From Streptomyces mirabilis (GTDB lineage Bacteria; Actinomycetota; Actinomycetes; Streptomycetales; Streptomycetaceae): a stretch of 64,000 bases of DNA. The notes beneath the pieces are model-generated. The model made no database searches, had not been told where the DNA came from, and saw only the letters and a list, made by a program, of their open reading frames with translations. This document shows, piece by piece, positions 1 through 64,000 of this stretch. Every line of letters begins with the position of its first letter. The first letter of the stretch is position 1. The DNA lies in contig NZ_CP074102.1 in assembly GCF_018310535.1 (NCBI RefSeq), positions 4,526,001 to 4,590,000 on the forward strand, read 5' to 3'. The translations under genes and the position numbers were made by a program.

Positions 1-1
1 C

Positions 2-1270
2 GCGGGCGTCTACCGTCAGTGGAACCACCCGCACTACAACTCCACGACCGTCCAGAACGACATCGCGGTTCTCACGCTCGACCGCCCGCTGGACCAGCAG
101 TGGCAGCGGCTGGTGGCCGCCGGTGACAGCGCCTCCTACAAGGCCGGCAACTCCGCCACCGTCTACGGCTGGGGCCTGACCTCCGGCGCCGACGGCGCCG
201 ACCTGTCGGCGAACCTGCGGAAGGTGACCCTGCCGCTGGTCGCCGACTCCACCTGCAACTCCGCGATGCAGTCGGTCCTCGGCGAGGACGACTTCGTCGA
301 GGGCGCGATGTTCTGCGCGGGCACCCCGGCGACCGGCACCGACGAGGGAACCAAGAGCCCCTGCAACGGTGACTCCGGCGGTCCCGTCATCGTCGGCGGC
401 AAGGTCGTCGGCATCGTCTCGTGGGGCGTCGCGGGCTGCACCGCGAAGGGCGCCTACCCGGTGTTCACCAAGGTGTCCTCGTACACCTGGGCCGCCCAGC
501 CGCGCATCGACGACGCGGACCTGACCTTCGACGGCAAGGCCGACCTGCTGGAGCGCACGCCGTCCGGCGGCCTCTTCCAGCAGGACAGCAAGGGCACCTC
601 GCTCGCCACCCGCGCCTACCAGGGCAATGGCTGGCAGAACGCCAGCTGGGTCCTCCAGGCCGACCTGGACCGGGACTTCTACCAGGACCTGATCATCCGC
701 GACAAGGGCGACGGCAAGCTGTACCGCAGCTACCTGAACCACACCTCCGGTGAGTACGACTGGATGCAGATCAGCACGGTGTGGGGCGGCTACAAGTCGT
801 ACGCCATCCCCGGCGACATGACGGGCGACGCCCGCCCCGACCTGGTCGCGGTGGACGCCGACGGCTCGGTCTACCTCTACCCGGGCAAGGGCAACGGCCA
901 GTTCTACGGCAAGGTCAAGGTCGTCGACAGGGCCTGGAAGAACGTGAAGATCTTCGGCCACGGCGACCTGTCCGGCGACGGCAGGGCCGACCTGCTGGTC
1001 CGCAACAGCTCCGGCGTCCTGTACCTCTACCGGGGCACGCAGGTCGAGAAGGCCCCGTTCGCGGCGCGGATCCAGGCGCGTACGGGCTTCACCTTCACCT
1101 CGTACGTCGCCAACGGCGACGTCACGGGCGACGGCATCGCGGACGTCATCACCCGCGACTCCGCCGGCAAGCTCTGGCTCTACCCCGGCACCAACAAGGC
1201 CTCCAGCAGCCTCTTCGGCTCCCGGATCGGCCTGGGCAGCGGCTTCAACCAGTACAACCTGCTGTTCTGA
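2..1270 (+). CDS. Secreted trypsin-like serine protease with FG-GAP/VCBS repeats (5' end outside window)
   Basis: The reading frame is open from the left edge, so the signal peptide and catalytic His are missing. The catalytic Asp lies in NDIAVLTL (codons from about nt 56), and the nucleophile Ser in GDSGGP (codon at 374-376), with the typical chymotrypsin-fold GIVSWG downstream. From about nt 510 to the stop there are at least four FG-GAP-type repeats of the form GDxTGDxxxDLxxxDxxGxLYLYPG, with Asp-rich calcium-binding loops that form a beta-propeller. This is a common layout of Streptomyces exported proteases: a trypsin domain fused to an adhesive or substrate-binding propeller. It is followed by a strong hairpin shared with the convergent lacI-type gene. 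Family assignment is firm; the substrate is unknown. Confidence 0.9.
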   Translation, partial: AGVYRQWNHPHYNSTTVQNDIAVLTLDRPLDQQWQRLVAAGDSASYKAGNSATVYGWGLTSGADGADLSANLRKVTLPLVADSTCNSAMQSVLGEDDFVEGAMFCAGTPATGTDEGTKSPCNGDSGGPVIVGGKVVGIVSWGVAGCTAKGAYPVFTKVSSYTWAAQPRIDDADLTFDGKADLLERTPSGGLFQQDSKGTSLATRAYQGNGWQNASWVLQADLDRDFYQDLIIRDKGDGKLYRSYLNHTSGEYDWMQISTVWGGYKSYAIPGDMTGDARPDLVAVDADGSVYLYPGKGNGQFYGKVKVVDRAWKNVKIFGHGDLSGDGRADLLVRNSSGVLYLYRGTQVEKAPFAARIQARTGFTFTSYVANGDVTGDGIADVITRDSAGKLWLYPGTNKASSSLFGSRIGLGSGFNQYNLLF

Positions 1271-1285
1271 GCGATCACAAAAACG

Positions 1286-1318
1286 CGCGCCGGCCCCGCA
1301 ACCCGCGGGGCCGGCGCG
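1286..1318. terminator. Bidirectional intrinsic terminator
   Basis: A perfect 14-bp GC-only stem (1286-1299 with 1305-1318) and a 5-nt loop lie between two convergent genes, followed by a T-rich stretch on the + strand. Confidence 0.8.
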
Positions 1319-1331
1319 TCTTGTCTTCGAG

Positions 1332-2354
1332 CTACTCGCACCCGCAAGAACGCCGGACGACCAACCTGGACGGAAACACCTTCAACCGCTCGCGCCGCGA
1401 CCCCGCGACCCGCAACCCGTCATCCAGTACGAGATCCACCGCGGCCCGCGCCATCGCCGACCGGTCGGAGGCGATCGTCGTCATCGGCGGATCCGTCAGC
1501 GCGGCTTCCTTGACGTCGTCGAAACCGGCCACGGCCAGCTCCCCCGGAACGTCGATGCGCAGCTCACGCGCGGCGCGCAGCACGCCGATCGCCTGGTCGT
1601 CGGTGGAGCAGAAGATGGCGGGCGGGCGGTCGGGACCGCCGAGCAGCTGGAGGCCGACCTGATAGGCGTCGTAGCGGTTGTACGGCGCTTCGAAGAGGCG
1701 GCCCTCGGTGGAAATCCCGGCCTCCTGCATCGCGCGCCGCCAGCCCTCGACATGGTCGGAGACCGGGTCGCCGACGGTCGGGGTCTCCGCGAGGCCGCCG
1801 AGACAGGCCACGTATTCGTAGCCGTGTTCGAGGAGGTGGCGGGTGGCGAGCTGGGCGCCGCCGATGTCGTCCGTGACGACGGCGACGTCGTCGATGGCCT
1901 CGGGGCGCTCGTGCAGCAGCACCACGCGGGCGTCCCACGCGTCGATCTCCGCGGCAGCGTTGTCATTGAGCGCGTGACTGACGAGGATCAGCCCGGAGAC
2001 CCGCATACCGAGGAAGGCGCGCAGGTAGTGGACCTCGCGCTCGGCGATGTAGTCGGAGTTGCCGACGAGCACCATTTTCCCGCGCTCGGCGGCGGCCTGC
2101 TCGACTGCGTGCGCCATCTCCCCGAAGAAGGGCTGGCGCGCGTCCGGCACGATCAGGCCTATGAGCTCGGTCCGCCGCGACGCCATGGCCTGGGCGACCC
2201 GGTCGGGCCGGTACCCCAGTTCCTTGATCGCGGCGAGAACACGCTCGCGCGTGGCCGGGGCAACCGGCCTCGGTCCGTTGTTGATGACATAGCTGACAAC
2301 GGCGGTGGACGTACCCGCCAGTCGCGCTACATCGTCCCTCGTCACCTTGGCCAC
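1332..2354 (-). CDS. LacI-family transcriptional regulator
   Basis: This 340-residue protein has an N-terminal LacI helix-turn-helix ([20 protein letters not shown], the hinge region ending near residue 60) and a periplasmic-binding-protein-like sensor domain beginning at about LIGLIVPD. The sensor ends with the usual family tail, [10 protein letters not shown]. It should act as a dimeric repressor of a sugar or other small-molecule catabolic gene, but no sugar operon is adjacent and the effector cannot be read from the sequence. It is convergent with the protease and lies just downstream of glnR on the same strand. Confidence 0.9.
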
Positions 2355-2396
2355 GCGCGGAGTCTACGCGGATGGACCCGCCGCTGGGCAGGGCGT

Positions 2397-2419
2397 ACGG
2401 AGGCTTGCTGCGCCTCCGT
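2397..2419 (-). terminator. Hairpin after glnR
   Basis: An 8-bp inverted repeat (ACGGAGGC at 2397-2404 with GCCTCCGT at 2412-2419, 7-nt loop) lies directly downstream of the glnR stop and upstream of the lacI-type gene. It is a plausible factor-independent terminator without a marked U tract. Confidence 0.45.
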
Positions 2420-2425
2420 CAGCGC

Positions 2426-3217
2426 CTACTGCGCCTCCGCCGCCGCCTCGACCGTCTCGACGGCGTCCAGGTGCGCCGTCTCGTCCGCATCCTCCGGCTT
2501 TGGCTGGGCCGCCTTGGCCCTCGCCTCGTCCGAGGCGCGGTCCGCCTTCTCAGGTGTAACGAATCGATAACCGACGTTCCGGACGGTACCGATCAGCGAC
2601 TCGTGCTCGGGTCCGAGCTTCGCGCGCAGCCGTCGTACGTGGACGTCGACCGTCCGCGTACCGCCGAAGTAGTCGTAGCCCCAGACTTCCTGGAGCAACT
2701 GGGCGCGCGTGAAGACACGGCCCGGGTGCTGCGCGAGGTACTTGAGGAGCTCGAACTCCTTGAAGGTCAGGTCGAGGACCCGGCCCTTGAGCTTGGCGCT
2801 GTAGGTCGCCTCGTCGACCGAGAGGTCGCCGTTGCGGATCTCCATCGGGGAGTCGTCGTTGACGATCTGCTGGCGGCCCATGGCCAGCCGCAGCCTCGCC
2901 TCGACCTCCGCCGGTCCCGCGGTGTCCAGGAGCACGTCGTCGATGCCCCAGTCGGCGGTGACGGCCGCGAGACCGCCCTCCGTCACGACGAGGATCAGCG
3001 GACAGCCGGGCCCGGTCGAGCGCAGCAGCTGGCACAGGCTGCGCACCTGCGGGAGATCGCGCCTGCCGTCGATCAGGATGACGTCGGCACCGGGGGTGTC
3101 GACGAGAGCGGGGCCTTCCGCCGGAGCCACTCGCACGTTGTGCAGGAGCAGGCCGAGAGCGGGAAGCACCTCCGTCGACGGCTGAAGAGCATTGGTCAGG
3201 AGCAGCAGAGAACTCAT
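2426..3217 (-). CDS. glnR: GlnR, global nitrogen-response regulator
   Basis: This 263-residue OmpR-type orphan response regulator has an atypical receiver domain at residues 1-110, with Asp50 (VILID) kept but the usual acidic pocket altered. A winged-helix DNA-binding domain follows at about 145-240 ([25 protein letters not shown], then [12 protein letters not shown]). The N-terminus beginning [20 protein letters not shown] matches the Streptomyces GlnR I recall. In the family it controls ammonium assimilation genes such as glnA, glnII and amtB, without a cognate kinase. No histidine kinase is nearby, which agrees. The C-terminal tail is Ala/Glu-rich and probably disordered. Confidence 0.93.
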
Positions 3218-3502
3218 CGCGCCCCACCTGCCTGGGTCGTCCTACGGTCATGCAAGGTTCGCTCGCCCATAACGTCTGGTTCCTCCTCGGTCCCTGCGAG
3301 GACGTTTGCGGCACTGCTTCCTACGGTGCGGCTCCCGCGCCCCTGGGAGTCGCCGGACGGCCCACTGGGGGCCGCCACACGTTCTATGCGTTCGTAGGCT
3401 TCGTACACCTGCGGTTTCCCGCTTCGTATACAACGCTTCAGAAAGCACAAAAGGACCCGGGGGCTACGCTGCCCGAGTCCTCTGCCCAGCAGAATAGCCC
3501 AC

Positions 3503-4399
3503 ATGAGCTCAGGTCCGGCAGGTCAAGCGACGGGATCTTCCGATCGTCCACCCCTTGAGACGCCACCGCAGGCCCCTTTGCGGAGGTTTCTGCACACGGT
3601 CGACGGGGTGACGATCGATGCGGCGTACGACGCTGGAACGCGGCCTTCTGGTGACTCGGCCACTGGCTTGAACGACGTGGTCATTGTCGTCGCGCACGGC
3701 TTCACAGGCGATCTGGAACGTCCGCACGTGCGCCACGCGGCGGCCGTCCTCGCCCGGCACGCGGCAGTGGTCACCTTCTCCTTCCGTGGTCACGGCGCCT
3801 CCGGCGGCAGTTCCACGGTCGGTGACCGCGAGGTCCACGATCTCGCCGCCGCGGTGGCCTGGGCCCGCGAACTCGGGCACACGCGTGTGGCCACCGTCGG
3901 CTTCTCGATGGGCGGTTCGGTGGTGCTGCGGCACGCGGCGCTGCACCGTGGCTCGGACGGGGGCTCGGACCGGGGCGCGGAGAAGGAGCACGAGGGGCGC
4001 ACCGAGGCGCGCACGGACGCCGTGGTTTCGGTGAGCGCACCCGCCCGTTGGTACTACCGGGGTACGGCCCCTATGCGGCGCCTGCACTGGCTGGTAACCC
4101 GGCCGGTGGGCCGCGCGGTCGGCCGTTACGGCCTGCGCACCCGGATCCACCACCGTGACTGGGACCCGGTGCCGGCCTCCCCGGTCGAGTCGGTTCCGCT
4201 CATCGCGCCCACTCCGCTGCTGATCGTCCACGGCGACCAGGACGGCTACTTCCCGGTCGACCACCCGCGGATGCTCGCCGCCGCCTCCGGCGGCCACGCC
4301 GAACTGTGGATCGAGCACGGCATGGGCCACGCCGAGCACGCGGCGGACGACGGGCTGCTCGGCCGTATCGGGGCATGGGCCGTCGCGGCGGCGGGCTAG
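3503..4399 (+). CDS. Alpha/beta-hydrolase
   Basis: This is a 298-residue cytosolic serine hydrolase. The oxyanion-hole segment VVAHGFTGD is at 63-70, the nucleophile elbow GFSMGGS has Ser135, the acid is probably Asp245 or Asp247 in HGDQDGYFP, and the catalytic His276 lies in GMGHAEH. A hydrophilic, Asp/Glu/Arg-rich insertion at about 150-172 looks like a low-complexity expansion. The gene stands alone between glnR (divergent) and the moaD-like gene. Esterase/lipase-type activity is likely; the substrate is unknown. Confidence 0.85.
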   Translation: MSSGPAGQATGSSDRPPLETPPQAPLRRFLHTVDGVTIDAAYDAGTRPSGDSATGLNDVVIVVAHGFTGDLERPHVRHAAAVLARHAAVVTFSFRGHGASGGSSTVGDREVHDLAAAVAWARELGHTRVATVGFSMGGSVVLRHAALHRGSDGGSDRGAEKEHEGRTEARTDAVVSVSAPARWYYRGTAPMRRLHWLVTRPVGRAVGRYGLRTRIHHRDWDPVPASPVESVPLIAPTPLLIVHGDQDGYFPVDHPRMLAAASGGHAELWIEHGMGHAEHAADDGLLGRIGAWAVAAAG

Positions 4400-4468
4400 C
4401 CTGACCGTGTTCACAGAAACCACTGATGACTGATCCGTGTTCACGGAAAACACCGATTGAGGAACGAG

Positions 4469-4723
4469 ATGGCACAGGGCACGGTGCGTTACTGGGCCGC
4501 CGCCAAGGCCGCGGCGGGTGTCGCGGAGGAGCCGTACGACGCGGGCACGCTCGCCGAGGCGCTCGACGCGGCCCGCGCGCGACATCCCGGCGAACTCGTC
4601 CGCGTCCTGCGGCGCTGCTCCTTCCTCATCGACGGTGACCCCGTGGGCACTCGCGAACATGAGACGGTACGGCTGGCCGAGGGCGGCACGGTCGAGGTGC
4701 TCCCGCCGTTCGCAGGAGGGTGA
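4469..4723 (+). CDS. MoaD/ThiS-family ubiquitin-like sulfur carrier
   Basis: This is an 84-residue beta-grasp protein ending in the diagnostic PPFAGG, the double Gly that is adenylated and thiocarboxylated. The ATG at 4469 is preferred over an in-frame TTG at 4457 because a GAGG Shine-Dalgarno lies 6-9 nt upstream. It could serve molybdopterin synthesis or another sulfur-transfer route; no moaE or thiazole gene is adjacent, so the pathway is open. Its stop overlaps the start of the next gene (GTGA). Confidence 0.85.
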   Translation: MAQGTVRYWAAAKAAAGVAEEPYDAGTLAEALDAARARHPGELVRVLRRCSFLIDGDPVGTREHETVRLAEGGTVEVLPPFAGG

Positions 4724-5940
4724 GCGAGACGATGAGCGACCAGCCGTACGAGGGCCGGTACGAGGGTCAGTACGAGGGGTACGACCCGTATCCGCAGCCT
4801 CAGCAGCAACAGCCGCAGCAACGGCCTCAGCAGCAACAGCCGCAGCAACGGCCTCAGCAGCAGCAACAGCCGCCGCAGCAGCCCGAGTGGCGGCAGCACA
4901 CGCAGCAGTGGGAGGGGCAGACCTGGGAGACCCAGGCGCAGCCCCCGATGCCGGCGGCGGACACGACGTACCTGCCGCCGCGGGGCTACCAGGCGTACCC
5001 CGAGCCGCAGACGTACGGCACGGTCGGGCAGCCGCTGCCGCAGGAGGCACCGACTCCGGCACCGGAGTGGACGACCGCGTACCAGCCCCCCGCCCAGCAG
5101 GTGCCCGGCACCGGCACCGGCAGTGCGGTCACCCCGGAGACCGTCTCCGGCTACGGCCCCCCGACCGTCACCGGCAACGCCCGCGTCACCGACGCCCAGC
5201 GCGCCCGTGCCGAGGGCCGCTCCCCGATCATCGAACCCGGCATCCAGCCCGCCGTGCTCACCGCGGTGCTCGGGCTGCTGCTCTCCGGGACGGCGGCGAT
5301 CGGGCAGTACGCCCTCGTCGTCCCCCTCGTCCTCCTCCAGGCCGTCACCGCGGCGGGCTGGTTCCGGCTGAACGGGATGTGGCCGGCCCGCCAGGGCATC
5401 GCGCTGGCGTTCCTCGGCGCGGTCACCGCGGACGTCGCGCTCCTCGCGGCGGGCCGGGAGAACGCGCCCGCCGCGATCCTCGGCACCCTCGGCGTGTGGG
5501 TCCTGCTCACCCTCGTCCTGCAGCTGCGCAGTCATGCCGACCCGGACACCCGGATGTACGGCCTGATGGCGACCGTCGCCTCGGCGGCGCTCGCCATCAT
5601 CGCCACCGGGCACCTCGCGGCCGAGCCGGACGCCGTCACGGTGGGCGCCGCCGCGGTCGCCGTCGCGATCCTCGCCCGCGCCCTGCCGCTGCCCACCGCG
5701 GCCTCCGTGGTGGTGGCGCTGCTGGCCGCCGCGGGTGCCGGTATCGCGGTCGGCGGCACCACGGACCTGGGCAGCAAGGGGGCCTTCCTCGGCCTCGGCG
5801 CCGGGGTCTGCGCGCTGATCGGCCACCGGGTCGCCAGCTACGACTACCCGTCCCGCTTCGTCCACTTCACCGCGGGCGTGGCCCTGCCGCTGGCCGCCGC
5901 GGCCCCGGCGGTCTACCTGCTGGGCCGCGCCCTCGGTTAG
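4720..5940 (+). CDS. Polytopic membrane protein with Gln-rich N-terminus
   Basis: The protein has 406 residues from the GTG that overlaps the moaD-like stop; an ATG at 4732 would remove only four residues. Residues 1-60 are Tyr/Gly/Glu repeats followed by near-perfect PQQQQPQQR repeats. Residues 60-165 are Pro-rich and probably disordered in the cytoplasm. From about 175 onward there are about eight hydrophobic segments rich in Ala, Val and Leu. No catalytic motif was recognised. Translational coupling suggests co-expression with the sulfur carrier, but no functional link is visible. Confidence 0.75.
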   Translation: MSETMSDQPYEGRYEGQYEGYDPYPQPQQQQPQQRPQQQQPQQRPQQQQQPPQQPEWRQHTQQWEGQTWETQAQPPMPAADTTYLPPRGYQAYPEPQTYGTVGQPLPQEAPTPAPEWTTAYQPPAQQVPGTGTGSAVTPETVSGYGPPTVTGNARVTDAQRARAEGRSPIIEPGIQPAVLTAVLGLLLSGTAAIGQYALVVPLVLLQAVTAAGWFRLNGMWPARQGIALAFLGAVTADVALLAAGRENAPAAILGTLGVWVLLTLVLQLRSHADPDTRMYGLMATVASAALAIIATGHLAAEPDAVTVGAAAVAVAILARALPLPTAASVVVALLAAAGAGIAVGGTTDLGSKGAFLGLGAGVCALIGHRVASYDYPSRFVHFTAGVALPLAAAAPAVYLLGRALG

Positions 5941-6114
5941 GGCCTGTCCGGCGTGATCCACCGGACAGGTCCTGGGGCCTGGTCCAGTGGATGTTCGTCA
6001 CAGGTGATCTACAACTACTTCGGAGGGTCCCCGTCGCGGGGCCCTTCGGGGTTAGCTTCGCGAGGGAGGACCACTCGGTCGCCCGGATCCGTTCGAGGTG
6101 GGGGAACACCGCGC

Positions 6115-6867
6115 ATGCGTGCACTGCGAATAATCCTGATCGTCACCGTCATCCTGGGCGGCCTGTTCGTGATCGCGGACCGGGTGGCGGTCGGCTTCGC
6201 GGAGAACAAGGCGGCGGACCGGATCAAGACCACCGAGGGCCTGGCCGGCACGCCGGACGTGTCCATCGAGGGCTTCCCCTTCCTCACCCAGGTCGTCGGC
6301 GGCGAACTCGACGACGTGAAGATCGGCATCAAGGACTACGAGGCGTCGACGAGCGGCGCGGGCAGTGCCGGCGGCACCGGCACCATCCGTATCGACGACC
6401 TGAACGCCGAGATGCACGGCGTCAGCTTCAACGGCGACTACAGCTCCGCCACCGCCAACAGCGCCACCGGCTCCGCGTCCATCGGGTACGCCGAGCTGCT
6501 CAAGACCGCCAAGTCCCAGCCCACTCAGGTCGGCCCCGGGGTCACCGCCCGGGTCGTCGGCCTCTCCGACGGCGGCAACGGCAAGATCAAGGTGGCGGTC
6601 GAGGTCAGCATCGGCGGCACGAAGGTGCCCCAGCCGGTCTCCGTGCTCAGCTCGGTCACGGTCGTCGGCGGCAACACGGTCAAGGTGCACGCGGACTCCC
6701 TCCCCAAGCTGGCCGTCGACCTCGCCGAGAACCGGGTGCGCGCGATCACCGACTTCGAGCAGAAGATCGGCCAGCTGCCGGGCGGCATCCAGCTCGACAC
6801 GGTCCAGGCGGCCGCGAACGGCGTGGACGTCTCCGTGAAGGGTTCGAACGTCAAGCTGGTCGGGTAG
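6115..6867 (+). CDS. DUF2993 (LmeA-like) membrane-anchored protein
   Basis: This protein has 250 residues from the ATG at 6115. A single N-terminal transmembrane or signal segment (LRIILIVTVILGGLFVIADRV) is followed by a secreted domain with the DUF2993 pattern: EGFPFLTQVVGGELDDVKI near 45-63, then alternating short strands and a final IQLDTVQAAANGVDVSVKG. Members of this family are phospholipid-binding proteins outside the membrane (mycobacterial LmeA is the reference). An upstream in-frame extension to 5953 is unlikely because it lacks signal-peptide character. Confidence 0.75.
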   Translation: MRALRIILIVTVILGGLFVIADRVAVGFAENKAADRIKTTEGLAGTPDVSIEGFPFLTQVVGGELDDVKIGIKDYEASTSGAGSAGGTGTIRIDDLNAEMHGVSFNGDYSSATANSATGSASIGYAELLKTAKSQPTQVGPGVTARVVGLSDGGNGKIKVAVEVSIGGTKVPQPVSVLSSVTVVGGNTVKVHADSLPKLAVDLAENRVRAITDFEQKIGQLPGGIQLDTVQAAANGVDVSVKGSNVKLVG

Positions 6868-7117
6868 AAGGGTCAGCGGCCGCAGGTCGCAGGCCAGAGG
6901 CCGGAGGCCGGGGAGACCGCGGCCGGAGAGCTGTCCGAAGGGCGAGACGGGCCCGTCCGTACCGCAGATGTGCGGTCGGTGTGATGACGGATGCCGGCGC
7001 CCGGAATCCCTGCGGGGGCCGCACCGGCGGTGAAGGCGTCCCACATCGCGGACGATCGCATCTCAGCATCCGACACACCGGTGACATGCCCGCCTGTCCG
7101 TCCCTACGATCGGACCC

Positions 7118-7198
7118 ATGAAGCGACAGGCGGATCTCACGAAGCGGCGGGCAGTAGACCTGTGCCGCGTCGCCGCCATGCTCTGTCGCACCTTCTGA
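7118..7198 (+). CDS. Cysteine-containing leader peptide of the sulfur operon
   Basis: This is a 26-codon ORF reading MKRQADLTKRR then AVDLCRVAAMLCRTF. It belongs to the short actinobacterial leader peptides (pattern RRxVDLxRVAxxLCR) found ahead of sulfur-assimilation genes. Two Cys codons sit near the end, as expected for attenuation by cysteinyl-tRNA supply. A 7-bp hairpin (7224-7230 with 7239-7245) lies between it and the rhodanese gene 140 nt downstream. The peptide match is clear; the attenuation mechanism is inferred. Confidence 0.75.
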   Translation: MKRQADLTKRRAVDLCRVAAMLCRTF

Positions 7199-7338
7199 GC
7201 GGGACATTCGTCCGTCCGCCCTCCCCTGGCCCCTCTTCGCCAGGGTCCCCGTGCGCGCCGCGCAGCCTCGACAGGCATGACCGCGCACCCTCTGTCTAAC
7301 GCACCGCCCCGCCGCAACTGCCCCGGAGGAGAAACAGC

Positions 7339-8178
7339 ATGAGCCGCAGCGACGTCCTGGTCGACGCCGACTGGGTCCAGGACCACCTGGACGACCCGAG
7401 CGTGGCCATCGTCGAGGTCGACGAGGACACGTCCGCGTACGAGAAGAACCACATCAAGAACGCGATCCGGATCGACTGGACCAAGGACCTCCAGGACCCG
7501 GTCCGCCGTGACTTCATCGACCAGGAGGGCTTCGAGAAGCTCCTGTCGGAGAAGGGCATCGCCAACGACACGCTGGTGGTCCTCTACGGCGGCAACAACA
7601 ACTGGTTCGCGTCCTACGCCTACTGGTACTTCAAGCTGTACGGCCACGAGAACGTCAAGCTCCTCGACGGCGGCCGCAAGAAGTGGGAGCTCGACTCCCG
7701 CGACCTGGTCGTCGAGGTCCCGAACCGTGCCGCGACCGACTACAAGGCCAAGGTCCAGAACACCGCGATCCGCGCCTTCCGCGACGACGTCGTGGCGGCC
7801 ATCGGTTCGCAGAACCTGGTCGACGTCCGCTCGCCCGACGAGTTCAGCGGCAAGCTGCTCGCCCCGGCCCACCTGCCGCAGGAGCAGTCGCAGCGTCCGG
7901 GCCACGTCCCGAGCGCCCGCAACATCCCGTGGTCGAAGAACGCCAACGACGACGGCACCTTCAAGTCGGACGACGAGCTCAAGGAGCTCTACGCCGAGGA
8001 GCAGGTCGACCTCGCCAAGGACACCATCGCGTACTGCCGTATCGGTGAGCGTTCCGCGCTGACCTGGTTCGTGCTGCACGAGCTGCTCGGCGTGGAGAAC
8101 GTCAAGAACTACGACGGCTCCTGGACCGAGTACGGCTCCCTGGTCGGCGTCCCGATCGAGCTCGGCGCCAACAAGTAA
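7339..8178 (+). CDS. cysA: Thiosulfate sulfurtransferase (two-domain rhodanese)
   Basis: This 279-residue protein has two rhodanese domains: an inactive N-terminal one (about 1-125) and an active C-terminal one. Its persulfide loop is CRIGERS, with Cys233; CRxGxR[ST] is typical of thiosulfate rather than 3-mercaptopyruvate enzymes. It transfers sulfane sulfur from thiosulfate to cyanide or a thiol acceptor. It has a Shine-Dalgarno (GGAGGAG) and is followed 30 nt later by the DUF1416 gene, a pairing common in actinobacteria. The upstream leader ORF suggests cysteine-responsive control. The symbol cysA follows the actinobacterial usage for this enzyme, not the sulfate ABC transporter. Confidence 0.9.
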   Translation: MSRSDVLVDADWVQDHLDDPSVAIVEVDEDTSAYEKNHIKNAIRIDWTKDLQDPVRRDFIDQEGFEKLLSEKGIANDTLVVLYGGNNNWFASYAYWYFKLYGHENVKLLDGGRKKWELDSRDLVVEVPNRAATDYKAKVQNTAIRAFRDDVVAAIGSQNLVDVRSPDEFSGKLLAPAHLPQEQSQRPGHVPSARNIPWSKNANDDGTFKSDDELKELYAEEQVDLAKDTIAYCRIGERSALTWFVLHELLGVENVKNYDGSWTEYGSLVGVPIELGANK

Positions 8179-8208
8179 CCCTCAAGGCCTGAAGGACGGA
8201 ATCGAAAT

Positions 8209-8496
8209 ATGTGTGGAGCGAAGGCCGGCGGCCCCGACGCCTCGACGATCAAGCCCGGTGAGACCACCATCCAGGGCCAGGTGACCCGCGACGGCGAGCC
8301 CGTCACCGGTTACGTGCGCCTGCTGGACTCGACCGGCGAGTTCACGGCGGAGGTCCCCACCTCCGCGACGGGCCAGTTCCGCTTCTACGCGGCCGAGGGC
8401 ACCTGGACCGTACGCGCCCTGGTCCCCGGTGGCACCGCGGACCGCACGGTCGTCGCCCAGACGGGCGGCCTCGCCGAGGTCGCGATCGCCGTCTGA
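8209..8496 (+). CDS. DUF1416 protein
   Basis: This is a 95-residue protein starting MCGAKAGG, with a beta-sandwich (carboxypeptidase-regulatory-like) pattern: TTIQGQVTRDGEPVTGYVRLLDSTGEF, then GQFRFYAAEGTWTVRAL. It is conserved as the partner immediately downstream of actinobacterial rhodanese genes, so a role in thiosulfate or sulfane sulfur handling is inferred from context only. The N-terminal Cys2 is conserved in the family as I recall it. A strong terminator follows. Confidence 0.85.
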   Translation: MCGAKAGGPDASTIKPGETTIQGQVTRDGEPVTGYVRLLDSTGEFTAEVPTSATGQFRFYAAEGTWTVRALVPGGTADRTVVAQTGGLAEVAIAV

Positions 8497-8512
8497 CGGC
8501 ACCTCTGAGTGG

Positions 8513-8560
8513 CCGAAGGGCCGCACCCCAGGGTTGGACGCTCGGGGTGCGGCCCTTCGG
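8513..8560 (+). terminator. Strong intrinsic terminator
   Basis: A perfect 17-bp stem (8513-8529 with 8544-8560) and a 14-nt loop lie 17 nt after the DUF1416 stop and close the sulfur operon. Confidence 0.85.
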
Positions 8561-8584
8561 TATGTACGGGCCTAGGCTTGAGGT

Positions 8585-8845
8585 ATGTACGCACGACGGC
8601 GACACGTCTACTTCGCCATGATGGGGACGTGCATCGGTCTTTTCGTCCTGGCCTGGGGAGTCGTAAGGATCTGGTCGATTCCCGTGGCCGTGGGGATGTG
8701 TGTGGTGGCGATGGTGATTCCGCCGTTCGCCGCGATGGTCGCCAACCGGCGGGGGCCCGAGGACCGCTGGTGGGACGACCCGTCCGGGGATCAGAAGTCC
8801 GACGAGTGGTGGGACGAGCTCGACGGCAAGAAGCGCCGCCCGTAG
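8585..8845 (+). CDS. DUF3099 small membrane protein
   Basis: This 86-residue protein has two transmembrane helices (about residues 8-27 and 31-50) and a Trp/Asp-rich cytoplasmic tail (RWWDDPSGD, then EWWDEL). It has its own start after the sulfur-operon terminator. No function is known for the family; it is recognised by length, the two-helix layout and the WWDD tail. Confidence 0.75.
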   Translation: MYARRRHVYFAMMGTCIGLFVLAWGVVRIWSIPVAVGMCVVAMVIPPFAAMVANRRGPEDRWWDDPSGDQKSDEWWDELDGKKRRP

Positions 8846-8852
8846 GAGGGCG

Positions 8853-8941
8853 CGCGCAGCATCTTCAGTACGCGCAGCATCTTCAGTACGCGCGGCATCT
8901 TCAGTACGCGCGGCACCTTCATACGCGCGGCACCTTCAGTA
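8853..8941. repeat. Five tandem 18-bp units
   Basis: Units with consensus CGCGCRGCAYCTTCAGTA occur at 8853, 8871, 8889, 8907 (17 nt, one base lost) and 8924. They fill the convergent gap between the DUF3099 and DsrE genes, and the last unit runs into the DsrE stop codon (8936-8938). Substitutions accumulate towards the DsrE gene. Confidence 0.9.
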
Positions 8942-9298
8942 GACGAGCGCCTGCGTATCGTCCGCCATCGCCTCCTGGACGAACACCTGGGCGCCCGCGA
9001 TGCGTACGCCGTCGATGACGTCCTTCTCCGTGATGTCCCGGCGCGCCGCGCACTGGGTGCACAGGGTGAGCCGGCCCGCGGCCAGGACCGAGTCGATCAG
9101 ATCGGGCAGCGGCGCCGCGTGCGGCAGCTCGAACTCGGCGGCCCGGCCCGGCAGTGCGAACCACGAGGACTCGCCGGTCAACCACAGGGAGACCTCGACC
9201 CCGCTGGCCACGGCCACCGCCGCGACCGTGAACGCCTGCGAACAGCGCTCGGGGGCATCGGCCCCCGCCGTCACCTTGATCACGAGCTTCTTCGCCAT
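8936..9298 (-). CDS. DsrE-family protein
   Basis: This 120-residue protein has the DsrE/TusD fold pattern: KLVIKVTAGADAPERCSQAFTVA at the N-terminus, ASGVEVSLWLTGES in the middle, and a Cys-containing loop (LCTQCAARRDI) at the usual place of the active cysteine. It probably binds or relays sulfur or acts in a redox role, in keeping with the sulfur genes nearby. It is convergent with DUF3099. A 3' tandem repeat overlaps its stop. Confidence 0.8.
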   Translation of the reverse strand: MAKKLVIKVTAGADAPERCSQAFTVAAVAVASGVEVSLWLTGESSWFALPGRAAEFELPHAAPLPDLIDSVLAAGRLTLCTQCAARRDITEKDVIDGVRIAGAQVFVQEAMADDTQALVY

Positions 9299-9384
9299 GG
9301 CCGCATGGTAGTCCGGGGGAGTCGGGGAGAATCCGAATCGTGATCATGCCCCTTACAACTCCATGAGATTCCCATGGGTCTCCT

Positions 9385-10197
9385 GTGCGCGCGGATATGG
9401 AATCCGTGCGTCGCGTTCCGTGGGGGGATGTCGTGGAAGTCGAGGAAGTACCCGTGCCAGGTCCTGAGGCGACGGGCAAGGAGACATCTGAGGAGGCGCC
9501 TCGCGTACGCCGGCGGGGGCGTACGGCCCTGCTGATCGCCACGGCCGCCGTGCTGGGGCTCGTCGGGGGCACCTGCGCCGGCTATCTGATCCAGGCCGAC
9601 CGGGAGCCGACCAGGCTGCCGTCGCTCTCGCAGCCCGTGGTGGCCCAGGCCAAGGGAGCCGGTCCCGAACCGCTGTCCGCCGCGCAGGACCGCCGCGTGA
9701 AAACCGACGGCGACCTGCGCAAGCTGCTGATCAAGCGGCCGAAGGGGGCCCAGGACACCGAGTACGCACCGGGCCGCGACGGCTGGCTGACCATGGCCGA
9801 GTACGCGGACCAGCTCAAGGACCCGGACCAGGCGTTCGGGCAGCTGGTCGGCGCGGAGTTCCGGCGTGCGGCCGGCGTCGACTGGCGGGTCGGCAGCACG
9901 TACAGCGTCGGGATCAGGCTCGTGCAGTACCGCCAGGAGGAGAACCTCTCCGCCTCCGAACAGGCCGGCAACTGGAACGTGGACGGCACCCGCAGCTGGC
10001 CCGTCCCCGGCACGGGCGACGGCATGGCGTATGTGACGACCAAGCCCGACACCAAGCCCGGCTACCTACCGGTGTACAGCGCACAGGCACACGCCTGGCG
10101 CGGTGACATCGCCATGGAGGTCTGGATCTACGACACCAAGCCGATTTCCAAGGCCAAGATCATGGACCTGGCCGAGCGGCAGATGGAGCGGCTGTGA
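9385..10197 (+). CDS. Membrane-anchored protein, first of three paralogues
   Basis: This protein has 270 residues from a GTG; an ATG at 9397 is equally possible because no clear Shine-Dalgarno is visible. Residues 1-45 are acidic and cytoplasmic, about 46-68 form one transmembrane helix (ALLIATAAVLGLVGGTCAGYLI), and the rest is exported. The exported part has the motif DLRKLLIKRPKGAQ followed by DGWLTMAEYA, repeated in modified form in the next two genes. Its stop overlaps the next start (GTGA). I do not recognise a named family. The set looks like a co-translated surface complex. Confidence 0.75.
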   Translation: MRADMESVRRVPWGDVVEVEEVPVPGPEATGKETSEEAPRVRRRGRTALLIATAAVLGLVGGTCAGYLIQADREPTRLPSLSQPVVAQAKGAGPEPLSAAQDRRVKTDGDLRKLLIKRPKGAQDTEYAPGRDGWLTMAEYADQLKDPDQAFGQLVGAEFRRAAGVDWRVGSTYSVGIRLVQYRQEENLSASEQAGNWNVDGTRSWPVPGTGDGMAYVTTKPDTKPGYLPVYSAQAHAWRGDIAMEVWIYDTKPISKAKIMDLAERQMERL

Positions 10198-11087
10198 CCG
10201 ACGAGCAACCGATGAGCGAGCAGCCCGTTCAGGAGCGCGTGGAGGAGCTTGTCCAGGGGTCCGCGACCGAGCCCGCCGCGGAGTCCGCGCCCGAGCCCGC
10301 CGCGCCCGAATCCATCGCCCCCGTCAAGAAACCCCTCCGCCGGGGTCGCATCGCCGCCGTCGCCGGTTCGGTGCTCCTCGTCGCGGCCGTCGTCGGCGGT
10401 GCCGGCTACACCGTCGTGACCGTCCAGGACGCCGACCGGGACCCGGGCGCGCCCTCCTGGACCTTCCCGAACGCCGCCCACGACGACGCCACGTCGGCGA
10501 AGGCCCCCGCGGGACTCGCCGCGATGCTCGTGCCGTACGGCACCGAGGGCTGGAGCCGGGGCCCGGACATCGGGGAGTTCGGCTCCGACGCCTCGCTCAG
10601 CGGGCCCGAGGCCACCGCTCTGCGCAAGGAGGCGCTGCGGGATCTGCCGCGTTCCCAGCGGCGGGAGCTGGAGAAGCGGATCGACAAGCAGCACACCAAG
10701 GGCATCGCGATGCGCAGCTACCTCAGCGCGTCCAACGGGTATGCCTCCACGCTGTACGCCGACAGCGCCTTCACCATGAGCGTCGAGCTGGCCCAGATCG
10801 AGGACAAGGCGGCGGTGAAGGGCATGTCGACGTTCCAGAACGAGTTTTTCGACGCCCTCAAGATCTTCCGTAAGGGTCCGGAGATCAAGGGCCACAAGAA
10901 CGCGAAGTGCTTCCTGCCGCCCAAGGACAAGGACGAGAAGCTCGACATGATGGTCTGCTCCGCCTACCAGGGCGACGTGCTGGTCAGCGCGACCGCCTCC
11001 GGGGCCAAGCCGTTGGACACCAAGGGTGTCGCGATGCTGCTGCGCGAGCAGCTCGACCGCATCGCCGAGCCGGGGGAGGCGGTATGA
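10194..11087 (+). CDS. Membrane-anchored protein, second of three paralogues
   Basis: This protein has 297 residues. The N-terminus is Glu/Ala/Pro-rich and cytoplasmic (about 1-45), one transmembrane helix follows (IAAVAGSVLLVAAVVGGAGYTVV), and the rest is an exported domain. The pattern LAAMLVPYGTEGWSRG matches the LRRLVLPAPKGA and DGWL motif of its neighbours. It contains a charged insertion, LPRSQRRELEKRIDKQHTKG. Both ends overlap neighbours (GTGA and ATGA), so all three genes are almost certainly translated together. Function unknown. Confidence 0.8.
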   Translation: MTDEQPMSEQPVQERVEELVQGSATEPAAESAPEPAAPESIAPVKKPLRRGRIAAVAGSVLLVAAVVGGAGYTVVTVQDADRDPGAPSWTFPNAAHDDATSAKAPAGLAAMLVPYGTEGWSRGPDIGEFGSDASLSGPEATALRKEALRDLPRSQRRELEKRIDKQHTKGIAMRSYLSASNGYASTLYADSAFTMSVELAQIEDKAAVKGMSTFQNEFFDALKIFRKGPEIKGHKNAKCFLPPKDKDEKLDMMVCSAYQGDVLVSATASGAKPLDTKGVAMLLREQLDRIAEPGEAV

Positions 11088-12028
11088 CCGAGCAGACGAG
11101 CTCCGTCGAGGACGCGGCGGCGACGCCCGTCGAGAAGGGGACCACGGCGCCGGTCGAGGCGCAGGCCGCGCTGCCATCCGCGCCCGAGGCGCCGGCCGCG
11201 GTCGTCGACCCGGAGGTGCCGTCCACGCCCGTCGCGGCCGAGGTGCCCCCGGCCCGGGTGCGCAAGGACCGTCGGGTGCTGCGGGCCGTGCTGCGCTGGA
11301 CCGCCGCCACCGTGGTCTTCGCTGCGGTCGGCACGTCGGTCGCGTACGGCATCACCCGCATGGACCGCACCGACGTACCCGGTCTGGCGACGGAGTCGGA
11401 CGGGCGCTGGGACTACCCGACCATCACCCGGCCGCCGCTGCCCTCCGGCAGCCCGCGCCCGCTCGCCGAGTCGAACAAGACCGGCACCCACTACGCCGAC
11501 CTGCGCAGGCTCGTGCTGCCCGCCCCGAAGGGCGCACACGTCGACACGGCGCTGCGCGGGACGGACGGCTGGCTGGCGACGAAGACGTTCCTGTCGGAGT
11601 ACGCCACGCGGGACGACCGGGAGACGGTCGGGCAGCAGCTGACCGACAACGGTCTGCGGCACATCGCGGCCCGCGGCTGGACGACGCCGGACGGCACGCA
11701 CACCCGGATCTACCTGTTGCAGTTCGACTCGGCCGTCGTCGCGGACGAGGTGAACTCGCCAGGGCTGACCAGCTACAACATGCCGAACTACGCGGTGCGC
11801 GGCGCCGAGCGGACGATGGCCGACAACCGGTTCCCGGACCGTGCCGCGGTCGACGACGTGGTCCGTCACGCGTACGACGAGATCAAGCCGTACGGCGCCG
11901 AGCAGGTCCGCCAGGCGTACCTCTCGGCCGGGGACACCCTCGCCCTGATCGTGCAGTCCCGCAAGGGCGCCGCGAAGGCGGTCCCGTTCCAGCAGACGGT
12001 GGTCCTCCAGAGCCAGCTGCTCGGCTGA
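11084..12028 (+). CDS. Membrane-anchored protein, third of three paralogues
   Basis: This protein has 314 residues from the ATG in the ATGA overlap. An Ala/Pro/Glu-rich cytoplasmic segment (1-60) is followed by a transmembrane helix at about 68-90 and an exported domain with DLRRLVLPAPKGA, DGWLATKTFLSEYA and a C-terminal strand-rich part (IYLLQFDSAVVADEV). The layout repeats that of the two preceding genes, so the operon probably arose by tandem duplication and divergence. No enzyme motif is visible. Confidence 0.8.
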   Translation: MTEQTSSVEDAAATPVEKGTTAPVEAQAALPSAPEAPAAVVDPEVPSTPVAAEVPPARVRKDRRVLRAVLRWTAATVVFAAVGTSVAYGITRMDRTDVPGLATESDGRWDYPTITRPPLPSGSPRPLAESNKTGTHYADLRRLVLPAPKGAHVDTALRGTDGWLATKTFLSEYATRDDRETVGQQLTDNGLRHIAARGWTTPDGTHTRIYLLQFDSAVVADEVNSPGLTSYNMPNYAVRGAERTMADNRFPDRAAVDDVVRHAYDEIKPYGAEQVRQAYLSAGDTLALIVQSRKGAAKAVPFQQTVVLQSQLLG

Positions 12029-12152
12029 CCACGCCTGGGCGTACCGCGCGGAGAACCGCCCAGGAGTACCTCGCAGAGATCCCCGAGCCCCGGCCCACTA
12101 AGCTGGGGCTCGGCTCTTGTACCGCCCACCCCGCTCATCCGAGGAGCACCCC

Positions 12153-12251
12153 GTGGAGATCTTCTTCGAAACCCTGCTGGTCCTGGTCTGCGTCGGCGTG
12201 ATCGCCTTCGCCGGGCTGACCGTGAAGAAGCTGTACCAGGGCCAGCGCTGA
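12153..12251 (+). CDS. 32-residue single-helix membrane protein
   Basis: This small ORF starts at a GTG with GAGGAG 7-12 nt upstream. It reads MEIFFETLLVLVCVGVIAF followed by a short basic tail (AGLTVKKLYQGQR): one transmembrane helix with positive residues at the C-terminus. Spacing and ribosome-binding site suggest a real gene, probably co-transcribed with the nitrobindin gene 26 nt downstream. Function unknown. Confidence 0.6.
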   Translation: MEIFFETLLVLVCVGVIAFAGLTVKKLYQGQR

Positions 12252-12277
12252 CCCCCCATCGAGGAACTGCCGAGCTC

Positions 12278-12853
12278 ATGATCGAGATCCCGTCCGACCT
12301 GCACAAGGACCTGCTTCCCGTTGCCTTCCTGCTTGGCAACTGGGCCGGTGCGGGCGTTCACGACTTCCCCGGCTCCGAGAAGTGCAACTTCGGGCAGGAG
12401 GTCACTTTCACCCACGACGGGCGCGACTTCCTGGAGTACCACTCGCACACCTGGGTGCTCGACGCCGACGGGAACAAGGTCCGGCCGCTGGAGACCGAGT
12501 CCGGCTTCTGGCGGGTCCACCCCGACCGCAAGGTCGAGGTCGTCATGACCCGCGACGACGGCATCGTCGAGATCTGGTACGGCGACCTGGCCGCCAAGAC
12601 CCCGCAGATCGACCTGGTCACCGACGCCGTGGCACGGACGGCGGCCTCGGGTCCCTACACCGGCGGCAAGCGCCTCTACGGCTATGTGAAGAGCGACCTC
12701 ATGTGGGTCGGTGAGAAGCAGACCCCCGAGGTCGAGCTGCGCCCCTACATGTCCGCGCACCTGAAGAAGGTCGTCACTCCGGAGGACGTCGAGCGCTGGG
12801 CCAAGGCCCTCCCGGACGACATGCCGGACGACGGAATCGCGTTCTTCAAGTAG
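12278..12853 (+). CDS. Nitrobindin-like heme-binding beta-barrel (peroxynitrite isomerase family)
   Basis: This 191-residue protein is of the FABP-like DUF1794 family. The signature GxWxGxG is present as GNWAGAG (20-26), followed by a ten-strand barrel pattern, and His161 in YMSAHLKK is the candidate axial heme ligand. Family members bind ferric heme and isomerise peroxynitrite to nitrate. It lies immediately upstream of nur. The reaction is inferred from family, not shown. Confidence 0.85.
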   Translation: MIEIPSDLHKDLLPVAFLLGNWAGAGVHDFPGSEKCNFGQEVTFTHDGRDFLEYHSHTWVLDADGNKVRPLETESGFWRVHPDRKVEVVMTRDDGIVEIWYGDLAAKTPQIDLVTDAVARTAASGPYTGGKRLYGYVKSDLMWVGEKQTPEVELRPYMSAHLKKVVTPEDVERWAKALPDDMPDDGIAFFK

Positions 12854-12937
12854 TCAGGAAGCAGTTCGGAAGTGGTCCGGCCGGTTCGGCGGCTCTCCTC
12901 AGGTCGGCAAATCCCGGAATGGTCCTAGACTTCCTGT

Positions 12938-13375
12938 GTGGTGAGCACCGACTGGAAGAGCGACCTGAGGCAGCGCGGCTACCGGCTGACGCCGCAGCGC
13001 CAGCTTGTCCTCGAAGCCGTGGACACCCTGGAGCACGCGACCCCCGACGACATCCTCATCGAGGTGAGGAAGACCGCGTCGGGGGTCAACATTTCCACCG
13101 TGTACCGAACCCTGGAGCTCCTGGAGGAGCTCGGTCTGGTCAGCCACGCGCACCTCGGGCACGGCGCGCCGACCTACCATCTCGCCGACCGGCATCACCA
13201 CATCCATCTGGTCTGCCGGGACTGCACGAACGTCATCGAGGCCGATGTCTCGGTCGCCGCGGAGTTCACCGCGAAGCTCCGGGACACGTTCGGCTTCGAG
13301 ACGGACATGAAGCACTTCGCGATCTTCGGCCGGTGCAAGGACTGTTCTCTCAAGAGTTCAACTACCAAGTCGTAG
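12938..13375 (+). CDS. nur: Nur, nickel-responsive Fur-family repressor
   Basis: This 145-residue Fur protein has an N-terminal winged helix (LTPQRQLVLEAVDTL) and a C-terminal dimerisation domain. The ligand sets reported for Streptomyces Nur are intact: His70, His72 and His126 for the nickel site, and His33, His86, His88 and His90 for the second metal site. In S. coelicolor, Nur with nickel represses nickel uptake genes and sodF while allowing sodN expression. The start is the first of two consecutive GTG codons, giving MVSTDW. Zur- and FurA-type Cys motifs differ, which supports Nur. Confidence 0.92.
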   Translation: MVSTDWKSDLRQRGYRLTPQRQLVLEAVDTLEHATPDDILIEVRKTASGVNISTVYRTLELLEELGLVSHAHLGHGAPTYHLADRHHHIHLVCRDCTNVIEADVSVAAEFTAKLRDTFGFETDMKHFAIFGRCKDCSLKSSTTKS

Positions 13376-13384
13376 GCTGGGTGT

Positions 13385-14350
13385 ATGAAGAGCCCTCTCC
13401 TGTCCCTGCCCGGCGCCGTCCCCGCCGAAGGCGTGGATGAACAGGTCGCAGCCCATTACGGTGACCTGTTCCGCGAGCAGCGCGCCCTCGCCGACGGCAC
13501 CGGCTTCGTGGACCTCTCGCACCGCGGTGTCGTCGCCGTCACCGGTGAGGACCGGCTGAGCTGGCTGCACCTGCTGCTCACCCAGCACGTCACGGACCTC
13601 CCGGCGGGCCGCGCCACCGAGGCGCTGATCCTCTCCGCGCACGGCCACATCGAGCACGCGCTGTACCTCGTCGACGACGGCACCACCACCTGGGCCCACG
13701 TGGAACCCGGCACCCAGGACGCGCTGCTGGCGTACCTGGAGTCGATGAAGTTCTTCTACCGCGTCGAGACCGCCGACCGCACGGACGACTTCGCGGTCGT
13801 GTACCTGCCGGCCGGTTCGATCGCCGAGGTCCCCGAGGGCGCGGTCGTACGCGAGACGCCGTACGGGCGTGATCTCTTCCTGCCGCGTACGGACCTGGAG
13901 TCCTACGCCGAGAAGGCCGGTCCGCCGGCCGGGCTGCTGGCCTACGAGGCGCTGCGCGTCGAACACCACCGCCCGCGGCTCGGTTTCGAGACCGACCACC
14001 GCACGATCCCGCACGAGCTGGGCTGGATCGGCACCGCGGTGCACCTCCAGAAGGGCTGCTACCGGGGCCAGGAGACCGTCGCCCGCGTACAGAACCTGGG
14101 CAAGCCCCCGCGCCGGCTCGTCTTCCTGCACCTGGACGGCAGCGAGGTCCATCTGCCGCCGCACGGCGCCGAGCTCCGCCTCGCGGACGACGGCCCCGAC
14201 GGCCGGAAGATCGGCTTCATCACCACCTCCGTACGCCACCACGAGCTCGGCCCGATCGCGCTCGGCCTGGTGAAGCGGAACGTGCCGCTGGACGCGCGGC
14301 TGCTGGCGGACACGACGGCGGCGGCGCAGGAGGTCGTGGTCGAGCCGTAG
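13385..14350 (+). CDS. ygfZ: YgfZ/GcvT-domain folate-binding protein
   Basis: This 321-residue protein has the diagnostic K-G-C-Y-R-G-Q-E at 223-230. It is a tetrahydrofolate-dependent factor that supports assembly or repair of certain iron-sulfur enzymes. Only 9 nt separate it from nur, so it is probably co-transcribed with the nickel regulator. Its 3' end faces dtd. Confidence 0.9.
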   Translation: MKSPLLSLPGAVPAEGVDEQVAAHYGDLFREQRALADGTGFVDLSHRGVVAVTGEDRLSWLHLLLTQHVTDLPAGRATEALILSAHGHIEHALYLVDDGTTTWAHVEPGTQDALLAYLESMKFFYRVETADRTDDFAVVYLPAGSIAEVPEGAVVRETPYGRDLFLPRTDLESYAEKAGPPAGLLAYEALRVEHHRPRLGFETDHRTIPHELGWIGTAVHLQKGCYRGQETVARVQNLGKPPRRLVFLHLDGSEVHLPPHGAELRLADDGPDGRKIGFITTSVRHHELGPIALGLVKRNVPLDARLLADTTAAAQEVVVEP

Positions 14351-14363
14351 GGCCTTTGACCGG

Positions 14364-14801
14364 TCACATCTCCAGGAGCACGGTGAACGGGCCGTCGTTC
14401 GTCAGCGAGACGCGCATGTGCGCGCCGAACCGGCCCGTCGCCACCGTGGCGCCCAGCGCGCGGAGCTGGGCCACGACCTCGTCGACGAGGGGTTCGGCGA
14501 CATCGCCGGGGGCGGCCGCGTTCCAGGTGGGGCGGCGGCCCTTGCGGGCGTCGCCGTACAGGGTGAACTGGCTGATGACGAGCAGCGGCGCATCGATGTC
14601 GGAGCACGACTTCTCGTCCGCCAGCATCCGGATGGACCAGAGTTTGCGGGCGAGTTGGGCCGCCTTCTCCTTGGTGTCGTCGTGCGTGACACCGACGAGG
14701 ACGCACAGCCCTTCGCCGTCGATCGCTCCGACCGTCTCCGGACCGTGTTCCCCGTTCACGACGACGCTCGCGCCGTCCACCCTCTGCACCACCGCACGCA
14801 T
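14364..14801 (-). CDS. dtd: D-aminoacyl-tRNA deacylase
   Basis: This 145-residue protein begins [13 protein letters not shown]. It carries both catalytic-site signatures, [15 protein letters not shown] and NDGPFTV, of the homodimeric DTD family, which hydrolyses D-amino acids and glycine mischarged on tRNA. Longer in-frame starts up to 15047 exist but run through a low-complexity, hairpin-rich leader and were rejected. It is convergent with ygfZ and divergent from rsiG. Confidence 0.92.
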
Positions 14802-15037
14802 GGGAACCATCATGCCGTGCGGGGAGGAGCCCCCCCTCACGGGGCTGAATGCCTTCGCGCGTGATCCCCGGACCTCTTTCGAGGGGTCCTTTGGGGGTTT
14901 CTTTTTGCTCCTTACCCCCCCATCTGGGGCCGATCGGGGGCACTCGGTCACATAGCGGCCACTTGGGGTGGCACGATGCGTGTGTTGCGGTGCAACCGTG
15001 GGGTGGACCGCGCCGGTCGAGGGGACGGTAGAGGCAC

Positions 15038-15757
15038 ATGAGCACACCGAGTACCGGGCAGCAGCCGCCCGGGACTGTGTCGTTGACCCGTACGAGTCCG
15101 CGGGCGGGGGGCGGTCGTACGGGGGTTCATCGTCCTCCCGTGCAGCGCACCGACAGTCCGCTGCACCCGGACCCGCCCGCGCCCGAACTGCCCCTGCTGC
15201 GGCTGCCCGAACTGCGGACCCTGCGGCGCGACGCGCAGCGCGACGAGGCCGACCTCAGCTATGTGCGGCGGCTGCTCCAGGGACGCATCGACATCCTGCG
15301 GGCCGAGCTGGCGCGCCGCGGGGGACTGCGGGCGCCCTCCGCGACGTCGGGCTCGCCGCTGGTCTCGGGCCTGGGAACGAGTCCGGGTCTGCGCCCGGCC
15401 GTAGGGAGGGGGGCGGGTTCCGGTTCCGGCGGGGCGTCGGTCGTCGACCGGCTCGCGGAGATCCTGACGGACGCGCCCGCCCGGCACCGTTCGTCGGCCC
15501 GCCATGTGACAGTGGGCACACCGTACGGCGAGGAGTACCGGCGGCTGGCCGCGGACATGCTCGCCGAGGTGCAGCTGTCGGACCTGGAAGCACGTACGGA
15601 CGACGAGCTCGGCGCGGGGATGGGACGGCTCGTGCGCTACGAGCAGCAGGTCTCCCGGCGGCGTCAGCATCTGCAGCGGACCGCCGACGATTGCAGCGCC
15701 GAGATCGCCCGCAGGTACCGTGATGGGGAAGCACAAGTAGACGACCTGCTCATGTGA
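15038..15757 (+). CDS. rsiG: RsiG, c-di-GMP-dependent anti-sigma factor for WhiG
   Basis: This 239-residue coiled-coil protein has two copies of the c-di-GMP signature E-X3-S-X2-R-X3-Q-X3-D: E70, S74, R77, Q81, D85 in the first helix, and E202, S206, R209, Q213, D217 in the second. In Streptomyces, RsiG loaded with a c-di-GMP dimer sequesters the sporulation sigma factor WhiG and so delays spore formation. The region between the helices (about 97-160) is Gly/Ser-rich and probably flexible. The start has AGAGG upstream. Confidence 0.93.
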
Positions 15758-15764
15758 CGCGGTG

Positions 15765-15785
15765 GCCCCCGGCGATCCCGGGGGC
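15765..15785 (+). terminator. Hairpin after rsiG
   Basis: GCCCCCGG at 15765-15772 pairs with CCGGGGGC at 15778-15785, a few nt after the rsiG stop. The rest of the 238-nt gap to the asparaginase gene is GC-rich and shows no convincing ORF. Confidence 0.45.
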
Positions 15786-15995
15786 ACGTGCGACGGCTGC
15801 GGCGGCGCCGGCGGTCCGGGACATCCGGGGCCGGGCCCCACGGCTCCGCCCGGTTCCGCGGTCGCGGCGGCCGCGCCCGGGAACGGCCCGGGCCGCGGTC
15901 GTGGGGCTCGGCCGGGGATACGCCATCGGGGGACCTCCCGTACGGCGCCTCGGTTCGATCACCGGGCGGGTCCCTGTCATGGAAGGCCACCGCCG

Positions 15996-16973
15996 ATGTC
16001 CGCCGCCGCTCCTGCCGTCCCCGCAGACCCCTTCATACCGCCTGTTCTCGCCGAGGTCGTCCGTTCGGGATTCGTCGAGGGGCGTCATCGGGGCAGCCTG
16101 GTGCTGCTGGGCGCGGACGGGTCGGTCGAGCTGGCGTTGGGCGAGGTGACCGCGCCGGTCTTCCCGCGCTCGTCGAACAAGCCGATGCAGGCGGCGGGTG
16201 TGCTGCGGGCGGGGCTGGATCTGGCCGGCGAACGGCTGGCTCTCGCCGCCGCCAGCCACTCCGGGGAGGCCTTCCACCGTGATCTCGTCCAGAAGATGCT
16301 GACCGAGCACGGGCTGGACGCCGGGCAGTTGCAGTGCCCGCCGGATCTGCCGCTGGACCCGGCGGAGGCGGAGACGTATCTCGCCGGAGGCGCGGTCCGT
16401 GATCGGGTCACCATGAACTGCTCCGGCAAGCACGCGGCGATGCTCGCGGTGTGCGCGCTGCGAGGCTGGCCCCTGGACTCCTACCTGGACCCCGGGCATC
16501 CACTCCAGCAGCTCATCCACACGGTGGTCGAGGAGGCGGCGGGGGAGTCGGTGGCGGCGGTCGGTACGGACGGCTGCGGTGCGCCGCTGATGGCGATCAG
16601 CCTCACAGGCCTTGCCCGAGCCTTCCGTTCCTTCGTCCTCGCCGTCCCCGGCTCCGCCGAACGTCGTGTCGCCGACGCCATGCGTGCCCACCCCGAGTAC
16701 GTCGCCGGGACGCGCCGTCCCGACACCTGGCTCATGCGCGAGATACCCGGTGCCCTCTCCAAGATGGGCGCGGAGGCCGTCCAGGCGGTGGCCCTCCCCG
16801 ACGGCAGGGCCCTCGCCTTCAAGATCGACGACGGTGCCACCCGAGCGCTCGGCCCCGTCCTCGCCCGCGCCCTGTCCCTCCTGGGCACGCAATCCCCGAT
16901 CCTCTCCAAAATCGGCCACGCTCCCCTGACGGGCGGAGGCGTTGAGGTGGGCGAGATCCGAGCGGTGTTCTAG
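15996..16973 (+). CDS. L-asparaginase II family (thermolabile type)
   Basis: This 325-residue protein of the Asparaginase_II family is unrelated to the classic bacterial asparaginase fold. Conserved stretches are VRSGFVEGRHRG near the N-terminus, RSSNKPMQAAG (about 60-70), ASHSGEAFH, NCSGKHAAML (about 142-151) and TDGCGAP, which hold the Ser/Lys/His residues thought to form the active site. The ATG at 15996 gives the standard start. It deaminates asparagine to aspartate. There is no operon partner. Confidence 0.85.
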   Translation: MSAAAPAVPADPFIPPVLAEVVRSGFVEGRHRGSLVLLGADGSVELALGEVTAPVFPRSSNKPMQAAGVLRAGLDLAGERLALAAASHSGEAFHRDLVQKMLTEHGLDAGQLQCPPDLPLDPAEAETYLAGGAVRDRVTMNCSGKHAAMLAVCALRGWPLDSYLDPGHPLQQLIHTVVEEAAGESVAAVGTDGCGAPLMAISLTGLARAFRSFVLAVPGSAERRVADAMRAHPEYVAGTRRPDTWLMREIPGALSKMGAEAVQAVALPDGRALAFKIDDGATRALGPVLARALSLLGTQSPILSKIGHAPLTGGGVEVGEIRAVF

Positions 16974-17222
16974 GCCCGGCCCCCAAACGTTCCTCGCCCC
17001 CGCCGCCCCTACCCGACCCATCCCAGGGGCTTCGCCCCTTCGACCCAGCCGGGGGCTTCGCCCCCGCCCCCCGCGGGGCTTTGCCCCTGCACCCCACCGG
17101 GGGCTGCCGCCCCCTGGCCCCGCATCGCTGCGCCCCGGACCCCGCATCGCCCGAAGGGCTCGTCCTCAAACGCCGGACGGGCTGAAGATGCGCGCAGCGC
17201 CCCTTAGGGGCGCGGGGAACTG
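16974..17222. repeat. Cluster of CTTCG-type hairpins and a dispersed Streptomyces intergenic repeat
   Basis: The spacer holds several small hairpins of the form GGGGCTTCGCCCC (about 17028-17120). Then come GGCCCGTC/GACGGGC-type sequence around 17155-17180 (CTCAAACGCCGGACGGGCTG) and CGCCCCTTAGGGGCGCGGGG near 17200-17219. These are elements I recognise as scattered through Streptomyces intergenic DNA. No gene is supported here. Confidence 0.6.
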
Positions 17223-17280
17223 CGCGATCAGCCCCACTCACCCGCAGTCGACGCGATCAGCCCCACTCACCCGCAGTCGA
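17223..17280. repeat. Perfect 29-bp tandem duplication
   Basis: The unit beginning CGCGATCAGCCCCACTCACC and ending CAGTCGA occurs at 17223-17251 and again, without mismatch, at 17252-17280. It extends the dispersed repeat just before it. Confidence 0.9.
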
Positions 17281-17388
17281 AAGGACGGCTTACGGGGTCC
17301 GGGGCGGAGCCCCGGGGATGGGACGGGTAGGGGCGGCGGGGGCGAAAACGGTGCGACGGGGGCGTGCGCGGCGCCCTAGCGTGAACCC

Positions 17389-18681
17389 ATGAGCCGTCGC
17401 GAAGAAATCGACGTACGAACGATCACAGAGACCGAGATCCCGGCCTGGATCCGTGCGCTGAACACGGGGTTCCTACGCTCCCCGGTCGTATCGGACCAGG
17501 AGATCACCAACCGCGGTTCGATCATCCTCCCGCAGCGAACCCTCGGCGCATTCGACACCAACCTCCCCCACTCTCGACTTCGCTCGAGCGGGGGGACCCC
17601 CATCGTCGCCACCTTCCGATCGTTCCCGCAGCAGCTCACCACCGTCGGCGGCACCCCCGTCCCCGCCGACGCCATCACCAACGTCTCCGTCACCCCCACC
17701 CACCGCCGCCGAGGCCTCCTCACTCGCATGATGGCCACCGACCTCACCGCGGCGAAGGACCGCGGCGACGTGGTCGCCACCCTCATCGCCGCGGAGTACC
17801 CGATCTACGGGCGGTACGGCTTCGGCCAGGCCACCACCGCCACCGAGTGGACCATCGACGTCTCCAGGTCGGGCCTGGACCCCCGCTGGTCGGGCCCGCC
17901 CGACGGCGCCCGAATCCACCTGGTGGACGGCGAGGACGTACGCAGGCTCGGCCCGGACCTGCACGACCGCCTCCGTCGCACCCAGCCGGGCACGGTCGAC
18001 CGCGACGAGCGCTGGTGGCAGATCAACACCGGCGTACTGAGCCTGAGCGACGACTCCTGGAAGGAACCCTTCTACGCCGTGTACCGCTCGGCGACCGGCG
18101 AGGTCGAAGGCCTGGTCTCGTACGAGTCGGACGACAACTGGGGCGACGTCAAGCAACCGCTGAACACGGCGGAAGTGAACTGGCTGATCACGGTGACCCC
18201 GGCGGCCGAACGCGCCCTGTGGCAGTACCTCTGCTCGATCGACTGGATCGCCCACGTCAAGACAGGCTGGCGTGCTCCCGACGACCTGCTCCCGCACTTC
18301 CTCCCCGATCCGCGCGCCGCCCGTATCACGACCCAGGCGGACTGGCTGTGGGTGCGGATCCTGGACGTCGTACGGGCTCTGGAGGCGCGTACGTACGCGG
18401 GGGCCGGGACCTTGGTCCTGGACGTCACCGACGGGGACGGACTCTCCGCCGGGCGCTACCGCCTGGAGGCCGGGCCCGACGGGGCGACCTGCGCACCGAC
18501 CACGACGACCGCCGATCTCACCCTGAACGTGGGTGAGTTGGCGGCCCTGTGGTTGGGCGACGAGTCGGCGGTGCGGCTCGCAGCGCTCGGGCGGGTGCGG
18601 GAAGAACGAGAGGGCGCCGCCGTCTTCGCCGACGCCCTGCTCCGCACGTCCAGGCGACCGTGGTGCCCGGACATCTTCTGA
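17389..18681 (+). CDS. Eis-like GNAT acetyltransferase with SCP2-type C-terminus
   Basis: This 430-residue protein has the Eis layout: an N-terminal GNAT domain with the acetyl-CoA loop [15 protein letters not shown] (about 100-114) and [10 protein letters not shown], then a second degenerate GNAT domain, and a sterol-carrier-like C-terminal domain ending in a free Phe (CPDIF). In Eis the terminal carboxylate acts in catalysis. Eis enzymes acetylate amines such as aminoglycosides or lysines; the physiological substrate here is unknown. It precedes the dev locus but is separated from it by a terminator. Confidence 0.87.
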
Positions 18682-18839
18682 TTCCGATTCCGATTTCCGA
18701 ATGGTGTGGCCTGTACGGCTGGTGTGGTGGTGCGCGGTGTGCTGCGGGTGCTCCTTCCGGTTCCGTCGGTGCGTGGTGGTGCACTGCATCCGTAGCCGTG
18801 CGGTGGTGCGGTGGTGCGGTACGGACTGACCGAGCTCCC

Positions 18840-18861
18840 GGCTCCCCTCCGGAGGGGAGCC
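18840..18861. terminator. Bidirectional terminator
   Basis: A perfect 22-bp palindrome, GGCTCCCCTCC directly followed by its complement, is flanked by GACCG/CGGTC arms that extend the stem. It lies between the convergent Eis-like gene and the first mini membrane protein. Confidence 0.75.
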
Positions 18862-18891
18862 CGGTCAGCCGGACTGCCGGACGGCGTCCGA

Positions 18892-19077
18892 TCAGCCGGA
18901 CTGGGCGAGCAGCATCACGAGCAGGACGGCTCCGATGCCGCTGATGGTGGTGTTCTTGGCCTTGAGGCCGACGGACAGCGCGACGAACGCGATGATGCCC
19001 AGCGGCCCGTACTTCCACTGGATGAGTTGCTCGAATCCGATGGCGAGGGCGGCGACGGCGAGGGCGATGAGCGGCAT
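18892..19077 (-). CDS. Mini membrane protein of the devE pair (61 aa)
   Basis: The protein has 61 residues from the ATG at 19077, which has AAGGAGGGA 7 nt upstream. A longer in-frame start at 19206 is rejected because of this ribosome-binding site. Two hydrophobic helices flank a central motif, GFEQLIQWKYGPLG, and are followed by VGLKAKN. The same pattern recurs in two more small proteins in this locus (20175-20363 and 22219-22425). It is divergent from devE and probably shares its control region. Function unknown; a membrane partner of the regulators is inferred. Confidence 0.7.
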   Translation of the reverse strand: MPLIALAVAALAIGFEQLIQWKYGPLGIIAFVALSVGLKAKNTTISGIGAVLLVMLLAQSG

Positions 19078-19151
19078 GACGTTCCCTCCTTGGGGTCCTG
19101 GGGAGGACGACTGTGGCGGCCAACCCTCGGGAAGTGTGACCATGTTGTGTA

Positions 19152-19166
19152 AGTTGGCAACCAACT
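19152..19166. promoter_or_regulatory. Candidate DevE/DevA operator in the devE control region
   Basis: The perfect inverted repeat AGTTGG-caa-CCAACT lies between the divergent mini protein and devE. The same half-sites with a different spacer occur upstream of devA. GntR regulators bind such short symmetric sites, so autoregulation or cross-regulation is likely. Confidence 0.6.
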
Positions 19167-19253
19167 CACTGGTAGTTATCTCCGCGTTGGGTCGACTCAT
19201 AACCACCTATCCCGCAACTGCCCAAAGATGGCGCGAAGTTGTAGTGTTTGGTC

Positions 19254-20156
19254 GTGGAACCGGAACACGCCTCCGTCAATGGACGGAACAGGTCACCACG
19301 GCCACAGAGGTCACACCGCGAGGTGGCCGACGAGCTGCGCAGCCGGATCAGGTCCGGCCGTCTGCGGCCGGGGCAGCGCATGCCCACGCAGGCCAAGCTG
19401 GCCGACGAGTTCGGTGTCGAGCGCGGGGCGGTCCGGCAGGCGCTGCGCATCCTGCAGTCGGAACATCTGCTCGTCAATGTGTCCAAAGGGAGCCCGGCGA
19501 CTGTCGCCGACACCCTGGAACGGGCTCTGACCGGCCCGGAAGCCTCGCCGCAGCCCACCACGGTGGCACTCGGTGGCCGGATCACGGCCGCCTTCGAAGC
19601 CCCGCACGTGGAGATCGACGCGCTGTGCCTGACGTCGATATCGCTCACCCTTGCCATGGGCGAACCCCTCCGGCAAATTCACGCGGGCCGAATAAAACCG
19701 GCCAGGGTGGACGTCCGCGTGCTGCTTCCCAGCAGTGACATCGACCTCGCCTTTCCCGCGCCGGTGGACGCCTCGGCGGCCGGCCGGCTCCAGCGCAGCT
19801 GGCTGACCAACCGAAACGCCCAGGGCCAGGTGCTGCGCCACAACCTGCTCGCCCTGCGCGCCACGCACGGCATCGACGTCAACGTCACCTTCCGCGCGCT
19901 CCCCTTCACCCCGCCGGTGAAGTTGTACCTGCTCAACGGGGTCGAGGCACTCTTCGCGTACTACACGCTGACCAGGCGCGAGGAGGAAGTGGACCACGAG
20001 TACCTGGAGATGTACGACGTCCAGGGCACCCAGTCCATGCTGTTCCCCTTCGCGCAGGGGACCGGGCTGCGGGACACCACGTTCGTGGAGCAGTCCCACC
20101 TCTGGTTCAACGCGCTGTGGGAGACCATCAGCTCGAAGCTGCTGCTCTCGAGCTGA
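19254..20156 (+). CDS. devE: DevE, DevA-type GntR regulator
   Basis: This protein has 300 residues from the GTG at 19254. The winged-helix domain is at about 20-80 (EVADELRSRIRSGRLRPGQR, AKLADEFGVERGAVRQALRIL). The C-terminal domain (about 100-300) is not UTRA or FCD: it has strands such as VDVRVLLPSSDIDLAFP and TPPVKLYLLNGVEALFAYY and ends WFNALWETISSKL. It is about half identical to the devA product. In S. coelicolor the devE-devA-devB cluster controls aerial growth and sporulation. A -10-like TAGTGT about 6 nt before the GTG and the absence of a Shine-Dalgarno point to a leaderless mRNA. Confidence 0.85.
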   Translation: MEPEHASVNGRNRSPRPQRSHREVADELRSRIRSGRLRPGQRMPTQAKLADEFGVERGAVRQALRILQSEHLLVNVSKGSPATVADTLERALTGPEASPQPTTVALGGRITAAFEAPHVEIDALCLTSISLTLAMGEPLRQIHAGRIKPARVDVRVLLPSSDIDLAFPAPVDASAAGRLQRSWLTNRNAQGQVLRHNLLALRATHGIDVNVTFRALPFTPPVKLYLLNGVEALFAYYTLTRREEEVDHEYLEMYDVQGTQSMLFPFAQGTGLRDTTFVEQSHLWFNALWETISSKLLLSS

Positions 20157-20174
20157 CCGACTCTCCCCTGCACG

Positions 20175-20363
20175 TCACAGGGCAGGACCCGCGACCATCA
20201 GGGCGAGGACGACCGCGCCGATGGAGCTGCAGGTGGGGCTCTTCGCCTTGATGCCGACGGTGAGGAGCAGCAGGCCGATGACGCCTGTCGTGCCGTACTG
20301 CCACTGCACGAACTGGTCGAAGCCGACGACGAAGAGGGCGGAGAGAAGGGCGATGGCGGGCAT
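20175..20363 (-). CDS. Mini membrane protein of the devA pair (62 aa)
   Basis: This 62-residue protein begins MPAIALLSALFVVGFDQF. The motif GFDQFVQWQYG, then VGIKAKS, aligns residue for residue with the 61-residue protein next to devE. Two predicted transmembrane helices are separated by the polar QWQYG turn. It is convergent with devE at its 3' end (gap about 18 nt) and divergent from devA. It is clearly a paralogue of the other two mini proteins; its role is unknown. Confidence 0.7.
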   Translation of the reverse strand: MPAIALLSALFVVGFDQFVQWQYGTTGVIGLLLLTVGIKAKSPTCSSIGAVVLALMVAGPAL

Positions 20364-20470
20364 GGGCGGTTCTCCTGCTTCTACTGTGGCGTGGTGGTTC
20401 CTCTGGGGTGTGCGATGGTGAGGCCGGGTGAGTCGGTGACGGACTCGGGTGGGGGAGGCAAAACTTCCGC

Positions 20471-20497
20471 CAACTTGGCCAAGTTGGTGACCAACTC
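20471..20497. promoter_or_regulatory. Overlapping palindromes in the devA control region
   Basis: A perfect 18-bp palindrome, CCAACTTGGCCAAGTTGG (20471-20488), overlaps AGTTGG-tga-CCAACT (20483-20497). The second is the same operator type as upstream of devE. The cluster is about 90 nt upstream of the devA start and close to the divergent mini-gene start, a good place for joint control. Confidence 0.65.
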
Positions 20498-20583
20498 TGA
20501 TTAAGTTGTCCCCACTTGGCTGCTAGCCATAAACAACTTTCAAACAACTCCCCGTAGATGGGCGAGAGTTGTAGCGTTTGGTC

Positions 20584-21459
20584 GTGACCCAGGAGAACGT
20601 TGCAGTGAACGGCAGCAGAAGGCTCTCGCCCCAGGAGATCGCCGACGCCCTGCGGGATCGGATCCGGGCCGGTGAGCTCAAGGCGGGCGACCGTCTGCCA
20701 ACTCAGGCCGAGTTGGCAGAGGAGTTCGGTGTCGAGCGGGGCACCGTCCGCCAGGCCCTGCGCGCGCTCCAGGACGACGGACTGCTGAGCAACGTCAGCA
20801 AGGGCAGCCCCCCACGGATCGCGGAGCCGCCGGCCTCGGCCCGGAACGAGCCGCAGACGACGATGGTCGGACTGGCTCCCCGGCTGGCGGACGCGTTCTC
20901 CGCGCCGCACGTCCGGGTCGACGCCGCCTGCCTGACCGCCGAGACTCTGATGCTGGCGCTCGGCGAACCCGTCCGCCAGATCCACGAGGGCCGCATCCTC
21001 CCGGAGTCGATCGACGTCCGTATCCTGCTGCCGTCCCGGGACATCAATCTCGCCTTCCCGGTCCCCGTCGACGGCCGCGGTGACGACGACCCGGTCCACG
21101 AGCGCTGGCTCGCCCAGCGCAACGCCCAGGTCCACGTCCTCCAGCACAACCTGCGCGCCCTGCGCTCCTCGCACGGCATCGACGTACGCGTGGCGTTCAG
21201 GGCCCTGCCCTTCACCCCGCCCGTGAAGCTGTACCTGCTCAACGGCGTCGAGGCCTTAATCGCCTACTACATGGTCATGCGGCGCGAGGAGGAGGTGGCC
21301 GACGGAATGCTGGACATGTACGACGCCGTGGGCTCGGAGTCCCTCCTCTTCTCCTTCGAGAAGCGGACCGGTCAGCGGGACGCCGCGTTCGTGGACCAAT
21401 CCCAGAAGTGGTTCGACGCCCTCTGGGAAACCATCACCACGGACCTGACACTCTCCTAG
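20584..21459 (+). CDS. devA: DevA, GntR-type developmental regulator
   Basis: This protein has 291 residues from the GTG at 20584. Its GntR winged helix (about 13-75: EIADALRDRIRAGELKAGDR, AELAEEFGVERGTVRQALRAL) is followed by the special DevA-type C-terminal domain with SIDVRILLPSRDINLAFPVP and FTPPVKLYLLNGVEALIAYY. S. coelicolor devA mutants are blocked in aerial development. The sequence just before the start (GTTGTAGCGTTTGGTCGTG) nearly repeats that of devE, including the -10-like element, so a leaderless transcript is likely. Its stop TAG overlaps the devB GTG by one base. Confidence 0.88.
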   Translation: MTQENVAVNGSRRLSPQEIADALRDRIRAGELKAGDRLPTQAELAEEFGVERGTVRQALRALQDDGLLSNVSKGSPPRIAEPPASARNEPQTTMVGLAPRLADAFSAPHVRVDAACLTAETLMLALGEPVRQIHEGRILPESIDVRILLPSRDINLAFPVPVDGRGDDDPVHERWLAQRNAQVHVLQHNLRALRSSHGIDVRVAFRALPFTPPVKLYLLNGVEALIAYYMVMRREEEVADGMLDMYDAVGSESLLFSFEKRTGQRDAAFVDQSQKWFDALWETITTDLTLS

Positions 21460-22190
21460 TGACTTCTGATACGGCGCAGACTGAACCTGTGGCAGCAGAG
21501 ACCGATAACTTGCGGGAAGTGATCGAACGCGCTCGCTTTGTGCTCTTCGACTTCGACGGGCCGATCTGTCGGCTGTTCGCGGGGCACTCCGCGGAGGACG
21601 TGGCGAAGGACCTGGTGGAGTGGCTGGAGCGACAGGGGCTGCGGGGACTGCTCACCGAGGAGGAACAGGTCCACCCGGACCCGATGGTCGTCCTCTACGC
21701 CGTCCACCGCCGCCATCCGCACAGCGATCTGGTGAGCGAGCTGGAGGAACGCCTCACCCAGCAGGAACTCAAGGCGGTGCCGTCCGCCTGGCCCACCGCG
21801 TACGCGGACCCGCTGATCCGGACCTGGAGCGCGGTCGGCGCACGGCTGGCCATAGCGACCAACAACTCGGCCCGCACGGCCACGAGTTACCTCGCGAGCC
21901 GGGATCTCACCAGCTGCTTCGCCCCCAACATCTACGGCCGGGGCCAGGATCTGCACCACCTCAAACCGGACCCGCACTGCCTCAACCGCGCCCTGAACGC
22001 CCTGGGCGCCGCCCCCGCCGCTGCCCTGATGATCGGTGACGCCCCCTCGGACTACGAGGCCGCCCGCCAGGCCGGCGTCCCCTTCCTCGGCTACGCCCGC
22101 ACCGCCTACAAGGAGAAGCTCCTGCGCGAAGCGGGCGCCGAGGACGTGGTGAGCTCACTGGAACCGGTGCTGAGGGTGCTTCGGGGGTAG
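21459..22190 (+). CDS. devB: DevB, HAD-family phosphatase
   Basis: This is a 243-residue HAD hydrolase. Motif I is DFDGP (Asp31, Asp33), motif II is ATNNSA (133-138), motif III Lys169 is in HLKPDP, and motif IV is GDAPSDYE (193-200), all complete. The cap between residues 40 and 110 is helical, as in phosphoglycolate-phosphatase-like enzymes. The one-base overlap with devA means translational coupling. In S. coelicolor devB is co-transcribed with devA and needed for development. The substrate is not known from sequence. Confidence 0.87.
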   Translation: MTSDTAQTEPVAAETDNLREVIERARFVLFDFDGPICRLFAGHSAEDVAKDLVEWLERQGLRGLLTEEEQVHPDPMVVLYAVHRRHPHSDLVSELEERLTQQELKAVPSAWPTAYADPLIRTWSAVGARLAIATNNSARTATSYLASRDLTSCFAPNIYGRGQDLHHLKPDPHCLNRALNALGAAPAAALMIGDAPSDYEAARQAGVPFLGYARTAYKEKLLREAGAEDVVSSLEPVLRVLRG

Positions 22191-22218
22191 GCCTGAAGCG
22201 CCGGCGGGCCTGGAGGCG

Positions 22219-22425
22219 TCAGGCCTGGATCTGAAGGGTCAGCAGGAAGAAGAGGGCTGCTGACCACCAGGCCAGGCGCGGGTGCCCTGCTCGGACGCCC
22301 ACCAGAAGGAGGGCCAGCAGAACCACACCCACGAGCCCGATCTCCATCCGCACCAGCTGTGTCACCCCGAGCTCGACTCCCATGCACACCAGCTGAAAGA
22401 AGATCACGTGTCCCACCCCGTCCAC
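22219..22425 (-). CDS. Mini membrane protein of the third pair (up to 68 aa)
   Basis: This small hydrophobic protein has the pattern GVTQLVRMEIGLVGVVLLALLLVGVRAG, matching the Q-[LF]-[VI]-x-x-x-x-G and VG[LIV][KR]A signature of the other two mini proteins. The start is uncertain: GTG at 22425, or GTG at 22407 with GGGGTGGG upstream. It is divergent from the third GntR-type regulator, repeating the layout of the devE and devA units. Confidence 0.6.
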   Translation of the reverse strand: MDGVGHVIFFQLVCMGVELGVTQLVRMEIGLVGVVLLALLLVGVRAGHPRLAWWSAALFFLLTLQIQA

Positions 22426-22448
22426 TTCAATAAATCCGTCAACTAGTC

Positions 22449-22460
22449 GTCCAATTGGAC
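22449..22460. promoter_or_regulatory. Palindrome upstream of the third GntR-type gene
   Basis: GTCCAATTGGAC is a perfect 12-bp palindrome between the divergent mini gene and regulator. It differs from the AGTTGG/CCAACT operators of devE and devA, in line with the more diverged winged helix of this regulator. TTCCAATCCGG at 22532 may be a second half-site. Confidence 0.45.
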
Positions 22461-22601
22461 TGGTTGTCTCGAATTGGATGTGCCCGGTCTGGTTGATCCC
22501 TTAACGGCCAGTCAACTTCCAGCCCTGCCAACCTTCCAATCCGGTCACTCGGGTGAGGGGAAGCGGGTTTGCCCACGGGGCGGGCGAGGTACGGTCGCGA
22601 T

Positions 22602-23513
22602 GTGAGCGGAGAACGCGGCGAGGGAGGCGGCACGGAGTTCCAGCGCATCCTGGAGACGTTGCGAACCCGTATCGCCGACGGCACGTACGCGATCGAGTCC
22701 CACCTGCCCGCGCAGCGTGAGCTCGCCGAGGAGCTCGGGGTCTCCCGCGACACCGTGCAGCGTGTACTGCGGGAGCTGAACAACGAAGGCTGGATCAAGT
22801 CCCGTCAGGGCAGCGGATCGCGGGTGGTGAAGAGTCCAACCCATCTGGAGAACCCGAAGCAGGAAGCGCCCCGGGTGCGCGCGACTCTGGGTACCTTCAT
22901 CGCACGGGCCTTCGCCCAGCCGACCGTACGGCTGGACGTGTTCACCCTCACGTCAGAGTCCCTGGACGCCCACATCCGACTGCAGTCGGAGCGCATCCGC
23001 CTCAGGGAGCTCAGCCCTGAGCGCATCGAGCTGCGGATGCTGCTGCCCGATGCATCACTCGAACTGCCGTATCCCCGAGCGAAGACCCGCGCGAGTGAGG
23101 AAGAGAGGGAGCCAGGGCAACTGGCCTGGTTGAACGAGCAGCTGCAAGAGCGACTGCGCGCCATTGCCCGACGGCACACCATCTCGTTGCGCTCGGCGCT
23201 GCGGGACCTCAAGACGGAGGGGCTGGTGCCCTTCGTGCGCATGGAGGTCCGCCATGTGCCGCTGGCTCCGGCGTTCAAGCTGTACTTGCGCCCCGAGGCG
23301 GAGGCACTGTTCGGGCCGTACGAGGTGATCGAGCGCTCGATCCTCTTGGAGGACGAGACCGAGGTCGATGCCCTTGACGTGCTCGGTCTGGGATCGACCC
23401 TGACCCGTCACGTCAACGACGAGGGCGATCCGGACTCCTCCGGGTCTGTGTTCATGGAGAGCATGCAGGGCTGGTTCGACTCCTGCTGGGAATTCCTCGC
23501 GGTGGAGGACTGA
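22602..23513 (+). CDS. Third DevA-like GntR regulator
   Basis: This protein has 303 residues from the GTG at 22602. A canonical GntR helix-turn-helix (ELAEELGVSRDTVQRVLREL) is followed by RQGSGSRVV. The C-terminal domain keeps the DevA-type order of elements: LSPERIELRMLLPDASLELPYP, PLAPAFKLYLRPEAEALFGPYE and a final MQGWFDSCWEFL. Identity to DevA outside these blocks is low. TACGGT about 10 nt before the GTG and the lack of a ribosome-binding site again suggest a leaderless start. It heads a possible operon with the double-kinase gene downstream. Confidence 0.8.
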   Translation: MSGERGEGGGTEFQRILETLRTRIADGTYAIESHLPAQRELAEELGVSRDTVQRVLRELNNEGWIKSRQGSGSRVVKSPTHLENPKQEAPRVRATLGTFIARAFAQPTVRLDVFTLTSESLDAHIRLQSERIRLRELSPERIELRMLLPDASLELPYPRAKTRASEEEREPGQLAWLNEQLQERLRAIARRHTISLRSALRDLKTEGLVPFVRMEVRHVPLAPAFKLYLRPEAEALFGPYEVIERSILLEDETEVDALDVLGLGSTLTRHVNDEGDPDSSGSVFMESMQGWFDSCWEFLAVED

Positions 23514-23694
23514 GGCGACGCGGAGTCGACCGAGTTTCCAACGGCGTGACGTTCCTGAGAGGTACAACTCTTTCTCAAGTAGGCGCCGATTTCGCAGACG
23601 GCTCAGCCGTGCCAACGGGTGGGCACTAAGGTGTGCTGACCCAGTCGCGATGCATGAAAATCGGCGACGACGCACAGTTATTCAGGAGTGACCC

Positions 23695-25956
23695 GTGGGC
23701 GTTTCATCGATGCCCGGCATGGGCGGTCCGCCGATGCCCCGCCCGCCCGGCCGGCCGGCCTTGGAGGAGGCGGCGGACACGGCGTACCGAGGCTTCGTCC
23801 GTTATGCCAAGGCGTTCGGAGAGTTCGGCCGTGGGCACCACAACCTGAATTACATGGTGAGGCCGCTTGCGGGGGACGACACCCGGTTGGTCGGGTGCGA
23901 CGACGGGGCAGCGGTGACGGTGCGGGAACGGATTCCCTCGGCGCTGCCCGTGGTCATCAGGACCTGGCAGGACGAGGCCGAAATCCTCAACACGATCTGG
24001 GACGTGCTGCCGCACGTTCCACGGTGCCTGGTCAAGCGTGGTGACGTGACCATCCTCAGCTACGTCGAGGGCGTCCCGCTGTCGCGCGTCTGCCCCAACG
24101 GCAAGCCGGTGGACTCCGGGCTGATCGTCGCCCTTGCGGATCTCCTCGCCAATCTGACGCATGTGCGCCGGCAGCACCTTCCTCCGCTGCCGGCGTCCTG
24201 GCCGCACTCCAGCCGGGACAGCAGGGCCTTTCTGCAGGCGTTGGCATGGGCGGCGGAGGAACAGATCCGCCGACGCAACTGGGCGGATTTCGGCGGACTG
24301 TTCGCGATGCTGGGCATCCCCGAAGACGCGATGGTGCGGTTCGCGGAACGGGTTCCGGCGCTCATCAGCCGCCCCTTCAGCCTGCTCCACACCGATCTGC
24401 ACCGGGACAACGTGATCGTCTCCTACGACGGCGACCCGCCCCTGATCTGTGTCGACTGGGAACTGGCGACCTACGGCGATCCGCTGCACGACCTCGCCAC
24501 GCACCTGGTGCGGATGCAGTACCCCGCGCGCCAGTGGCCCGAGGTGATCGAGTCTTGGCGCGAGGTCATGGGGCGACGGCGGCCCAAGGCCGTGCAGGGT
24601 CTCGACCGCGACCTCAAGCGCTACGTCGCCTTCGAGCGTGCCCAATCGGTCTACCCCGATGTGATAAGGGCCGCCACGTCGCTCGGTGATTCCACCGACC
24701 AGCAGGAGCTGCAGGCCGCGACCCGGGCGGTACGCCGGGCCCTGGTGGCTGCCGAAGAGCCTTTGCGGCTGATGAGCGTGCCGGACGAAGCCGAGATCGA
24801 GCGCATCCTCTTCCGGTGGCACGAGTCCCACGGGGGTCGACACAAAGGGGGCAGGCCGGTCTCCGATGTCCTATGGACACGTGACCTTCGGGTCCCCCCA
24901 CATCCGCAGTTCCCCTCGACAGCGGTGAGCAGGGCGCTGTTCGAGGAAGGGACTGCCTCCGCCGACCGCGTGTTCAAGGGAACGGCCCATCTCAATACGG
25001 CGGTACGCGTACCGGAAGTGCCGTTTCCCGTCATGGTTCGCAGAAAGGTCGGCTCGGCGAATACCCGGGAGCGCCGCTTCCTCAATGAGCACGCCGTGCT
25101 GGCAGCCATCGAGCGGTCAAACGTTTCCGTACGTGCTCCGCGGGTGTTGGCCCTGGGTATCAGCGGCCTGAAGGAGCAGTTCACCATCCACTCCTACGAA
25201 GGACCGGCGGACGGGTACAGGCCACCGGATCACCCCGCGGACGGCCTCCGCCCGTACGAGGCAGACGATCTCGTGGATCAGCTTCGGGAGCTGACCTACG
25301 TCGACTGCGAAGTGCTGGATCCCGAGATGAAGGGCTTGAATTTCTACCGGGAACTCCGCGACGAGCTGGTCCGCATGGTGAACGGTCTTCCCAAGTCGAC
25401 CAGAGACCTGACACGAGAACTCGGCCTACCCATCGGCTACCGTCTCGGCGAGATCCTCGACCGTCACACCCTGGTCCCGCGCCGGCCCGTGCTTCTGCAC
25501 GGCGATCTGAACCCGTGGAACCTCGTGCGTCGGGAGGAGGGCGGTCTGGTCCTCATCGACTGGGAGATGGCGATCGTCGGTGACCCGCTGTACGACCTGG
25601 TCCGTCACATGCATCTCACGCCCACGCGTCCAGAGATCCGTGAGCGCCTCTTCTCCCGCTGGGCCCGTCTGTTGCCCGAGGACTGCACGAAGGGCTGGCG
25701 TGAGGACTGGCGTGTCTACCGGTGGATGGAAGTCGTCCGCTCGGCCTACGTGGACCTCGACCGCCTCGTGACCGGCGACAGTCTGGACGCCCCCAACGTC
25801 CGTCGCGCCGTGGACACCTATGCCATGACCCTGGCCGAAGCCACGGCGGCGCTGGGACTTCCGGGCAAAATGACGGCGAACCCTTATCTTGCCCGTGCGC
25901 TGCCGCACGGAGACCATGGAGGCCAACGGACAGCTGGGGTCTCCGCGGATTTCTGA
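23695..25956 (+). CDS. Tandem double aminoglycoside-phosphotransferase-type kinase (753 aa)
   Basis: Two complete APH/choline-kinase domains lie in one chain. Domain 1 (about 25-390) has the catalytic loop HTDLHRDN (His232, Asp234, Asn239) and the metal-binding CVDWE (Asp254). Domain 2 (about 420-735) has HGDLNPWN (His602, Asp604, Asn609) and LIDWE (Asp622). Each begins with a glycine/Asn turn (GHHNLNYMV; GTAHLNTAV). Single-domain members are about 300 residues long, so this is a true fusion. The N-terminus is Pro/Gly-rich. The start has AGGAG upstream. The substrate is unknown: small-molecule or sugar phosphorylation, counter-acting the DevB-type phosphatase, is one idea. Confidence 0.8.
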   Translation: MGVSSMPGMGGPPMPRPPGRPALEEAADTAYRGFVRYAKAFGEFGRGHHNLNYMVRPLAGDDTRLVGCDDGAAVTVRERIPSALPVVIRTWQDEAEILNTIWDVLPHVPRCLVKRGDVTILSYVEGVPLSRVCPNGKPVDSGLIVALADLLANLTHVRRQHLPPLPASWPHSSRDSRAFLQALAWAAEEQIRRRNWADFGGLFAMLGIPEDAMVRFAERVPALISRPFSLLHTDLHRDNVIVSYDGDPPLICVDWELATYGDPLHDLATHLVRMQYPARQWPEVIESWREVMGRRRPKAVQGLDRDLKRYVAFERAQSVYPDVIRAATSLGDSTDQQELQAATRAVRRALVAAEEPLRLMSVPDEAEIERILFRWHESHGGRHKGGRPVSDVLWTRDLRVPPHPQFPSTAVSRALFEEGTASADRVFKGTAHLNTAVRVPEVPFPVMVRRKVGSANTRERRFLNEHAVLAAIERSNVSVRAPRVLALGISGLKEQFTIHSYEGPADGYRPPDHPADGLRPYEADDLVDQLRELTYVDCEVLDPEMKGLNFYRELRDELVRMVNGLPKSTRDLTRELGLPIGYRLGEILDRHTLVPRRPVLLHGDLNPWNLVRREEGGLVLIDWEMAIVGDPLYDLVRHMHLTPTRPEIRERLFSRWARLLPEDCTKGWREDWRVYRWMEVVRSAYVDLDRLVTGDSLDAPNVRRAVDTYAMTLAEATAALGLPGKMTANPYLARALPHGDHGGQRTAGVSADF

Positions 25957-25994
25957 CCTGCCGCCGGGCTTCGGCATGGGGGAGGGGACTGCGG

Positions 25995-26885
25995 ATGTCC
26001 GGTGGGTCGAGCAGGGCGCCCGAAAACGGCATGGGCGAGCGGCTGAAGCGTTTTCAGACGCGGTACGAGCCGATGTTCACACGTATCTTGCTGATGACCA
26101 TCTTCGTCACCGAAGTGACCGCCCAGTTCGTGAAGCCGGTCGGAGACGCCCTGCAGGACAAGGCGTATCTCGGTGGCGCGCTGCTCAGCCTGGTGGGGTA
26201 CGTGCTGTACGACACGGTGAAGGACTTGGCCGCGTCCCTTCGGCTTCCTGCGCGCGCGCAGGTCGCCTCGCGTGAGTTGGGAAGCTTCGTCAGCGAGGCG
26301 TTCCGCGCCCGAACGGTGGAGATCAGGTTTCTGGGCTACACCGGAGAGACGCTCTACAACGAGCTCTATCACCGCTTGGAGGAACTCCTCGACGATCCCG
26401 GACCGACCAGGCACGTTTCCGTGAGGGTGCTGATCCCGGATTTCGGGCAGCCGATGATCGTCCCCTCGAGAGTCGCGGAGGACGGTGTGACGCCGGTGGA
26501 CGATCCGGACTACCGAAAGCGCCTCGAACTGAAGTGCCAAGAGTACGACCAGACCCTGTCGGGTATCGCGGAGCGCCTCACTACGGCGGGACGGGTCACG
26601 GCGGAGTGCGAGTACCGCCTCTACCCCGGCATACCGAGGGACAAGATCTGCATCTTCAACCGGGAACAGGTACTGCACGGCCTCTACGACGTGGCCGCCC
26701 GGACCGTGCAGCGCAGTTCGGACCCGGAGTTCTACGACCCCAAGGGTTACCGCACCGACCTCAACGTCTGGTCCCGGGAGGGAAGCGAGGACTCCAAGAC
26801 CGTCGTCGCCACATGGAACAAACATCTCGACGATCTGTGGAATCTGGCGGCGCGGCCGTACTGGCGGCAGCGGAGGGCGGCCTGA
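25995..26885 (+). CDS. Membrane hairpin fused to a DevA-type C-terminal-like domain
   Basis: This protein has 296 residues from the ATG at 25995, with GGAGGGG upstream. Two transmembrane helices (about 28-47 and 57-75) surround TEVTAQFVKPVGD, resembling the E/D-x-Q-[LF]-[VI] turn of the mini membrane proteins. The rest has TVEIRFLGYTGETLYNEL, VSVRVLIPDFGQPM and DKICIFNREQVLHGLYD, then WNKHLDDLWNLA. This is the same order of strands and terminal helix as in DevE and DevA, without any helix-turn-helix. It follows the double kinase by 38 nt. No catalytic motif was identified; a phospholipase-D-like fold is only a guess. Confidence 0.65.
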   Translation: MSGGSSRAPENGMGERLKRFQTRYEPMFTRILLMTIFVTEVTAQFVKPVGDALQDKAYLGGALLSLVGYVLYDTVKDLAASLRLPARAQVASRELGSFVSEAFRARTVEIRFLGYTGETLYNELYHRLEELLDDPGPTRHVSVRVLIPDFGQPMIVPSRVAEDGVTPVDDPDYRKRLELKCQEYDQTLSGIAERLTTAGRVTAECEYRLYPGIPRDKICIFNREQVLHGLYDVAARTVQRSSDPEFYDPKGYRTDLNVWSREGSEDSKTVVATWNKHLDDLWNLAARPYWRQRRAA

Positions 26886-26993
26886 AGGACATGAAGGGGG
26901 ACGCAAAGCCGTGTCTGAGGCCTGGGGAGTGTCTGAAAGGACAGGAACGGCGCCGCGAGACGCTGCCTGAGGGATGGCGCTCCGAGCCGCCCC

Positions 26994-27965
26994 TCACACC
27001 TCCAGCACCACCTTCCCCACCAACCCCCGCCCCTCAATAGCCGCGTGCGCCTGCGCCGCCCGTCCCAGGGGGAACACCTCACCGATCACCGGCCGCAGCC
27101 GCCCCGCCGCGGCCGCGGCAAAGACGTCGGACGTGAAGCGCCGCAGGTCGGCGGGGCTGAACTGGACGTCAGCGATGCCGAAGAGCTGGATCCCCCGGCG
27201 GGCGGCCTCCTCCGTGTCGAGGGAAGAGAAGCCGCCCGACGCCGCCCCGTGGGCGGAGAACCGGCCGCCGTCGGCCGTCAAGGGCAGGGCGGCGGCCCCC
27301 AGGTCGCCGCCCACACCGTCCAGGACGATGTCCGCCCCCTCCACGGCCCCGCCGAGCATCTTGCGGGCGGCGGACACCCAGTCGTCCCGGGTGGCGTCCA
27401 CCACGTCGTCCGCCCCCAGGTCCCGTACCAGGTCGAGTTTGGCGTCTCCGCGGGCCACACCGATCACCCGCGCCTGGCGCTCATGGGCCAGTTGGACCAG
27501 CAGCGTGCCCATGCCGCCGGAGGCGCCGAGGACCAGTACGCGGTCGGTGGGGCCCACGGCGGTCAGTTCGAGCAGGCCGGTGGCGGTGACGCCGTCGTGG
27601 ACCAGGGCCGCCGCGCTGCGCAGGTCCAGGGCGTCGGGCACCACCGTCAGCGCCGCCACCGCCGCCACGGCCCGCTCCGCATAGCTGCCCGTGACATAGG
27701 ACGTGACCCGGCGCCCCAGCCACTCACCGGGAACGCCGGCCCCCAGGGCGCCGACAACACCGGACACGCCACCCCCGGGGACGTACGGCGGAGTCACCCG
27801 GAACCATTCCCGGCCCCACCCCGTCCGCACCTGCGTCTCCATGAAGATCGTGTCCACGTACGCCACGTCGATCACGACCTCCCCCGGCCCCGGAACCGGA
27901 TCGGGAACCTCCACGGGAACCAGGACCTCGGGGCCGCCGAACTCCTTCACCTGCACTGCACGCAT
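26994..27965 (-). CDS. Zinc-independent quinone-oxidoreductase-type MDR protein
   Basis: This 323-residue protein has a GroES-like domain (VPGPGEVVIDVAYVDT) and a Rossmann domain with a nucleotide-binding LGASGGMGTLLVQLA. The structural-zinc Cys cluster is absent. It ends with GKVVLEV, typical of quinone oxidoreductases that use NADPH. It is divergent from a TetR regulator that probably controls it. The start MRAVQV at 27965 is standard for the family. Confidence 0.85.
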   Translation of the reverse strand: MRAVQVKEFGGPEVLVPVEVPDPVPGPGEVVIDVAYVDTIFMETQVRTGWGREWFRVTPPYVPGGGVSGVVGALGAGVPGEWLGRRVTSYVTGSYAERAVAAVAALTVVPDALDLRSAAALVHDGVTATGLLELTAVGPTDRVLVLGASGGMGTLLVQLAHERQARVIGVARGDAKLDLVRDLGADDVVDATRDDWVSAARKMLGGAVEGADIVLDGVGGDLGAAALPLTADGGRFSAHGAASGGFSSLDTEEAARRGIQLFGIADVQFSPADLRRFTSDVFAAAAAGRLRPVIGEVFPLGRAAQAHAAIEGRGLVGKVVLEV

Positions 27966-28094
27966 CGGAACGCTCCTCAAAGTCGGAAAGAGGTATGGCC
28001 GAACGCCGGACAGTCTTCGACCTGAAGCCTGGTTGAGGTCAAGGAGGGTCAAGGAGGGTCGAAGGAGGTGCCGGGGCGTGCGTAGGCTCGGGGC

Positions 28095-28700
28095 ATGGGT
28101 GAGATCGGACTGCGCGAGCGCAAGAAGCAGCGGATGTACCAGGCTGTCTCCGACATCGCGATCGGACTCTTCCTGGAGAAGGGGTTCGACGCCGTGTCCG
28201 TCGCGGAGGTGGCCGCCGCCGCCGAGATCTCCAAGCCGACCCTCTTCCGGTACTTCCCGACCAAGGAGGATCTGGTCCTGCACCGGTTCGCCGATCACGA
28301 GGACGAATCCGCGCGCGTGGCCGCACGCGGGCCGTCCCCGTTGACGGCGCTGCGCCGTCACTTCCTCGACGGGCTGGAGCGCCGCGATCCCGTCACCGGC
28401 CTCAACGACGCCCCGCAGGTCCTGGCCTATCACCGCCTCCTCTACGGGACGCCCTCCCTGGCCGCCGGGATGTTCAGATACCTGGAGCGGTCCGAAGCCG
28501 CGCTCGCCGGGGCCCTCGGCGGCGACCTCGGCGCCCGGCTCGCCGCCGCTCAGATCATCGCCGTACAGCGCGTTCTCGCCCTGGAGAACTGGCGGCGGAT
28601 CGCCGACGGTGAGGCCGTCGAGCAGGTGCGCCCCGACGCGGTCGCCGCGGCCGAGGAGGCGTTCGCACAGCTGGGGGTGGGTCTTCCGCGCTATGCGTAA
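28095..28700 (+). CDS. TetR-family regulator
   Basis: This 201-residue protein has an N-terminal TetR helix-turn-helix (GFDAVSVAEVAAAAEISKPTLFRYFPTKEDLV) and a helical ligand-binding domain ending at about 198. The 129-nt gap to the divergent oxidoreductase suggests that it represses that gene and itself. It could also read through into the helicase gene 81 nt downstream. Confidence 0.85.
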   Translation: MGEIGLRERKKQRMYQAVSDIAIGLFLEKGFDAVSVAEVAAAAEISKPTLFRYFPTKEDLVLHRFADHEDESARVAARGPSPLTALRRHFLDGLERRDPVTGLNDAPQVLAYHRLLYGTPSLAAGMFRYLERSEAALAGALGGDLGARLAAAQIIAVQRVLALENWRRIADGEAVEQVRPDAVAAAEEAFAQLGVGLPRYA

Positions 28701-28735
28701 CCCCTGGGGTTGAGCGACCGGCAGAGAGGGCTACT

Positions 28736-28774
28736 GAGTAAAGAATGTTACTCGGTAACGCTATTCGGTATCCT
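28736..28774 (+). promoter_or_regulatory. Promoter/operator of the helD-type gene
   Basis: Two overlapping perfect inverted repeats are present: GAGTAA-agaatg-TTACTC (28736-28753) and GTTAC-tcg-GTAAC (28747-28759). They overlie the expected -35 region of a promoter with -10 TATCCT (28769-28774). The -10 lies 7 nt before the GTG start, so the mRNA is probably leaderless and repressible through the palindromes. Confidence 0.6.
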
Positions 28775-28781
28775 TGGTCGA

Positions 28782-30917
28782 GTGACGTCTACCGACCCCG
28801 CCCTCGCCCGCTCCCTCACCCATGAACGCGCCCACCACGACGCCTGCCGTGCCGGCCTCGCCGCGATGGTCGACGGCGCCGAGGAGCAGGTCGTCACCGG
28901 CGAGGACGTCTCCGCCTCCGGTGCCGACGCCGAAGTCCTCGGCCGGCAGCTGCGCGGCCAGGCCAGGGATCTGCGCGAACTCCCCGAAGGCCCGCTGTTC
29001 TTCGGCAAGCTGGACTTCGCCCCCGGGGGCGGTGAACACGCCGGGCAGAGCTACCACATCGGCCGCCTGCGCATCACCGAACACCCCACCGCCCCACCCC
29101 TCGTCGTCGACTGGCGCGCCCCCGTCTCACGCGCCTTCTACCAGGCGAGCGCCCGCGATCCGCAGGGTGTGGCCGTGCGCCGGCGCTTCGGCTGGGCGCC
29201 GGGGAGCAAGGGGGACTCGGCGGACCTCACCGGTCTGGAGGACGAACACATCGGAGGGGGCCGACCGGAGCGGGACGGCCACCGGGACGGGGACGGCCGC
29301 CGGGACGGGGACGGCCGCCGGGACGGGGACGGCCGCCGGGATCGGGACCATGAAGGCCCCGCGGTTCCGGAGAGCCGCATTCTCACGGGCGAGATCGAGC
29401 GCCCCCGTGTCGGCCCCATGCGGGACATCGCCGCGACCATCCAACCCGAGCAGGACCACCTCGTCCGCGGAAACCTCGCCACGTCCGTGTGCGTACAGGG
29501 CGCCCCCGGCACCGGCAAGACGGCCGTCGGCCTGCACCGGGCCGCGTACCTCCTCTACACCCACCCCCAGCGCATCCGCCGCGGTGGACTGCTGATCCTC
29601 GGCCCCAACCCCACCTTCCTCGCGTACATCGCCGAGGTGCTGCCCGCCCTCGGCGAGAGCGGCGTACGGCAGTCGACGCTCGGGGACGAGATCGCCCGCC
29701 ACCCCGTCACGACGCGCGACGACGAGCGCGCCGCCGCCGTCAAACACGACGTACGGATGGCGGAGGTCCTGCGCCGGGCCCTGTACGGGAACATCGGCAC
29801 GTACGCCGACGCCCTCGTCGTACCCGACGGTTCGTACCGGTGGCGGGTGCCTGCCGAGGAACTGAACCGCATCGTGGACGGCGTACGGGCGGAAGAACCC
29901 CCGTACGGCATCGGGCGCGAGCGGGTACGGACGCGGGCCGTGCGCCGTCTGCGGGAACAGGCCGAATGGCGCGCCGGACCCCAGACGAACGCCTGGGCGC
30001 GGAAGGTCTCCGGGTCCCGGCCGGTCGGCACGTACGTCGACGCGGTCTGGCCCCGGATGCGGCCCGAGGAGGTCCTCGCCCGGCTCCTCACCGACGCCGA
30101 GGCGCTGGCCGGCGCCGCGGACGGGCTGCTGGACGCCGACGAGCAGAAGGCGATCCTGTGGGCCAAGCCGCCCCGCTCGTACAAGTCGGCCCCGTGGTCG
30201 GCCGCCGACCTCGTCCTTCTCGACGAGGTCGGCGGGCTCGTCGAACACCCGGAAGGCTACGGCCACGTGGTCGTCGACGAGGCGCAGGACCTGTCGCCGA
30301 TGGAGTGCCGGGCGATCGCGCGCCGGGCTCCGTTCGGATCGCTCACGGTGCTCGGGGATCTCGCGCAGGGCACGACACCGTGGGCGACCCGGGAGTGGAG
30401 TGAGCTGCTCGGGCATCTCGGAAAGCCGGATGCGGCCGTGGTGCCCCTGACGATCGGGTTCCGGGTGCCGGAAGCCGTTGTCGGGCTCGCCAACCGGCTG
30501 CTGGCTCGGCTCGACGTGCGCGTACCGCCGGCTCGGTCACTGCGCCGGGACGGGGAGCTGACGGTCCGCGCGGTTCCCGACGCAGGGGACCTACTGCCCG
30601 CGACCGTCGACGCGGTGCGCGGCGCCCTCGCGCACGAGGGGTCCATCGGCGTCATCGCGGCCGACCCGGACGTCGGGGGGGTGCGCGAGGCGCTGCGCGC
30701 CGCCGGTATCGAGGCCGCGGGGCCCGAGGAACTGGGCGCACGTGTCGCGGTGGTGCCGGCCACGCTCGCCAAGGGGCTCGAGTACGACCATGTGGTGGCC
30801 GTCGAACCGGCGGCCGTCGCCGAGGCGGAGGCGCGCGGCCTGCACCGGCTGTACGTGGTGCTCACCCGGGCCGTGTCACGGCTGGAGGTCGTGCACGCGC
30901 GGCCCCTGCCCTGGTGA
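28782..30917 (+). CDS. HelD-family superfamily I helicase-like ATPase
   Basis: This protein has 711 residues from the GTG at 28782. It has an N-terminal coiled-coil arm (THERAHHDACRAGLAAMV), Walker A GAPGTGKT near residue 240, the helicase II motif VVDEAQDLSPMECRAIARR, GDLAQGTTPW and a C-terminal LHRLYVVLTRAVSRLEVVH. Members bind RNA polymerase and clear it from stalled complexes; one class (HelR) gives rifamycin tolerance. The promoter here lacks a rifamycin-associated element, so HelR is not claimed, although a rifamycin monooxygenase lies 2 kb away. An RDGDGR repeat stretch interrupts the region before Walker A. Confidence 0.8.
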   Translation: MTSTDPALARSLTHERAHHDACRAGLAAMVDGAEEQVVTGEDVSASGADAEVLGRQLRGQARDLRELPEGPLFFGKLDFAPGGGEHAGQSYHIGRLRITEHPTAPPLVVDWRAPVSRAFYQASARDPQGVAVRRRFGWAPGSKGDSADLTGLEDEHIGGGRPERDGHRDGDGRRDGDGRRDGDGRRDRDHEGPAVPESRILTGEIERPRVGPMRDIAATIQPEQDHLVRGNLATSVCVQGAPGTGKTAVGLHRAAYLLYTHPQRIRRGGLLILGPNPTFLAYIAEVLPALGESGVRQSTLGDEIARHPVTTRDDERAAAVKHDVRMAEVLRRALYGNIGTYADALVVPDGSYRWRVPAEELNRIVDGVRAEEPPYGIGRERVRTRAVRRLREQAEWRAGPQTNAWARKVSGSRPVGTYVDAVWPRMRPEEVLARLLTDAEALAGAADGLLDADEQKAILWAKPPRSYKSAPWSAADLVLLDEVGGLVEHPEGYGHVVVDEAQDLSPMECRAIARRAPFGSLTVLGDLAQGTTPWATREWSELLGHLGKPDAAVVPLTIGFRVPEAVVGLANRLLARLDVRVPPARSLRRDGELTVRAVPDAGDLLPATVDAVRGALAHEGSIGVIAADPDVGGVREALRAAGIEAAGPEELGARVAVVPATLAKGLEYDHVVAVEPAAVAEAEARGLHRLYVVLTRAVSRLEVVHARPLPW
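29283..29336 (+). repeat. In-frame 18-bp minisatellite inside the helD-type gene
   Basis: Three perfect copies of CGGGACGGGGACGGCCGC (29283, 29301, 29319), with degenerate units on both sides, encode RDGDGR repeats in a linker. Copy number is likely to vary between strains because changes keep the frame. Confidence 0.9.
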
Positions 30918-30999
30918 CCCGGCGGCCACCGGGGCAAGGACCGGCCGTGTGACCCGGCGGCCACCACGGCGGGGGCCGCCGGCCGGCCTCAGGAACGGG

Positions 31000-31848
31000 T
31001 CAGGGGGCGGCCGCCGCCTCCAGGAGCGGGATCAACTGCTCCTCCTCGTAGGCGAGATGGGCTTCCAGCTCCTCCGTCAGGCGCACCACCTGGGGGAGTA
31101 CGTGGGCCGGGTCCGCGGATCGCTCGCCGACCACCCGGCGCAACTCCTCGACCAGCACCGCGATCCGTTCGTGTTCGACGCGCAGCCGGTCCAGGACCGG
31201 GGTGAGGCCGGGGCGGCGGTCGGCGAGGACACGGAAGAGACCGAGGTCCTCGCCGGCGTGGTGCCGGTGCAGGCCCTGGCAGAGGGAGAGGCAGTTGACC
31301 CGGAGCTGGGCGCCGAGGGAACTGCCCGAGGCGGCGAACTCCTCGCGGATGAGCGCCAGTTCGCGCCGGAAGGCGTCGTGGATGATCCTCAGTGCCTCGC
31401 CCGTCGAGCCCGCGTTGACGTGCGGCGGACCGTCCCGCGGGATCTCGCGGAGCGCGACGACGGGGATCACCCGGTCCGTCTTCGCCTGGTACTGCGCCCA
31501 TCCCTGATCGGCCTCCACCGCGCGGGCGAAGAGCCGGTCGCGCTCGGCGCCCTCGAGGACGACGGCCTCGGCGTCGTAGGTGAAGACGCCGCTCTCGATC
31601 CGCACGCGCGGGTGGGCGACGAGGTTGCGGTACCAGTCCGGGTGCCGGTGCGCGCCCCCGGCGGAGGCGATCACGACGACGCGGTCGCCGCCGTCGGGGT
31701 AGTAGCCGACGGGGGTGGTGTGCGGGGTTCCGGTGCGGGCGCCGGTGGTGGTGAGCAGAAGGAGCCGGGCTCCCTCGAAATATCCGCCGACTTTCCCGTG
31801 GCGGGCGCGGAACTCGTCGATGATTTGCTGATTGAAGGGGTTGGGCAT
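31000..31848 (-). CDS. F420-dependent nitroreductase-like domain fused to a hemerythrin domain
   Basis: This 282-residue protein has two domains. The N-terminal part (about 1-135) is of the DDN/DUF385 split-barrel type: LLLLTTTGARTGTPHTTPVGYY, then HPDWYRNLVAHPRVRIE. The C-terminal part (about 150-275) is a HHE cation-binding helix bundle with HDAFRRELALI, HRHHAGEDLGLF, LRVEHERIAVLV and HLAYEEEQLIPLL, supplying His/Glu ligands for a di-iron site. F420H2-linked reduction combined with an O2- or NO-sensing di-iron centre is a reasonable inference. It stands alone. Confidence 0.82.
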   Translation of the reverse strand: MPNPFNQQIIDEFRARHGKVGGYFEGARLLLLTTTGARTGTPHTTPVGYYPDGGDRVVVIASAGGAHRHPDWYRNLVAHPRVRIESGVFTYDAEAVVLEGAERDRLFARAVEADQGWAQYQAKTDRVIPVVALREIPRDGPPHVNAGSTGEALRIIHDAFRRELALIREEFAASGSSLGAQLRVNCLSLCQGLHRHHAGEDLGLFRVLADRRPGLTPVLDRLRVEHERIAVLVEELRRVVGERSADPAHVLPQVVRLTEELEAHLAYEEEQLIPLLEAAAAP

Positions 31849-32125
31849 GCGTCACTTTCTTTTGTTTTCGGGCAGGGTGAATTGCCGCGTGGCGTTTTGG
31901 GGAGCAGCGCGGTAGGGGAATGCGGGAGAGCGCGCGGAATTCCGGAAGAAGCGGACGCGCGGTGAGGTGAAGAGGTGACGTCAAGAGGTGACGTCAAGAG
32001 GGGGTGGTCGGGGTGGGCGGGGCTCTACCCCGCCTCGGCCTCACTCGGAGGCCGGGCAACCAACTCGCTCACGGCACAAGGCCGACCCGGCAGTCATGGG
32101 CGCAACGTTAATGCCGTACACGCGT

Positions 32126-32165
32126 CGAGGCAATCCCGTATCGAGTGAAATACGGGATTGCCTCG
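32126..32165. terminator. Perfect 16-bp hairpin
   Basis: CGAGGCAATCCCGTAT (32126-32141) pairs perfectly with 32150-32165 across an 8-nt loop. It sits just past the remaining 3' end of the decayed sigma-factor gene on the minus strand and was probably its terminator. Confidence 0.65.
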
Positions 32166-32306
32166 GCGGATTTCCTTGCTGTCAGTTGTCGAGAACGGCG
32201 ATTTCGAGTCGGCCCAGTCCGGTTCCGCGATCACGTCGATTTCGGTGATCAGACCGTCCGTGATCGTGAAGACGAGCACCACGGAAAGCCGGCCGCGCGG
32301 GGCCAT
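32166..32306 (-). pseudogene. 3' relic of an ECF41-type sigma factor (SnoaL-like tail)
   Basis: The minus strand encodes RGRLSVVLVFTITDGLITEIDVIAEPD. This is the last strand pair of the NTF2/SnoaL-like domain that ends ECF41 sigma factors (usual form GxxxxVxxFxVxxGxIxEIDVIADP). Nothing of the sigma regions 2 and 4 remains upstream; the sequence switches at about 32306 to the 3' part of another gene on the opposite strand. Confidence 0.65.
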
Positions 32307-32508
32307 CGCCGACCTGGCCGGCCCGACGGTGTACGGCCTCGGCGACCTCGTTCGCGGCTACCTCGATGCCCACGGCAGGCGCCGCCCGCTGCTCCCGCTG
32401 CGGATGCCCGGAAAGGCCGGCCGCGCCTACCGGGCCGGCGACAACCTCTCCGACGCCGACACCGGCAAGCGCACGTGGGAGCGGTTCCTCGCGGAGCGGG
32501 TGGGTTGA
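32302..32508 (+). pseudogene. 3' relic of an NmrA-like NAD(P)-binding oxidoreductase
   Basis: The plus strand encodes PTVYGLGDLVRGYLDAHGRRR, then PLLPLRMPGKAGRAYRAGDNL and TWERFLAERV. This is the C-terminal segment of NmrA/atypical short-chain dehydrogenase proteins that are the usual neighbours of ECF41 sigma factors. The Rossmann half with GxxGxxG is absent. It abuts the sigma relic head to head. Confidence 0.65.
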
Positions 32509-32553
32509 TCGAGGGGGAGCTGCTGAAAGCCCGGCCGCGTTCGCCGGCGATGA

Positions 32554-34227
<1,674 letters not shown>

Positions 34228-34339
34228 GCGCGAGGGGGCCCCTTCGTGGGTGTCCGTTCCCAGAAGATCTGAACTGGTGAGGTATCTCTGAGCTGCGCTT
34301 TGCCAGTTCTGCTGGGACCCATCCCGTAGGGCGTCGTGG

Positions 34340-34639
34340 TCCTCCGGCGTCATTACGAGCATCGGTGACGTGCTCGCCAAGCGGGATCGGCCACCATGCC
34401 GAGCAGCGTGACGAATTCTGGGTAGGGGACGACAGTGCGGCTCCTCGACGAAACGGGGTCGGCGAGCCTGGTGTCACGGCCAGGCCCACGACCGTGAGCA
34501 GCCGGTCATCCATGCGCACCCGATCCCCAACCCTCACCACTGCCCGTGTCCCTGGGTGCCCGCTCACCCAGCCTGTTCGCCCTGGTCGTCCGGGTGATTG
34601 CACAGTCCGGCGCGATCCCCCGTCGCTGGGCCGTGTCAT
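34340..34639 (-). pseudogene. Frameshifted N-terminal scrap of a Mu/TnsB-type transposase-like gene
   Basis: On the minus strand VRVGDRVRMDDRLLTVVGLA is followed, in a different frame, by TRLADPVSSRSRTVVPYPEF and LLGMVADP. Together they resemble the N-terminal beta-barrel found in large Streptomyces proteins with a Mu-type transposase core (GDRVRFDGxxxTVVGLxGTxVRLxD). The rest of the gene is missing and the frame breaks near 34480. It lies in the otherwise empty 490-nt gap between rox and the tetR-type gene. Confidence 0.4.
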
Positions 34640-34717
34640 GAAGTGGTGGCGGCGCAAGCCCCGTACGGCCCGTGGACACCGACCCCGACCTCGCTCACAT
34701 TCGGCAAGAGCCCAGCG

Positions 34718-35416
34718 TCACGCCGGCGGCCGGGTCAGTTTGGCGGCCACGGCGTCGAGGACCCAGTCCAGGCCGGTCGCGAAGGATGTCTCGGCGTCCA
34801 CGTCCGTGCCGTCGTGCACGACCTTGGTCAGCGCTGGGAAGCGGCCCGTGGCCAACATTCTCGTCACATGCGGGCCGGAGGCTCGCTGCCAGTCGCGCTT
34901 GGACAGGCCTGTGGCGCGCTCGGCCCGCAGGTTCGCGATCTCGCGCCTGATCGCGCCGGTGAAATAGGCGCTGACGGTCTCCACGGCGCGCATGACGGTG
35001 TCGATGTCGGCGAGGCCGTCGAGGGCGGCCAGCTTGGCCTCGGTCACGGCGAGGCCGTTCGGGCCCAGGGTCGGGCGGCCGCCGAGCAGGTCGGCCAGCC
35101 ATTCGTGGCGGAGGGCGGCCTGCCTGGTGCGGTGGGCGAGGACGCGCAGCCCCTCCCGCCAGTCACCGGGCTGCTCCTCGGGGAGGATCTCGGCGTGGAC
35201 CTCGTCCACCATGAGGTCGAACAGCTCCTGCTTGGTGGCGATGTATCCGTACAGCCGCATCGGGCCGGCGTTCAGGTGGGCGGCGACCTTGCGCAACGAC
35301 ACCGCCTCAAGCCCGCCCTCGTCGGCCAGCGCGACGGCGGCGGCGACGATCCGCTCCCGGTCGAGCGGCACGGGGCGAGCTGGCGGCTCCGGCCGGTCCC
35401 AGACAGTCATGGTCAT
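34718..35416 (-). CDS. TetR-family repressor with tetracycline-repressor-type C-terminal domain
   Basis: This protein has 232 residues from the ATG at 35416, or 230 from 35410. The helix-turn-helix (ALADEGGLEAVSLRKVAAHLNAGPMRLYGYIATKQEL) and a long helical C-terminus match the TetR/TetR_C class, which often senses polyketide-like ligands. It is divergent from the TetX-like monooxygenase, with palindromic operators in the 48-nt gap, the classic arrangement of repressor and resistance gene. Confidence 0.85.
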   Translation of the reverse strand: MTMTVWDRPEPPARPVPLDRERIVAAAVALADEGGLEAVSLRKVAAHLNAGPMRLYGYIATKQELFDLMVDEVHAEILPEEQPGDWREGLRVLAHRTRQAALRHEWLADLLGGRPTLGPNGLAVTEAKLAALDGLADIDTVMRAVETVSAYFTGAIRREIANLRAERATGLSKRDWQRASGPHVTRMLATGRFPALTKVVHDGTDVDAETSFATGLDWVLDAVAAKLTRPPA

Positions 35417-35427
35417 CACCGTTCTGC

Positions 35428-35460
35428 TGCGATGCATCGCATTGAAGGAATACAGTGTAT
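35428..35460. promoter_or_regulatory. Divergent promoter with two palindromic operators
   Basis: TGCGATGCATCGCA (35428-35441, perfect 14-bp palindrome) and ATACAGTGTAT (35450-35460, 5+1+5) fill the short gap between the divergent repressor and monooxygenase genes. Binding of the TetR protein at either would block both promoters. Confidence 0.7.
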
Positions 35461-35464
35461 CGAC

Positions 35465-36586
35465 ATGAGACATCATATCGCTGTCGTCGGGAGCGGCCCC
35501 GCCGGCCTCACCTTCGCCCGTGTGCTGCACCGCCACGGCTACCCCGTCGCCGTCCTCGAGCGCGATCCCGCCCCCGACGCCCGCCCCCCGGGCGGCACGC
35601 TGGACCTCCACGAAGGGCTGGGCCAGCTCGCGCTGGACAAGGCGGGGCTGCTGACGGAGTTCCAGGCGCTGTCTCGCCCCGAGGGACAGGCCATGCGCAT
35701 CCTGGACACGGACGGGACGGTCCTGCGCGACTGGCCACCGCGACCGGACGACCGGGCCAATCCCGAGATCGACCGCGGGCAACTGCGTGACCTGCTGCTC
35801 GGCCCTCTCGACGTCCAGTGGGGCCGGGACGTGACGCAGGTGGTGCCGGGGAAGGACCGGGACGGCGTCCTGGTTCGTTTCGCGGACGGGCGGCAGGAGA
35901 CCTTCGACCTCGTGGTCGGCGCGGACGGCGCCTGGTCCCGGACCCGCCCGGCGGTCTCACCTGTGACGCCGCACTACACCGGCGTCACCTCCTTCGAGAC
36001 CTCCCTCGACGACGTCGACACCCGCCACCCCGACCTCGCCCGGTTGATCGGCGACGGCTCCGTGGCCGTGTACGGCGTGAACCGAGCTCTCGTCGCCCAG
36101 CGCAACAGCGGCGGCCACGTCAAGGTGTACGCCCGGTTCCGCGCGCCGCTGGACTGGCACAGGGACCTGGACCTGGCCGACGTCGAGGCCGTGCGATCGA
36201 GCCTGCTGGCCCTGTTCGACGGCTGGGCCGCTCCCGTCCTCGACCTCCTCCGCCACGGCGCCGCTTTCGTCCACCGCCCCCTCTACGTCCTGCCCGTGTC
36301 CCACACCTGGACTCACGTCCCCGGGGTGACGCTACTGGGCGACGCCGCCCATCTGATGCCCCCATTGGGGGCGGGCGCGAACCTCGCGATGCTGGAAGGC
36401 GCCGAACTCGCCGAGTCCATCGTCACCGCCCCTGGAGACCTGGACGAGACCGTCCGCGCCTTCGAGAAACAGATGTGGGCACGGGCCGGCAGGTGGGCGA
36501 AGATCACGACGGCCGGTCTGGAACGCCTCGTGAGCCCGGACCCCGCCGAAGCCCTCGCCGTCTTCGACCAAGTCCAGCCATCCTGA
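35465..36586 (+). CDS. TetX-like FAD monooxygenase
   Basis: This is a 373-residue class A flavin monooxygenase: GSGPAG (9-14), the TetX-type GGTLDLHEGLGQLAL (43-57), NPEIDRGQLRDLLL, GADGAWSRTR and GDAAHLMPPLGAGANLAML (Asp293). The GGTLDLH...GQ block and the length (TetX is about 388 residues) place it nearer to tetracycline-degrading enzymes than to Rox or to aromatic hydroxylases. With the divergent TetR-type repressor, tetracycline or a related polyketide is a likely inducer and substrate; this is inferred. It carries no thioredoxin-like tail, unlike rox. Confidence 0.78.
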   Translation: MRHHIAVVGSGPAGLTFARVLHRHGYPVAVLERDPAPDARPPGGTLDLHEGLGQLALDKAGLLTEFQALSRPEGQAMRILDTDGTVLRDWPPRPDDRANPEIDRGQLRDLLLGPLDVQWGRDVTQVVPGKDRDGVLVRFADGRQETFDLVVGADGAWSRTRPAVSPVTPHYTGVTSFETSLDDVDTRHPDLARLIGDGSVAVYGVNRALVAQRNSGGHVKVYARFRAPLDWHRDLDLADVEAVRSSLLALFDGWAAPVLDLLRHGAAFVHRPLYVLPVSHTWTHVPGVTLLGDAAHLMPPLGAGANLAMLEGAELAESIVTAPGDLDETVRAFEKQMWARAGRWAKITTAGLERLVSPDPAEALAVFDQVQPS

Positions 36587-36908
36587 CCGCCAAGCGTGAG
36601 AGCACCAGCACCAACCGCTCGCCACGGCTTCACGGGACAGTACGGCACCGCCGCGGTCCCTTCCGGCAAACCGGCAAAACCACCGCTGGACGAACGCACG
36701 GACGCCTGTACCGAACGCGGCCCTCGGCCCGCTACCCGCCAAAATCCGGTCCGATCCTCCTCGCGGGCCGATAGGGCAGCTCGCTGCGCAGGTCGTCCGG
36801 GACCCGTTCACTTCACACTGCAGACCCGGCGGGAAACCGCAGATAGACCGGGAACGGACACCTCCGTGGGGCGGCCCGCAGGCATCCCCTTCGTGGCGCA
36901 GCGCACTT

Positions 36909-36928
36909 TTGCAAGCAGGTGCTTGCAA
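36909..36928 (+). promoter_or_regulatory. Inverted repeat at the XRE-type gene promoter
   Basis: TTGCAAGC-aggt-GCTTGCAA has perfect 8-bp arms and lies 30 nt before the ATG of the helix-turn-helix gene. It is the obvious operator for autoregulation. The 320 nt further upstream (36587-36908) show no convincing gene. Confidence 0.7.
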
Positions 36929-36958
36929 TTGTTAGCGGAAGTGCGGCAAGGTGGAGGC

Positions 36959-37486
36959 ATGGCATCACTCAACGTCGGCAATCTCGGTGAGTATCTGCGC
37001 GAGCAGCGGCGCAACGCGCAGCTGTCGCTGCGGCAGCTCGCCGACGCCGCCGGGGTGTCCAACCCGTATCTGAGCCAGATCGAGCGCGGGCTGCGCAAGC
37101 CGAGCGCGGAGGTGTTGCAGCAGGTCGCGAAGGCGCTGCGGATCTCCGCGGAGACGCTGTACGTGCGAGCCGGCATCCTCGACGCCGAGCGGGACCGGGA
37201 CGAGGTGGAGACACGTGCCGTCATCCTCGCCGATCCCACGCTGAACGAGCGGCAGAAGCAGGTGCTGCTCCAGATCTACGAGTCCTTCCGCAAGGAGAAC
37301 GGATTCGAGATCACGCCGGACCTGGCCCAGGGCATGGCCCAGAGCGTGACCCAGGAGAGGGCGCAGGACGAGGCACAGGGCATGGCAGAGAACATATCGG
37401 GCACCCAGCAAGCCCCGGACACCGCCGTCCGGGGCCCCCGCGCGGCCGACGGCAGCGATGCCGATCCGCAGCAGACCGCCAGTTGA
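36959..37486 (+). CDS. XRE-family DNA-binding protein
   Basis: This protein has 175 residues from the ATG at 36959 with GGAGG upstream. The helix-turn-helix occupies about 9-65 (LREQRRNAQLSLRQLADAAGVSNPYLSQIERGLRKPS), followed by a helical region (ILADPTLNERQKQVLLQIYESFRKENG) and a Gln/Ala/Glu-rich tail. It is paired with the HBHA-like gene 100 nt downstream, an arrangement conserved in Streptomyces as I recall. It probably regulates itself and that gene through the palindrome upstream. Confidence 0.85.
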   Translation: MASLNVGNLGEYLREQRRNAQLSLRQLADAAGVSNPYLSQIERGLRKPSAEVLQQVAKALRISAETLYVRAGILDAERDRDEVETRAVILADPTLNERQKQVLLQIYESFRKENGFEITPDLAQGMAQSVTQERAQDEAQGMAENISGTQQAPDTAVRGPRAADGSDADPQQTAS

Positions 37487-37585
37487 CGAGAACGACGGGC
37501 AACACCGTCGGCCCCCACGCGGGCCTGCCGGTCTCGCCGCGGAACACCAAAACCCTCAGCTGAAAGCGACCGGAGGACCATCACC

Positions 37586-38176
37586 ATGGCCATCACCGAC
37601 GACATCCGCAAGGCCGCCACGGACCCCACCCCGCTGTACTTCCTGGCCGGCACCGCCGACCTGGCCGTCCAGCAGGCGAAGAAGGTCCCCGGCCTCGTGG
37701 AGCAGATCCGCACCGAGGCCCCGGCGCGGATCGAGACCGTGAAGAACATCGACGCGAACACCGTCCAGGAGAAGGCCGCCACCCGCGCGAAGGAAGCGCA
37801 GGAGACCATCCAGGCCAAGGTGACGGAGTTCATCAGCACCCTCGACACCGACCTGAAGAAGCTCGGTGAGTCCGCTCAGGACTTCGCCCTGCGCGGTGTC
37901 GGCGTCGCCGCCGAGTACGCCGTGAAGGCGAAGGAGACGTACGAGAAGGTCGCCGAGCACGGCGAGCAGACCGTGAAGACCTGGCGTGGCGAGGCCGCCG
38001 AGGAGATCGAGGAACTGGCCATCGCCGTCGAGCCGAAGGCCGAGCCGGTCGAGGTCAAGTCCGAGGAGAAGCCGGCCGCGGCAGCCTCCGTGCCCGCTCC
38101 GGCCAAGAAGCCCGTGGCGAAGAAGGCCCCGGCGCGCAAGGTCACCGCCAAGAAGCCGACGCCGCCCGTGCAGTAG
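37586..38176 (+). CDS. HBHA-like helical protein with Lys/Pro/Ala tail
   Basis: This 196-residue protein has a small hydrophobic N-terminal stretch (PLYFLAGTADLAVQQA), a long amphipathic helical region (about 20-150, rich in Ala, Glu and Lys), and a C-terminal tail of KKPVAKKAPARKVTAKK type. The layout resembles mycobacterial heparin-binding haemagglutinin and related cell-surface or histone-like proteins. A Shine-Dalgarno (GGAGG) precedes the ATG. Surface adhesion versus nucleoid association cannot be decided from sequence. Confidence 0.75.
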   Translation: MAITDDIRKAATDPTPLYFLAGTADLAVQQAKKVPGLVEQIRTEAPARIETVKNIDANTVQEKAATRAKEAQETIQAKVTEFISTLDTDLKKLGESAQDFALRGVGVAAEYAVKAKETYEKVAEHGEQTVKTWRGEAAEEIEELAIAVEPKAEPVEVKSEEKPAAAASVPAPAKKPVAKKAPARKVTAKKPTPPVQ

Positions 38177-38228
38177 CCGCCCGTGAAGTAGGAGACGACG
38201 AGACTCTTCGTCTCAGGACTACGGATCA

Positions 38229-38280
38229 GGCCGAACGATCAGGCCGAACGGTCGGGCCGAACGGTCGGGCCGAAGGGTAG
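38229..38280. repeat. Four tandem 13-bp units
   Basis: GGCCGAACGRTCR units occur at 38229, 38242 and 38255, and a diverged GGCCGAAGGGTAG at 38268. They lie between the HBHA-like stop and the terminator. Confidence 0.85.
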
Positions 38281-38284
38281 GACG

Positions 38285-38317
38285 ACGGGCCGGGCACTCT
38301 CAGAGTTCCCGGCCCGT
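38285..38317 (+). terminator. Intrinsic terminator after the HBHA-like gene
   Basis: ACGGGCCGGG (38285-38294) pairs with CCCGGCCCGT (38308-38317), followed by TTCT. Confidence 0.7.
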
Positions 38318-38358
38318 TCTGCGGGTACGGTGGCCGTAGAGATGAATCGACTCGGGCG

Positions 38359-38703
38359 GTGGGCATAGTGCTGTTGACGGCATTCGGCGGCTTCTTGTCG
38401 CTGATCTTCCTTGCCATGCTGGTGCTCGCCGTGGTGGCACTGGTGATGGCCGCGGTGGCCCGCGAAGACGCGTACCGCGCGGCCGACAAGCAGAACAAGA
38501 TGTTCTGGCTGATCATCCTGGGCATCACGGTGGCCGTGAACCTGCTGGTCCCGATCATCTTCCTGCAGATCGCGGGGCTGGTCGCCACGATCGTCTTCTT
38601 CGTGGACGTACGCCCCGCGCTCCGTCAGGTCTCCGGCGGTGGCCGGGGCCGCGGCGGAAGCAGCAGCGACGGCCCGTACGGCCCCTACAACGGCGGCCGC
38701 TGA
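38359..38703 (+). CDS. DUF2516 membrane protein
   Basis: This 114-residue protein has two or three transmembrane helices (about 5-35, 50-72 and 75-90), with AREDAYRAADKQNKMFWLIILG between them, and a Gly/Ser/Arg-rich tail (SGGGRGRGGSSSDG). The start GTG at 38359 is the longest; a GTG nine bases later is possible. Family of unknown function, common in actinobacteria. Confidence 0.75.
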   Translation: MGIVLLTAFGGFLSLIFLAMLVLAVVALVMAAVAREDAYRAADKQNKMFWLIILGITVAVNLLVPIIFLQIAGLVATIVFFVDVRPALRQVSGGGRGRGGSSSDGPYGPYNGGR

Positions 38704-38833
38704 CCACCGGAGGCCGCAGGACCGACCCTCCGGCGGACAGGACAGTCGGCCACCGGCGATCAGTCCTGCGGGTCCGACGGTTACGCAGGCCGGGCCGCCG
38801 GGCGGGCCCGACCGCCACGCGGTCGTACGGCGG

Positions 38834-40168
38834 TTACGGCGTCCGGTCCAGCAGGAGTACCGCCACGTCGTCCGTCAGCTCTCCGCCGTTGAGGTCCCTG
38901 ACCTCGTTCACCGTCGCCCGCAGCAGTTCCTCGCCCGCCAGGCCCTGGGCGAGCCGGCGGCGGACCAGGTCCACCATGCCGTCCTGGCCCAGCCGCTCCT
39001 TGCCCTCGCCGATGTGACCCTCGATCAGGCCGTCGGTGTAGAGCATCAGACTCCATTCGCCGCCCAGCTCCACCTGCTGGCGCGGCCAGCGGGCACCGGG
39101 GAGCAGGCCGAGCGCCGGGCCGCCGTTCTCGTACGGCAGCAGCTCGGCGGGCCGGCCGGGGCGGGAGACCAGCGGGGACGGGTGGCCCGCCAGGCAGAGC
39201 CCGGCGCGGCGCCCGTCCGGTGCGATGTCCACCGTGCACAGCGTCGCGAAGATCTCGTCGTTCTCGCGCTCGTGCTCCAGGACCTGCTGGAGGGTGGACA
39301 GGAGTTCGTCGCCGCACAGTCCCGCGAACGTCAGCGCCCGCCAGGCGATGCGCAGCTCCACGCCGAGCGCGGCCTCGTCGGGCCCGTGCCCGCAGACGTC
39401 GCCGATCATGGCGTGCACCGTGCCGTCGGGCGTACGGACGGTGTCGTAGAAGTCGCCGCCGAGCAGGGCGCGGGAGCGCCCTGGCCGGTAGCGCGCGGCG
39501 AAACGGAGCGAGGAGCCCTCCAGGAGAGGGGTCGGCAGCAGGCCGCGCTCCAGGCGGGCGTTCTCCTGGGCACGCAGCCTGGACTCGGTGAGTCGCCGTT
39601 CGGCCTTGTCGGAACGTTTCCGCTCCACCGCGTACCGGATCGCGCGGCTCAGCAGCCGGCCGTCCAGCTCGTCGCGGAACAGATAGTCCTGGGCGCCGAC
39701 ACGCACCGCCTCCGCGCCCCGCTCGGCGTCACCGGAGGCGGTGAGCGCGAGGACGGCGTGCCGGGGCGCGAGCCGCAGCACGTGCTTGAGCGTCGTCAGC
39801 TCGCCGTCGCTCTCGGCGGCCGCCCGGCCGGGGGCGGGCAGCGCGAGGTCGAGCAGGATGCAGTGGACGTCGTCGGTGAGCAGCCGCTCGGCCTCGGTGA
39901 GGTTGCGGGCGGTACGGATACGGATCGGCTTGCCGGCCGCGTCGAGCATCTCGGGCACGCTGAGCGAACCCGCCGGGTCGTCCTCGATGACCAGCAGGGT
40001 CAGGTTGGTGGTGCTGTCGACCGGGGTCGTGGCGGCATGGGGCGCCGGTACTGCCCCGGCCGGGCCGCCGGTCGCTTCTCCGGATGGGCCGCCGGGTGAG
40101 AACGCGCCTTGAGCCTGACCGCTCTCCGCGGCCGGGATCGCTCTCTGCCGCGGTATGGGTACGGGCAT
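38834..40168 (-). CDS. Response-regulator receiver fused to a SpoIIE-type PP2C phosphatase
   Basis: This protein has 444 residues. A Pro/Gly/Ala-rich N-terminus (1-50) is followed by a receiver domain (about 55-175) with IEDDPAG, phospho-acceptor Asp in CILLDLALP and ALTAS; the usual Lys is replaced by Arg in LFRDEL. A short coiled coil (SDKAERRLTESRLRAQENARLERGLLP) links it to a PPM phosphatase domain with GGDFYD, IGDVCGHGPDEAA, LMLYTDGLIE and TDDVAVLLL, all metal-binding Asp residues present. Such proteins dephosphorylate anti-sigma-factor antagonists. No partner kinase is adjacent. Confidence 0.88.
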   Translation of the reverse strand: MPVPIPRQRAIPAAESGQAQGAFSPGGPSGEATGGPAGAVPAPHAATTPVDSTTNLTLLVIEDDPAGSLSVPEMLDAAGKPIRIRTARNLTEAERLLTDDVHCILLDLALPAPGRAAAESDGELTTLKHVLRLAPRHAVLALTASGDAERGAEAVRVGAQDYLFRDELDGRLLSRAIRYAVERKRSDKAERRLTESRLRAQENARLERGLLPTPLLEGSSLRFAARYRPGRSRALLGGDFYDTVRTPDGTVHAMIGDVCGHGPDEAALGVELRIAWRALTFAGLCGDELLSTLQQVLEHERENDEIFATLCTVDIAPDGRRAGLCLAGHPSPLVSRPGRPAELLPYENGGPALGLLPGARWPRQQVELGGEWSLMLYTDGLIEGHIGEGKERLGQDGMVDLVRRRLAQGLAGEELLRATVNEVRDLNGGELTDDVAVLLLDRTP

Positions 40169-40513
40169 CGTGTGGGTTCCTTCCCTCCCCCCGAGGGCGT
40201 GGTGGGGCGAAGGTCCTCGACCCACCGACGGGGACCATAGCGGTAGCGGACGCCGCAACGGAATGGTGTGCGTCGCAGTGTCCGGCAGGCGGCCACTGTC
40301 ATATGCCGCATCCTGTACCGCACTTGGACAGGATGCGGTTGTGCCCGGGATGACGAACGTCACGTCCGCGAGGTTGCGGCGATGTACAACCGTGGGCTGG
40401 GTCACGTGCGGTGCATCACGACGGGCAGGGCGCTTTTCCAGGGTTGATGGTGATTTGGCCGCCCAGGTCGATCGGTCGGCCCGATCCGCCCCGGCTCCGT
40501 ACGCCCCGCCCGG

Positions 40514-41602
40514 TCACGCGTCCGGCCGTACGACCCCCAGTATCGGCATGGACCCGGCCCCCGCGATCGTCACCGTCCGGCCCGGCCGGGGTGCGTGCAC
40601 GATCGCGCCGTCGCCGATGTACATCGCGACATGGCTGGCGTCGTCGAAGTAGATGATCAGGTCGCCGGGGCGCATGTCCTTGACGTCGACGTGGGGGAGC
40701 TGCTTCCACTGCTCCTGCGAGGTGCGCGGAATGCCGTGGCCGGCGGCGGCCCAGGCCTGTGAGGTCAGCCCCGAGCAGTCGTACGAGCCCGGGCCCTCGG
40801 CGCCCCACTCGTACGGTTTGCCGATCTGGTCGGTGGCGAACTTCACCGCCTTCTTGCCCTGCTCGGACGCCTTGCCGCTGATCTCGGCGAGGACGCCGGA
40901 ACTCAGCCAGGCCGTCTGCGCCTTGTACGCGGCCTCCTCCTCGAGCTTCGCCAGCCGCTCCTTCTCCTTCTTCTCGAGCTGGGACTCCAGCTTCTCGGCG
41001 GCGGCGATCTGCTTCTTGATCTCCTTCTGTGCCGTGGCCTTGGCCTGGCGGTTGGCCTCCAGCTTCTGCCACTGCGCGGAGGCGTCGTTCGCGTACTGCT
41101 CCAAGTCCTGCTGCGTACGGGCCATCTCGGCGAGCAGCCCCTTGGTCGCGTGCTCGCCCTGGAGCACCCGCCCGGCGCCGTCCAGGTACTGCTGGGGGTT
41201 GTCGCTCAGCCACAGCCGCATCTCGGGCGGCAGGCCGCCTCCCCGGTACTGCGCGCGGGCCGCGGCACCCGCGCGGTCCTTCAACTCGTCCAGCTTCTCC
41301 TGACCCTTGACGATCTCGCGGGCCAGGTCGACGATCTCGGCCGACTGCTGCTTGGCCTTCTCCTCGGCGGCGTTGTACGCGTCCGTGGCGACCGCCGCGT
41401 CGTGGTAGAGATCGTCCAGTTTCTTCCGGATCGCCTCAAGGTCCTTGCCGGCCGGAGAGGTTGTCGGAGTCGGTGTCGGAGTCGGTGTTCGCGTCGGCGC
41501 TGGTGCCGGGCTCGCGTACGCCGCACCCGGTGCTGACAGCACCGCGCAGGCGCAGGCCACAACCATGGCCGCCGTGGTCAGGCTCCGCTTGCCGGATCCC
41601 AT
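40514..41602 (-). CDS. Secreted NlpC/P60 peptidoglycan hydrolase with coiled coil
   Basis: This 362-residue protein has a signal peptide (1-31), a Thr/Pro linker of TPTPTPTPT type, and a long coiled coil (about 50-235; AEKLESQLEKKEKERLAKLEEEA) as in RipA/FtsEX-activated hydrolases. The C-terminal NlpC/P60 domain has catalytic Cys276 in YDCSGL, His in ASHVAMY and the third polar residue in IVHAPR. It cleaves D-Glu/mDAP-type peptide bonds in the wall. An autoinhibitory coiled coil regulated by a membrane partner is inferred from family. Confidence 0.88.
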   Translation of the reverse strand: MGSGKRSLTTAAMVVACACAVLSAPGAAYASPAPAPTRTPTPTPTPTTSPAGKDLEAIRKKLDDLYHDAAVATDAYNAAEEKAKQQSAEIVDLAREIVKGQEKLDELKDRAGAAARAQYRGGGLPPEMRLWLSDNPQQYLDGAGRVLQGEHATKGLLAEMARTQQDLEQYANDASAQWQKLEANRQAKATAQKEIKKQIAAAEKLESQLEKKEKERLAKLEEEAAYKAQTAWLSSGVLAEISGKASEQGKKAVKFATDQIGKPYEWGAEGPGSYDCSGLTSQAWAAAGHGIPRTSQEQWKQLPHVDVKDMRPGDLIIYFDDASHVAMYIGDGAIVHAPRPGRTVTIAGAGSMPILGVVRPDA

Positions 41603-42004
41603 TGCTCCGCCCCCAAACTGATTTACCGTCAGTAACTTACGGACGCCTGGGGGATCGTGCCATGTCGGCGCGCAATGCGACAGAGGTGGGCAAGAACTCC
41701 CCTCCCCCCGGCCCGCCTCCGTGAAACGATCTCCCCGCCTGTGTGACGAGCCAGTCACGGAGTTCGTTCCGTGCAGCTCACGGACGTGCGGCGGCCGCCC
41801 CTCCACCGACGAAGCACGCCCGCGCGACCCCCGGCGTCAACCGCCCGCGCGACACTCCGGCCTCGCACGCCCGTGTGTCCCGGTTCGTCGCACCCCAGCC
41901 TTCAACGCCGGTGCCTCGCCCGGGTGTCCGATGCAAGTGTGGTGCTTGACGCCCGTGCGTCATCCGGACGTCGCACACCTGTCCCCCGCCCCCGCGCCCC
42001 GCGT
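41603..42004. other. Intergenic region with no recognised gene
   Basis: About 400 nt between the NlpC/P60 start and the 3' end of the methyltransferase gene (both minus strand). The palindromic, unusually A/T-rich CTGATTTACCGTCAGTAACTTACGG lies close to the NlpC start and may be part of its promoter. I found no convincing riboswitch fold or ORF. Confidence 0.4.
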
Positions 42005-42826
42005 CTACGCGAAGGGCCCGCGGGGTGCCAATGCCTCCCAGCGCACCGTGACTTCGCCCTGGCGCCAGCGGGGTATTCCGTCCGTCACCGGCCAGTCCGC
42101 CGTCAGGTCGCGGACCGTGCGTATCCAGCGCTGCCGCGCGCCGTACGAGGCGTAGGGCGCGGCGGCGGCCCAGGCGCGGTCGAAGTCGCGAAGGAACGCG
42201 TGCACGGGCTCGCCCGGGATGTTGCGGTGGATCAGGGCCTTGGGCAGGCGCTCGGCGAGGTCGGACGGGCGGTCCAGGGAGCCCAGGCGGGTGGCGAAGG
42301 TGACCGTGCGCGGGCCCTCGGGACCCAGGGCGACCCAGACGTGCCGACGGCCGATCTCGTCGCAGGTGCCCTCGACGAGCAGCCCGCCCCGGGAGCCGGG
42401 GCCCGCCGGTGCGAGGCGCCCGCACAGGCGCTGCCAGACCTCTGCGACCTGCTCCTCGTCGTACTGGCGCAGCACGTTCGCCGCGCGGATGAGCGAGGGG
42501 CTGCCCGGTACCGGAACCTCGAAGCCGCCGTGCCGGAAGACGAGTCCCTCGCGCTCGTACGGCCGGGCCGCCGCGACCCTCGCCGGTTCGATCTCCACGC
42601 CCACCACGCGGGTGCGGGGGGCGGCCCTGCGCAGGCGGGTCAGCAGCTCGACCGCGGTCCAGGGAGCCGCCCCGTATCCGAGGTCGACCGCCACCGGGTC
42701 GGGGCTTCTGTGCAGCTCGGCGCCGTGGATGGCCGCGATCCAGCGGTCCATGCGGCGCAGTCGGTTGGGGTTGGTGGTCCCGCGCGTCACCGTACCCACG
42801 GGGCGGGACGCGGCGCGGGTTGTCAT
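42005..42826 (-). CDS. SAM-dependent methyltransferase-like protein
   Basis: This protein has 273 residues from the ATG at 42826. Motif I is degenerate but recognisable as AVDLGYGAAPWTAVEL, then VVGVEIEPARVAAARPY (motif II) and IRAANVLRQYDEEQVAEVW. It is conserved directly upstream of, and divergent from, mshA in Streptomyces, but its substrate is unknown. The C-terminal part (PKALIHRNIPGEPVHAFLRDFDRAW) is family specific. Confidence 0.8.
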   Translation of the reverse strand: MTTRAASRPVGTVTRGTTNPNRLRRMDRWIAAIHGAELHRSPDPVAVDLGYGAAPWTAVELLTRLRRAAPRTRVVGVEIEPARVAAARPYEREGLVFRHGGFEVPVPGSPSLIRAANVLRQYDEEQVAEVWQRLCGRLAPAGPGSRGGLLVEGTCDEIGRRHVWVALGPEGPRTVTFATRLGSLDRPSDLAERLPKALIHRNIPGEPVHAFLRDFDRAWAAAAPYASYGARQRWIRTVRDLTADWPVTDGIPRWRQGEVTVRWEALAPRGPFA

Positions 42827-43081
42827 GCGTACGAGAGTAGGCGGCCGGGAGGAAGCCCGTGCGGGCCTGTGGATAACCTCCGGCAGCCCTCCGTCGACCT
42901 GTGGAAAAGAAGGGAAGAGAGCCGCACACGCAGCTCGCCCTCGAACGGTTGAGCGACTCTCGGTAATGATTCGGCAAAGGGGTGCGGGAGGGAAATGGAG
43001 CGGACCGCTCCGGCGTTGCCCCTCTTTGGAGGGTGCCGTGCGTCCTCCGACCGGCATGCCCGCAGCAAGGAGGAACGCCAC

Positions 43082-44419
43082 GTGAGCCAGTACGTCAGCA
43101 GGCTCGGGCGACGCTCTCCGGCGGCGCCCTCACGGCTCAGGCTGCACCGCAGGCCCCGTCGCGTCGCGATGCTCTCCGTCCACACCTCGCCGCTGCACCA
43201 GCCCGGCACCGGCGACGCCGGCGGCATGAACGTCTACATCGTGGAGCTCGCCCAGCGCCTCGCCGCGATCAACATCGAGGTCGAGATCTTCACCCGGGCC
43301 ACCACGGCCGCCCTCCGGCCTGCCGTCGAACTGGCCCCCGGCGTCCTCGTCCGGCACGTCGACGCGGGCCCGTACGAGGGTCTCGCCAAGGAGGACCTGC
43401 CCGCCCAGCTCTGTGCCTTCACGCACGGCGTCATGCAGGCCTGGGCCGGGCACCGACCCGGGTACTACGACCTCGTGCACTCGCACTACTGGCTCTCCGG
43501 CCACGTCGGCTGGCTCGCCGCCGAACGCTGGGGCGCGCCCCTGGTGCACGCGATGCACACCATGGCCAAGGTCAAGAACGCCGCGCTCGCCGAGGGCGAC
43601 ACCCCTGAGCCCGCCGCCCGCGTCATCGGCGAGACCCAGATCGTGCGCGCCGCCGACCGTCTCATCGCCAACACCTCCGAAGAGGCCGACGAGCTCGTCC
43701 GTCACTACGAGGCGGAGCCGGGCAAGGTCGCCGTCGTCCACCCGGGCGTCAACCTCGACCGCTTCCGCCCGGCCGACGGCCGCGCCGCCGCTCGCGCCCG
43801 CCTAGGGCTCCCGCAGGACGCGTTGATCCCGCTCTTCGCGGGCCGCATACAGCCACTGAAGGCCCCCGACGTGCTGCTGCGCGCGGTCGCCGTCCTCCTG
43901 GACGAGCGCCCCGAGCTGCGTGGCAACATCGTCGTGCCCGTGGTGGGCGGCCCCAGCGGTACCGGTCTCGCCAAGCCCGAGGGGCTGCAGAAGCTCGCCG
44001 CCCGGCTCGGGATCGCCGATGTCGTGCGCTTCAGGCCGCCCGTCGACCAGGAGCAGCTCGCGGACTGGTTCCGGGCCGCGTCGGTGCTGGTCATGCCCTC
44101 CTACAGCGAGTCCTTCGGGCTGGTCGCCATCGAGGCGCAGGCGGCCGGCACGCCGGTGCTGGCGGCCGAGGTCGGCGGGCTGCCCGTCGCCGTGCGCCAC
44201 CAGGAGACCGGATTCCTGATCCCGGGGCACGATCCCGTCGCCTACGCGCGCGTGCTGCGCGATTTCGCCGACGACCAGGCGCTGTCGGCCCGGATGGGCG
44301 AGGCCGCCGCCCGGCACGCGCAGCGCTTCGGCTGGGACACCGCGGCCGCCGCCACGGCGGACGTGTACACGGCGGCCGTACAGGCCCACCGCCGCAAGGT
44401 GCGCGCCCACCAGGGCTGA
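43082..44419 (+). CDS. mshA: MshA, D-inositol-3-phosphate glycosyltransferase (mycothiol step 1)
   Basis: This 445-residue GT-B glycosyltransferase has the N-terminal SVHTSPLHQPGTGDAGGMNVYI donor/acceptor loop, HSHYWLSGHVG, FAGRIQPLKAPDVLLRA, and the GT4 EX7E-type segment PSYSESFGLVAIEAQAAGTPV. It joins UDP-GlcNAc to 1L-myo-inositol-1-phosphate, the first step of mycothiol synthesis. The GTG at 43082 has AAGGAGG upstream. YbjN follows 53 nt downstream. Confidence 0.93.
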   Translation: MSQYVSRLGRRSPAAPSRLRLHRRPRRVAMLSVHTSPLHQPGTGDAGGMNVYIVELAQRLAAINIEVEIFTRATTAALRPAVELAPGVLVRHVDAGPYEGLAKEDLPAQLCAFTHGVMQAWAGHRPGYYDLVHSHYWLSGHVGWLAAERWGAPLVHAMHTMAKVKNAALAEGDTPEPAARVIGETQIVRAADRLIANTSEEADELVRHYEAEPGKVAVVHPGVNLDRFRPADGRAAARARLGLPQDALIPLFAGRIQPLKAPDVLLRAVAVLLDERPELRGNIVVPVVGGPSGTGLAKPEGLQKLAARLGIADVVRFRPPVDQEQLADWFRAASVLVMPSYSESFGLVAIEAQAAGTPVLAAEVGGLPVAVRHQETGFLIPGHDPVAYARVLRDFADDQALSARMGEAAARHAQRFGWDTAAAATADVYTAAVQAHRRKVRAHQG

Positions 44420-44472
44420 CGCGCGCACCGCCCGAGGTTCGGTCCGCCGGACGCCTGACGTACGCTCCCTCC

Positions 44473-44964
44473 ATGGCTGACGCAGCGTCGATCATCGAGC
44501 AGGTCCTCACCGAGGCCGAGCTGGAGTGGGAGAGCCCCAAGGCGGGCTCGTACGTCGTGAAACTGCCCGGCATCCGCAAGCTCTCGACGACCGTCTCGCT
44601 GATCGTCGGCAAGCACTCCCTGTCGCTGAACGCCTTCGTGATCCGCCACCCCGACGAGAACCGGGAAGGCGTCCACCGCTGGCTCCTGGAGCGCAATCTC
44701 AAGCTCTATGGCGTGAGTTACGCGGTCGACCCCCTGGGGGACGTGTATCTGGTCGGCAAACTGCCGCTCGTCGCGGTCACGCCGGAAGAGGTCGACCGGC
44801 TGCTCGGCTCGGTCCTGGAGGCCGCCGACGGCGCTTTCAACACTCTCCTTGAGCTCGGTTTCGCCTCCGCGATCCGCAAGGAGTACGCCTGGCGGGTGTC
44901 CCGCGGCGAATCGACCCGCAATCTGGATGCGTTCACCCACCTGACCCAGCGTCCTGTGGGCTGA
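44473..44964 (+). CDS. YbjN-domain protein
   Basis: This 163-residue protein of the YbjN/type III secretion chaperone-like fold has the central pattern RKLSTTVSLIVGKHSLSLNAFVIRHPDEN and WLLERNLKLYGVSYAVD. The family binds or stabilises partner proteins; no specific role is known. It is conserved next to mshA in Streptomyces. Confidence 0.85.
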   Translation: MADAASIIEQVLTEAELEWESPKAGSYVVKLPGIRKLSTTVSLIVGKHSLSLNAFVIRHPDENREGVHRWLLERNLKLYGVSYAVDPLGDVYLVGKLPLVAVTPEEVDRLLGSVLEAADGAFNTLLELGFASAIRKEYAWRVSRGESTRNLDAFTHLTQRPVG

Positions 44965-45102
44965 ATTCCAGGTCCAGTCCAACTAAGTAGTGCATGACCC
45001 CTTCCGGGCCGAGGGTCTCAGTGGCATGCTCACCGCCGACGCAGATCTGAACGTCATTCACATCCATGGAATCCAATGGAATGCGATGGAAGGCGGGCGG
45101 GT

Positions 45103-46788
45103 ATGAACAAGGAGCACGTGAGCATCACCAGACGGGGCCTGCTCGGCAGTGCCGTAGCCGTGGCGGCCGCCACGGTGACCGGCGGACCGGCGACGGCCGC
45201 GACCGCCGTCGCGCGCCCCCATGACCCGGGCCAAGTTCCCGCCCTCTGGCGGGAGTTCACCCGCACCCCCTTCACCCACCCGCAGATCCCGTACGTCGGC
45301 AGGGCCGGCTACCGGGGCGGGTCGGCGCGCTTCCCCCGCCGCCCCGTCGTGGCCGACGTCCGCGCCTACGGCGCCGTCGCGGACGACGGCACCACGGACT
45401 GCGCGCCCGCGATCAACCGTGCCATCGCCGCTGCCGGAAGGGCCGGCGGTGGCACGGTGCTCATCCCGCCCGGCACCTTCCGTATCGACGGCCTGATTCG
45501 CATCGGCCACTCGAACGTCGTGCTGCGCGGCGCCGGCAGCGACCGTACGAAGCTGTACGCGACCAAGAACCTCACCGAGCTGATCGGCGTCTACGGCTCC
45601 CGCTACGGCGGCGACAAGTCGTCCTGGTCCTGGGCGGGCGGCCTCATCTGGCTCGCTCCCACGGCCCGTTGGGACTCCCTCGTCGCCGCCATCAAGGACA
45701 AGGCCTGGCCGTTCGAGGGCTGGACCGGCAACAAGCGCGACGAGTGGGGGACCCTGACGACCGTCGCCCCCGCCCCCCGCGGCTCCTGGTCGGTGACGGT
45801 CGCCGACCCCCGCCCCCTGAAGCCGGGCCGGCTCGTCCTCCTGCGGCTCGCCGACGACACCGGTCACACCCTCCTGGAGCACATGGCGGGCGGCGGCCCC
45901 GGTCCCGAGGCGTACTACTGGGACGACAAGACCAAGCTCACGAGTTACGTCCCCTACGAGTGGCCCGTACGCATCGCGCGTGTGCGGGGCAGAAAGGTCA
46001 CCCTGGAGCGCCCGCTGCCCCTCGACGTACGCCCCGAGTGGGACCCGCGTCTGACCACCCATGTCGAGCCGCTGACCGGCTCGGGCGTCGAAGGCCTCAC
46101 CCTGGAGGCCGTCGAGACGCCCCAGTCCCCGCATCTCCTCGACAAGGGCTACAACGGGGTCGTCCTCCAGTGCGCGTACGACTGCTGGGTCGACGACGTG
46201 ACGGTCCGCCACGTCGACAACGGCTTCGGCCTGGTCGCGGCCTCCGCCTGCACCCTGCGCCGCACCCGTGTGGCGGGCCGCGGCTCGCACCACCCGTACT
46301 TCTGCCGCGAGGGCTCGCACGACAACCTCGTCGAGGACTTCATTATCGAACAGCGCACGGTCCCGGCCCCGCCGAACACCCAGCTCCACGGCATCAACGT
46401 GGAAGGCCTCTCCTCCTACAACGTCTGGTCGCGCGGCGACCTCCAGATGGGCACCTTCGACTCCCACCGGGGCCTGCCCTTCGCCAACGTCCGCACCGAC
46501 ATCACCGTCGACAACAACGGCCGCCACGGCGGCGACGCGAGCGCCGGTCCGCTCTTCGGCGCCCGCTTCACCCACTGGAACGTACGGGTCACGAACGGCC
46601 GCGCGGGGTTGATGAAGATCGACGGTCTGGCGCCCTACTCCGCCACCGTCGGCCTCAACGAGGTGACCGAGTTCGACCAGATCGACGTCCCCGACTTCAC
46701 CGGCGACCTGCACTCCCGTCTGGAGCTGTACGGGACCACGGACGTCGTGCGCCCACGCAATCTGTACGAGGCCCAGCGGGACCTCTGA
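45103..46788 (+). CDS. Tat-exported right-handed beta-helix (pectate-lyase-like) protein
   Basis: This protein has 561 residues from the ATG at 45103. The N-terminus ITRRGLLGSAVAVAAA carries a Tat twin-arginine motif. Residues 90-200 hold the Pectate_lyase_3 start (DVRAYGAVADDGTTDCAPAINRAI, GGTVLIPPGTFRI), and the rest repeats strand-turn units typical of a parallel beta-helix (HDNLVEDFIIEQRT, TDITVDNNGRHGG). It probably degrades or binds a polysaccharide; the substrate is unknown. An earlier in-frame start at 45076 is less likely. Confidence 0.82.
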   Translation: MNKEHVSITRRGLLGSAVAVAAATVTGGPATAATAVARPHDPGQVPALWREFTRTPFTHPQIPYVGRAGYRGGSARFPRRPVVADVRAYGAVADDGTTDCAPAINRAIAAAGRAGGGTVLIPPGTFRIDGLIRIGHSNVVLRGAGSDRTKLYATKNLTELIGVYGSRYGGDKSSWSWAGGLIWLAPTARWDSLVAAIKDKAWPFEGWTGNKRDEWGTLTTVAPAPRGSWSVTVADPRPLKPGRLVLLRLADDTGHTLLEHMAGGGPGPEAYYWDDKTKLTSYVPYEWPVRIARVRGRKVTLERPLPLDVRPEWDPRLTTHVEPLTGSGVEGLTLEAVETPQSPHLLDKGYNGVVLQCAYDCWVDDVTVRHVDNGFGLVAASACTLRRTRVAGRGSHHPYFCREGSHDNLVEDFIIEQRTVPAPPNTQLHGINVEGLSSYNVWSRGDLQMGTFDSHRGLPFANVRTDITVDNNGRHGGDASAGPLFGARFTHWNVRVTNGRAGLMKIDGLAPYSATVGLNEVTEFDQIDVPDFTGDLHSRLELYGTTDVVRPRNLYEAQRDL

Positions 46789-46789
46789 T

Positions 46790-47428
46790 TCAGCCGAGCG
46801 TGTCGTACCCGACGAAGGTGAACATCCGCTCCCCGGACGGCAGCGGCCGGGGCTCACCGGCGTACCGGTGGGCCCCGACGCCGAATCCGAGCGCGGGGTC
46901 CGAGACCCACAGCCGCTCGAACCCGCGCTCCTCCAGCCAGCCGCAGACGCGCGGGACGAGGTCCGGTGCCTTGCGGTGCCGGGTCCACACGAGCGTGCCG
47001 CCCGGCCCGCACAGCTGTGCGCAGAAGCCGGCGGTGCGCTCGACGTCCTCGTCGGTGAGATTGCCGAGGACACCACAGAGCAGGACGAGGCCGGCCGGGG
47101 CTAGGTCCTGGTAGTGATCGGTCGACGCGGCGTCCCCGACGACGACCTCGACCCCCGACAGCCCCGCGGCCCCGGCGGCACGCGCCGCCACTTCCGCGTT
47201 CCGCGCGTCCAACTCGACGAGCCGCGCGCGGACATCGCCCCGGCGGGGGTGCTCGGCGAGCACGCCGATCAGGTCGCGTCCCTGCCCGGCGCAGACGCTG
47301 ACGGCCGTGAGGGGTCCCGGCGGAGCCTCGTCGAGGGCGAGCCGGATGCGTTCCTGGACGAGGGCCAGTCGCCGGCCGAGGTAGGAGTCGGGAGTGTCGT
47401 ACGCGTCGTGCCACGTATGCCAGTCCAT
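46790..47428 (-). CDS. SAM-dependent methyltransferase
   Basis: This 212-residue class I methyltransferase has motif I VSVCAGQGRDLIGVLA, an acidic residue after strand 2 (VELDARN), GVEVVVGDAASTDHY and LVLLCGVLGNL. The Trp/Tyr-rich start MDWHTWHDAYD resembles Streptomyces class I methyltransferases. It is convergent with the beta-helix gene. The substrate is unknown. Confidence 0.82.
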   Translation of the reverse strand: MDWHTWHDAYDTPDSYLGRRLALVQERIRLALDEAPPGPLTAVSVCAGQGRDLIGVLAEHPRRGDVRARLVELDARNAEVAARAAGAAGLSGVEVVVGDAASTDHYQDLAPAGLVLLCGVLGNLTDEDVERTAGFCAQLCGPGGTLVWTRHRKAPDLVPRVCGWLEERGFERLWVSDPALGFGVGAHRYAGEPRPLPSGERMFTFVGYDTLG

Positions 47429-47450
47429 GTGCGGAGCGTACCCACGGGGG

Positions 47451-48251
47451 TCACGCCGGCCCCGAGAGCGCGTAGCGCCCCGGAGTCACCCCGACCAACT
47501 TCTTGAAGTGCCGGGTGAGATGGGACTGGTCGTAGAAGCCGGTCGCCGACGCCACCTCGCCCGGCGGGCGGCCGTCGAGGAGGAGACGGCGGGCCCGGTC
47601 GACACGGCGGGACATCAGGTACTGATGGGGTGCGATGCCGTAGGCGCCGCTGAACGCCCGTACCAGATGGGCGGGATGGGCGTGCACGAGCCGGGCGGCC
47701 TCGTCGAGGCCGATGCCCTGGGTGAGGTGTCCGTCGAGGAGTTCGCGCAGGGTGCGGGCGACGGTGGGGGAGTTGCGCGGGGCGGCGGCGGGAGTGCTGG
47801 GCCGCAGATGCGTGCGCAGCCGCTCGGCGATGAGCGTCAGTCTGCTCTCGGCCTCCAGTTCGTCACCGGGGTGAGCGAGCGCGGTGTGCAACTGCCCGAC
47901 GCGCAGCCGCAGCACGGGGTCACGCAGGTCGGGCCCGTCCACCGCGGACCCGATGAGGTCCTCGCCCAGATGCGTGCCGTCGAGATAGACGACGCGCTTG
48001 CGGAAGCCGTGCGCGGTGACCGGGGAGCCGTTGTGCGGGACGTGCGGCGGCAGCAGGGACACCGTGTCGTGCGGGGTGCCGTGCTCATGCCGGTCGAGGT
48101 CGTACCGTACGGCCCCGTCGTCGACGATGAGCAGCGTCCAGGCCTCGTGCACGTGCATCGGATAGGCGTACTCGGTGAAGTGGGCGTGGAAGACCTCCGT
48201 GACACCCGGAACGCGCGGGCGCCAGGCGGAGACCTCCGGCTGAGCGGCCAT
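47451..48251 (-). CDS. AraC-family regulator
   Basis: This protein has 266 residues. A cupin-like AraC ligand domain (HEAWTLLIVDDGAVRYDLDRHEHG, LLPPHVPHNGSPV) is followed by a tandem helix-turn-helix (GLDEAARLVHAHPAHLVRAFSGAYGIAPHQYLMSRRVDRARRLL, FYDQSHLTRHFKKLVGVTPGRY). It is divergent from the DUF2000 gene across a 49-nt gap, so it probably activates that gene. Confidence 0.88.
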   Translation of the reverse strand: MAAQPEVSAWRPRVPGVTEVFHAHFTEYAYPMHVHEAWTLLIVDDGAVRYDLDRHEHGTPHDTVSLLPPHVPHNGSPVTAHGFRKRVVYLDGTHLGEDLIGSAVDGPDLRDPVLRLRVGQLHTALAHPGDELEAESRLTLIAERLRTHLRPSTPAAAPRNSPTVARTLRELLDGHLTQGIGLDEAARLVHAHPAHLVRAFSGAYGIAPHQYLMSRRVDRARRLLLDGRPPGEVASATGFYDQSHLTRHFKKLVGVTPGRYALSGPA

Positions 48252-48300
48252 GCAAAGAACGTACAAGACGGCGTCGTACGGCGGTCGGCAGTCTCGACGT

Positions 48301-48726
48301 ATGAACAGCGAACCGATCCGCTTCGACACGAAGATCGTCGTCCTGCTGCGGGACGACCTTGAGCCCTGGCAGCGTCTGAACGTCACGTCCTTCCTGGTCA
48401 GCGGCCTGGGTACGCAGGTCCCGGAGGTGATCGGGGAGCCGTACGAGGACGCGGACGGGGTGCCGTATCTGCCGATGTTCCGCCAGCCTGTGCTGGTCTT
48501 CGAGGGGACGAAGGAGGTCCTTGTGGCGGCACATGGCAGGGCGCTCAGCCGTGCGCTGCCCCGGGCCGTCTTCACGTCGGATCTCTTCGGCACCGGCAAC
48601 GACCGGGACAACCGGGCGGCGGTGCGGGCTGTCGCCACGGCTGGGCTGGATGTGGTGGGGCTGGCTGTGTACGGGCCTCGGAACGCGGTGGACAAGGTGG
48701 TGAAGGGGGCGCGGATGCATCCGTGA
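48301..48726 (+). CDS. DUF2000 protein
   Basis: This 141-residue protein (TKIVVLLRDDLEPWQRLNVTSFLVSGL, VGLAVYGPRNAVDKVVKGARMHP) belongs to the PTH2-like DUF2000 fold. It is very often encoded divergently from an AraC regulator, as here. No enzyme activity is known for it. Confidence 0.82.
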   Translation: MNSEPIRFDTKIVVLLRDDLEPWQRLNVTSFLVSGLGTQVPEVIGEPYEDADGVPYLPMFRQPVLVFEGTKEVLVAAHGRALSRALPRAVFTSDLFGTGNDRDNRAAVRAVATAGLDVVGLAVYGPRNAVDKVVKGARMHP

Positions 48727-48797
48727 GGTCGGGCGACGGCGAGGTCGTGGGCCGTACTCGGCGTGCCGGGACGGTCTTCGCCCCGTACCCGGCGGCG

Positions 48798-50051
48798 TCA
48801 GGCCGCGCTGACCTCGGGCTTGGCGACTGCCGGGCCGGCCTCCACCGCCGGTTCCTCCGTGGGCAGCCGCCGCATCAGCAGGCCGTACCCGAGCCCGGCC
48901 ACCGTGCCCACCAGCGCGCACAGCCCCCACAGCCACTCGGCCCCGAACCGGTCGATGACCACGCCGGACATCAGGGGAGCGATCAGCGCGGCGAGTGACC
49001 AGGAGAGGGTGTACATGCCCTGGTAGCGGCCCCGGCCGTGGGTCGGGGAGAGCTGGACGACCAGGCCCGTCTGGGTGGGCGCGTTGACGATCTCGGCCAG
49101 GGTCCACACGCACACGGTGAGCGCGAAGACGCCGACCGACCCGGCGAAGGCGGTGAGCCCGAAGCCGTACCCGGCGAGGACCGAGGAGATCACGAGCAGG
49201 CGGCGCGGATCCCGGTGCTGGATGAAACGGGTGACCGGGATCTGCAGCGCGACGATGAGGACTCCGTTGACGGCGATCGCCATGCCGTAGTCGGCCGGGG
49301 TGAAGCCCGCTTCGCCCATCGCGACGGGGAGTCCCACGGAGCCCTGCTGGAAGACCAGGGCGACGAGGAAGGACAGTCCGACGACGCTCATGAAGCGCCG
49401 GTCGCGCAGCACGGTCCCGAGGCCGACGTCGTCCGTGGCCTCCTTGGCCGACTGGACCGGCCGGGACTCCGGCAGCTTCGCGAAGACGAGGAGCGCGCAG
49501 GCCAGGGTCATGCCGGCCTCGATGAGGAAGCCCGCGAGGTAGCTGAACTCGGCGATGAAACCGGCGGCCATGGAGGAGACCGCGAAGCCGAGGTTGATCG
49601 CCCAGTAGTTGAGGGAGAACGCCCGGACGCGGTCCTCGGGCCGCACGATGTCGGCCATCATCGCCTGGACGGCGGGCCTGGAGGCGTTGCTGGCCATCCC
49701 GACCAGGAAGGCGACCGCGGCGATGCTCACCGGGTCGTGCATGAAGCCGAGCAGCGCGACGGACGCGGCCGTCGAGGTCTGCGCGACGAGGAGCGTGGGC
49801 CGGCGTCCGAGCCTGTCGGTCATCACGCCCGCGCCGAGTGAGGACACGACACCGCCGAGGCCGTGCAGGGACGCCACGAGACCCGCGTACGAGGCGGAGT
49901 AGCCGCGGTCGAGCGTCAGGTACAAAGCCATGAAAGTGGCGACAAAAGCGCCAAGTCGGTTGACCAGGGTGCTGGTCCACAGCCACCAGAACTCGCGGGG
50001 GAGCCCCGAGACGGTCTCTCGTGCGGCGCGTCGCATGACGGCGAGTGGCAT
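48798..50051 (-). CDS. Major facilitator superfamily transporter
   Basis: This 417-residue protein has twelve predicted transmembrane helices. The MFS loop signature between helices 2 and 3 reads GAGVMTDRLGRRPTLL, and the central loop AKLPESRPVQSAKEATDDV separates the two six-helix halves. It is probably a drug/H+ antiporter-type exporter. It is divergent from gpmA. Confidence 0.85.
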   Translation of the reverse strand: MPLAVMRRAARETVSGLPREFWWLWTSTLVNRLGAFVATFMALYLTLDRGYSASYAGLVASLHGLGGVVSSLGAGVMTDRLGRRPTLLVAQTSTAASVALLGFMHDPVSIAAVAFLVGMASNASRPAVQAMMADIVRPEDRVRAFSLNYWAINLGFAVSSMAAGFIAEFSYLAGFLIEAGMTLACALLVFAKLPESRPVQSAKEATDDVGLGTVLRDRRFMSVVGLSFLVALVFQQGSVGLPVAMGEAGFTPADYGMAIAVNGVLIVALQIPVTRFIQHRDPRRLLVISSVLAGYGFGLTAFAGSVGVFALTVCVWTLAEIVNAPTQTGLVVQLSPTHGRGRYQGMYTLSWSLAALIAPLMSGVVIDRFGAEWLWGLCALVGTVAGLGYGLLMRRLPTEEPAVEAGPAVAKPEVSAA

Positions 50052-50203
50052 CGGTCGTCCCCCACGGATGTAAGCGGCTCATGTCCTGATGGCAACTTAC
50101 GAGCGGGAGGTCTCCGGGAGCCACTCAATTAACAGATGCCGTCAACTGTCCGGCTTCCGGGCAGGGGCGCGAGGGGACGAAGGCTTCCATTACGCTCGGA
50201 CGT

Positions 50204-50965
50204 ATGGCCGACGCACCGTACAAGCTGATCCTCCTCCGCCACGGCGAGAGCGAATGGAACGCGAAGAACCTGTTCACCGGATGGGTGGACGTCAATCTCA
50301 ACGAGAAGGGCGAGAAGGAGGCAGTCCGCGGCGGTGAGCTGCTGGAGGACGCCGGCCTGCTGCCCGACGTCGTGCACACCTCGCTCCAGAAGCGCGCGAT
50401 CCGCACCGCCCAGCTCGCGCTGGAGGCCGCGGACCGCCACTGGATCCCCGTCCACCGCTCCTGGCGCCTGAACGAGCGGCACTACGGCGCGCTCCAGGGC
50501 AAGGACAAGGCCCAGACCCTCGCCGAGTTCGGTGAGGAGCAGTTCATGCTGTGGCGCCGTTCGTACGACACCCCGCCGCCGCCCCTCGCCGACGACAGCG
50601 AGTTCTCGCAGGCGAACGACCCGCGCTACGCGTCGATCCCGCCGGAGCTGCGCCCCCGCACGGAGTGCCTGAAGGACGTCGTCTTCCGCATGCTGCCGTA
50701 CTGGTACGACGGCATCGTCCCCGACCTCCTCGCCGGCCGCACGGTCCTGGTCGCTGCCCACGGCAACTCGCTGCGCGCCCTCGTCAAGCACCTCGACGGC
50801 ATCTCCGACGCCGACATCGCGGGCCTGAACATCCCGACCGGCATCCCGCTCGCCTACGAGCTCGACGCCGACTTCAAGCCGCTCAACCCCGGCGGCACGT
50901 ACCTCGACCCGGAGGCGGCCGCGGCCGCGATCGAGGCGGTCAAGAACCAGGGCAAGAAGAAGTAG
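50204..50965 (+). CDS. gpmA: 2,3-bisphosphoglycerate-dependent phosphoglycerate mutase
   Basis: This 253-residue protein has the phosphohistidine motif [10 protein letters not shown] (His of RHG at about residue 12), [22 protein letters not shown] and the second catalytic His in [14 protein letters not shown]. It interconverts 3- and 2-phosphoglycerate in glycolysis. Its C-terminal tail (AVKNQGKKK) is repeated at the far side of the following island, so the last few codons are supplied by the left attachment repeat and the enzyme is intact. Confidence 0.95.
50947..50964. other. Left 18-bp island repeat (attL) in the gpmA 3' end
   Basis: CCAGGGCAAGAAGAAGTA is identical to 62509-62526. With flanking bases the match is 23 of 24 (CAAGAMCCAG... 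type). The left copy contains the last codons of gpmA and restores its stop as TAG. Confidence 0.75.
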
Positions 50966-50979
50966 GGTTTGTGATCATG

Positions 50980-51012
50980 CCCCTGACCTGCGCATACGGC
51001 GCAGGTCAGGGG
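50980..51012 (+). terminator. Intrinsic terminator after gpmA, element side
   Basis: A perfect 14-bp stem (CCCCTGACCTGCGC with its complement), a 5-nt loop and TGTTTT. It lies inside the left attachment site and is a different hairpin from the one after the right repeat. Confidence 0.8.
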
Positions 51013-51043
51013 TGTTTTCATGGCCTGGGCCCACTGTGGGCCC

Positions 51044-51640
51044 TCAGTGACCCGGATCTTGCAGCCGGAGCGCGCGACCGATGGCGTTCCGGGCCCGGTC
51101 CTGGCTACTGGGCATGAGGTGCGCGTACACCTTCAGCGTCAGCCCCGGGTCGGAGTGTCCGAGGTACTCGCTGACCGCCTTGATGCTCTCGCCGGCGTCG
51201 AGGAGAACGGACGCGTAGAAGTGCCGGAGGGCATGCATGCCGTGCTCGCGAGCGGCTGCGTGCTCGCGGCTCTTCGCCTTCGGGATGACGTCCACCTTCG
51301 CGAGGGTGGGCTTCCAGTGGTCCTCGTTCAGCGACGTCCGCCAGACGTGTCCGCCCTTGGGCCCGCTGAAGATCAGACGCTTGGTCACGGGTTGGCCGCT
51401 CGCGCGCATCCACGGCAACGTGACCTCGACCGGCGGGAAGCGCTCCATGTGTTCCCTGAGCGCCTCCGCCACGGGATCGGGCAGAGGTACGTCCCGGAGC
51501 TTGCCGCCCTTCGGAGGCGCGAAAACGGCCTTGCTCAAACTCAGCTTGAGTTGCTGCACCACGTGCAGCGTGCCGTTGTCGAAGTCCAGCTCATCGACGC
51601 ACAGTCCGAGGATCTCGCCCTGTCGCAGTCCGCATCCGGC
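51044..51640 (-). pseudogene. C-terminal half of a tyrosine integrase
   Basis: The minus strand encodes the catalytic half of an AICE-type integrase from about AGCGLRQGEILGLCVDELDF: catalytic Arg in GLRQGE, HALRHFYAS (His-x-x-Arg), YLGHSD and the tyrosine in KVYAHL. It reads straight into the attL repeat. The N-terminal half is found 3.3 kb away on the same strand (54900-55577); only about ten residues between the halves are lost. Alone it cannot be functional. Confidence 0.8.
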
Positions 51641-51649
51641 AGTACGGAC

Positions 51650-52297
51650 TGAGTACCCCCGCCCCGCGGCGGCGGAGGACGTACCCGCCCTTTTGTCTCT
51701 GCGAGCAGAGGCGGAAGGGTGGTTGCGCACCAAGGGCACAGACCAGTGGAGCGACCCAGAGACCGGGGAACGGGCCATCGCCAAATGGCGCGGGAGATAG
51801 ATGACGGGCGTGCGTGAGTTGTGGTTGGCGAGCGTGACAAGGTGCTCGCGACCGGCAGCCGCGGATCCGTCGATCGGGACTTCTGGACGGACGATGACCG
51901 CCCTGAATCGGCGTTGTACCTGTACAAGTTGATCGTGTCGCGGGAAGCGTCCGGCCGACTGCTCGGCACACGGCTAATCGACTGGGTGTCCCGCCTCGCA
52001 GAGCTCGAAGGGCGAAGCTGGGTACGCATCGACACGTGGCGTACGAACACGGAGCTCCACGCCTACTACGAACGGTTGGGCTTCAAGCACATGCGCACCG
52101 AGGCGCCACCCCACAGACGCTCGGGGTGGCTTGCCCAACGACGGGCGGGTGAGCTGGCCTTGCCGCATGATCTCTTGTCCGTTGGCTCCATCGACGGTCG
52201 GCACGGCGATACGGATCCGCGCGTCGAAGTGCCCTCGCAGAGAGCTGAGACGCAGACCAACGGAGACTTGACCAGCGAAAAGGGAACGACGCCCTGA
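51650..52297 (+). pseudogene. GNAT acetyltransferase gene with frameshift and nonsense
   Basis: Frame 1 gives PRPAAAEDVPALLSLRAEAE, GWLRTKGTDQWSDPETGER and AIAKWRG, then stops near 51800. The continuation, after a one-base shift, is VVVGERDKVLATGSRGSVDRD, FWTDDDRP and YLYKLIVSREASGRLLGTRLI, including the acetyl-CoA loop. An in-frame TGA replaces a Trp codon after EIDDGRA. The 3' end is further altered by a repeat (copy A). The gene was a single-domain GNAT and is now broken. Confidence 0.7.
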
Positions 52298-52340
52298 CAT
52301 CAACGGCTGACATCAACAGTCACGTACACCAGTGCACAAC
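52295..52340. repeat. Island repeat copy A
   Basis: TGACATCAAC-GGC-TGACATCAAC followed by a 23-nt arm ending AGTGCACAAC. Copies B (52492-52535) and C (54895-54940) share the doubled TGACATCA core. The internal 10-bp direct repeats resemble integrase arm-type sites. Confidence 0.65.
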
Positions 52341-52491
52341 TACGTACCGATGAGGGCCCGTCATCGTGGACCGACCGCGTTGAATAGCTGGTCGAGGAAG
52401 CGGGCTTCCGAGGTAAAAGCGCCTACAAATCCGGTGATGACGCGACCGTGGCCTTCTGCCAGTGGTGGCCAGGAAAAACAGGCGGGCGGCC

Positions 52492-52535
52492 TGACATCAG
52501 CGGCCGACACCAACCGGCGTACACGTGCGCACAAC
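52492..52535. repeat. Island repeat copy B
   Basis: TGACATCAGC-GGC-CGACACCAAC followed by ACACGTGCGCACAAC; a diverged copy of the 52295 repeat. Between copies A and B (52341-52491) no gene is recognised. Confidence 0.6.
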
Positions 52536-52627
52536 GGCACACCGTTCGCACGATGAGTCCCGCGAGTGACCAGCTGGGTTCTCCAGGCGGAGAGTGGTGA
52601 TTACGGGGGCACGCCCACAAATTCTTA

Positions 52628-52762
52628 TCAGAAAGGCGGTTCGTCGGGCCATTGCGAGATGCTGACCTGAGTAGCGACATCGGCGAGCCCATCATCTTTG
52701 AGAGCACCCGCGTATTCTGACCGCTTGGGCCAAGGGATAGCTTCGAGCAGGGCGCGGTGCAT
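52628..52762 (-). CDS. Possible 44-residue ORF or gene remnant
   Basis: The minus strand encodes MHRALLEAIPWPKRSEY, then AGALKDDGLADVATQVSISQ and WPDEPPF. Its amino-acid content looks protein-like in a locally lower-GC stretch, but there is no clear ribosome-binding site and a stop lies shortly upstream. It may be the C-terminal end of a lost gene. Confidence 0.3.
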   Translation of the reverse strand: MHRALLEAIPWPKRSEYAGALKDDGLADVATQVSISQWPDEPPF

Positions 52763-52959
52763 CCCAAATCGGTTATGACGGGATCCCGCTGAGTTACTCC
52801 TTCAGGCTGTCGTCATCGTCCTCAATTGGCGTGTCGGGAAACACCGCATGGTCGCCCCGTTACCGTGCGGGGGTCGACCACAAAGGACTGCCCGGCGGCT
52901 GGCGGGTAAGGGCTCCCTCAGCCGCGTACCGGCGTAGCCCGATCGAGAGGATCTGGACC

Positions 52960-54486
52960 TTGAGCGATTTTTCCCGCCGCTACCTGCTCAGGGCGTCAGC
53001 GGCCGCCGGCGCCGGGGCGGTCGTCGTCCCGGGCCTTACGGCCGCAGGCGCGCCGGACATTGCGGCCGCGAGCACCTCGGGCCTTCTGGCCGCGAGCGAC
53101 CCGACTAAAGGGTCGTCGGGATGTCCGCCGGCGAAGCTGACCGGTCGCGTCGTCCGCCCCGGTGACGCCTCGTACACGGATGATCGCATCGACTACGATC
53201 AGCTGTTCTCTCACTACCCGCTGGTCATCGTCTTCGCCCAGAAGACCCAGGACGTGGTGAACGCCCTCACCTGGGCGCGGCAGCACAACGTCGCACTGCG
53301 GGTACGCAGCGGCCGCCACGCCCTGGAGGGCTGGTCGAACATCGACAACGGCATCGTGATCGACGTCAGCCAGCTCAAGTCGGTCCACATCGACACCGAC
53401 GCTCGTATCGCGACGGTCGGCGCCGGCCTGACCCAGTTGGAAGCGGTGACGACGCTCGCCAAGCAGGACCTCGCGGTCACGACCGGAAGCGAGGGCAGCG
53501 TCGGCTTGGTCGGTGCGACGGTCGGCGGCGGCCTTGGCCCCCTCAACCGCTGGCTCGGCATGGCCTGTGACAGCCTGATCGGGACCGAGGTCGTCGTCCC
53601 GTCGGGTCGCGACTGCGCCGAGGTGATCCATGCCGACCTGAAGGACCACTCAGACCTGCTCTGGGCGCTCCGTGGGGCGGGAAACGGCAACTTCGGAATC
53701 GTCACGCAACTCACCTACAAGGTGCACCCGCTCAAGCGCATCGCCTATGTGCAGGCGACCTGGGACGGCCTTACGGACCTGCATGGGATCTTCGATGCAT
53801 GGCAGCGTACGGTACCGTTCGCCGACAACCGCCTCGGATCCGAAGTCGAGATCCACAAGTCCCAGATCCTGCTGTTCGGGTGGCTCGCGGAGGGGTCGGC
53901 GGCAGAGGCCAAAGAGATGCTGGCCCCGATCCTGTCGGTCGGCACGCCCGATGTGAAGGTGCAGGTCGGTAACTGGGGCGACATCTTTGCGGGATCCCAG
54001 GTCCCGCGCTCGCAGGAGCCCGCCAACGTGAAGTTCTTCTCACAGTTCGCCAAGAAGCTGTTCCCGAAGAAGGCGATCGACGTCATCGGCTACTACATGC
54101 GAAACGCTCCCACGGAGGACAGCAACTACTTCGTCGATGCCTTCGGCGGGGCGATCAAGAAGGAGCCCCGCGGCGGCACCGCGTTCGTGCACCGCGACGC
54201 GATTTTCTACGGCGAGATCGGCGCAGCCTGGGGGACTCCTTCAACGGAACCAGGCGTCTGCGACCCGCTCACCTCGACGTGCCAGGCCTGGACCGCCGAA
54301 TTCAGCCAGGCGATGCGCAGCTTCGTGGACGGCGCCTACGTCAACGTGCCGAACGTCGGCATGCAGGAGTGGGAGACCGCCTACTGGGGGAGACGCCACT
54401 TCGAGCGGCTGCGCGAGATCAAGGCGAAGTACGACCCCTGCAACGTCTTCCAGTACGAGCAGAGCATCCCGCCCGCGTCACGCTGA
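52960..54486 (+). CDS. Tat-exported FAD-linked oxidoreductase (berberine-bridge type)
   Basis: This protein has 508 residues from a TTG with GAGAGGA upstream. The Tat signal SRRYLLRASAAAGAGAVVV is followed by an FAD-binding PCMH domain with the covalent-FAD His120 in RSGRHALEG and VGATVGGGLGPLNRWLGMACDSLIGTEVV. The C-terminal BBE segment ends KYDPCNVFQYEQSIPP. The Cys of the bicovalent subclass is missing (GSEGSVGLVG), so single His linkage is expected. It oxidises an unknown sugar or alcohol outside the cell. It lies inside the DNA that splits the integrase. Confidence 0.82.
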   Translation: MSDFSRRYLLRASAAAGAGAVVVPGLTAAGAPDIAAASTSGLLAASDPTKGSSGCPPAKLTGRVVRPGDASYTDDRIDYDQLFSHYPLVIVFAQKTQDVVNALTWARQHNVALRVRSGRHALEGWSNIDNGIVIDVSQLKSVHIDTDARIATVGAGLTQLEAVTTLAKQDLAVTTGSEGSVGLVGATVGGGLGPLNRWLGMACDSLIGTEVVVPSGRDCAEVIHADLKDHSDLLWALRGAGNGNFGIVTQLTYKVHPLKRIAYVQATWDGLTDLHGIFDAWQRTVPFADNRLGSEVEIHKSQILLFGWLAEGSAAEAKEMLAPILSVGTPDVKVQVGNWGDIFAGSQVPRSQEPANVKFFSQFAKKLFPKKAIDVIGYYMRNAPTEDSNYFVDAFGGAIKKEPRGGTAFVHRDAIFYGEIGAAWGTPSTEPGVCDPLTSTCQAWTAEFSQAMRSFVDGAYVNVPNVGMQEWETAYWGRRHFERLREIKAKYDPCNVFQYEQSIPPASR

Positions 54487-54587
54487 TCGACAGTTCGCCG
54501 TCGGGGCCCCGCCCCGGTCAGGCTCGGCCTTTCACGCAGAAGGGACCGACGCAGTCGAAGGGGTGTCGTTAGCCTCGATCTTGCATG

Positions 54588-54615
54588 AGGGATCGTCAGC
54601 TTGCTGACGATCCCT
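54588..54615. terminator. Hairpin after the oxidoreductase gene
   Basis: AGGGATCGTCAGC and its perfect complement, separated by 2 nt, are followed by TTGCTCG. It could be a terminator or the end of the transposon scrap just beyond it. Confidence 0.6.
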
Positions 54616-54742
54616 TTGCTCGTTCAGAGTGAAGATTTCTGCTTGCGGGCAGGGCTGATGGTCCGGCTGTCGTGCCGGGTGGGCGCCGGGTTCCACGGCT
54701 CCGGTTGTGATGGTGCTGGTAGCAGGTATGGGATGCTGCTGG

Positions 54743-54885
54743 TCAGCCAGGGTTGGGCAGAGCTTCGAGCCGGTCGAGGGCGATCTGGATGATCTCCAGC
54801 CAGATCTGGCTCTGGGGCGTGTCGTGCAGGGCAGGTTGCGCAGGCCGGTGGAACGGGCGGCGCGGATGCGGTCCTCGGCGCGGAC
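54743..54885 (-). mobile_element. Remnant of an IS1380-family transposase 3' region
   Basis: In one minus-strand frame RAEDRIRAARSTGLRNLP, and in another HDTPQSQIWLEIIQIALDRLE, reconstruct the IS1380 block (EDRIRxxKxTGLRNLPxHxxAQNxIWLEIV) across a frameshift. The rest of the transposase is absent. It lies between copy C of the island repeat and the oxidoreductase terminator. Confidence 0.55.
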
Positions 54886-54894
54886 GCGCGGTGC

Positions 54895-54940
54895 TGACAT
54901 CAGCAGCTGACATCAACAAGCACGGACAGCGGTGCATAGT
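54895..54940. repeat. Island repeat copy C
   Basis: TGACATCAGC-AGC-TGACATCAAC, then AAGCACGGACAGCGGTGCAT. It is the junction at which the N-terminal half of the integrase ends; its complement encodes the aberrant tail TVRDYAPLSVLVDVSC of that fragment. Confidence 0.65.
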
Positions 54941-55577
54941 CACGGACGGTTACCTGAAGCAAGGTGCGACGTTGGCCCGCGCGAACCGCGAAGACTTGTT
55001 CCGGCGTCCACGGGATTACGCGCTTGGTGTCGACGGTCGGCGGCCGGACCGAGCGAGCAGCGCACGGGTTGCGGGGGAGGTGCCCGTCATCCACGGCCGC
55101 GCTCAGGGCGGCGCGCACGTTGGAGTAGACCGTCCGGGCGTACGAGCCCCGGATGCCGTTCTCCTGAAGTTGCCGCACCCAGTCCCGGATGTGGGCAGGC
55201 TGGAAGGAACCGAGCGGGCGCGAACCCAGGTACGGGAAGGCGTGCAGTCGAAGCTGCGACTCCATCGAGGCCTGAGTGTTCGGGTCAGCCCCCTGGGTCG
55301 CAACCCAGCTTTCGGCGTACTGCTGGAAGGTGATCCGGGCCGCGCGAGGGTCGATGTACTGCCCGCGAGCCATGTCCGCCTCGATGTGGGCGAGCCACTG
55401 ATCAGCGAGCCGCTTCTGTCGGTCGGGGAAGCTCTTGGACTTCTCCGTACCGTCCGGGCCCACGTACCGAGCTCGGTAGCGGAGCCCGGAGCCGTAACGG
55501 TCGCTCTTGACTTTGCGGACCTTGCCGCCCGGGCCAGTCTCAGCCCTGTACCAGCGATCTTGGATGTGTCCGGCCAT
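54900..55577 (-). pseudogene. N-terminal half of the tyrosine integrase
   Basis: The fragment has 225 residues from the ATG at 55577, which overlaps the xis stop (ATGA). Residues 1-202 are the arm-binding and core-binding SAM-like domains of a pSAM2-class integrase (FPDRQKRLADQWLAHIEADM, ITFQQYAESWVATQ, LGSFQPAHIRDWVRQLQENG) up to TPEQVFAVRAGQ. Residues 203-225 come from repeat copy C and end in a stop. The matching catalytic half lies at 51044-51640. Confidence 0.8.
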
Positions 55578-55813
55578 CAGGCAGCGGCCCCTTCTATCAG
55601 GGACTCGACCCAGGCCCGGACGTCGTCGGGGTCGTAGCGCGGGTGCCGGCCGACCCGGAAACCGCGGGGACCGGTGCGCTTGCGGCGCCATTGGTGGACC
55701 GTCTCGATCGGCACGCCCAGGAGTGCGGCGACGTCCGAAGGAGTCAGGTACCGCGCGGGCAGGGTGCGCGGTGTATCGGCGACCTGTGCCACGGTGAGGC
55801 GGCGCTCAGCCAC
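55577..55813 (-). CDS. xis: Excisionase / MerR-type helix-turn-helix protein
   Basis: This 78-residue protein has the helix-turn-helix YLTPSDVAALLGVPIETVHQWRRKRTGPRGFRVGRHPRY, typical of AICE excisionases that lie between repSA and int. It overlaps int by the ATGA arrangement and the upstream rep gene by 8 nt. It looks intact. Confidence 0.8.
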   Translation of the reverse strand: MAERRLTVAQVADTPRTLPARYLTPSDVAALLGVPIETVHQWRRKRTGPRGFRVGRHPRYDPDDVRAWVESLIEGAAA

Positions 55814-56436
55814 GGGTGGGCTCTCCTTCAGTTCCGGGGGCGGGTTCGAGGGATGCGGCGAGCCAGGCTTCGGCGGAGGAGAGGCCAGTTCCTGAGAAGA
55901 CCCGGTGTGAGAGGACGAGGGTCGTCGTGTCGGTCTCGCCCTCGATGGCTGCTGCGGCTTGGATGCGGCGCCATTCGGCGCGGGCGTCTCGGAGGGCGCC
56001 GAGGGTGGTGGAGTAGCGGCGGGATTTGGTGGAGAAGTGGCCGCGGAAGCCGAGCATGTGGGCCCAGGCTCGAAGTCGGAGGTCTTCCAGGTCTTTGCGT
56101 GCGCCGAGGGTCCAGGCAGTGCGGATCATCCGGCGGGCGTGATCGGTGATGTCGAGCTGGGCGAGTTCGGCGAGGAACTTGAACGGGTGGTCGAGAGCTC
56201 CCGTGGCGGTCTCGGCGCCCTTGGTGGCGTACTTGGCGATGTACGAGGCAACGGCCCGTTCGGTGAGTTCTTGGCCACCGTCGAAGTCGGCACTGCGGAT
56301 GGTGCGGACGTCGAGCTGACGACCGAAGGTGAAGGAGTGGGCGCGTCCGTCGACGGCCGGGCCGTCCACGCGGACGTGGGCAGCGGCGGCACCGATGGCG
56401 TCGGTGAGAAGCTCGGCGGTGGCTCCATCTCCCTGG
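55806..56436 (-). pseudogene. repSA: 3' part of a RepSA-type replication initiator
   Basis: The minus strand encodes LLTDAIGAAAAHVRVDGPAV, then FGRQLDVRTI, ELTERAVASYIAKYATKGAE and a long helical C-terminus. This is the end of the RepSA/Rep protein family of pSAM2-like elements. At about 56436 the homology stops abruptly and unrelated plus-strand coding sequence begins, so the 5' half of the gene has been removed. Confidence 0.75.
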
Positions 56437-56439
56437 GAT

Positions 56440-56675
56440 CACACGAGGCGGCGAGCCCCCGCCTGGCGCTGCGATGGCTCCGCGAGCGCACGAGGAACGT
56501 CACGGACCAACTCGACATGGCATACGCCCAGCCGGGCCGCTACTGGCTGCGGGACGAGACCGAACACGAGCGAGCCCTCGCCTACCTGACAGCAGGCACG
56601 GCCCACCAACTCACCCTGCACGACGAGAACACGCGCTACATCCTCGTGGCGTACCCGCCGGGAGCGACCTCGTGA
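56440..56675 (+). pseudogene. C-terminal fragment of an unidentified gene
   Basis: An open frame without a start of its own encodes LRERTRNVTDQLDMAYAQPG, then TEHERALAYLTAGTAHQLTL and a stop. It begins exactly where the repSA homology ends. Its stop overlaps the GTG of the next gene (GTGA), so the two belonged to one operon in the element. Function unknown. Confidence 0.5.
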
Positions 56676-57049
56676 ACGGATACACCCGCGGCTTCTGGTG
56701 CGAATGCTGGGCCCAAGACCTCACCAAGACAGAACAGCCGACCCTCCGCGGCTCCTTCGACGCCCACTCGGCCGGACAGGCAGACCGCTGGATAGCGATC
56801 GCACTGCGCACCATCACACCAGCACTGGATCCCAGAGCCTCCGACGAAGCCTGGGAGTGGCTGTACGAGGGCCGTATCGAGACGAGAAGAGCTCTCCTGT
56901 GCTCGGAGCCCTGCACGGTCACGATCAACCAGGGCGGCACACGCATCACTTGGGCGGCCCGACCCGTGCTCTTCCTACCTCTGGCGCACCGGCGAAGTCT
57001 TGAACTTCCGTCCTGCGCATACGACTTCAAGCCCTACACCAAGTACTGA
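56672..57049 (+). CDS. Hypothetical protein typical of Streptomyces elements
   Basis: This 125-residue protein (YTRGFWCECWAQDLTKTEQ; TRRALLCSEPCTVTINQGG) is Cys/Trp-rich, and I recognise its like only as hypothetical proteins encoded near actinomycete integrative elements. It has no signal peptide or transmembrane helix. It is coupled to the preceding fragment. Confidence 0.6.
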   Translation: MNGYTRGFWCECWAQDLTKTEQPTLRGSFDAHSAGQADRWIAIALRTITPALDPRASDEAWEWLYEGRIETRRALLCSEPCTVTINQGGTRITWAARPVLFLPLAHRRSLELPSCAYDFKPYTKY

Positions 57050-57984
57050 GTTACAACTTTCTCTACTGGTTCAAGGCGGCCCGCCTACGGCGGCCCGCGC
57101 GCGCTGGCGGCCATGGGCCGCCGCCGCTCCATGTCTCCGCCAGCGCTCCGGCGGCCCCCACCCGCTCAGCGCGCAGCACCACCAAGGCGCACAGCCAGAC
57201 CAGGAAGCAACCCGACCGCTCCGAGCACCAGGACCGGGCCGACACCCACCAAGCGCGACCACGCCACCCAACCGTCCACCGCTTCAAGGCCGCATGGCCC
57301 TCAGCGCCGCAGTCCGAGCCCAGTTGGCATGGCGCGTCGGCAACGTACAGGCCGGGTCGAGGTGCGGTCCGCGACGCATGGAAGAAGCGTGGCTGAGGCC
57401 GGCGCGGGGTTACTGGAAACACGTGACGGGTGCTCGTTCGGCGCACCCGCAGTCGTGGCTGACTTTCGGTGGCTCAGGTCAGAACCCTCTCCAACTCGAC
57501 CCCACGTCGCCACTCGATCCGCTGGCTTCACTCGCGGACGGCATCGCCAAGGCCTCGGCCTGGACCGTGGACCAGCTCTCCACCGCAGTGAGCGCGACAC
57601 GCCGTCAGCCGCTCATCAGGGCCGACGAAGGCTTGTCACACGGGGCAGTAGGGCACCCCAACGAGGCAGAACCCCTGGCCGCGAGGGCCAAGAGTGACGT
57701 TTTGTAAGGTTATGCCCCTTTAGTTCTTGTTATCCATTTCTGATACGCATAGCGTTGGGCCAAACACCTCCGGAACGTGCGATGTCGGGCCGCGGCGGGG
57801 CATGTGCGATGCGAACCTGAATCACCGTCAGCAATGGTCCGTGCCGCCTCTCCCCCTTGGTGGGCTTCCCGCCCCTCTCGGCCGTGCCCTCTCGGGCCCG
57901 GCCGCTCGGCAATGCACCGCAGGAGGTGGGACCCCGGGCTTTCTCGGTCTATTCGAGGAACCTGACAGACAAGAGGAAGAAGAC
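57050..57984. other. Long region without a supported gene
   Basis: Open frames exist in several phases (for example 57301-57707, plus strand), but none has a recognisable domain, a ribosome-binding site and sensible composition together. From about 57700 to 57770 the sequence is distinctly A/T-rich (GTTTTGTAAGGTTATGCCCC) and may hold the promoter of the secreted-protein gene. Confidence 0.4.
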
Positions 57985-58479
57985 ATGCGACGCATCGCGC
58001 TCGGACTCATCTCGGCTGCATGCGGCACCGTTCTGGTCGCCACACCGGCACTCGCCGACAGCCCGCACTTCCTGTTCGCAACCAACGACGTGAACCAAAC
58101 CAGCGGGGCTCTCACGACCTCGTTCAAGGAGGTCGGCCTGGGAACCGGCGCTTCCAGCATCAACATCACGCTCACGGCGGACGCGACCGCTCTCTACCAG
58201 TGCTACAACAATGGCGGCAACCACCCCAAGGCAAGAAACAAGGAGACTGTGACGGCCGCGCTGATCGGCTCCGGCACCTTCCGCGTGCGCAACGGGCAGA
58301 CCACCGGGAGCCTGACCGTGGGCCCGCCCGGACCGGGTGACTTCAGCTGCCCATCGGGACAGACCCTGTTCCTGGAGAAGGTGACCTACTCCAACACCTT
58401 CGTCTTCGATCAGGGCGGCACCATGAAGCACGCCACGCCCGACCCGATCGGGACCGGTACGATCCACGTCCCGGTCTGA
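57985..58479 (+). CDS. Small secreted protein
   Basis: This protein has 164 residues from the ATG with GAGGAAG upstream. A clear signal peptide with cleavage after ALA (MRRIALGLISAACGTVLVATPALA) is followed by an all-beta, Thr/Gly/Asn-rich mature part with two Cys residues (LYQCYNN, FSCPSG), likely disulphide bonded. No family was recognised beyond similarity to other secreted Streptomyces proteins of this size. Confidence 0.75.
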   Translation: MRRIALGLISAACGTVLVATPALADSPHFLFATNDVNQTSGALTTSFKEVGLGTGASSINITLTADATALYQCYNNGGNHPKARNKETVTAALIGSGTFRVRNGQTTGSLTVGPPGPGDFSCPSGQTLFLEKVTYSNTFVFDQGGTMKHATPDPIGTGTIHVPV

Positions 58480-58616
58480 CCTGCTGCGACACCAGCCCTT
58501 CGTCCAGCACCACGCGCAGGGGCAGGAGCACCCGTGCCGCCGAAGCCGCATCCGCCACTCAGTCGCGGCGGGAACATAGCGGTCTGGTGATCACACTCAC
58601 CAGCGGTCGCCACGGA

Positions 58617-58745
58617 GAATGACGGCAACCCTGATGGCAAAGACGGCTGACACAGACCGGTGATCACCACCGTCAGCCATCAACCCGGAAGAGGGCGCAC
58701 TCGCTGCCCAACACCCTGCCCGATCCTACGGATCAGAGGGTTGCA
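58617..58745. repeat. attP-like arm and core, copy 1
   Basis: GACGGCAAC-type direct repeats (58621 onward) are followed by GTGATCACCAC and, 60 nt later, CTGCCCGAT and the tRNA-Arg core variant CTACGGATCAGAGGGTTGCA (58726-58745). The same order of elements recurs at 60763-60887. Confidence 0.65.
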
Positions 58746-58915
58746 CCAGCGGAGACGGTCTGGCCTCGTGCCAGGCCGTCTCAGTTTCCGTCTCATCCAG
58801 CTACGTTCACCGCCGTTCAGGCAGGTTCATCAGCAGAGACCGTCCCGGCAGTCAATCCGTCCCTTGGGGGCTTCCTAGCGGCCGGTATGGCTGTCGCTGA
58901 CGGATCCGGCTAGAG

Positions 58916-58934
58916 CTACGGATCGGAAGGTGCA
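58916..58934. other. Diverged tRNA-Arg att core
   Basis: GGCTAGAG precedes CTACGGATCGGAAGGTGCA, the same left flank as in the 59566 site, with two differences in the core. It is probably an old attachment site. Confidence 0.5.
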
Positions 58935-59144
58935 CGACGAAGATGGCCGTGTGCCACAGCCGTGCCAGATACAGGGGTCAGCCACGGTCAACCAGGGTGG
59001 ATCCAGGTCGCATCCGGGCCCGCTATCTCGCCCAAAGAAGCCGCAGGTCACCCCCAAGACGCCTCAGCCTCTCTCCTAAAGCGGGTGTACGGGAGTGTGT
59101 GAGAGACGTCCCGGCATGTGGAGGAGCCATGTCACCATTGGGCG

Positions 59145-59540
59145 ATGCTGACCGAGGAGGACGCGCGCCGACTGGTGCTTGCCAAGATCGACGACGAACG
59201 GGGCTGCGTCGAGTACGACCTTCAGATCCTGCGGGTGGAGGCCTTGTCGTTCGGGTGGATCTTCTACTGGGGCGCGGCCTGGGACGGTCAGAGCGGACAG
59301 CGCCCTCGGTTGGGAGGCAACGGTCCATTCCTGGTGGATCGTGAAAACGAGCGGTTGATCCGTACAGCTACCAGCGTCCCCGTGGCCCGTCAGATCGCCG
59401 ACTACGAACGCCGACTACGACGCGAAGCTCACGCCCGGAATCTGGCAGCGAAGCAAGCTGTACAGCAGCGCGGTACCGCAACCCCAGCGACTGCCACCGC
59501 CCGTTGGCGCCCCTCAGAGTCCTCGGAGCGACCGGAATGA
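59145..59540 (+). CDS. YrhB/Imm35-like immunity-type protein
   Basis: This protein has 131 residues from the ATG at 59145; a GTG at 59118 is possible and has GGAGGAG just after it, so the start is uncertain. LSFGWIFYWGAAWDG, then LGGNGPFLVDRENERLIRT, matches the Imm35/YrhB pattern (GWxFxYxS... LxGNxPxxVDRxxG). Such proteins occur as orphan immunity genes on mobile DNA. The tail is Ala/Thr/Arg-rich. No toxin gene is adjacent. Confidence 0.55.
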   Translation: MLTEEDARRLVLAKIDDERGCVEYDLQILRVEALSFGWIFYWGAAWDGQSGQRPRLGGNGPFLVDRENERLIRTATSVPVARQIADYERRLRREAHARNLAAKQAVQQRGTATPATATARWRPSESSERPE

Positions 59541-59565
59541 CCGTCGTTGACTGAACTGGCTAGAG

Positions 59566-59608
59566 CTACGGATCAGAAGGTTGCAGGTTCGAATCCTGCC
59601 GAGTGCAC
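59566..59608 (+). other. 3' half of tRNA-Arg(ACG), attachment site
   Basis: The sequence runs from the anticodon loop (CTACGGA, anticodon ACG) through the 3' anticodon strand TCAGA, variable loop, T arm (GCAGG-TTCGAAT-CCTGC) and the 3' acceptor strand CGAGTGC. The 5' half is missing: TAGAG stands where the 5' anticodon strand TCTGA should be. This is the classic product of integration into the 3' end of a tRNA gene. Confidence 0.8.
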
Positions 59609-59620
59609 ACAGGTTAAGGA

Positions 59621-59641
59621 CCCTGGGAGATCGTCCCAGGG
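59621..59641 (+). terminator. Terminator 3' of the tRNA-Arg half
   Basis: CCCTGGGA-gatcg-TCCCAGGG is followed by CCCTTTTCG; it is probably the native tRNA terminator. Confidence 0.75.
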
Positions 59642-59703
59642 CCCTTTTCGTTGTACTCCGTGCTGAAGATCAGCACCTGAGCGTCCTGCCAGAGGGCGCG
59701 TGT

Positions 59704-60687
59704 TCAGTTCTCGCGGATCCGGTGGGCCTTGGCCACGAGTCCCCGTGGCAGTCCCGGTCCCGAGCATGCGTAGTCGATCAGCAGCTTCCGGTAGGAGATG
59801 TTCGCGAGCTCCGGCGCCAGGACGATCAGGGCCCGCAGGTCGTCGGACGAGCCGGACAGGCGTGTGCGGTAGGCGGCACCCGCCGCGCGCAAGGAGACTT
59901 CGTGCGGTGCGTATGCCAGGCCCCGTTCGACGAGGCCCACGGCCGTGGCGAAGTCGCCCTGTTCGGCACGCACGTCGGCAAGGTCCAGGTAGAGGGACCA
60001 GTTGGCAGGGTCCAGGCGTAGGGCGTCTTCGAAGGCTGCCGCAGCCTGGTCCAGGTCGCCCATCACGCGCCAGGTGGCCGCTCGTGCGACCGCGGTCCAC
60101 ATGACCCGATCAGTGGCATCGGCGCGGTCGCACAGGGCGAAGGACAGCTCGTAGCGGCCGCAGGCCCGGGGTAGCCGGGCCATGGCGGCCAGCGACTCCG
60201 GCGCGGGACTCCGTTCGGACACCACGTCGATGGCATGAAACCAGGGCGCGAATGGCTCACGCATCTCGTCGGTGTCCAGGTCGTGGCCGTAGTCCAACGT
60301 CCGCAGACACGCCTCGGCCAGCGCCTCGGAGCTCACCGCGCCGAGAAAGCGCGCATCGCCGAACCATGGGGCAGCGCCCCACGCCACGTCGGGCCGTACC
60401 CCCGTGACCGAACCCAGGGCCATCACCGCGTCGTCCATGTTTCCTTCGAGGAATAGGAAGTACGCCTGCGCCAACACAGCGCTCAAGGAGCCGTCCCCTT
60501 CGAGGCCCTCCTCCAGTTCCGCGCGCCGGTCTCGCCACAACTCGGCGAGGGCCGTATAGGGCTCCGGGTCCGCCGGTGCTGAGGCTATCGCCCCCACTAG
60601 AAACTCCACGGCGCTGACCGGGCTTCCGCCGCAGTGCGCCATCACACGAGCGAGACCGACTCCCGCTGCCACTGACTGGTTCGACAT
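59704..60687 (-). CDS. Tetratricopeptide-repeat protein
   Basis: This protein has 327 residues from the ATG at 60687. At least four TPR-like helix pairs are visible, the clearest at AATWRVMGDLDQAAAAFEDALRLDPANWSLYLDLADVRAEQGDFATAVGLVERGLAY. No other domain is present. It is probably a scaffold or regulatory protein in the element cargo. It ends just downstream of the tRNA-Arg half. Confidence 0.75.
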   Translation of the reverse strand: MSNQSVAAGVGLARVMAHCGGSPVSAVEFLVGAIASAPADPEPYTALAELWRDRRAELEEGLEGDGSLSAVLAQAYFLFLEGNMDDAVMALGSVTGVRPDVAWGAAPWFGDARFLGAVSSEALAEACLRTLDYGHDLDTDEMREPFAPWFHAIDVVSERSPAPESLAAMARLPRACGRYELSFALCDRADATDRVMWTAVARAATWRVMGDLDQAAAAFEDALRLDPANWSLYLDLADVRAEQGDFATAVGLVERGLAYAPHEVSLRAAGAAYRTRLSGSSDDLRALIVLAPELANISYRKLLIDYACSGPGLPRGLVAKAHRIREN

Positions 60688-60762
60688 CGCCAGAGAATAT
60701 CCACGGCCAAAGGTGCTGTGGGCCCTTCCGCTTGCCCGGCGGCACAGCCATCGGTGATCCGT

Positions 60763-60887
60763 GAATGACGGCAACCCTGACGGCAACGACGGCACACAGA
60801 GGCCGATGATCACCACGGTTGGCAGTCAATCCAGGGGAGGGGTGACCACCCTCCCAACAAGCTGCCCGATCCTACGGATCAGAAGGT
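60763..60887. repeat. attP-like arm and core, copy 2
   Basis: GAATGACGGCAACCCTGA then CGGCAACGACGGC direct repeats, GATGATCACCAC, and CTGCCCGAT before CTACGGATCAGAAGGT (60872-60887). It matches the 58617-58745 block in order and spacing but with many substitutions. Confidence 0.65.
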
Positions 60888-60961
60888 ACCCGTGCCCTTG
60901 TCGTGCCCGATCGACCGGTAACTGACGGGGAACCACGGTGCTTGACGGACAGCGCGCACGA

Positions 60962-61000
60962 GAACGGCCCCCGACCGATTCAACTGGTCAGGGGCCGTTC
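60962..61000. terminator. Compound hairpin terminator
   Basis: GAACGGCCCC (60962) pairs with GGGGCCGTTC (60991), with an inner GACC/GGTC pair. It lies just 3' of the minus-strand tRNA-Ser fragment and is probably its native terminator. Confidence 0.75.
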
Positions 61001-61005
61001 ACCTG

Positions 61006-61080
61006 CGGTGGGTGTGGGATTTGAACCCACGGTGACATCGCTGCCACGACGGTCTTCAAGCTTGTGGCCAGCCTGACCGC
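61006..61080 (-). pseudogene. tRNA-Ser(UGA)-like gene with intact 3' part and degenerate 5' part
   Basis: Read on the minus strand: anticodon loop CTTGAAG (anticodon UGA), a long variable arm (CGTGGCAGCGATGTCACC), T arm GTGGG-TTCAAAT-CCCAC and 3' acceptor strand ACCCACC with discriminator G. The matching 5' acceptor GGTGGGT is absent; upstream sequence has only a D-arm-like CCTGAGCGGTCAGG. It looks like another integration scar rather than a working tRNA. Confidence 0.6.
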
Positions 61081-61405
61081 TCAGGAGCAGCCGCAGGACA
61101 AGGCGTAGGCGACGAATACAGCTGCCACGGCAAACGTGCTCCCGCTACACCAGCCAACCGGCAACGCCGCCCTCGCCTGGCGGGAGAAGCAGCTCCCAGA
61201 GCCGCCATAGCCGAAGGAGGCCAGCACGGCACCGCCTACACCCCCGGTGACGAGCGGGCCGCGCCCCATCCCCAGACAAACGCCAGGCGAGATCACCGCG
61301 CACCGGGGACGGGAACTCGGGTCTGTGGTAACGGAGTCGTGGTCCGAACGGTGCCCTGGGCACACGGTCGCCGAGGGGCCTCCTGCTCCCGGCACCGCTC
61401 CGGGG

Positions 61406-61792
61406 TCAGTCCTCGCCGCTGCCGTACGGCCTGGTCAGAATCTCCAGGTTGTGTCCGTTGGGGTCGTCGAAGTACGCCCCGCGGCCGCCATCGTTGTGGT
61501 TGATCTCGCCGGGGTGGTGGTGATGCGGGTCCGCCCAGTAGGTCAGGCCCGCCTCGCGGATACGGGCGAAGATCGCGTCGAAGTCGTCCTCGGAGACGAG
61601 GAACGCATAGTGCTGTGGGCTGATCGACTCGGCCGTGTCCATGTAGTCCAGCGTCACGCCGTTCGGCATCTGCACCGGGACGAACGGACCGTACTCCGGT
61701 GCCACCTCCAAACCCAGCAGATCCGCGAGGAACCGTGCGGACGCCATCTTGTCGTGCGCGGCGACGATCGTGTGGTTGAGTTCGACTGCCAT
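61406..61792 (-). CDS. Glyoxalase/bleomycin-resistance (VOC) family protein
   Basis: This protein has 128 residues from the ATG at 61792. The VOC beta-alpha-beta-beta-beta repeats start with ELNHTIVAAHDKMASARFLADLLGLEV; possible metal ligands are His in LNHTIV, His in QHYAFLV and Glu in GHNLEILTRPYG. It has a His-rich insertion (DPHHHHPGEINH). It could be a dioxygenase, an isomerase or a binding protein; unassigned. Confidence 0.82.
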   Translation of the reverse strand: MAVELNHTIVAAHDKMASARFLADLLGLEVAPEYGPFVPVQMPNGVTLDYMDTAESISPQHYAFLVSEDDFDAIFARIREAGLTYWADPHHHHPGEINHNDGGRGAYFDDPNGHNLEILTRPYGSGED

Positions 61793-61939
61793 CGGTCGGC
61801 TTCCTTCCCCCTGGGTGCCAGAACCACTTTCCACGCTAGCAACCGCCCGGGCCGGCGCCATCCGTCTCTGGTCCCGTCCAGCTCCGACCTGCGACCGAGA
61901 CCGAGAACCAGGGGAACGAGGACCCTTCCTGGACCCCTA

Positions 61940-62338
61940 TGGACCGGGGTCATCACCGATGAGCTCGTTGTCTTCCACCCACAAGGGCACACCCCGCTCC
62001 TGAAGCGCATGCAGCGGAGCCAAGAGACCTTCGACGTGACTCGCCCCGGTCGTCCGGATGGCTTCCCGTACCCATTCCACTCTCAGCCCGGCGGTCTCAT
62101 CTTCTGGGGCTACGACTACTGCGGGGACGAGCACTTCTTCCTCCCTGGAGCTGCACGGCAGAGCGTGATCAATGCGTTTCAGGAACTCGGAGTCGACGGC
62201 GAGGGCATAGAACGGTTCGGCATGGTCGCCCTGGACGTCCCGCCCGCCGCTGATGTCGCCAAGGTGCAAAGGCTGCTCAACCACGGTGTATCCGAGGAGT
62301 GGTGGGACATGGAAGAGGGGTGCATCACCGCGCATTGA
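61940..62338 (+). pseudogene. Chimeric fragment: SUKH-like piece joined to a DUF4265-like C-terminus
   Basis: The frame encodes DELVVFHPQGHTPLLKRMQR and GGLIFWGYDYCGDEHFFLPG, which resemble SMI1/KNR4 (SUKH) immunity proteins. It then passes without a linker into INAFQELGVDGEGIERFGMV, ALDVPPAADVAKVQRLL and WWDMEEGC, which matches the end of DUF4265 proteins. The N-terminal halves of both families are absent and no convincing start is seen. It is probably a deletion fusion near the island's right end. Confidence 0.4.
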
Positions 62339-62508
62339 CCGGCCGCTTCCGCCGGCTGACGCCGTTCAGGTGGGCCACGGCTGGGCCGTCCCTGGGCCGT
62401 CCGAGGCCGATCGGCGGCGGCCAACGACGACCAATGACGACCTCTGTGAAGGGGCGGACTAGGGCCCTGACCAGCGAAGCCCCAGCTCACCAAGATCCCC
62501 GGCAAGAC

Positions 62509-62526
62509 CCAGGGCAAGAAGAAGTA
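62509..62526. other. Right 18-bp island repeat (attR)
   Basis: Identical to 50947-50964 in the gpmA 3' end. Here the codons read QGKKK then TAA, without any gpmA coding sequence before them, followed by a terminator that fits a gpmA 3' flank. Confidence 0.75.
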
Positions 62527-62540
62527 ACGCGAGCTGATAA

Positions 62541-62578
62541 AGCCCCCTGCCCGCGGTTTCCTCCGTGGGCAGGGGGCT
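62541..62578 (+). terminator. Presumed native gpmA terminator
   Basis: A perfect 12-bp stem, AGCCCCCTGCCC with GGGCAGGGGGCT, lies 14 nt beyond the right island repeat. Confidence 0.7.
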
Positions 62579-62640
62579 TGGTCGTGTACCCGTGTACCGG
62601 GGGTCCTGGCGGGTCCTCAGGCCTGGCGACCGCATGCAGA

Positions 62641-62669
62641 AGGGGCCCCGTCGTGGTGACGGGGCCCCT
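62641..62669. terminator. Bidirectional terminator
   Basis: AGGGGCCCCGTC-gtggt-GACGGGGCCCCT is a perfect 12-bp stem downstream of the Cys-rich small gene on the minus strand. Confidence 0.75.
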
Positions 62670-62687
62670 CTGGGTGGGGCTACGTGA

Positions 62688-62840
62688 TCAGCCGCACTGG
62701 CACGGGTTGCCCGACTGGCAGCCGCAGCCGCAGCCGGAGCCGCAGCCGCAGGCGCCGAACAGCGGGAGGCTTTTGATGTCGGCGGGCTGGTCGGTGTCGC
62801 GGTCCAGGGTCGGGTCGGGCGTGGCGGGAGAATCGGCCAT
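62688..62840 (-). CDS. 50-residue Cys/Gly-rich protein
   Basis: The ATG at 62840 has GAGGAGG 6 nt upstream. The first 29 residues are ordinary and acidic (MADSPATPDPTLDRDTDQPA). Then come seven Cys among Gly, Ser and Gln (CGCGSGCGCGC, NPCQCG) up to the stop. The layout suggests a metal-binding, metallothionein-like peptide or a modified precursor peptide; neither can be shown. It is followed by a strong terminator. Confidence 0.6.
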   Translation of the reverse strand: MADSPATPDPTLDRDTDQPADIKSLPLFGACGCGSGCGCGCQSGNPCQCG

Positions 62841-63012
62841 GGTGTCCTCCTCAATGAGGCCTCAATGAGGCATCGAGGCCAGGGGCCTACGCCTATACAC
62901 CTAGGCGAGGCACGGGTGCCTACCCCCATTGCATGCCCGCTCCACTGGGCGCATCAACGGCGCACTGAGGCTCGCCCGCGCCCCCGGAGTGAGACGGAGG
63001 CCCCCGCGGACC

Positions 63013-63702
63013 TCAGACGCCCTCCGCCCCCGTGACCGGCTGAATGTCGGGCTGGAGCTCGTCCGCGTGCTCACCCGTCACCAGGTACACCACACGCTTG
63101 GCCACCGACACCGCGTGGTCGGCGAAGCGCTCGTAGTAACGGCCCAGCAGGGTGACGTCGACGGCGGTCTCGATGCCGTGCTTCCAGCGGTCGTCCAGCA
63201 GGTGCTGGAAGAGCGTGCGGTGCAGCAGGTCCATCTCGTCGTCGTCCTGCTCCAGCTGGAGCGCCAGGTCGACGTCCTTCGTGATGATCACCTCGGCCGC
63301 CTTCGCCATCAGGCGCTGCGCGAGCTGGCCCATCTCCAGGATCGTGGCGTGCAGGTCGTGCGGGATCGCCCGCTCGGGGAAGCGCAGCCGGGCCAGCTTC
63401 GCCACGTGCTGGGCCAGGTCGCCGGAGCGCTCCAGGTCGGCGGACATGCGGAGCGAGGTGACGACGATACGCAGGTCCGTCGCCACCGGCTGCTGGCGGG
63501 CCAGCAGGGCTATCGCGCGGGCTTCGAGCTCGTGCTGGAGATCGTCGACCTTCTGGTCGGCCGCGATCACGCTCTCGGCCAGCTTCAGATCGGCGTCGAG
63601 GATGGCCGTGGTGGCGCGCCCGATCGCCGACCCGACGAGCCGGGCCATCTCGACCAGGCCGTCGCCGATCGAGTCAAGTTCCTCGTGGTACGCGTCACGC
63701 AT
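63013..63702 (-). CDS. phoU: PhoU, phosphate-signalling regulator
   Basis: This 229-residue protein has two three-helix PhoU repeats, with metal-binding signatures TSLRMSADLERSGDLAQHVAK (about 83-103) and GRYYERFADHAVSVAKRVVYL (about 188-208). It modulates PhoR activity and intracellular phosphate. It is divergent from phoR, with a PHO box in between, as in other Streptomyces. Confidence 0.93.
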   Translation of the reverse strand: MRDAYHEELDSIGDGLVEMARLVGSAIGRATTAILDADLKLAESVIAADQKVDDLQHELEARAIALLARQQPVATDLRIVVTSLRMSADLERSGDLAQHVAKLARLRFPERAIPHDLHATILEMGQLAQRLMAKAAEVIITKDVDLALQLEQDDDEMDLLHRTLFQHLLDDRWKHGIETAVDVTLLGRYYERFADHAVSVAKRVVYLVTGEHADELQPDIQPVTGAEGV

Positions 63703-63822
63703 CTGCTTTGTCCCTCTCTTACGTCACCTTGGGGCCCGGGCTGCCCGCCGGACGGACCGCCGGACGGGCCCCGTGAACCCCACGCTCCCACGTTCCGGCC
63801 CGTACGCGTCCGTTTCAGTCAC

Positions 63823-63855
63823 CCCAAATGAACCATCCCTGGCTCCTGGGTGAAC
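63823..63855 (-). promoter_or_regulatory. PHO box in the phoU-phoR intergenic region
   Basis: On the minus strand three consecutive 11-bp direct repeat units are seen: GTTCACCCAGG, AGCCAGGGATG (weak) and GTTCATTTGGG, matching the GTTCACC consensus of PhoP sites. It should mediate PhoP activation of phoU and of phoRP in the other direction. Confidence 0.8.
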
Positions 63856-63928
63856 TCTGGGCGACGAGTGTTCGAGGTCGCACTCCGATGGCTGTGGCCT
63901 GGCGTGACGACATGCCTAACCTGGGGGC

Positions 63929-64000
63929 ATGGACGTGAACGCGGCGGTCGCCGCAGCGGCAGCGATCGCCGGAGTGCTCACCGGTGTCATCGCCATGCTG
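63929..64000 (+). CDS. phoR: Start of phoR (phosphate sensor kinase), truncated by the window edge
   Basis: Twenty-four codons are present: MDVNAAVAAAAAIAGVLTGVIAML, the hydrophobic N-terminal helix of the SenX3/PhoR-type kinase that is divergent from phoU in Streptomyces. Identity rests on position and this leader only. Confidence 0.75.
   Translation, partial: MDVNAAVAAAAAIAGVLTGVIAML

Follow-up and report, generated by a model that had tools for sequence, protein, structure and literature searches.

The closest described system is the dev locus of Streptomyces coelicolor (Clark and Hoskisson 2011, PMC3187754), in which devE and devA are duplicates, devB is co-transcribed with devA, and devC is a divergent gene for a "small hypothetical protein." The same article reports that devE, too, has a devC-like neighbor in both S. 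coelicolor and S. sviceus, that S. sviceus carries the extra regulators DevF and DevG, and that there are effects on Streptomyces development in devA, devB, and devE mutants; DevA autoregulation, the control of devB, and the developmental phenotypes are given there after its ref. 24. The C-terminal domain (C-domain) of the regulators is viewed in PMC3187754 as an effector-binding or oligomerization domain, and knowledge of the metabolites sensed and of the regulons was at an early stage in 2011.

The same genes were present at positions 18892 to 26885 of the window, i.e., the whole stretch of 64,000 nucleotides analyzed from Streptomyces mirabilis (NZ_CP074102.1, assembly GCF_018310535.1, forward strand 4,526,001 to 4,590,000). 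The initial annotation had held the mini-proteins, the third unit, the kinase, and the fused protein to be undescribed as one system; this claim has to be narrowed, as the mini-protein is already published as devC, and the devC-like gene beside devE was noted in PMC3187754. What appears new relative to this article is the pseudo-phospholipase D (PLD) domain, the dyads, the link to the kinase, and the fused protein: in the text consulted no mention was found of a PLD-like fold, a mini-protein family, dyads, a kinase, or the fused protein, and in the main text "membrane" and "kinase" had zero occurrences each. Among the papers listed by literature searches no other was about devA, and the earlier paper cited in PMC3187754 for DevA autoregulation may contain a published operator.

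Three units, each pairing a mini-protein with a divergent GntR-type regulator, had been described for the locus, and all genes and motifs named were present (Table 1). A GntR winged helix was N-terminal in all three regulators (Pfam E values of 3.4e-17, 4.1e-19, and 1.8e-20), and among the Pfam matches listed, up to an E value of 1, only helix-turn-helix (HTH) families and no UTRA (HutC) or FCD (FadR) domain were found. Full-length identity of the window regulators to DevA, C-domain included, was 61% and 34%, which places them in the DevA subfamily. PADLOC assignments of the regulators were rejected, their matches being confined to the HTH part, except that a single Csa3 match in the third regulator spans more. 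Translation probably starts at the GTGs at 19254 (DevE), 20584 (DevA), and 22602 (third regulator), the first two being chosen because their upstream sequence is nearly identical to that of S. coelicolor devA, which is documented as leaderless (PMC3160421, Table 1).

Table 1. Features of the dev locus of S. mirabilis, in window positions
Feature	Position	Strand	Basis
Mini-protein 1 (devC-like, 61 aa), divergent from devE	18892..19077	-	Profile, neighborhood
Dyad AGTTGGCAACCAACT in mini 1/devE gap; putative shared operator	19152..19166		
TAGTGT, probable -10 box of leaderless devE transcript	19242..19247	+	Sequence, conserved; analogous to devA in PMC3160421
DevE-type regulator: GntR HTH + predicted pseudo-PLD domain	19254..20156	+	Pfam, hhalign
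Mini-protein 2 = DevC (62 aa), divergent from devA	20175..20363	-	devC in PMC3187754
Dyad AGTTGGTGACCAACT in devC/devA gap; putative shared operator	20482..20496		
-10 box TAGCGT of leaderless devA (start 20584)	20572..20577	+	PMC3160421, S. coelicolor devA near-identical
DevA regulator: GntR HTH + predicted pseudo-PLD domain (domain ~20866-21456)	20584..21459	+	Pfam, model
DevB, HAD-type phosphatase, overlaps devA stop	21459..22190	+	Pfam
Mini-protein 3 (68 aa from its GTG, or 62 from inner GTG), divergent from third regulator	22219..22425	-	
Palindrome GTCCAATTGGAC in mini 3/third-regulator gap; putative operator of third unit	22449..22460		
Third regulator: GntR HTH + predicted pseudo-PLD domain	22602..23513	+	Start inferred
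Kinase with two APH-type domains (753 aa)	23695..25956	+	Pfam
Fused protein: two-helix membrane hairpin (residues ~30-80) + predicted pseudo-PLD domain, HTH-less	25995..26885	+	

The mini-proteins (minis) bear the motifs GFEQLIQWKYG and VGLKA (mini 1), GFDQFVQWQYG and VGIKA (mini 2), and GVTQLVRMEIG and VGVRA (mini 3). An HMM that combined minis 1 and 2 with mini 2 relatives found mini 3 at an E value of 9.6e-5, and BLAST of mini 1 against mini 3 gave no match; a shared profile and a divergent DevA-like gene assign all three to the DevC family, mini 3 being the most diverged. They are small membrane proteins of 61 to 68 residues as first described, but hydrophobicity suggests three hydrophobic segments in minis 1 and 2 rather than two helices, and the segments of mini 3 are weak. 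The minis look protein-coding and under purifying selection, because the median dN/dS of the three mini classes was 0.33, 0.38, and 0.54 (36, 22, and 28 comparisons).

The fused protein, which bears TEVTAQFVKPVG, VRVLIPDF, and LWNLA, gave no Pfam family up to an E value of 1; it has no HTH and only the C-domain in common with the regulators. This shared domain, already claimed in the initial annotation, was borne out by the profile comparison set beforehand as the test that could refute it (hhalign 99.5% and 97.3% against the regulator C-domains), and the DevA/E-like C-domain (profile of 45 sequences, single-copy type included) matched that of the third regulator with Prob 100. The fused-family HMM recovered 55/55 regulator ORFs of at least 270 aa in the fetched loci (E values of 2.7e-21 to 1.3e-5) and two of the six shorter regulator-like ORFs, and the DevA C-domain alone recovered orthologues of the fused protein from two further genomes (E values of 3.6e-5 and 3e-4). 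The similarity of the hairpin to the minis, claimed together with it, was not recovered: the mini profile gave nonsignificant hhalign Prob values of 4.6 and 2.2 against the fused N terminus and the whole fused protein, so that homology between hairpin and minis is unsupported. As this kinship is undetectable, the gene-fusion argument for a physical partnership is weakened.

Structure modeling predicted a PLD-like fold for both the fused protein and the DevA C-domain. In comparison to the single-motif PLD enzymes Nuc, NucT, and Zucchini, the catalytic His of the HxK(x)4D motif was missing in all sequences (0/44 and 0/25, 0/69 in total), the Lys was retained, and the Asp was changed to Asn in 37/44 and 25/25. 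On these models, the C-domain of the regulators is a PLD-like fold without the catalytic His; when the PDB set was searched by sequence for solved structures related to the effector domain, only the HTH gave matches. Because a PLD-like domain is joined to an HTH, the layout of DevA is like that of archaeal TrmB and TrmBL2 (PDB 2f5t, 3qph, and 5box), with a GntR-type instead of a TrmB-type HTH (Pfam 1.8e-20 versus 2.5e-6 for the third regulator, 4.1e-19 versus 0.02 for DevA) and an aligned identity of 12 to 17%, which is fold similarity only. A bacterial GntR subfamily would accordingly share the arrangement of archaeal TrmB regulators. A pseudo-PLD domain is also found in the FAM83 DUF1669 proteins, which bind and place CK1 kinases but are eukaryotic and have no HTH. 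PLD-like folds are known to bind nucleic acid and protein as well, and the match to the modeled fold carries no information on ligand identity. The probable ligand of the C-domain would be a phospholipid headgroup or a small molecule, likely a phosphorylated one.

For DevB, a search of solved structures gave no match at 1e-8. The kinase matched Pfam APH in two stretches (2.5e-43), which assigns it to the APH fold; for its substrate class, Choline_kinase was matched at 3.2e-7, just above the cut-off, and the best NCBIfam match, thiamine kinase, reached 56.6 bits versus a cut-off of 299. Against solved structures the kinase gave weak MphH matches only.

A conserved palindrome was observed in the mini/regulator gaps, AGTTGGNNNCCAACT for DevA/DevE and CCAATTGG for the third type. 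The raw number of dyads did not exceed the reversed-pattern control in the own genome (2 versus 2) or in 81 genomes (66 versus 60); therefore, the operator case rests on place and conservation. The comparison of dyads with domain matches drew on part of the 117 domain rows, third-type, fused, and several other rows being left out, so that its figure of 48 is a minimum. For a wider regulon, no excess of one-mismatch sites was found in the own genome (15 versus 18 in the control). The dyad was lacking even at one mismatch in 9/115 DevA/E regulators, and it was kept in 24 of the 26 without a detected mini, so it is not there for the mini alone. No dyad was found upstream of kinase genes (0/65) or fused genes (0/48), and thus regulator control of either gets no support. 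We infer that the dyads are operators.

With the domain homology, predicted fold, His loss, mini family, divergent pairing, dyads, and mini/kinase co-occurrence computed here, we propose a self-contained, locally autoregulated switch with a dead PLD-like sensor domain, a ligand set by kinase and phosphatase, and a membrane arm, and give this reading an even chance. Each regulator would consist of a GntR winged helix and a catalytically dead PLD-like ligand-binding domain and would bind the dyad of its own divergent promoter, setting its own level and that of the facing mini, and for DevA also the level of DevB. We infer a ligand that the DevB phosphatase and the APH-type kinase would make or remove, with the mini serving on the membrane side as an output or as a feedback arm. 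The fused protein, which has no HTH, would be a further copy of this sensor domain, tethered to the membrane. A long-mysterious developmental switch would become a circuit with individually testable parts, namely, a dead phospholipase-type sensor domain, candidate operators, a membrane partner, and a matched pair of kinase and phosphatase.

Mini and kinase occurred together in 33 genomes and one alone in only four, a count that kept only minis with a start giving ~62 aa and an opposite-strand regulator, dropping other minis, and that is uncorrected for relatedness. Among 31 loci, 16 carried both, 14 neither, and one the kinase alone. At least two DevA/E regulators, devB, mini, and kinase were present in 42 of the 45 loci retrieved via the fused protein (L070 to L114), a completeness conditional on this protein in a set that includes close relatives of one another or of the window (L104 looks near-identical at the minis). 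The locus behaves as one system, and the distribution of the minis follows both the regulator and the kinase. It is possible, if doubtful, that the mini never touches the regulator and works instead as a co-regulated effector in the membrane or as a kinase partner, e.g., a membrane anchor or transport aid for the kinase substrate, the shared divergent promoter being sufficient for the regulator link; however, the co-occurrence may reflect few events, and there was no mini-kinase fusion among the loci seen.

All 62 mini matches in the 81 Streptomyces genomes searched were confined to 49 domain-carrying genomes, 60 of them as divergent regulator partners at near-fixed distance and the remaining two within 5 kb of a regulator. 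In 246 genomes of the class, 31/31 strong matches were divergent partners of regulators, and five weak matches (one in Streptomyces and four in other genera, E values of 0.001 to 0.009) compare with ~2.5 expected by chance at the threshold. As anticipated in the initial annotation, the minis were not widespread without such regulators: they form a very short membrane protein family found, in the searched genomes, only beside regulators of this GntR subfamily. This strict pairing fits its proposal that the mini binds the C-domain of its own regulator and holds it at or releases it from the membrane, the fused protein being the same pair in one chain. The fused protein does combine the shared domain with a membrane hairpin, and the mini class matched the regulator class in 111/118 pairs, the seven exceptions being third-unit minis nearest DevC. 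We nevertheless consider this binding unlikely, given the undetectable kinship of hairpin and minis and the 26 DevA/E regulators mentioned above. In addition, the ten regulator loci fetched outside Streptomyces, one of them on a 3.2 kb contig, had no mini (0/10) and carried only the regulator and an adjoining gene for the phosphatase DevB (10/10), so the regulator in general does not need the mini. Mirror-tree correlation was 0.83 overall (118 pairs) and, with the own regulator within class, 0.77 for DevA (56 pairs), 0.54 for the third type (27 pairs), and 0.075 for DevE (35 pairs, P = 0.22); with two units in one locus, DevC distances tracked DevE (0.79) better than DevA (0.44). The own regulator was not singled out, and mirror-tree was set aside as uninformative on the partnership.

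Single-motif PLD-like domains, such as those of Nuc and Zucchini, pair with each other, which makes a decoy dimer with one HTH possible. It is conceivable, although rather improbable, that the fused protein acts as a dominant-negative decoy anchored in the membrane, pairing with any of the three regulators into a one-HTH dimer unable to hold a palindromic operator, with the minis from the same promoters tuning it. If true, a developmental pathway would contain a relay from membrane to promoter that is built on a dead phospholipase fold. That the pseudo-PLD domain has no small ligand and only dimerizes or aids DNA binding, as in the chromatin protein TrmBL2, is improbable, as the domain is also present HTH-less behind a membrane hairpin and the phosphatase gene adjoins the regulator in all ten of the non-Streptomyces loci.

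Third-type regulators without a detected mini numbered 23, and the third-type palindrome was missing in 14 of them. Some of the 23 may have a diverged mini, as is likely at locus L114 and possible at L070.

The last protein of the locus (fused protein) joins a membrane hairpin to a C-terminal domain that is homologous, on profile evidence that settles the matter at the sequence level, to the C-domain of the three regulators, a pseudo-PLD domain of predicted PLD-like fold without the catalytic His. Profile-profile comparison of the fused C-domain gave Prob 99.5 and E 8e-23 over 188 columns with the DevA/E-like C-domain, and Prob 97.3 and E 1.7e-11 with the third regulator, bearing out the initial annotation, which had noted in this protein a domain with the strand order of the regulators' C-terminus. 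Its further proposal that the fused hairpin resembles the mini-proteins was unsupported (Prob 4.6). Single pairwise BLAST comparisons of the fused protein gave E 2e-5 over 189 residues for DevA, 1e-4 for DevE, and 6e-4 for the third regulator. The HMM of the fused family recovered 55/55 full-length regulators in the fetched homologous loci, and whole-genome search with the DevA domain recovered fused orthologues in two genomes.

Within its own genome of 9.6 Mb, DevA shared 61% identity with DevE and 34% with the third regulator over the matched stretch, and the next-best matches were mainly confined to the helix-turn-helix (HTH). Pfam assigned HTH families to the regulators, APH to the kinase, and HAD to DevB; no family was found above cut-off for the minis, nor any for the last protein. 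Among the listed homologues of the fused protein and of the minis, all that bear an organism name came from Streptomyces. The three regulators probably start at the GTGs downstream of the -10-like hexamers, i.e., as leaderless transcripts; a leaderless devA transcript is documented in S. coelicolor (PMC3160421).

Features of the locus and of homologous loci (window positions unless a locus or genome is named)
Feature	Strand	Position	Remark
Whole locus		18892-26885	genes in the order listed
Mini 1	-		
DevE	+		
Mini 2 (DevC)	-		
DevA	+		
DevB	+		
Mini 3	-		
Third GntR regulator	+		
Double APH-type kinase	+	23695-25956	tandem double domain
HTH-less (fused) protein	+		
-10-like hexamer TAGTGT through GTG		19242-19256	regulator GTG six bases downstream
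-10-like hexamer TAGCGT through GTG		20572-20586	regulator GTG six bases downstream
-10-like hexamer TACGGT through GTG		22590-22604	regulator GTG six bases downstream
Fourth regulator, L052		9423-10292	G175:C11:78692-79291
Regulator-like piece, L106		7341-7523	
Regulator-like piece, L113		7140-7574	
Mini, G246		C234:23373-23555	no divergent partner within 1 kb
Mini, G264		C13:194791-194973	no divergent partner within 1 kb

The DevA domain was present in 31 of 246 genomes of the class, namely, 21/24 Streptomyces and ten others from four families; a four-row profile gave 32/246, the additional one being weak (E 0.006). Among 81 Streptomyces genomes, the domain was found in 49 (117 match rows, a number that counts some genes in several pieces), minis in 35 (62 rows), the kinase in 35 (40 rows), and the fused-type protein in 12 at E <=1e-15, some partial. 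All 62 mini rows fell in domain-bearing genomes and none in the 32 Streptomyces genomes without the domain; 60 were divergent from the domain at 401 to 600 nt and the remaining two lay <=5 kb away. Genomes G246 and G264, holding the two of the 62 minis without a close divergent partner, are also the sole mini-bearing genomes without a detected kinase. The class survey yielded 31 strong mini rows, all in 17 Streptomyces genomes and all with divergent partners, and five partial ones (E 0.001 to 0.009), four of them in other genera.

In 42 of 45 loci found via the fused protein, the kinase and devB were accompanied by two or more DevA/E regulators and one or more minis, and 37 of the 45 additionally carried a third-type regulator; of the three exceptions, two were without the module and one contig begins just before the gene. 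Among 31 regulator-fetched loci, mini and kinase occurred together in 16, neither in 14, and the kinase without a mini in one, and ten non-Streptomyces loci held only regulator and devB (one on a 3.2-kb contig). Both mini and kinase were detected in 33 of the 81 genomes, either alone in two each; within the 49 domain genomes, the co-occurrence gave a Fisher p of 8e-8 with relatedness ignored. Because mini and kinase co-occur while non-Streptomyces loci hold regulator and devB only, regulator and phosphatase look like an older core, and mini and kinase like Streptomyces additions.

The kinase exceeded 600 aa in 40 of the 42 complete fused-protein loci, with a tandem double domain in 40/42 as in the window. 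Loci L042, L051, L053, and L057, where the fused gene is absent, have a single-domain kinase of about 364 to 391 aa. Kinase duplication may thus accompany growth of the locus. In locus L052, an additional third-type regulator, the fourth regulator there, lies between the third regulator and the kinase; its profile match crosses one in-frame TAA at its edge. Short regulator-like pieces in L106 and L113, where the third regulator would sit, may be what is left of a third unit that was lost. L096 and L097 each have a fused-type gene with no other part of the module in its vicinity. L096 belongs to Streptomyces olivochromogenes, which also has a complete locus, L104.

Putative operators in the gaps were unit specific. 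Among 118 mini-regulator pairs (91 DevA/E and 27 third), AGTTGGNNNCCAACT was found exactly in 78/91 DevA/E gaps and in none of the third, and CCAATTGG in 27/27 third gaps and in none of the DevA/E. With <=1 mismatch, the DevA/E dyad preceded 106/115 DevA/E regulators, mostly 96 nt (70 sites), 87 nt (15 sites), or 102 nt (9 sites) upstream of the ORF start, and was retained in 24/26 without a detected mini. The third-type palindrome accompanied 27/27 regulators with a detected mini versus 9/23 without (p 9e-7). The window holds two copies of the DevA/E dyad and one of GTCCAATTGGAC, with none in 100 shuffles, and the two window sites are the only exact DevA/E dyads in the genome. Genome-wide counts were not above those of a reversed control pattern (2 versus 2 in the own genome; 66 versus 60 in 81 genomes); the evidence for the dyads is therefore their place and conservation. 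In 68 non-redundant promoters, extra AGTTG/CAACT-like half-sites surround the dyad and reach the -10 box, an arrangement in agreement with autoregulation. The dyad was absent upstream of 65 kinase and 48 fused genes.

The genes devA, devB, devC, and devE are already known. As far as our literature searches go, new are the pseudo-PLD nature of the regulators' domain, the existence of a family of minis strictly linked to the regulators, the two unit-specific dyads, the link of the kinase to the locus, and the HTH-less membrane-hairpin homologue. The whole may work as a local switch in which DevB and the kinase would control the phosphorylation of a small molecule, and the pseudo-PLD sensor would read this molecule and respond by a change at its own promoter and at that of the mini; the mini's candidate contacts are the regulator, the fused protein, or the kinase.

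According to PMC3187754, DevA represses itself and devB, devB has to be tightly controlled, devA and devE function at distinct stages, and the metabolites are unknown. In the same paper, devE was complemented by a 1.2-kb fragment. Its forward primer, as given there, is similar to sequence within mini 1 of the window; with the chromosomal mini still present, an intact plasmid-borne mini may therefore be unnecessary for devE complementation.
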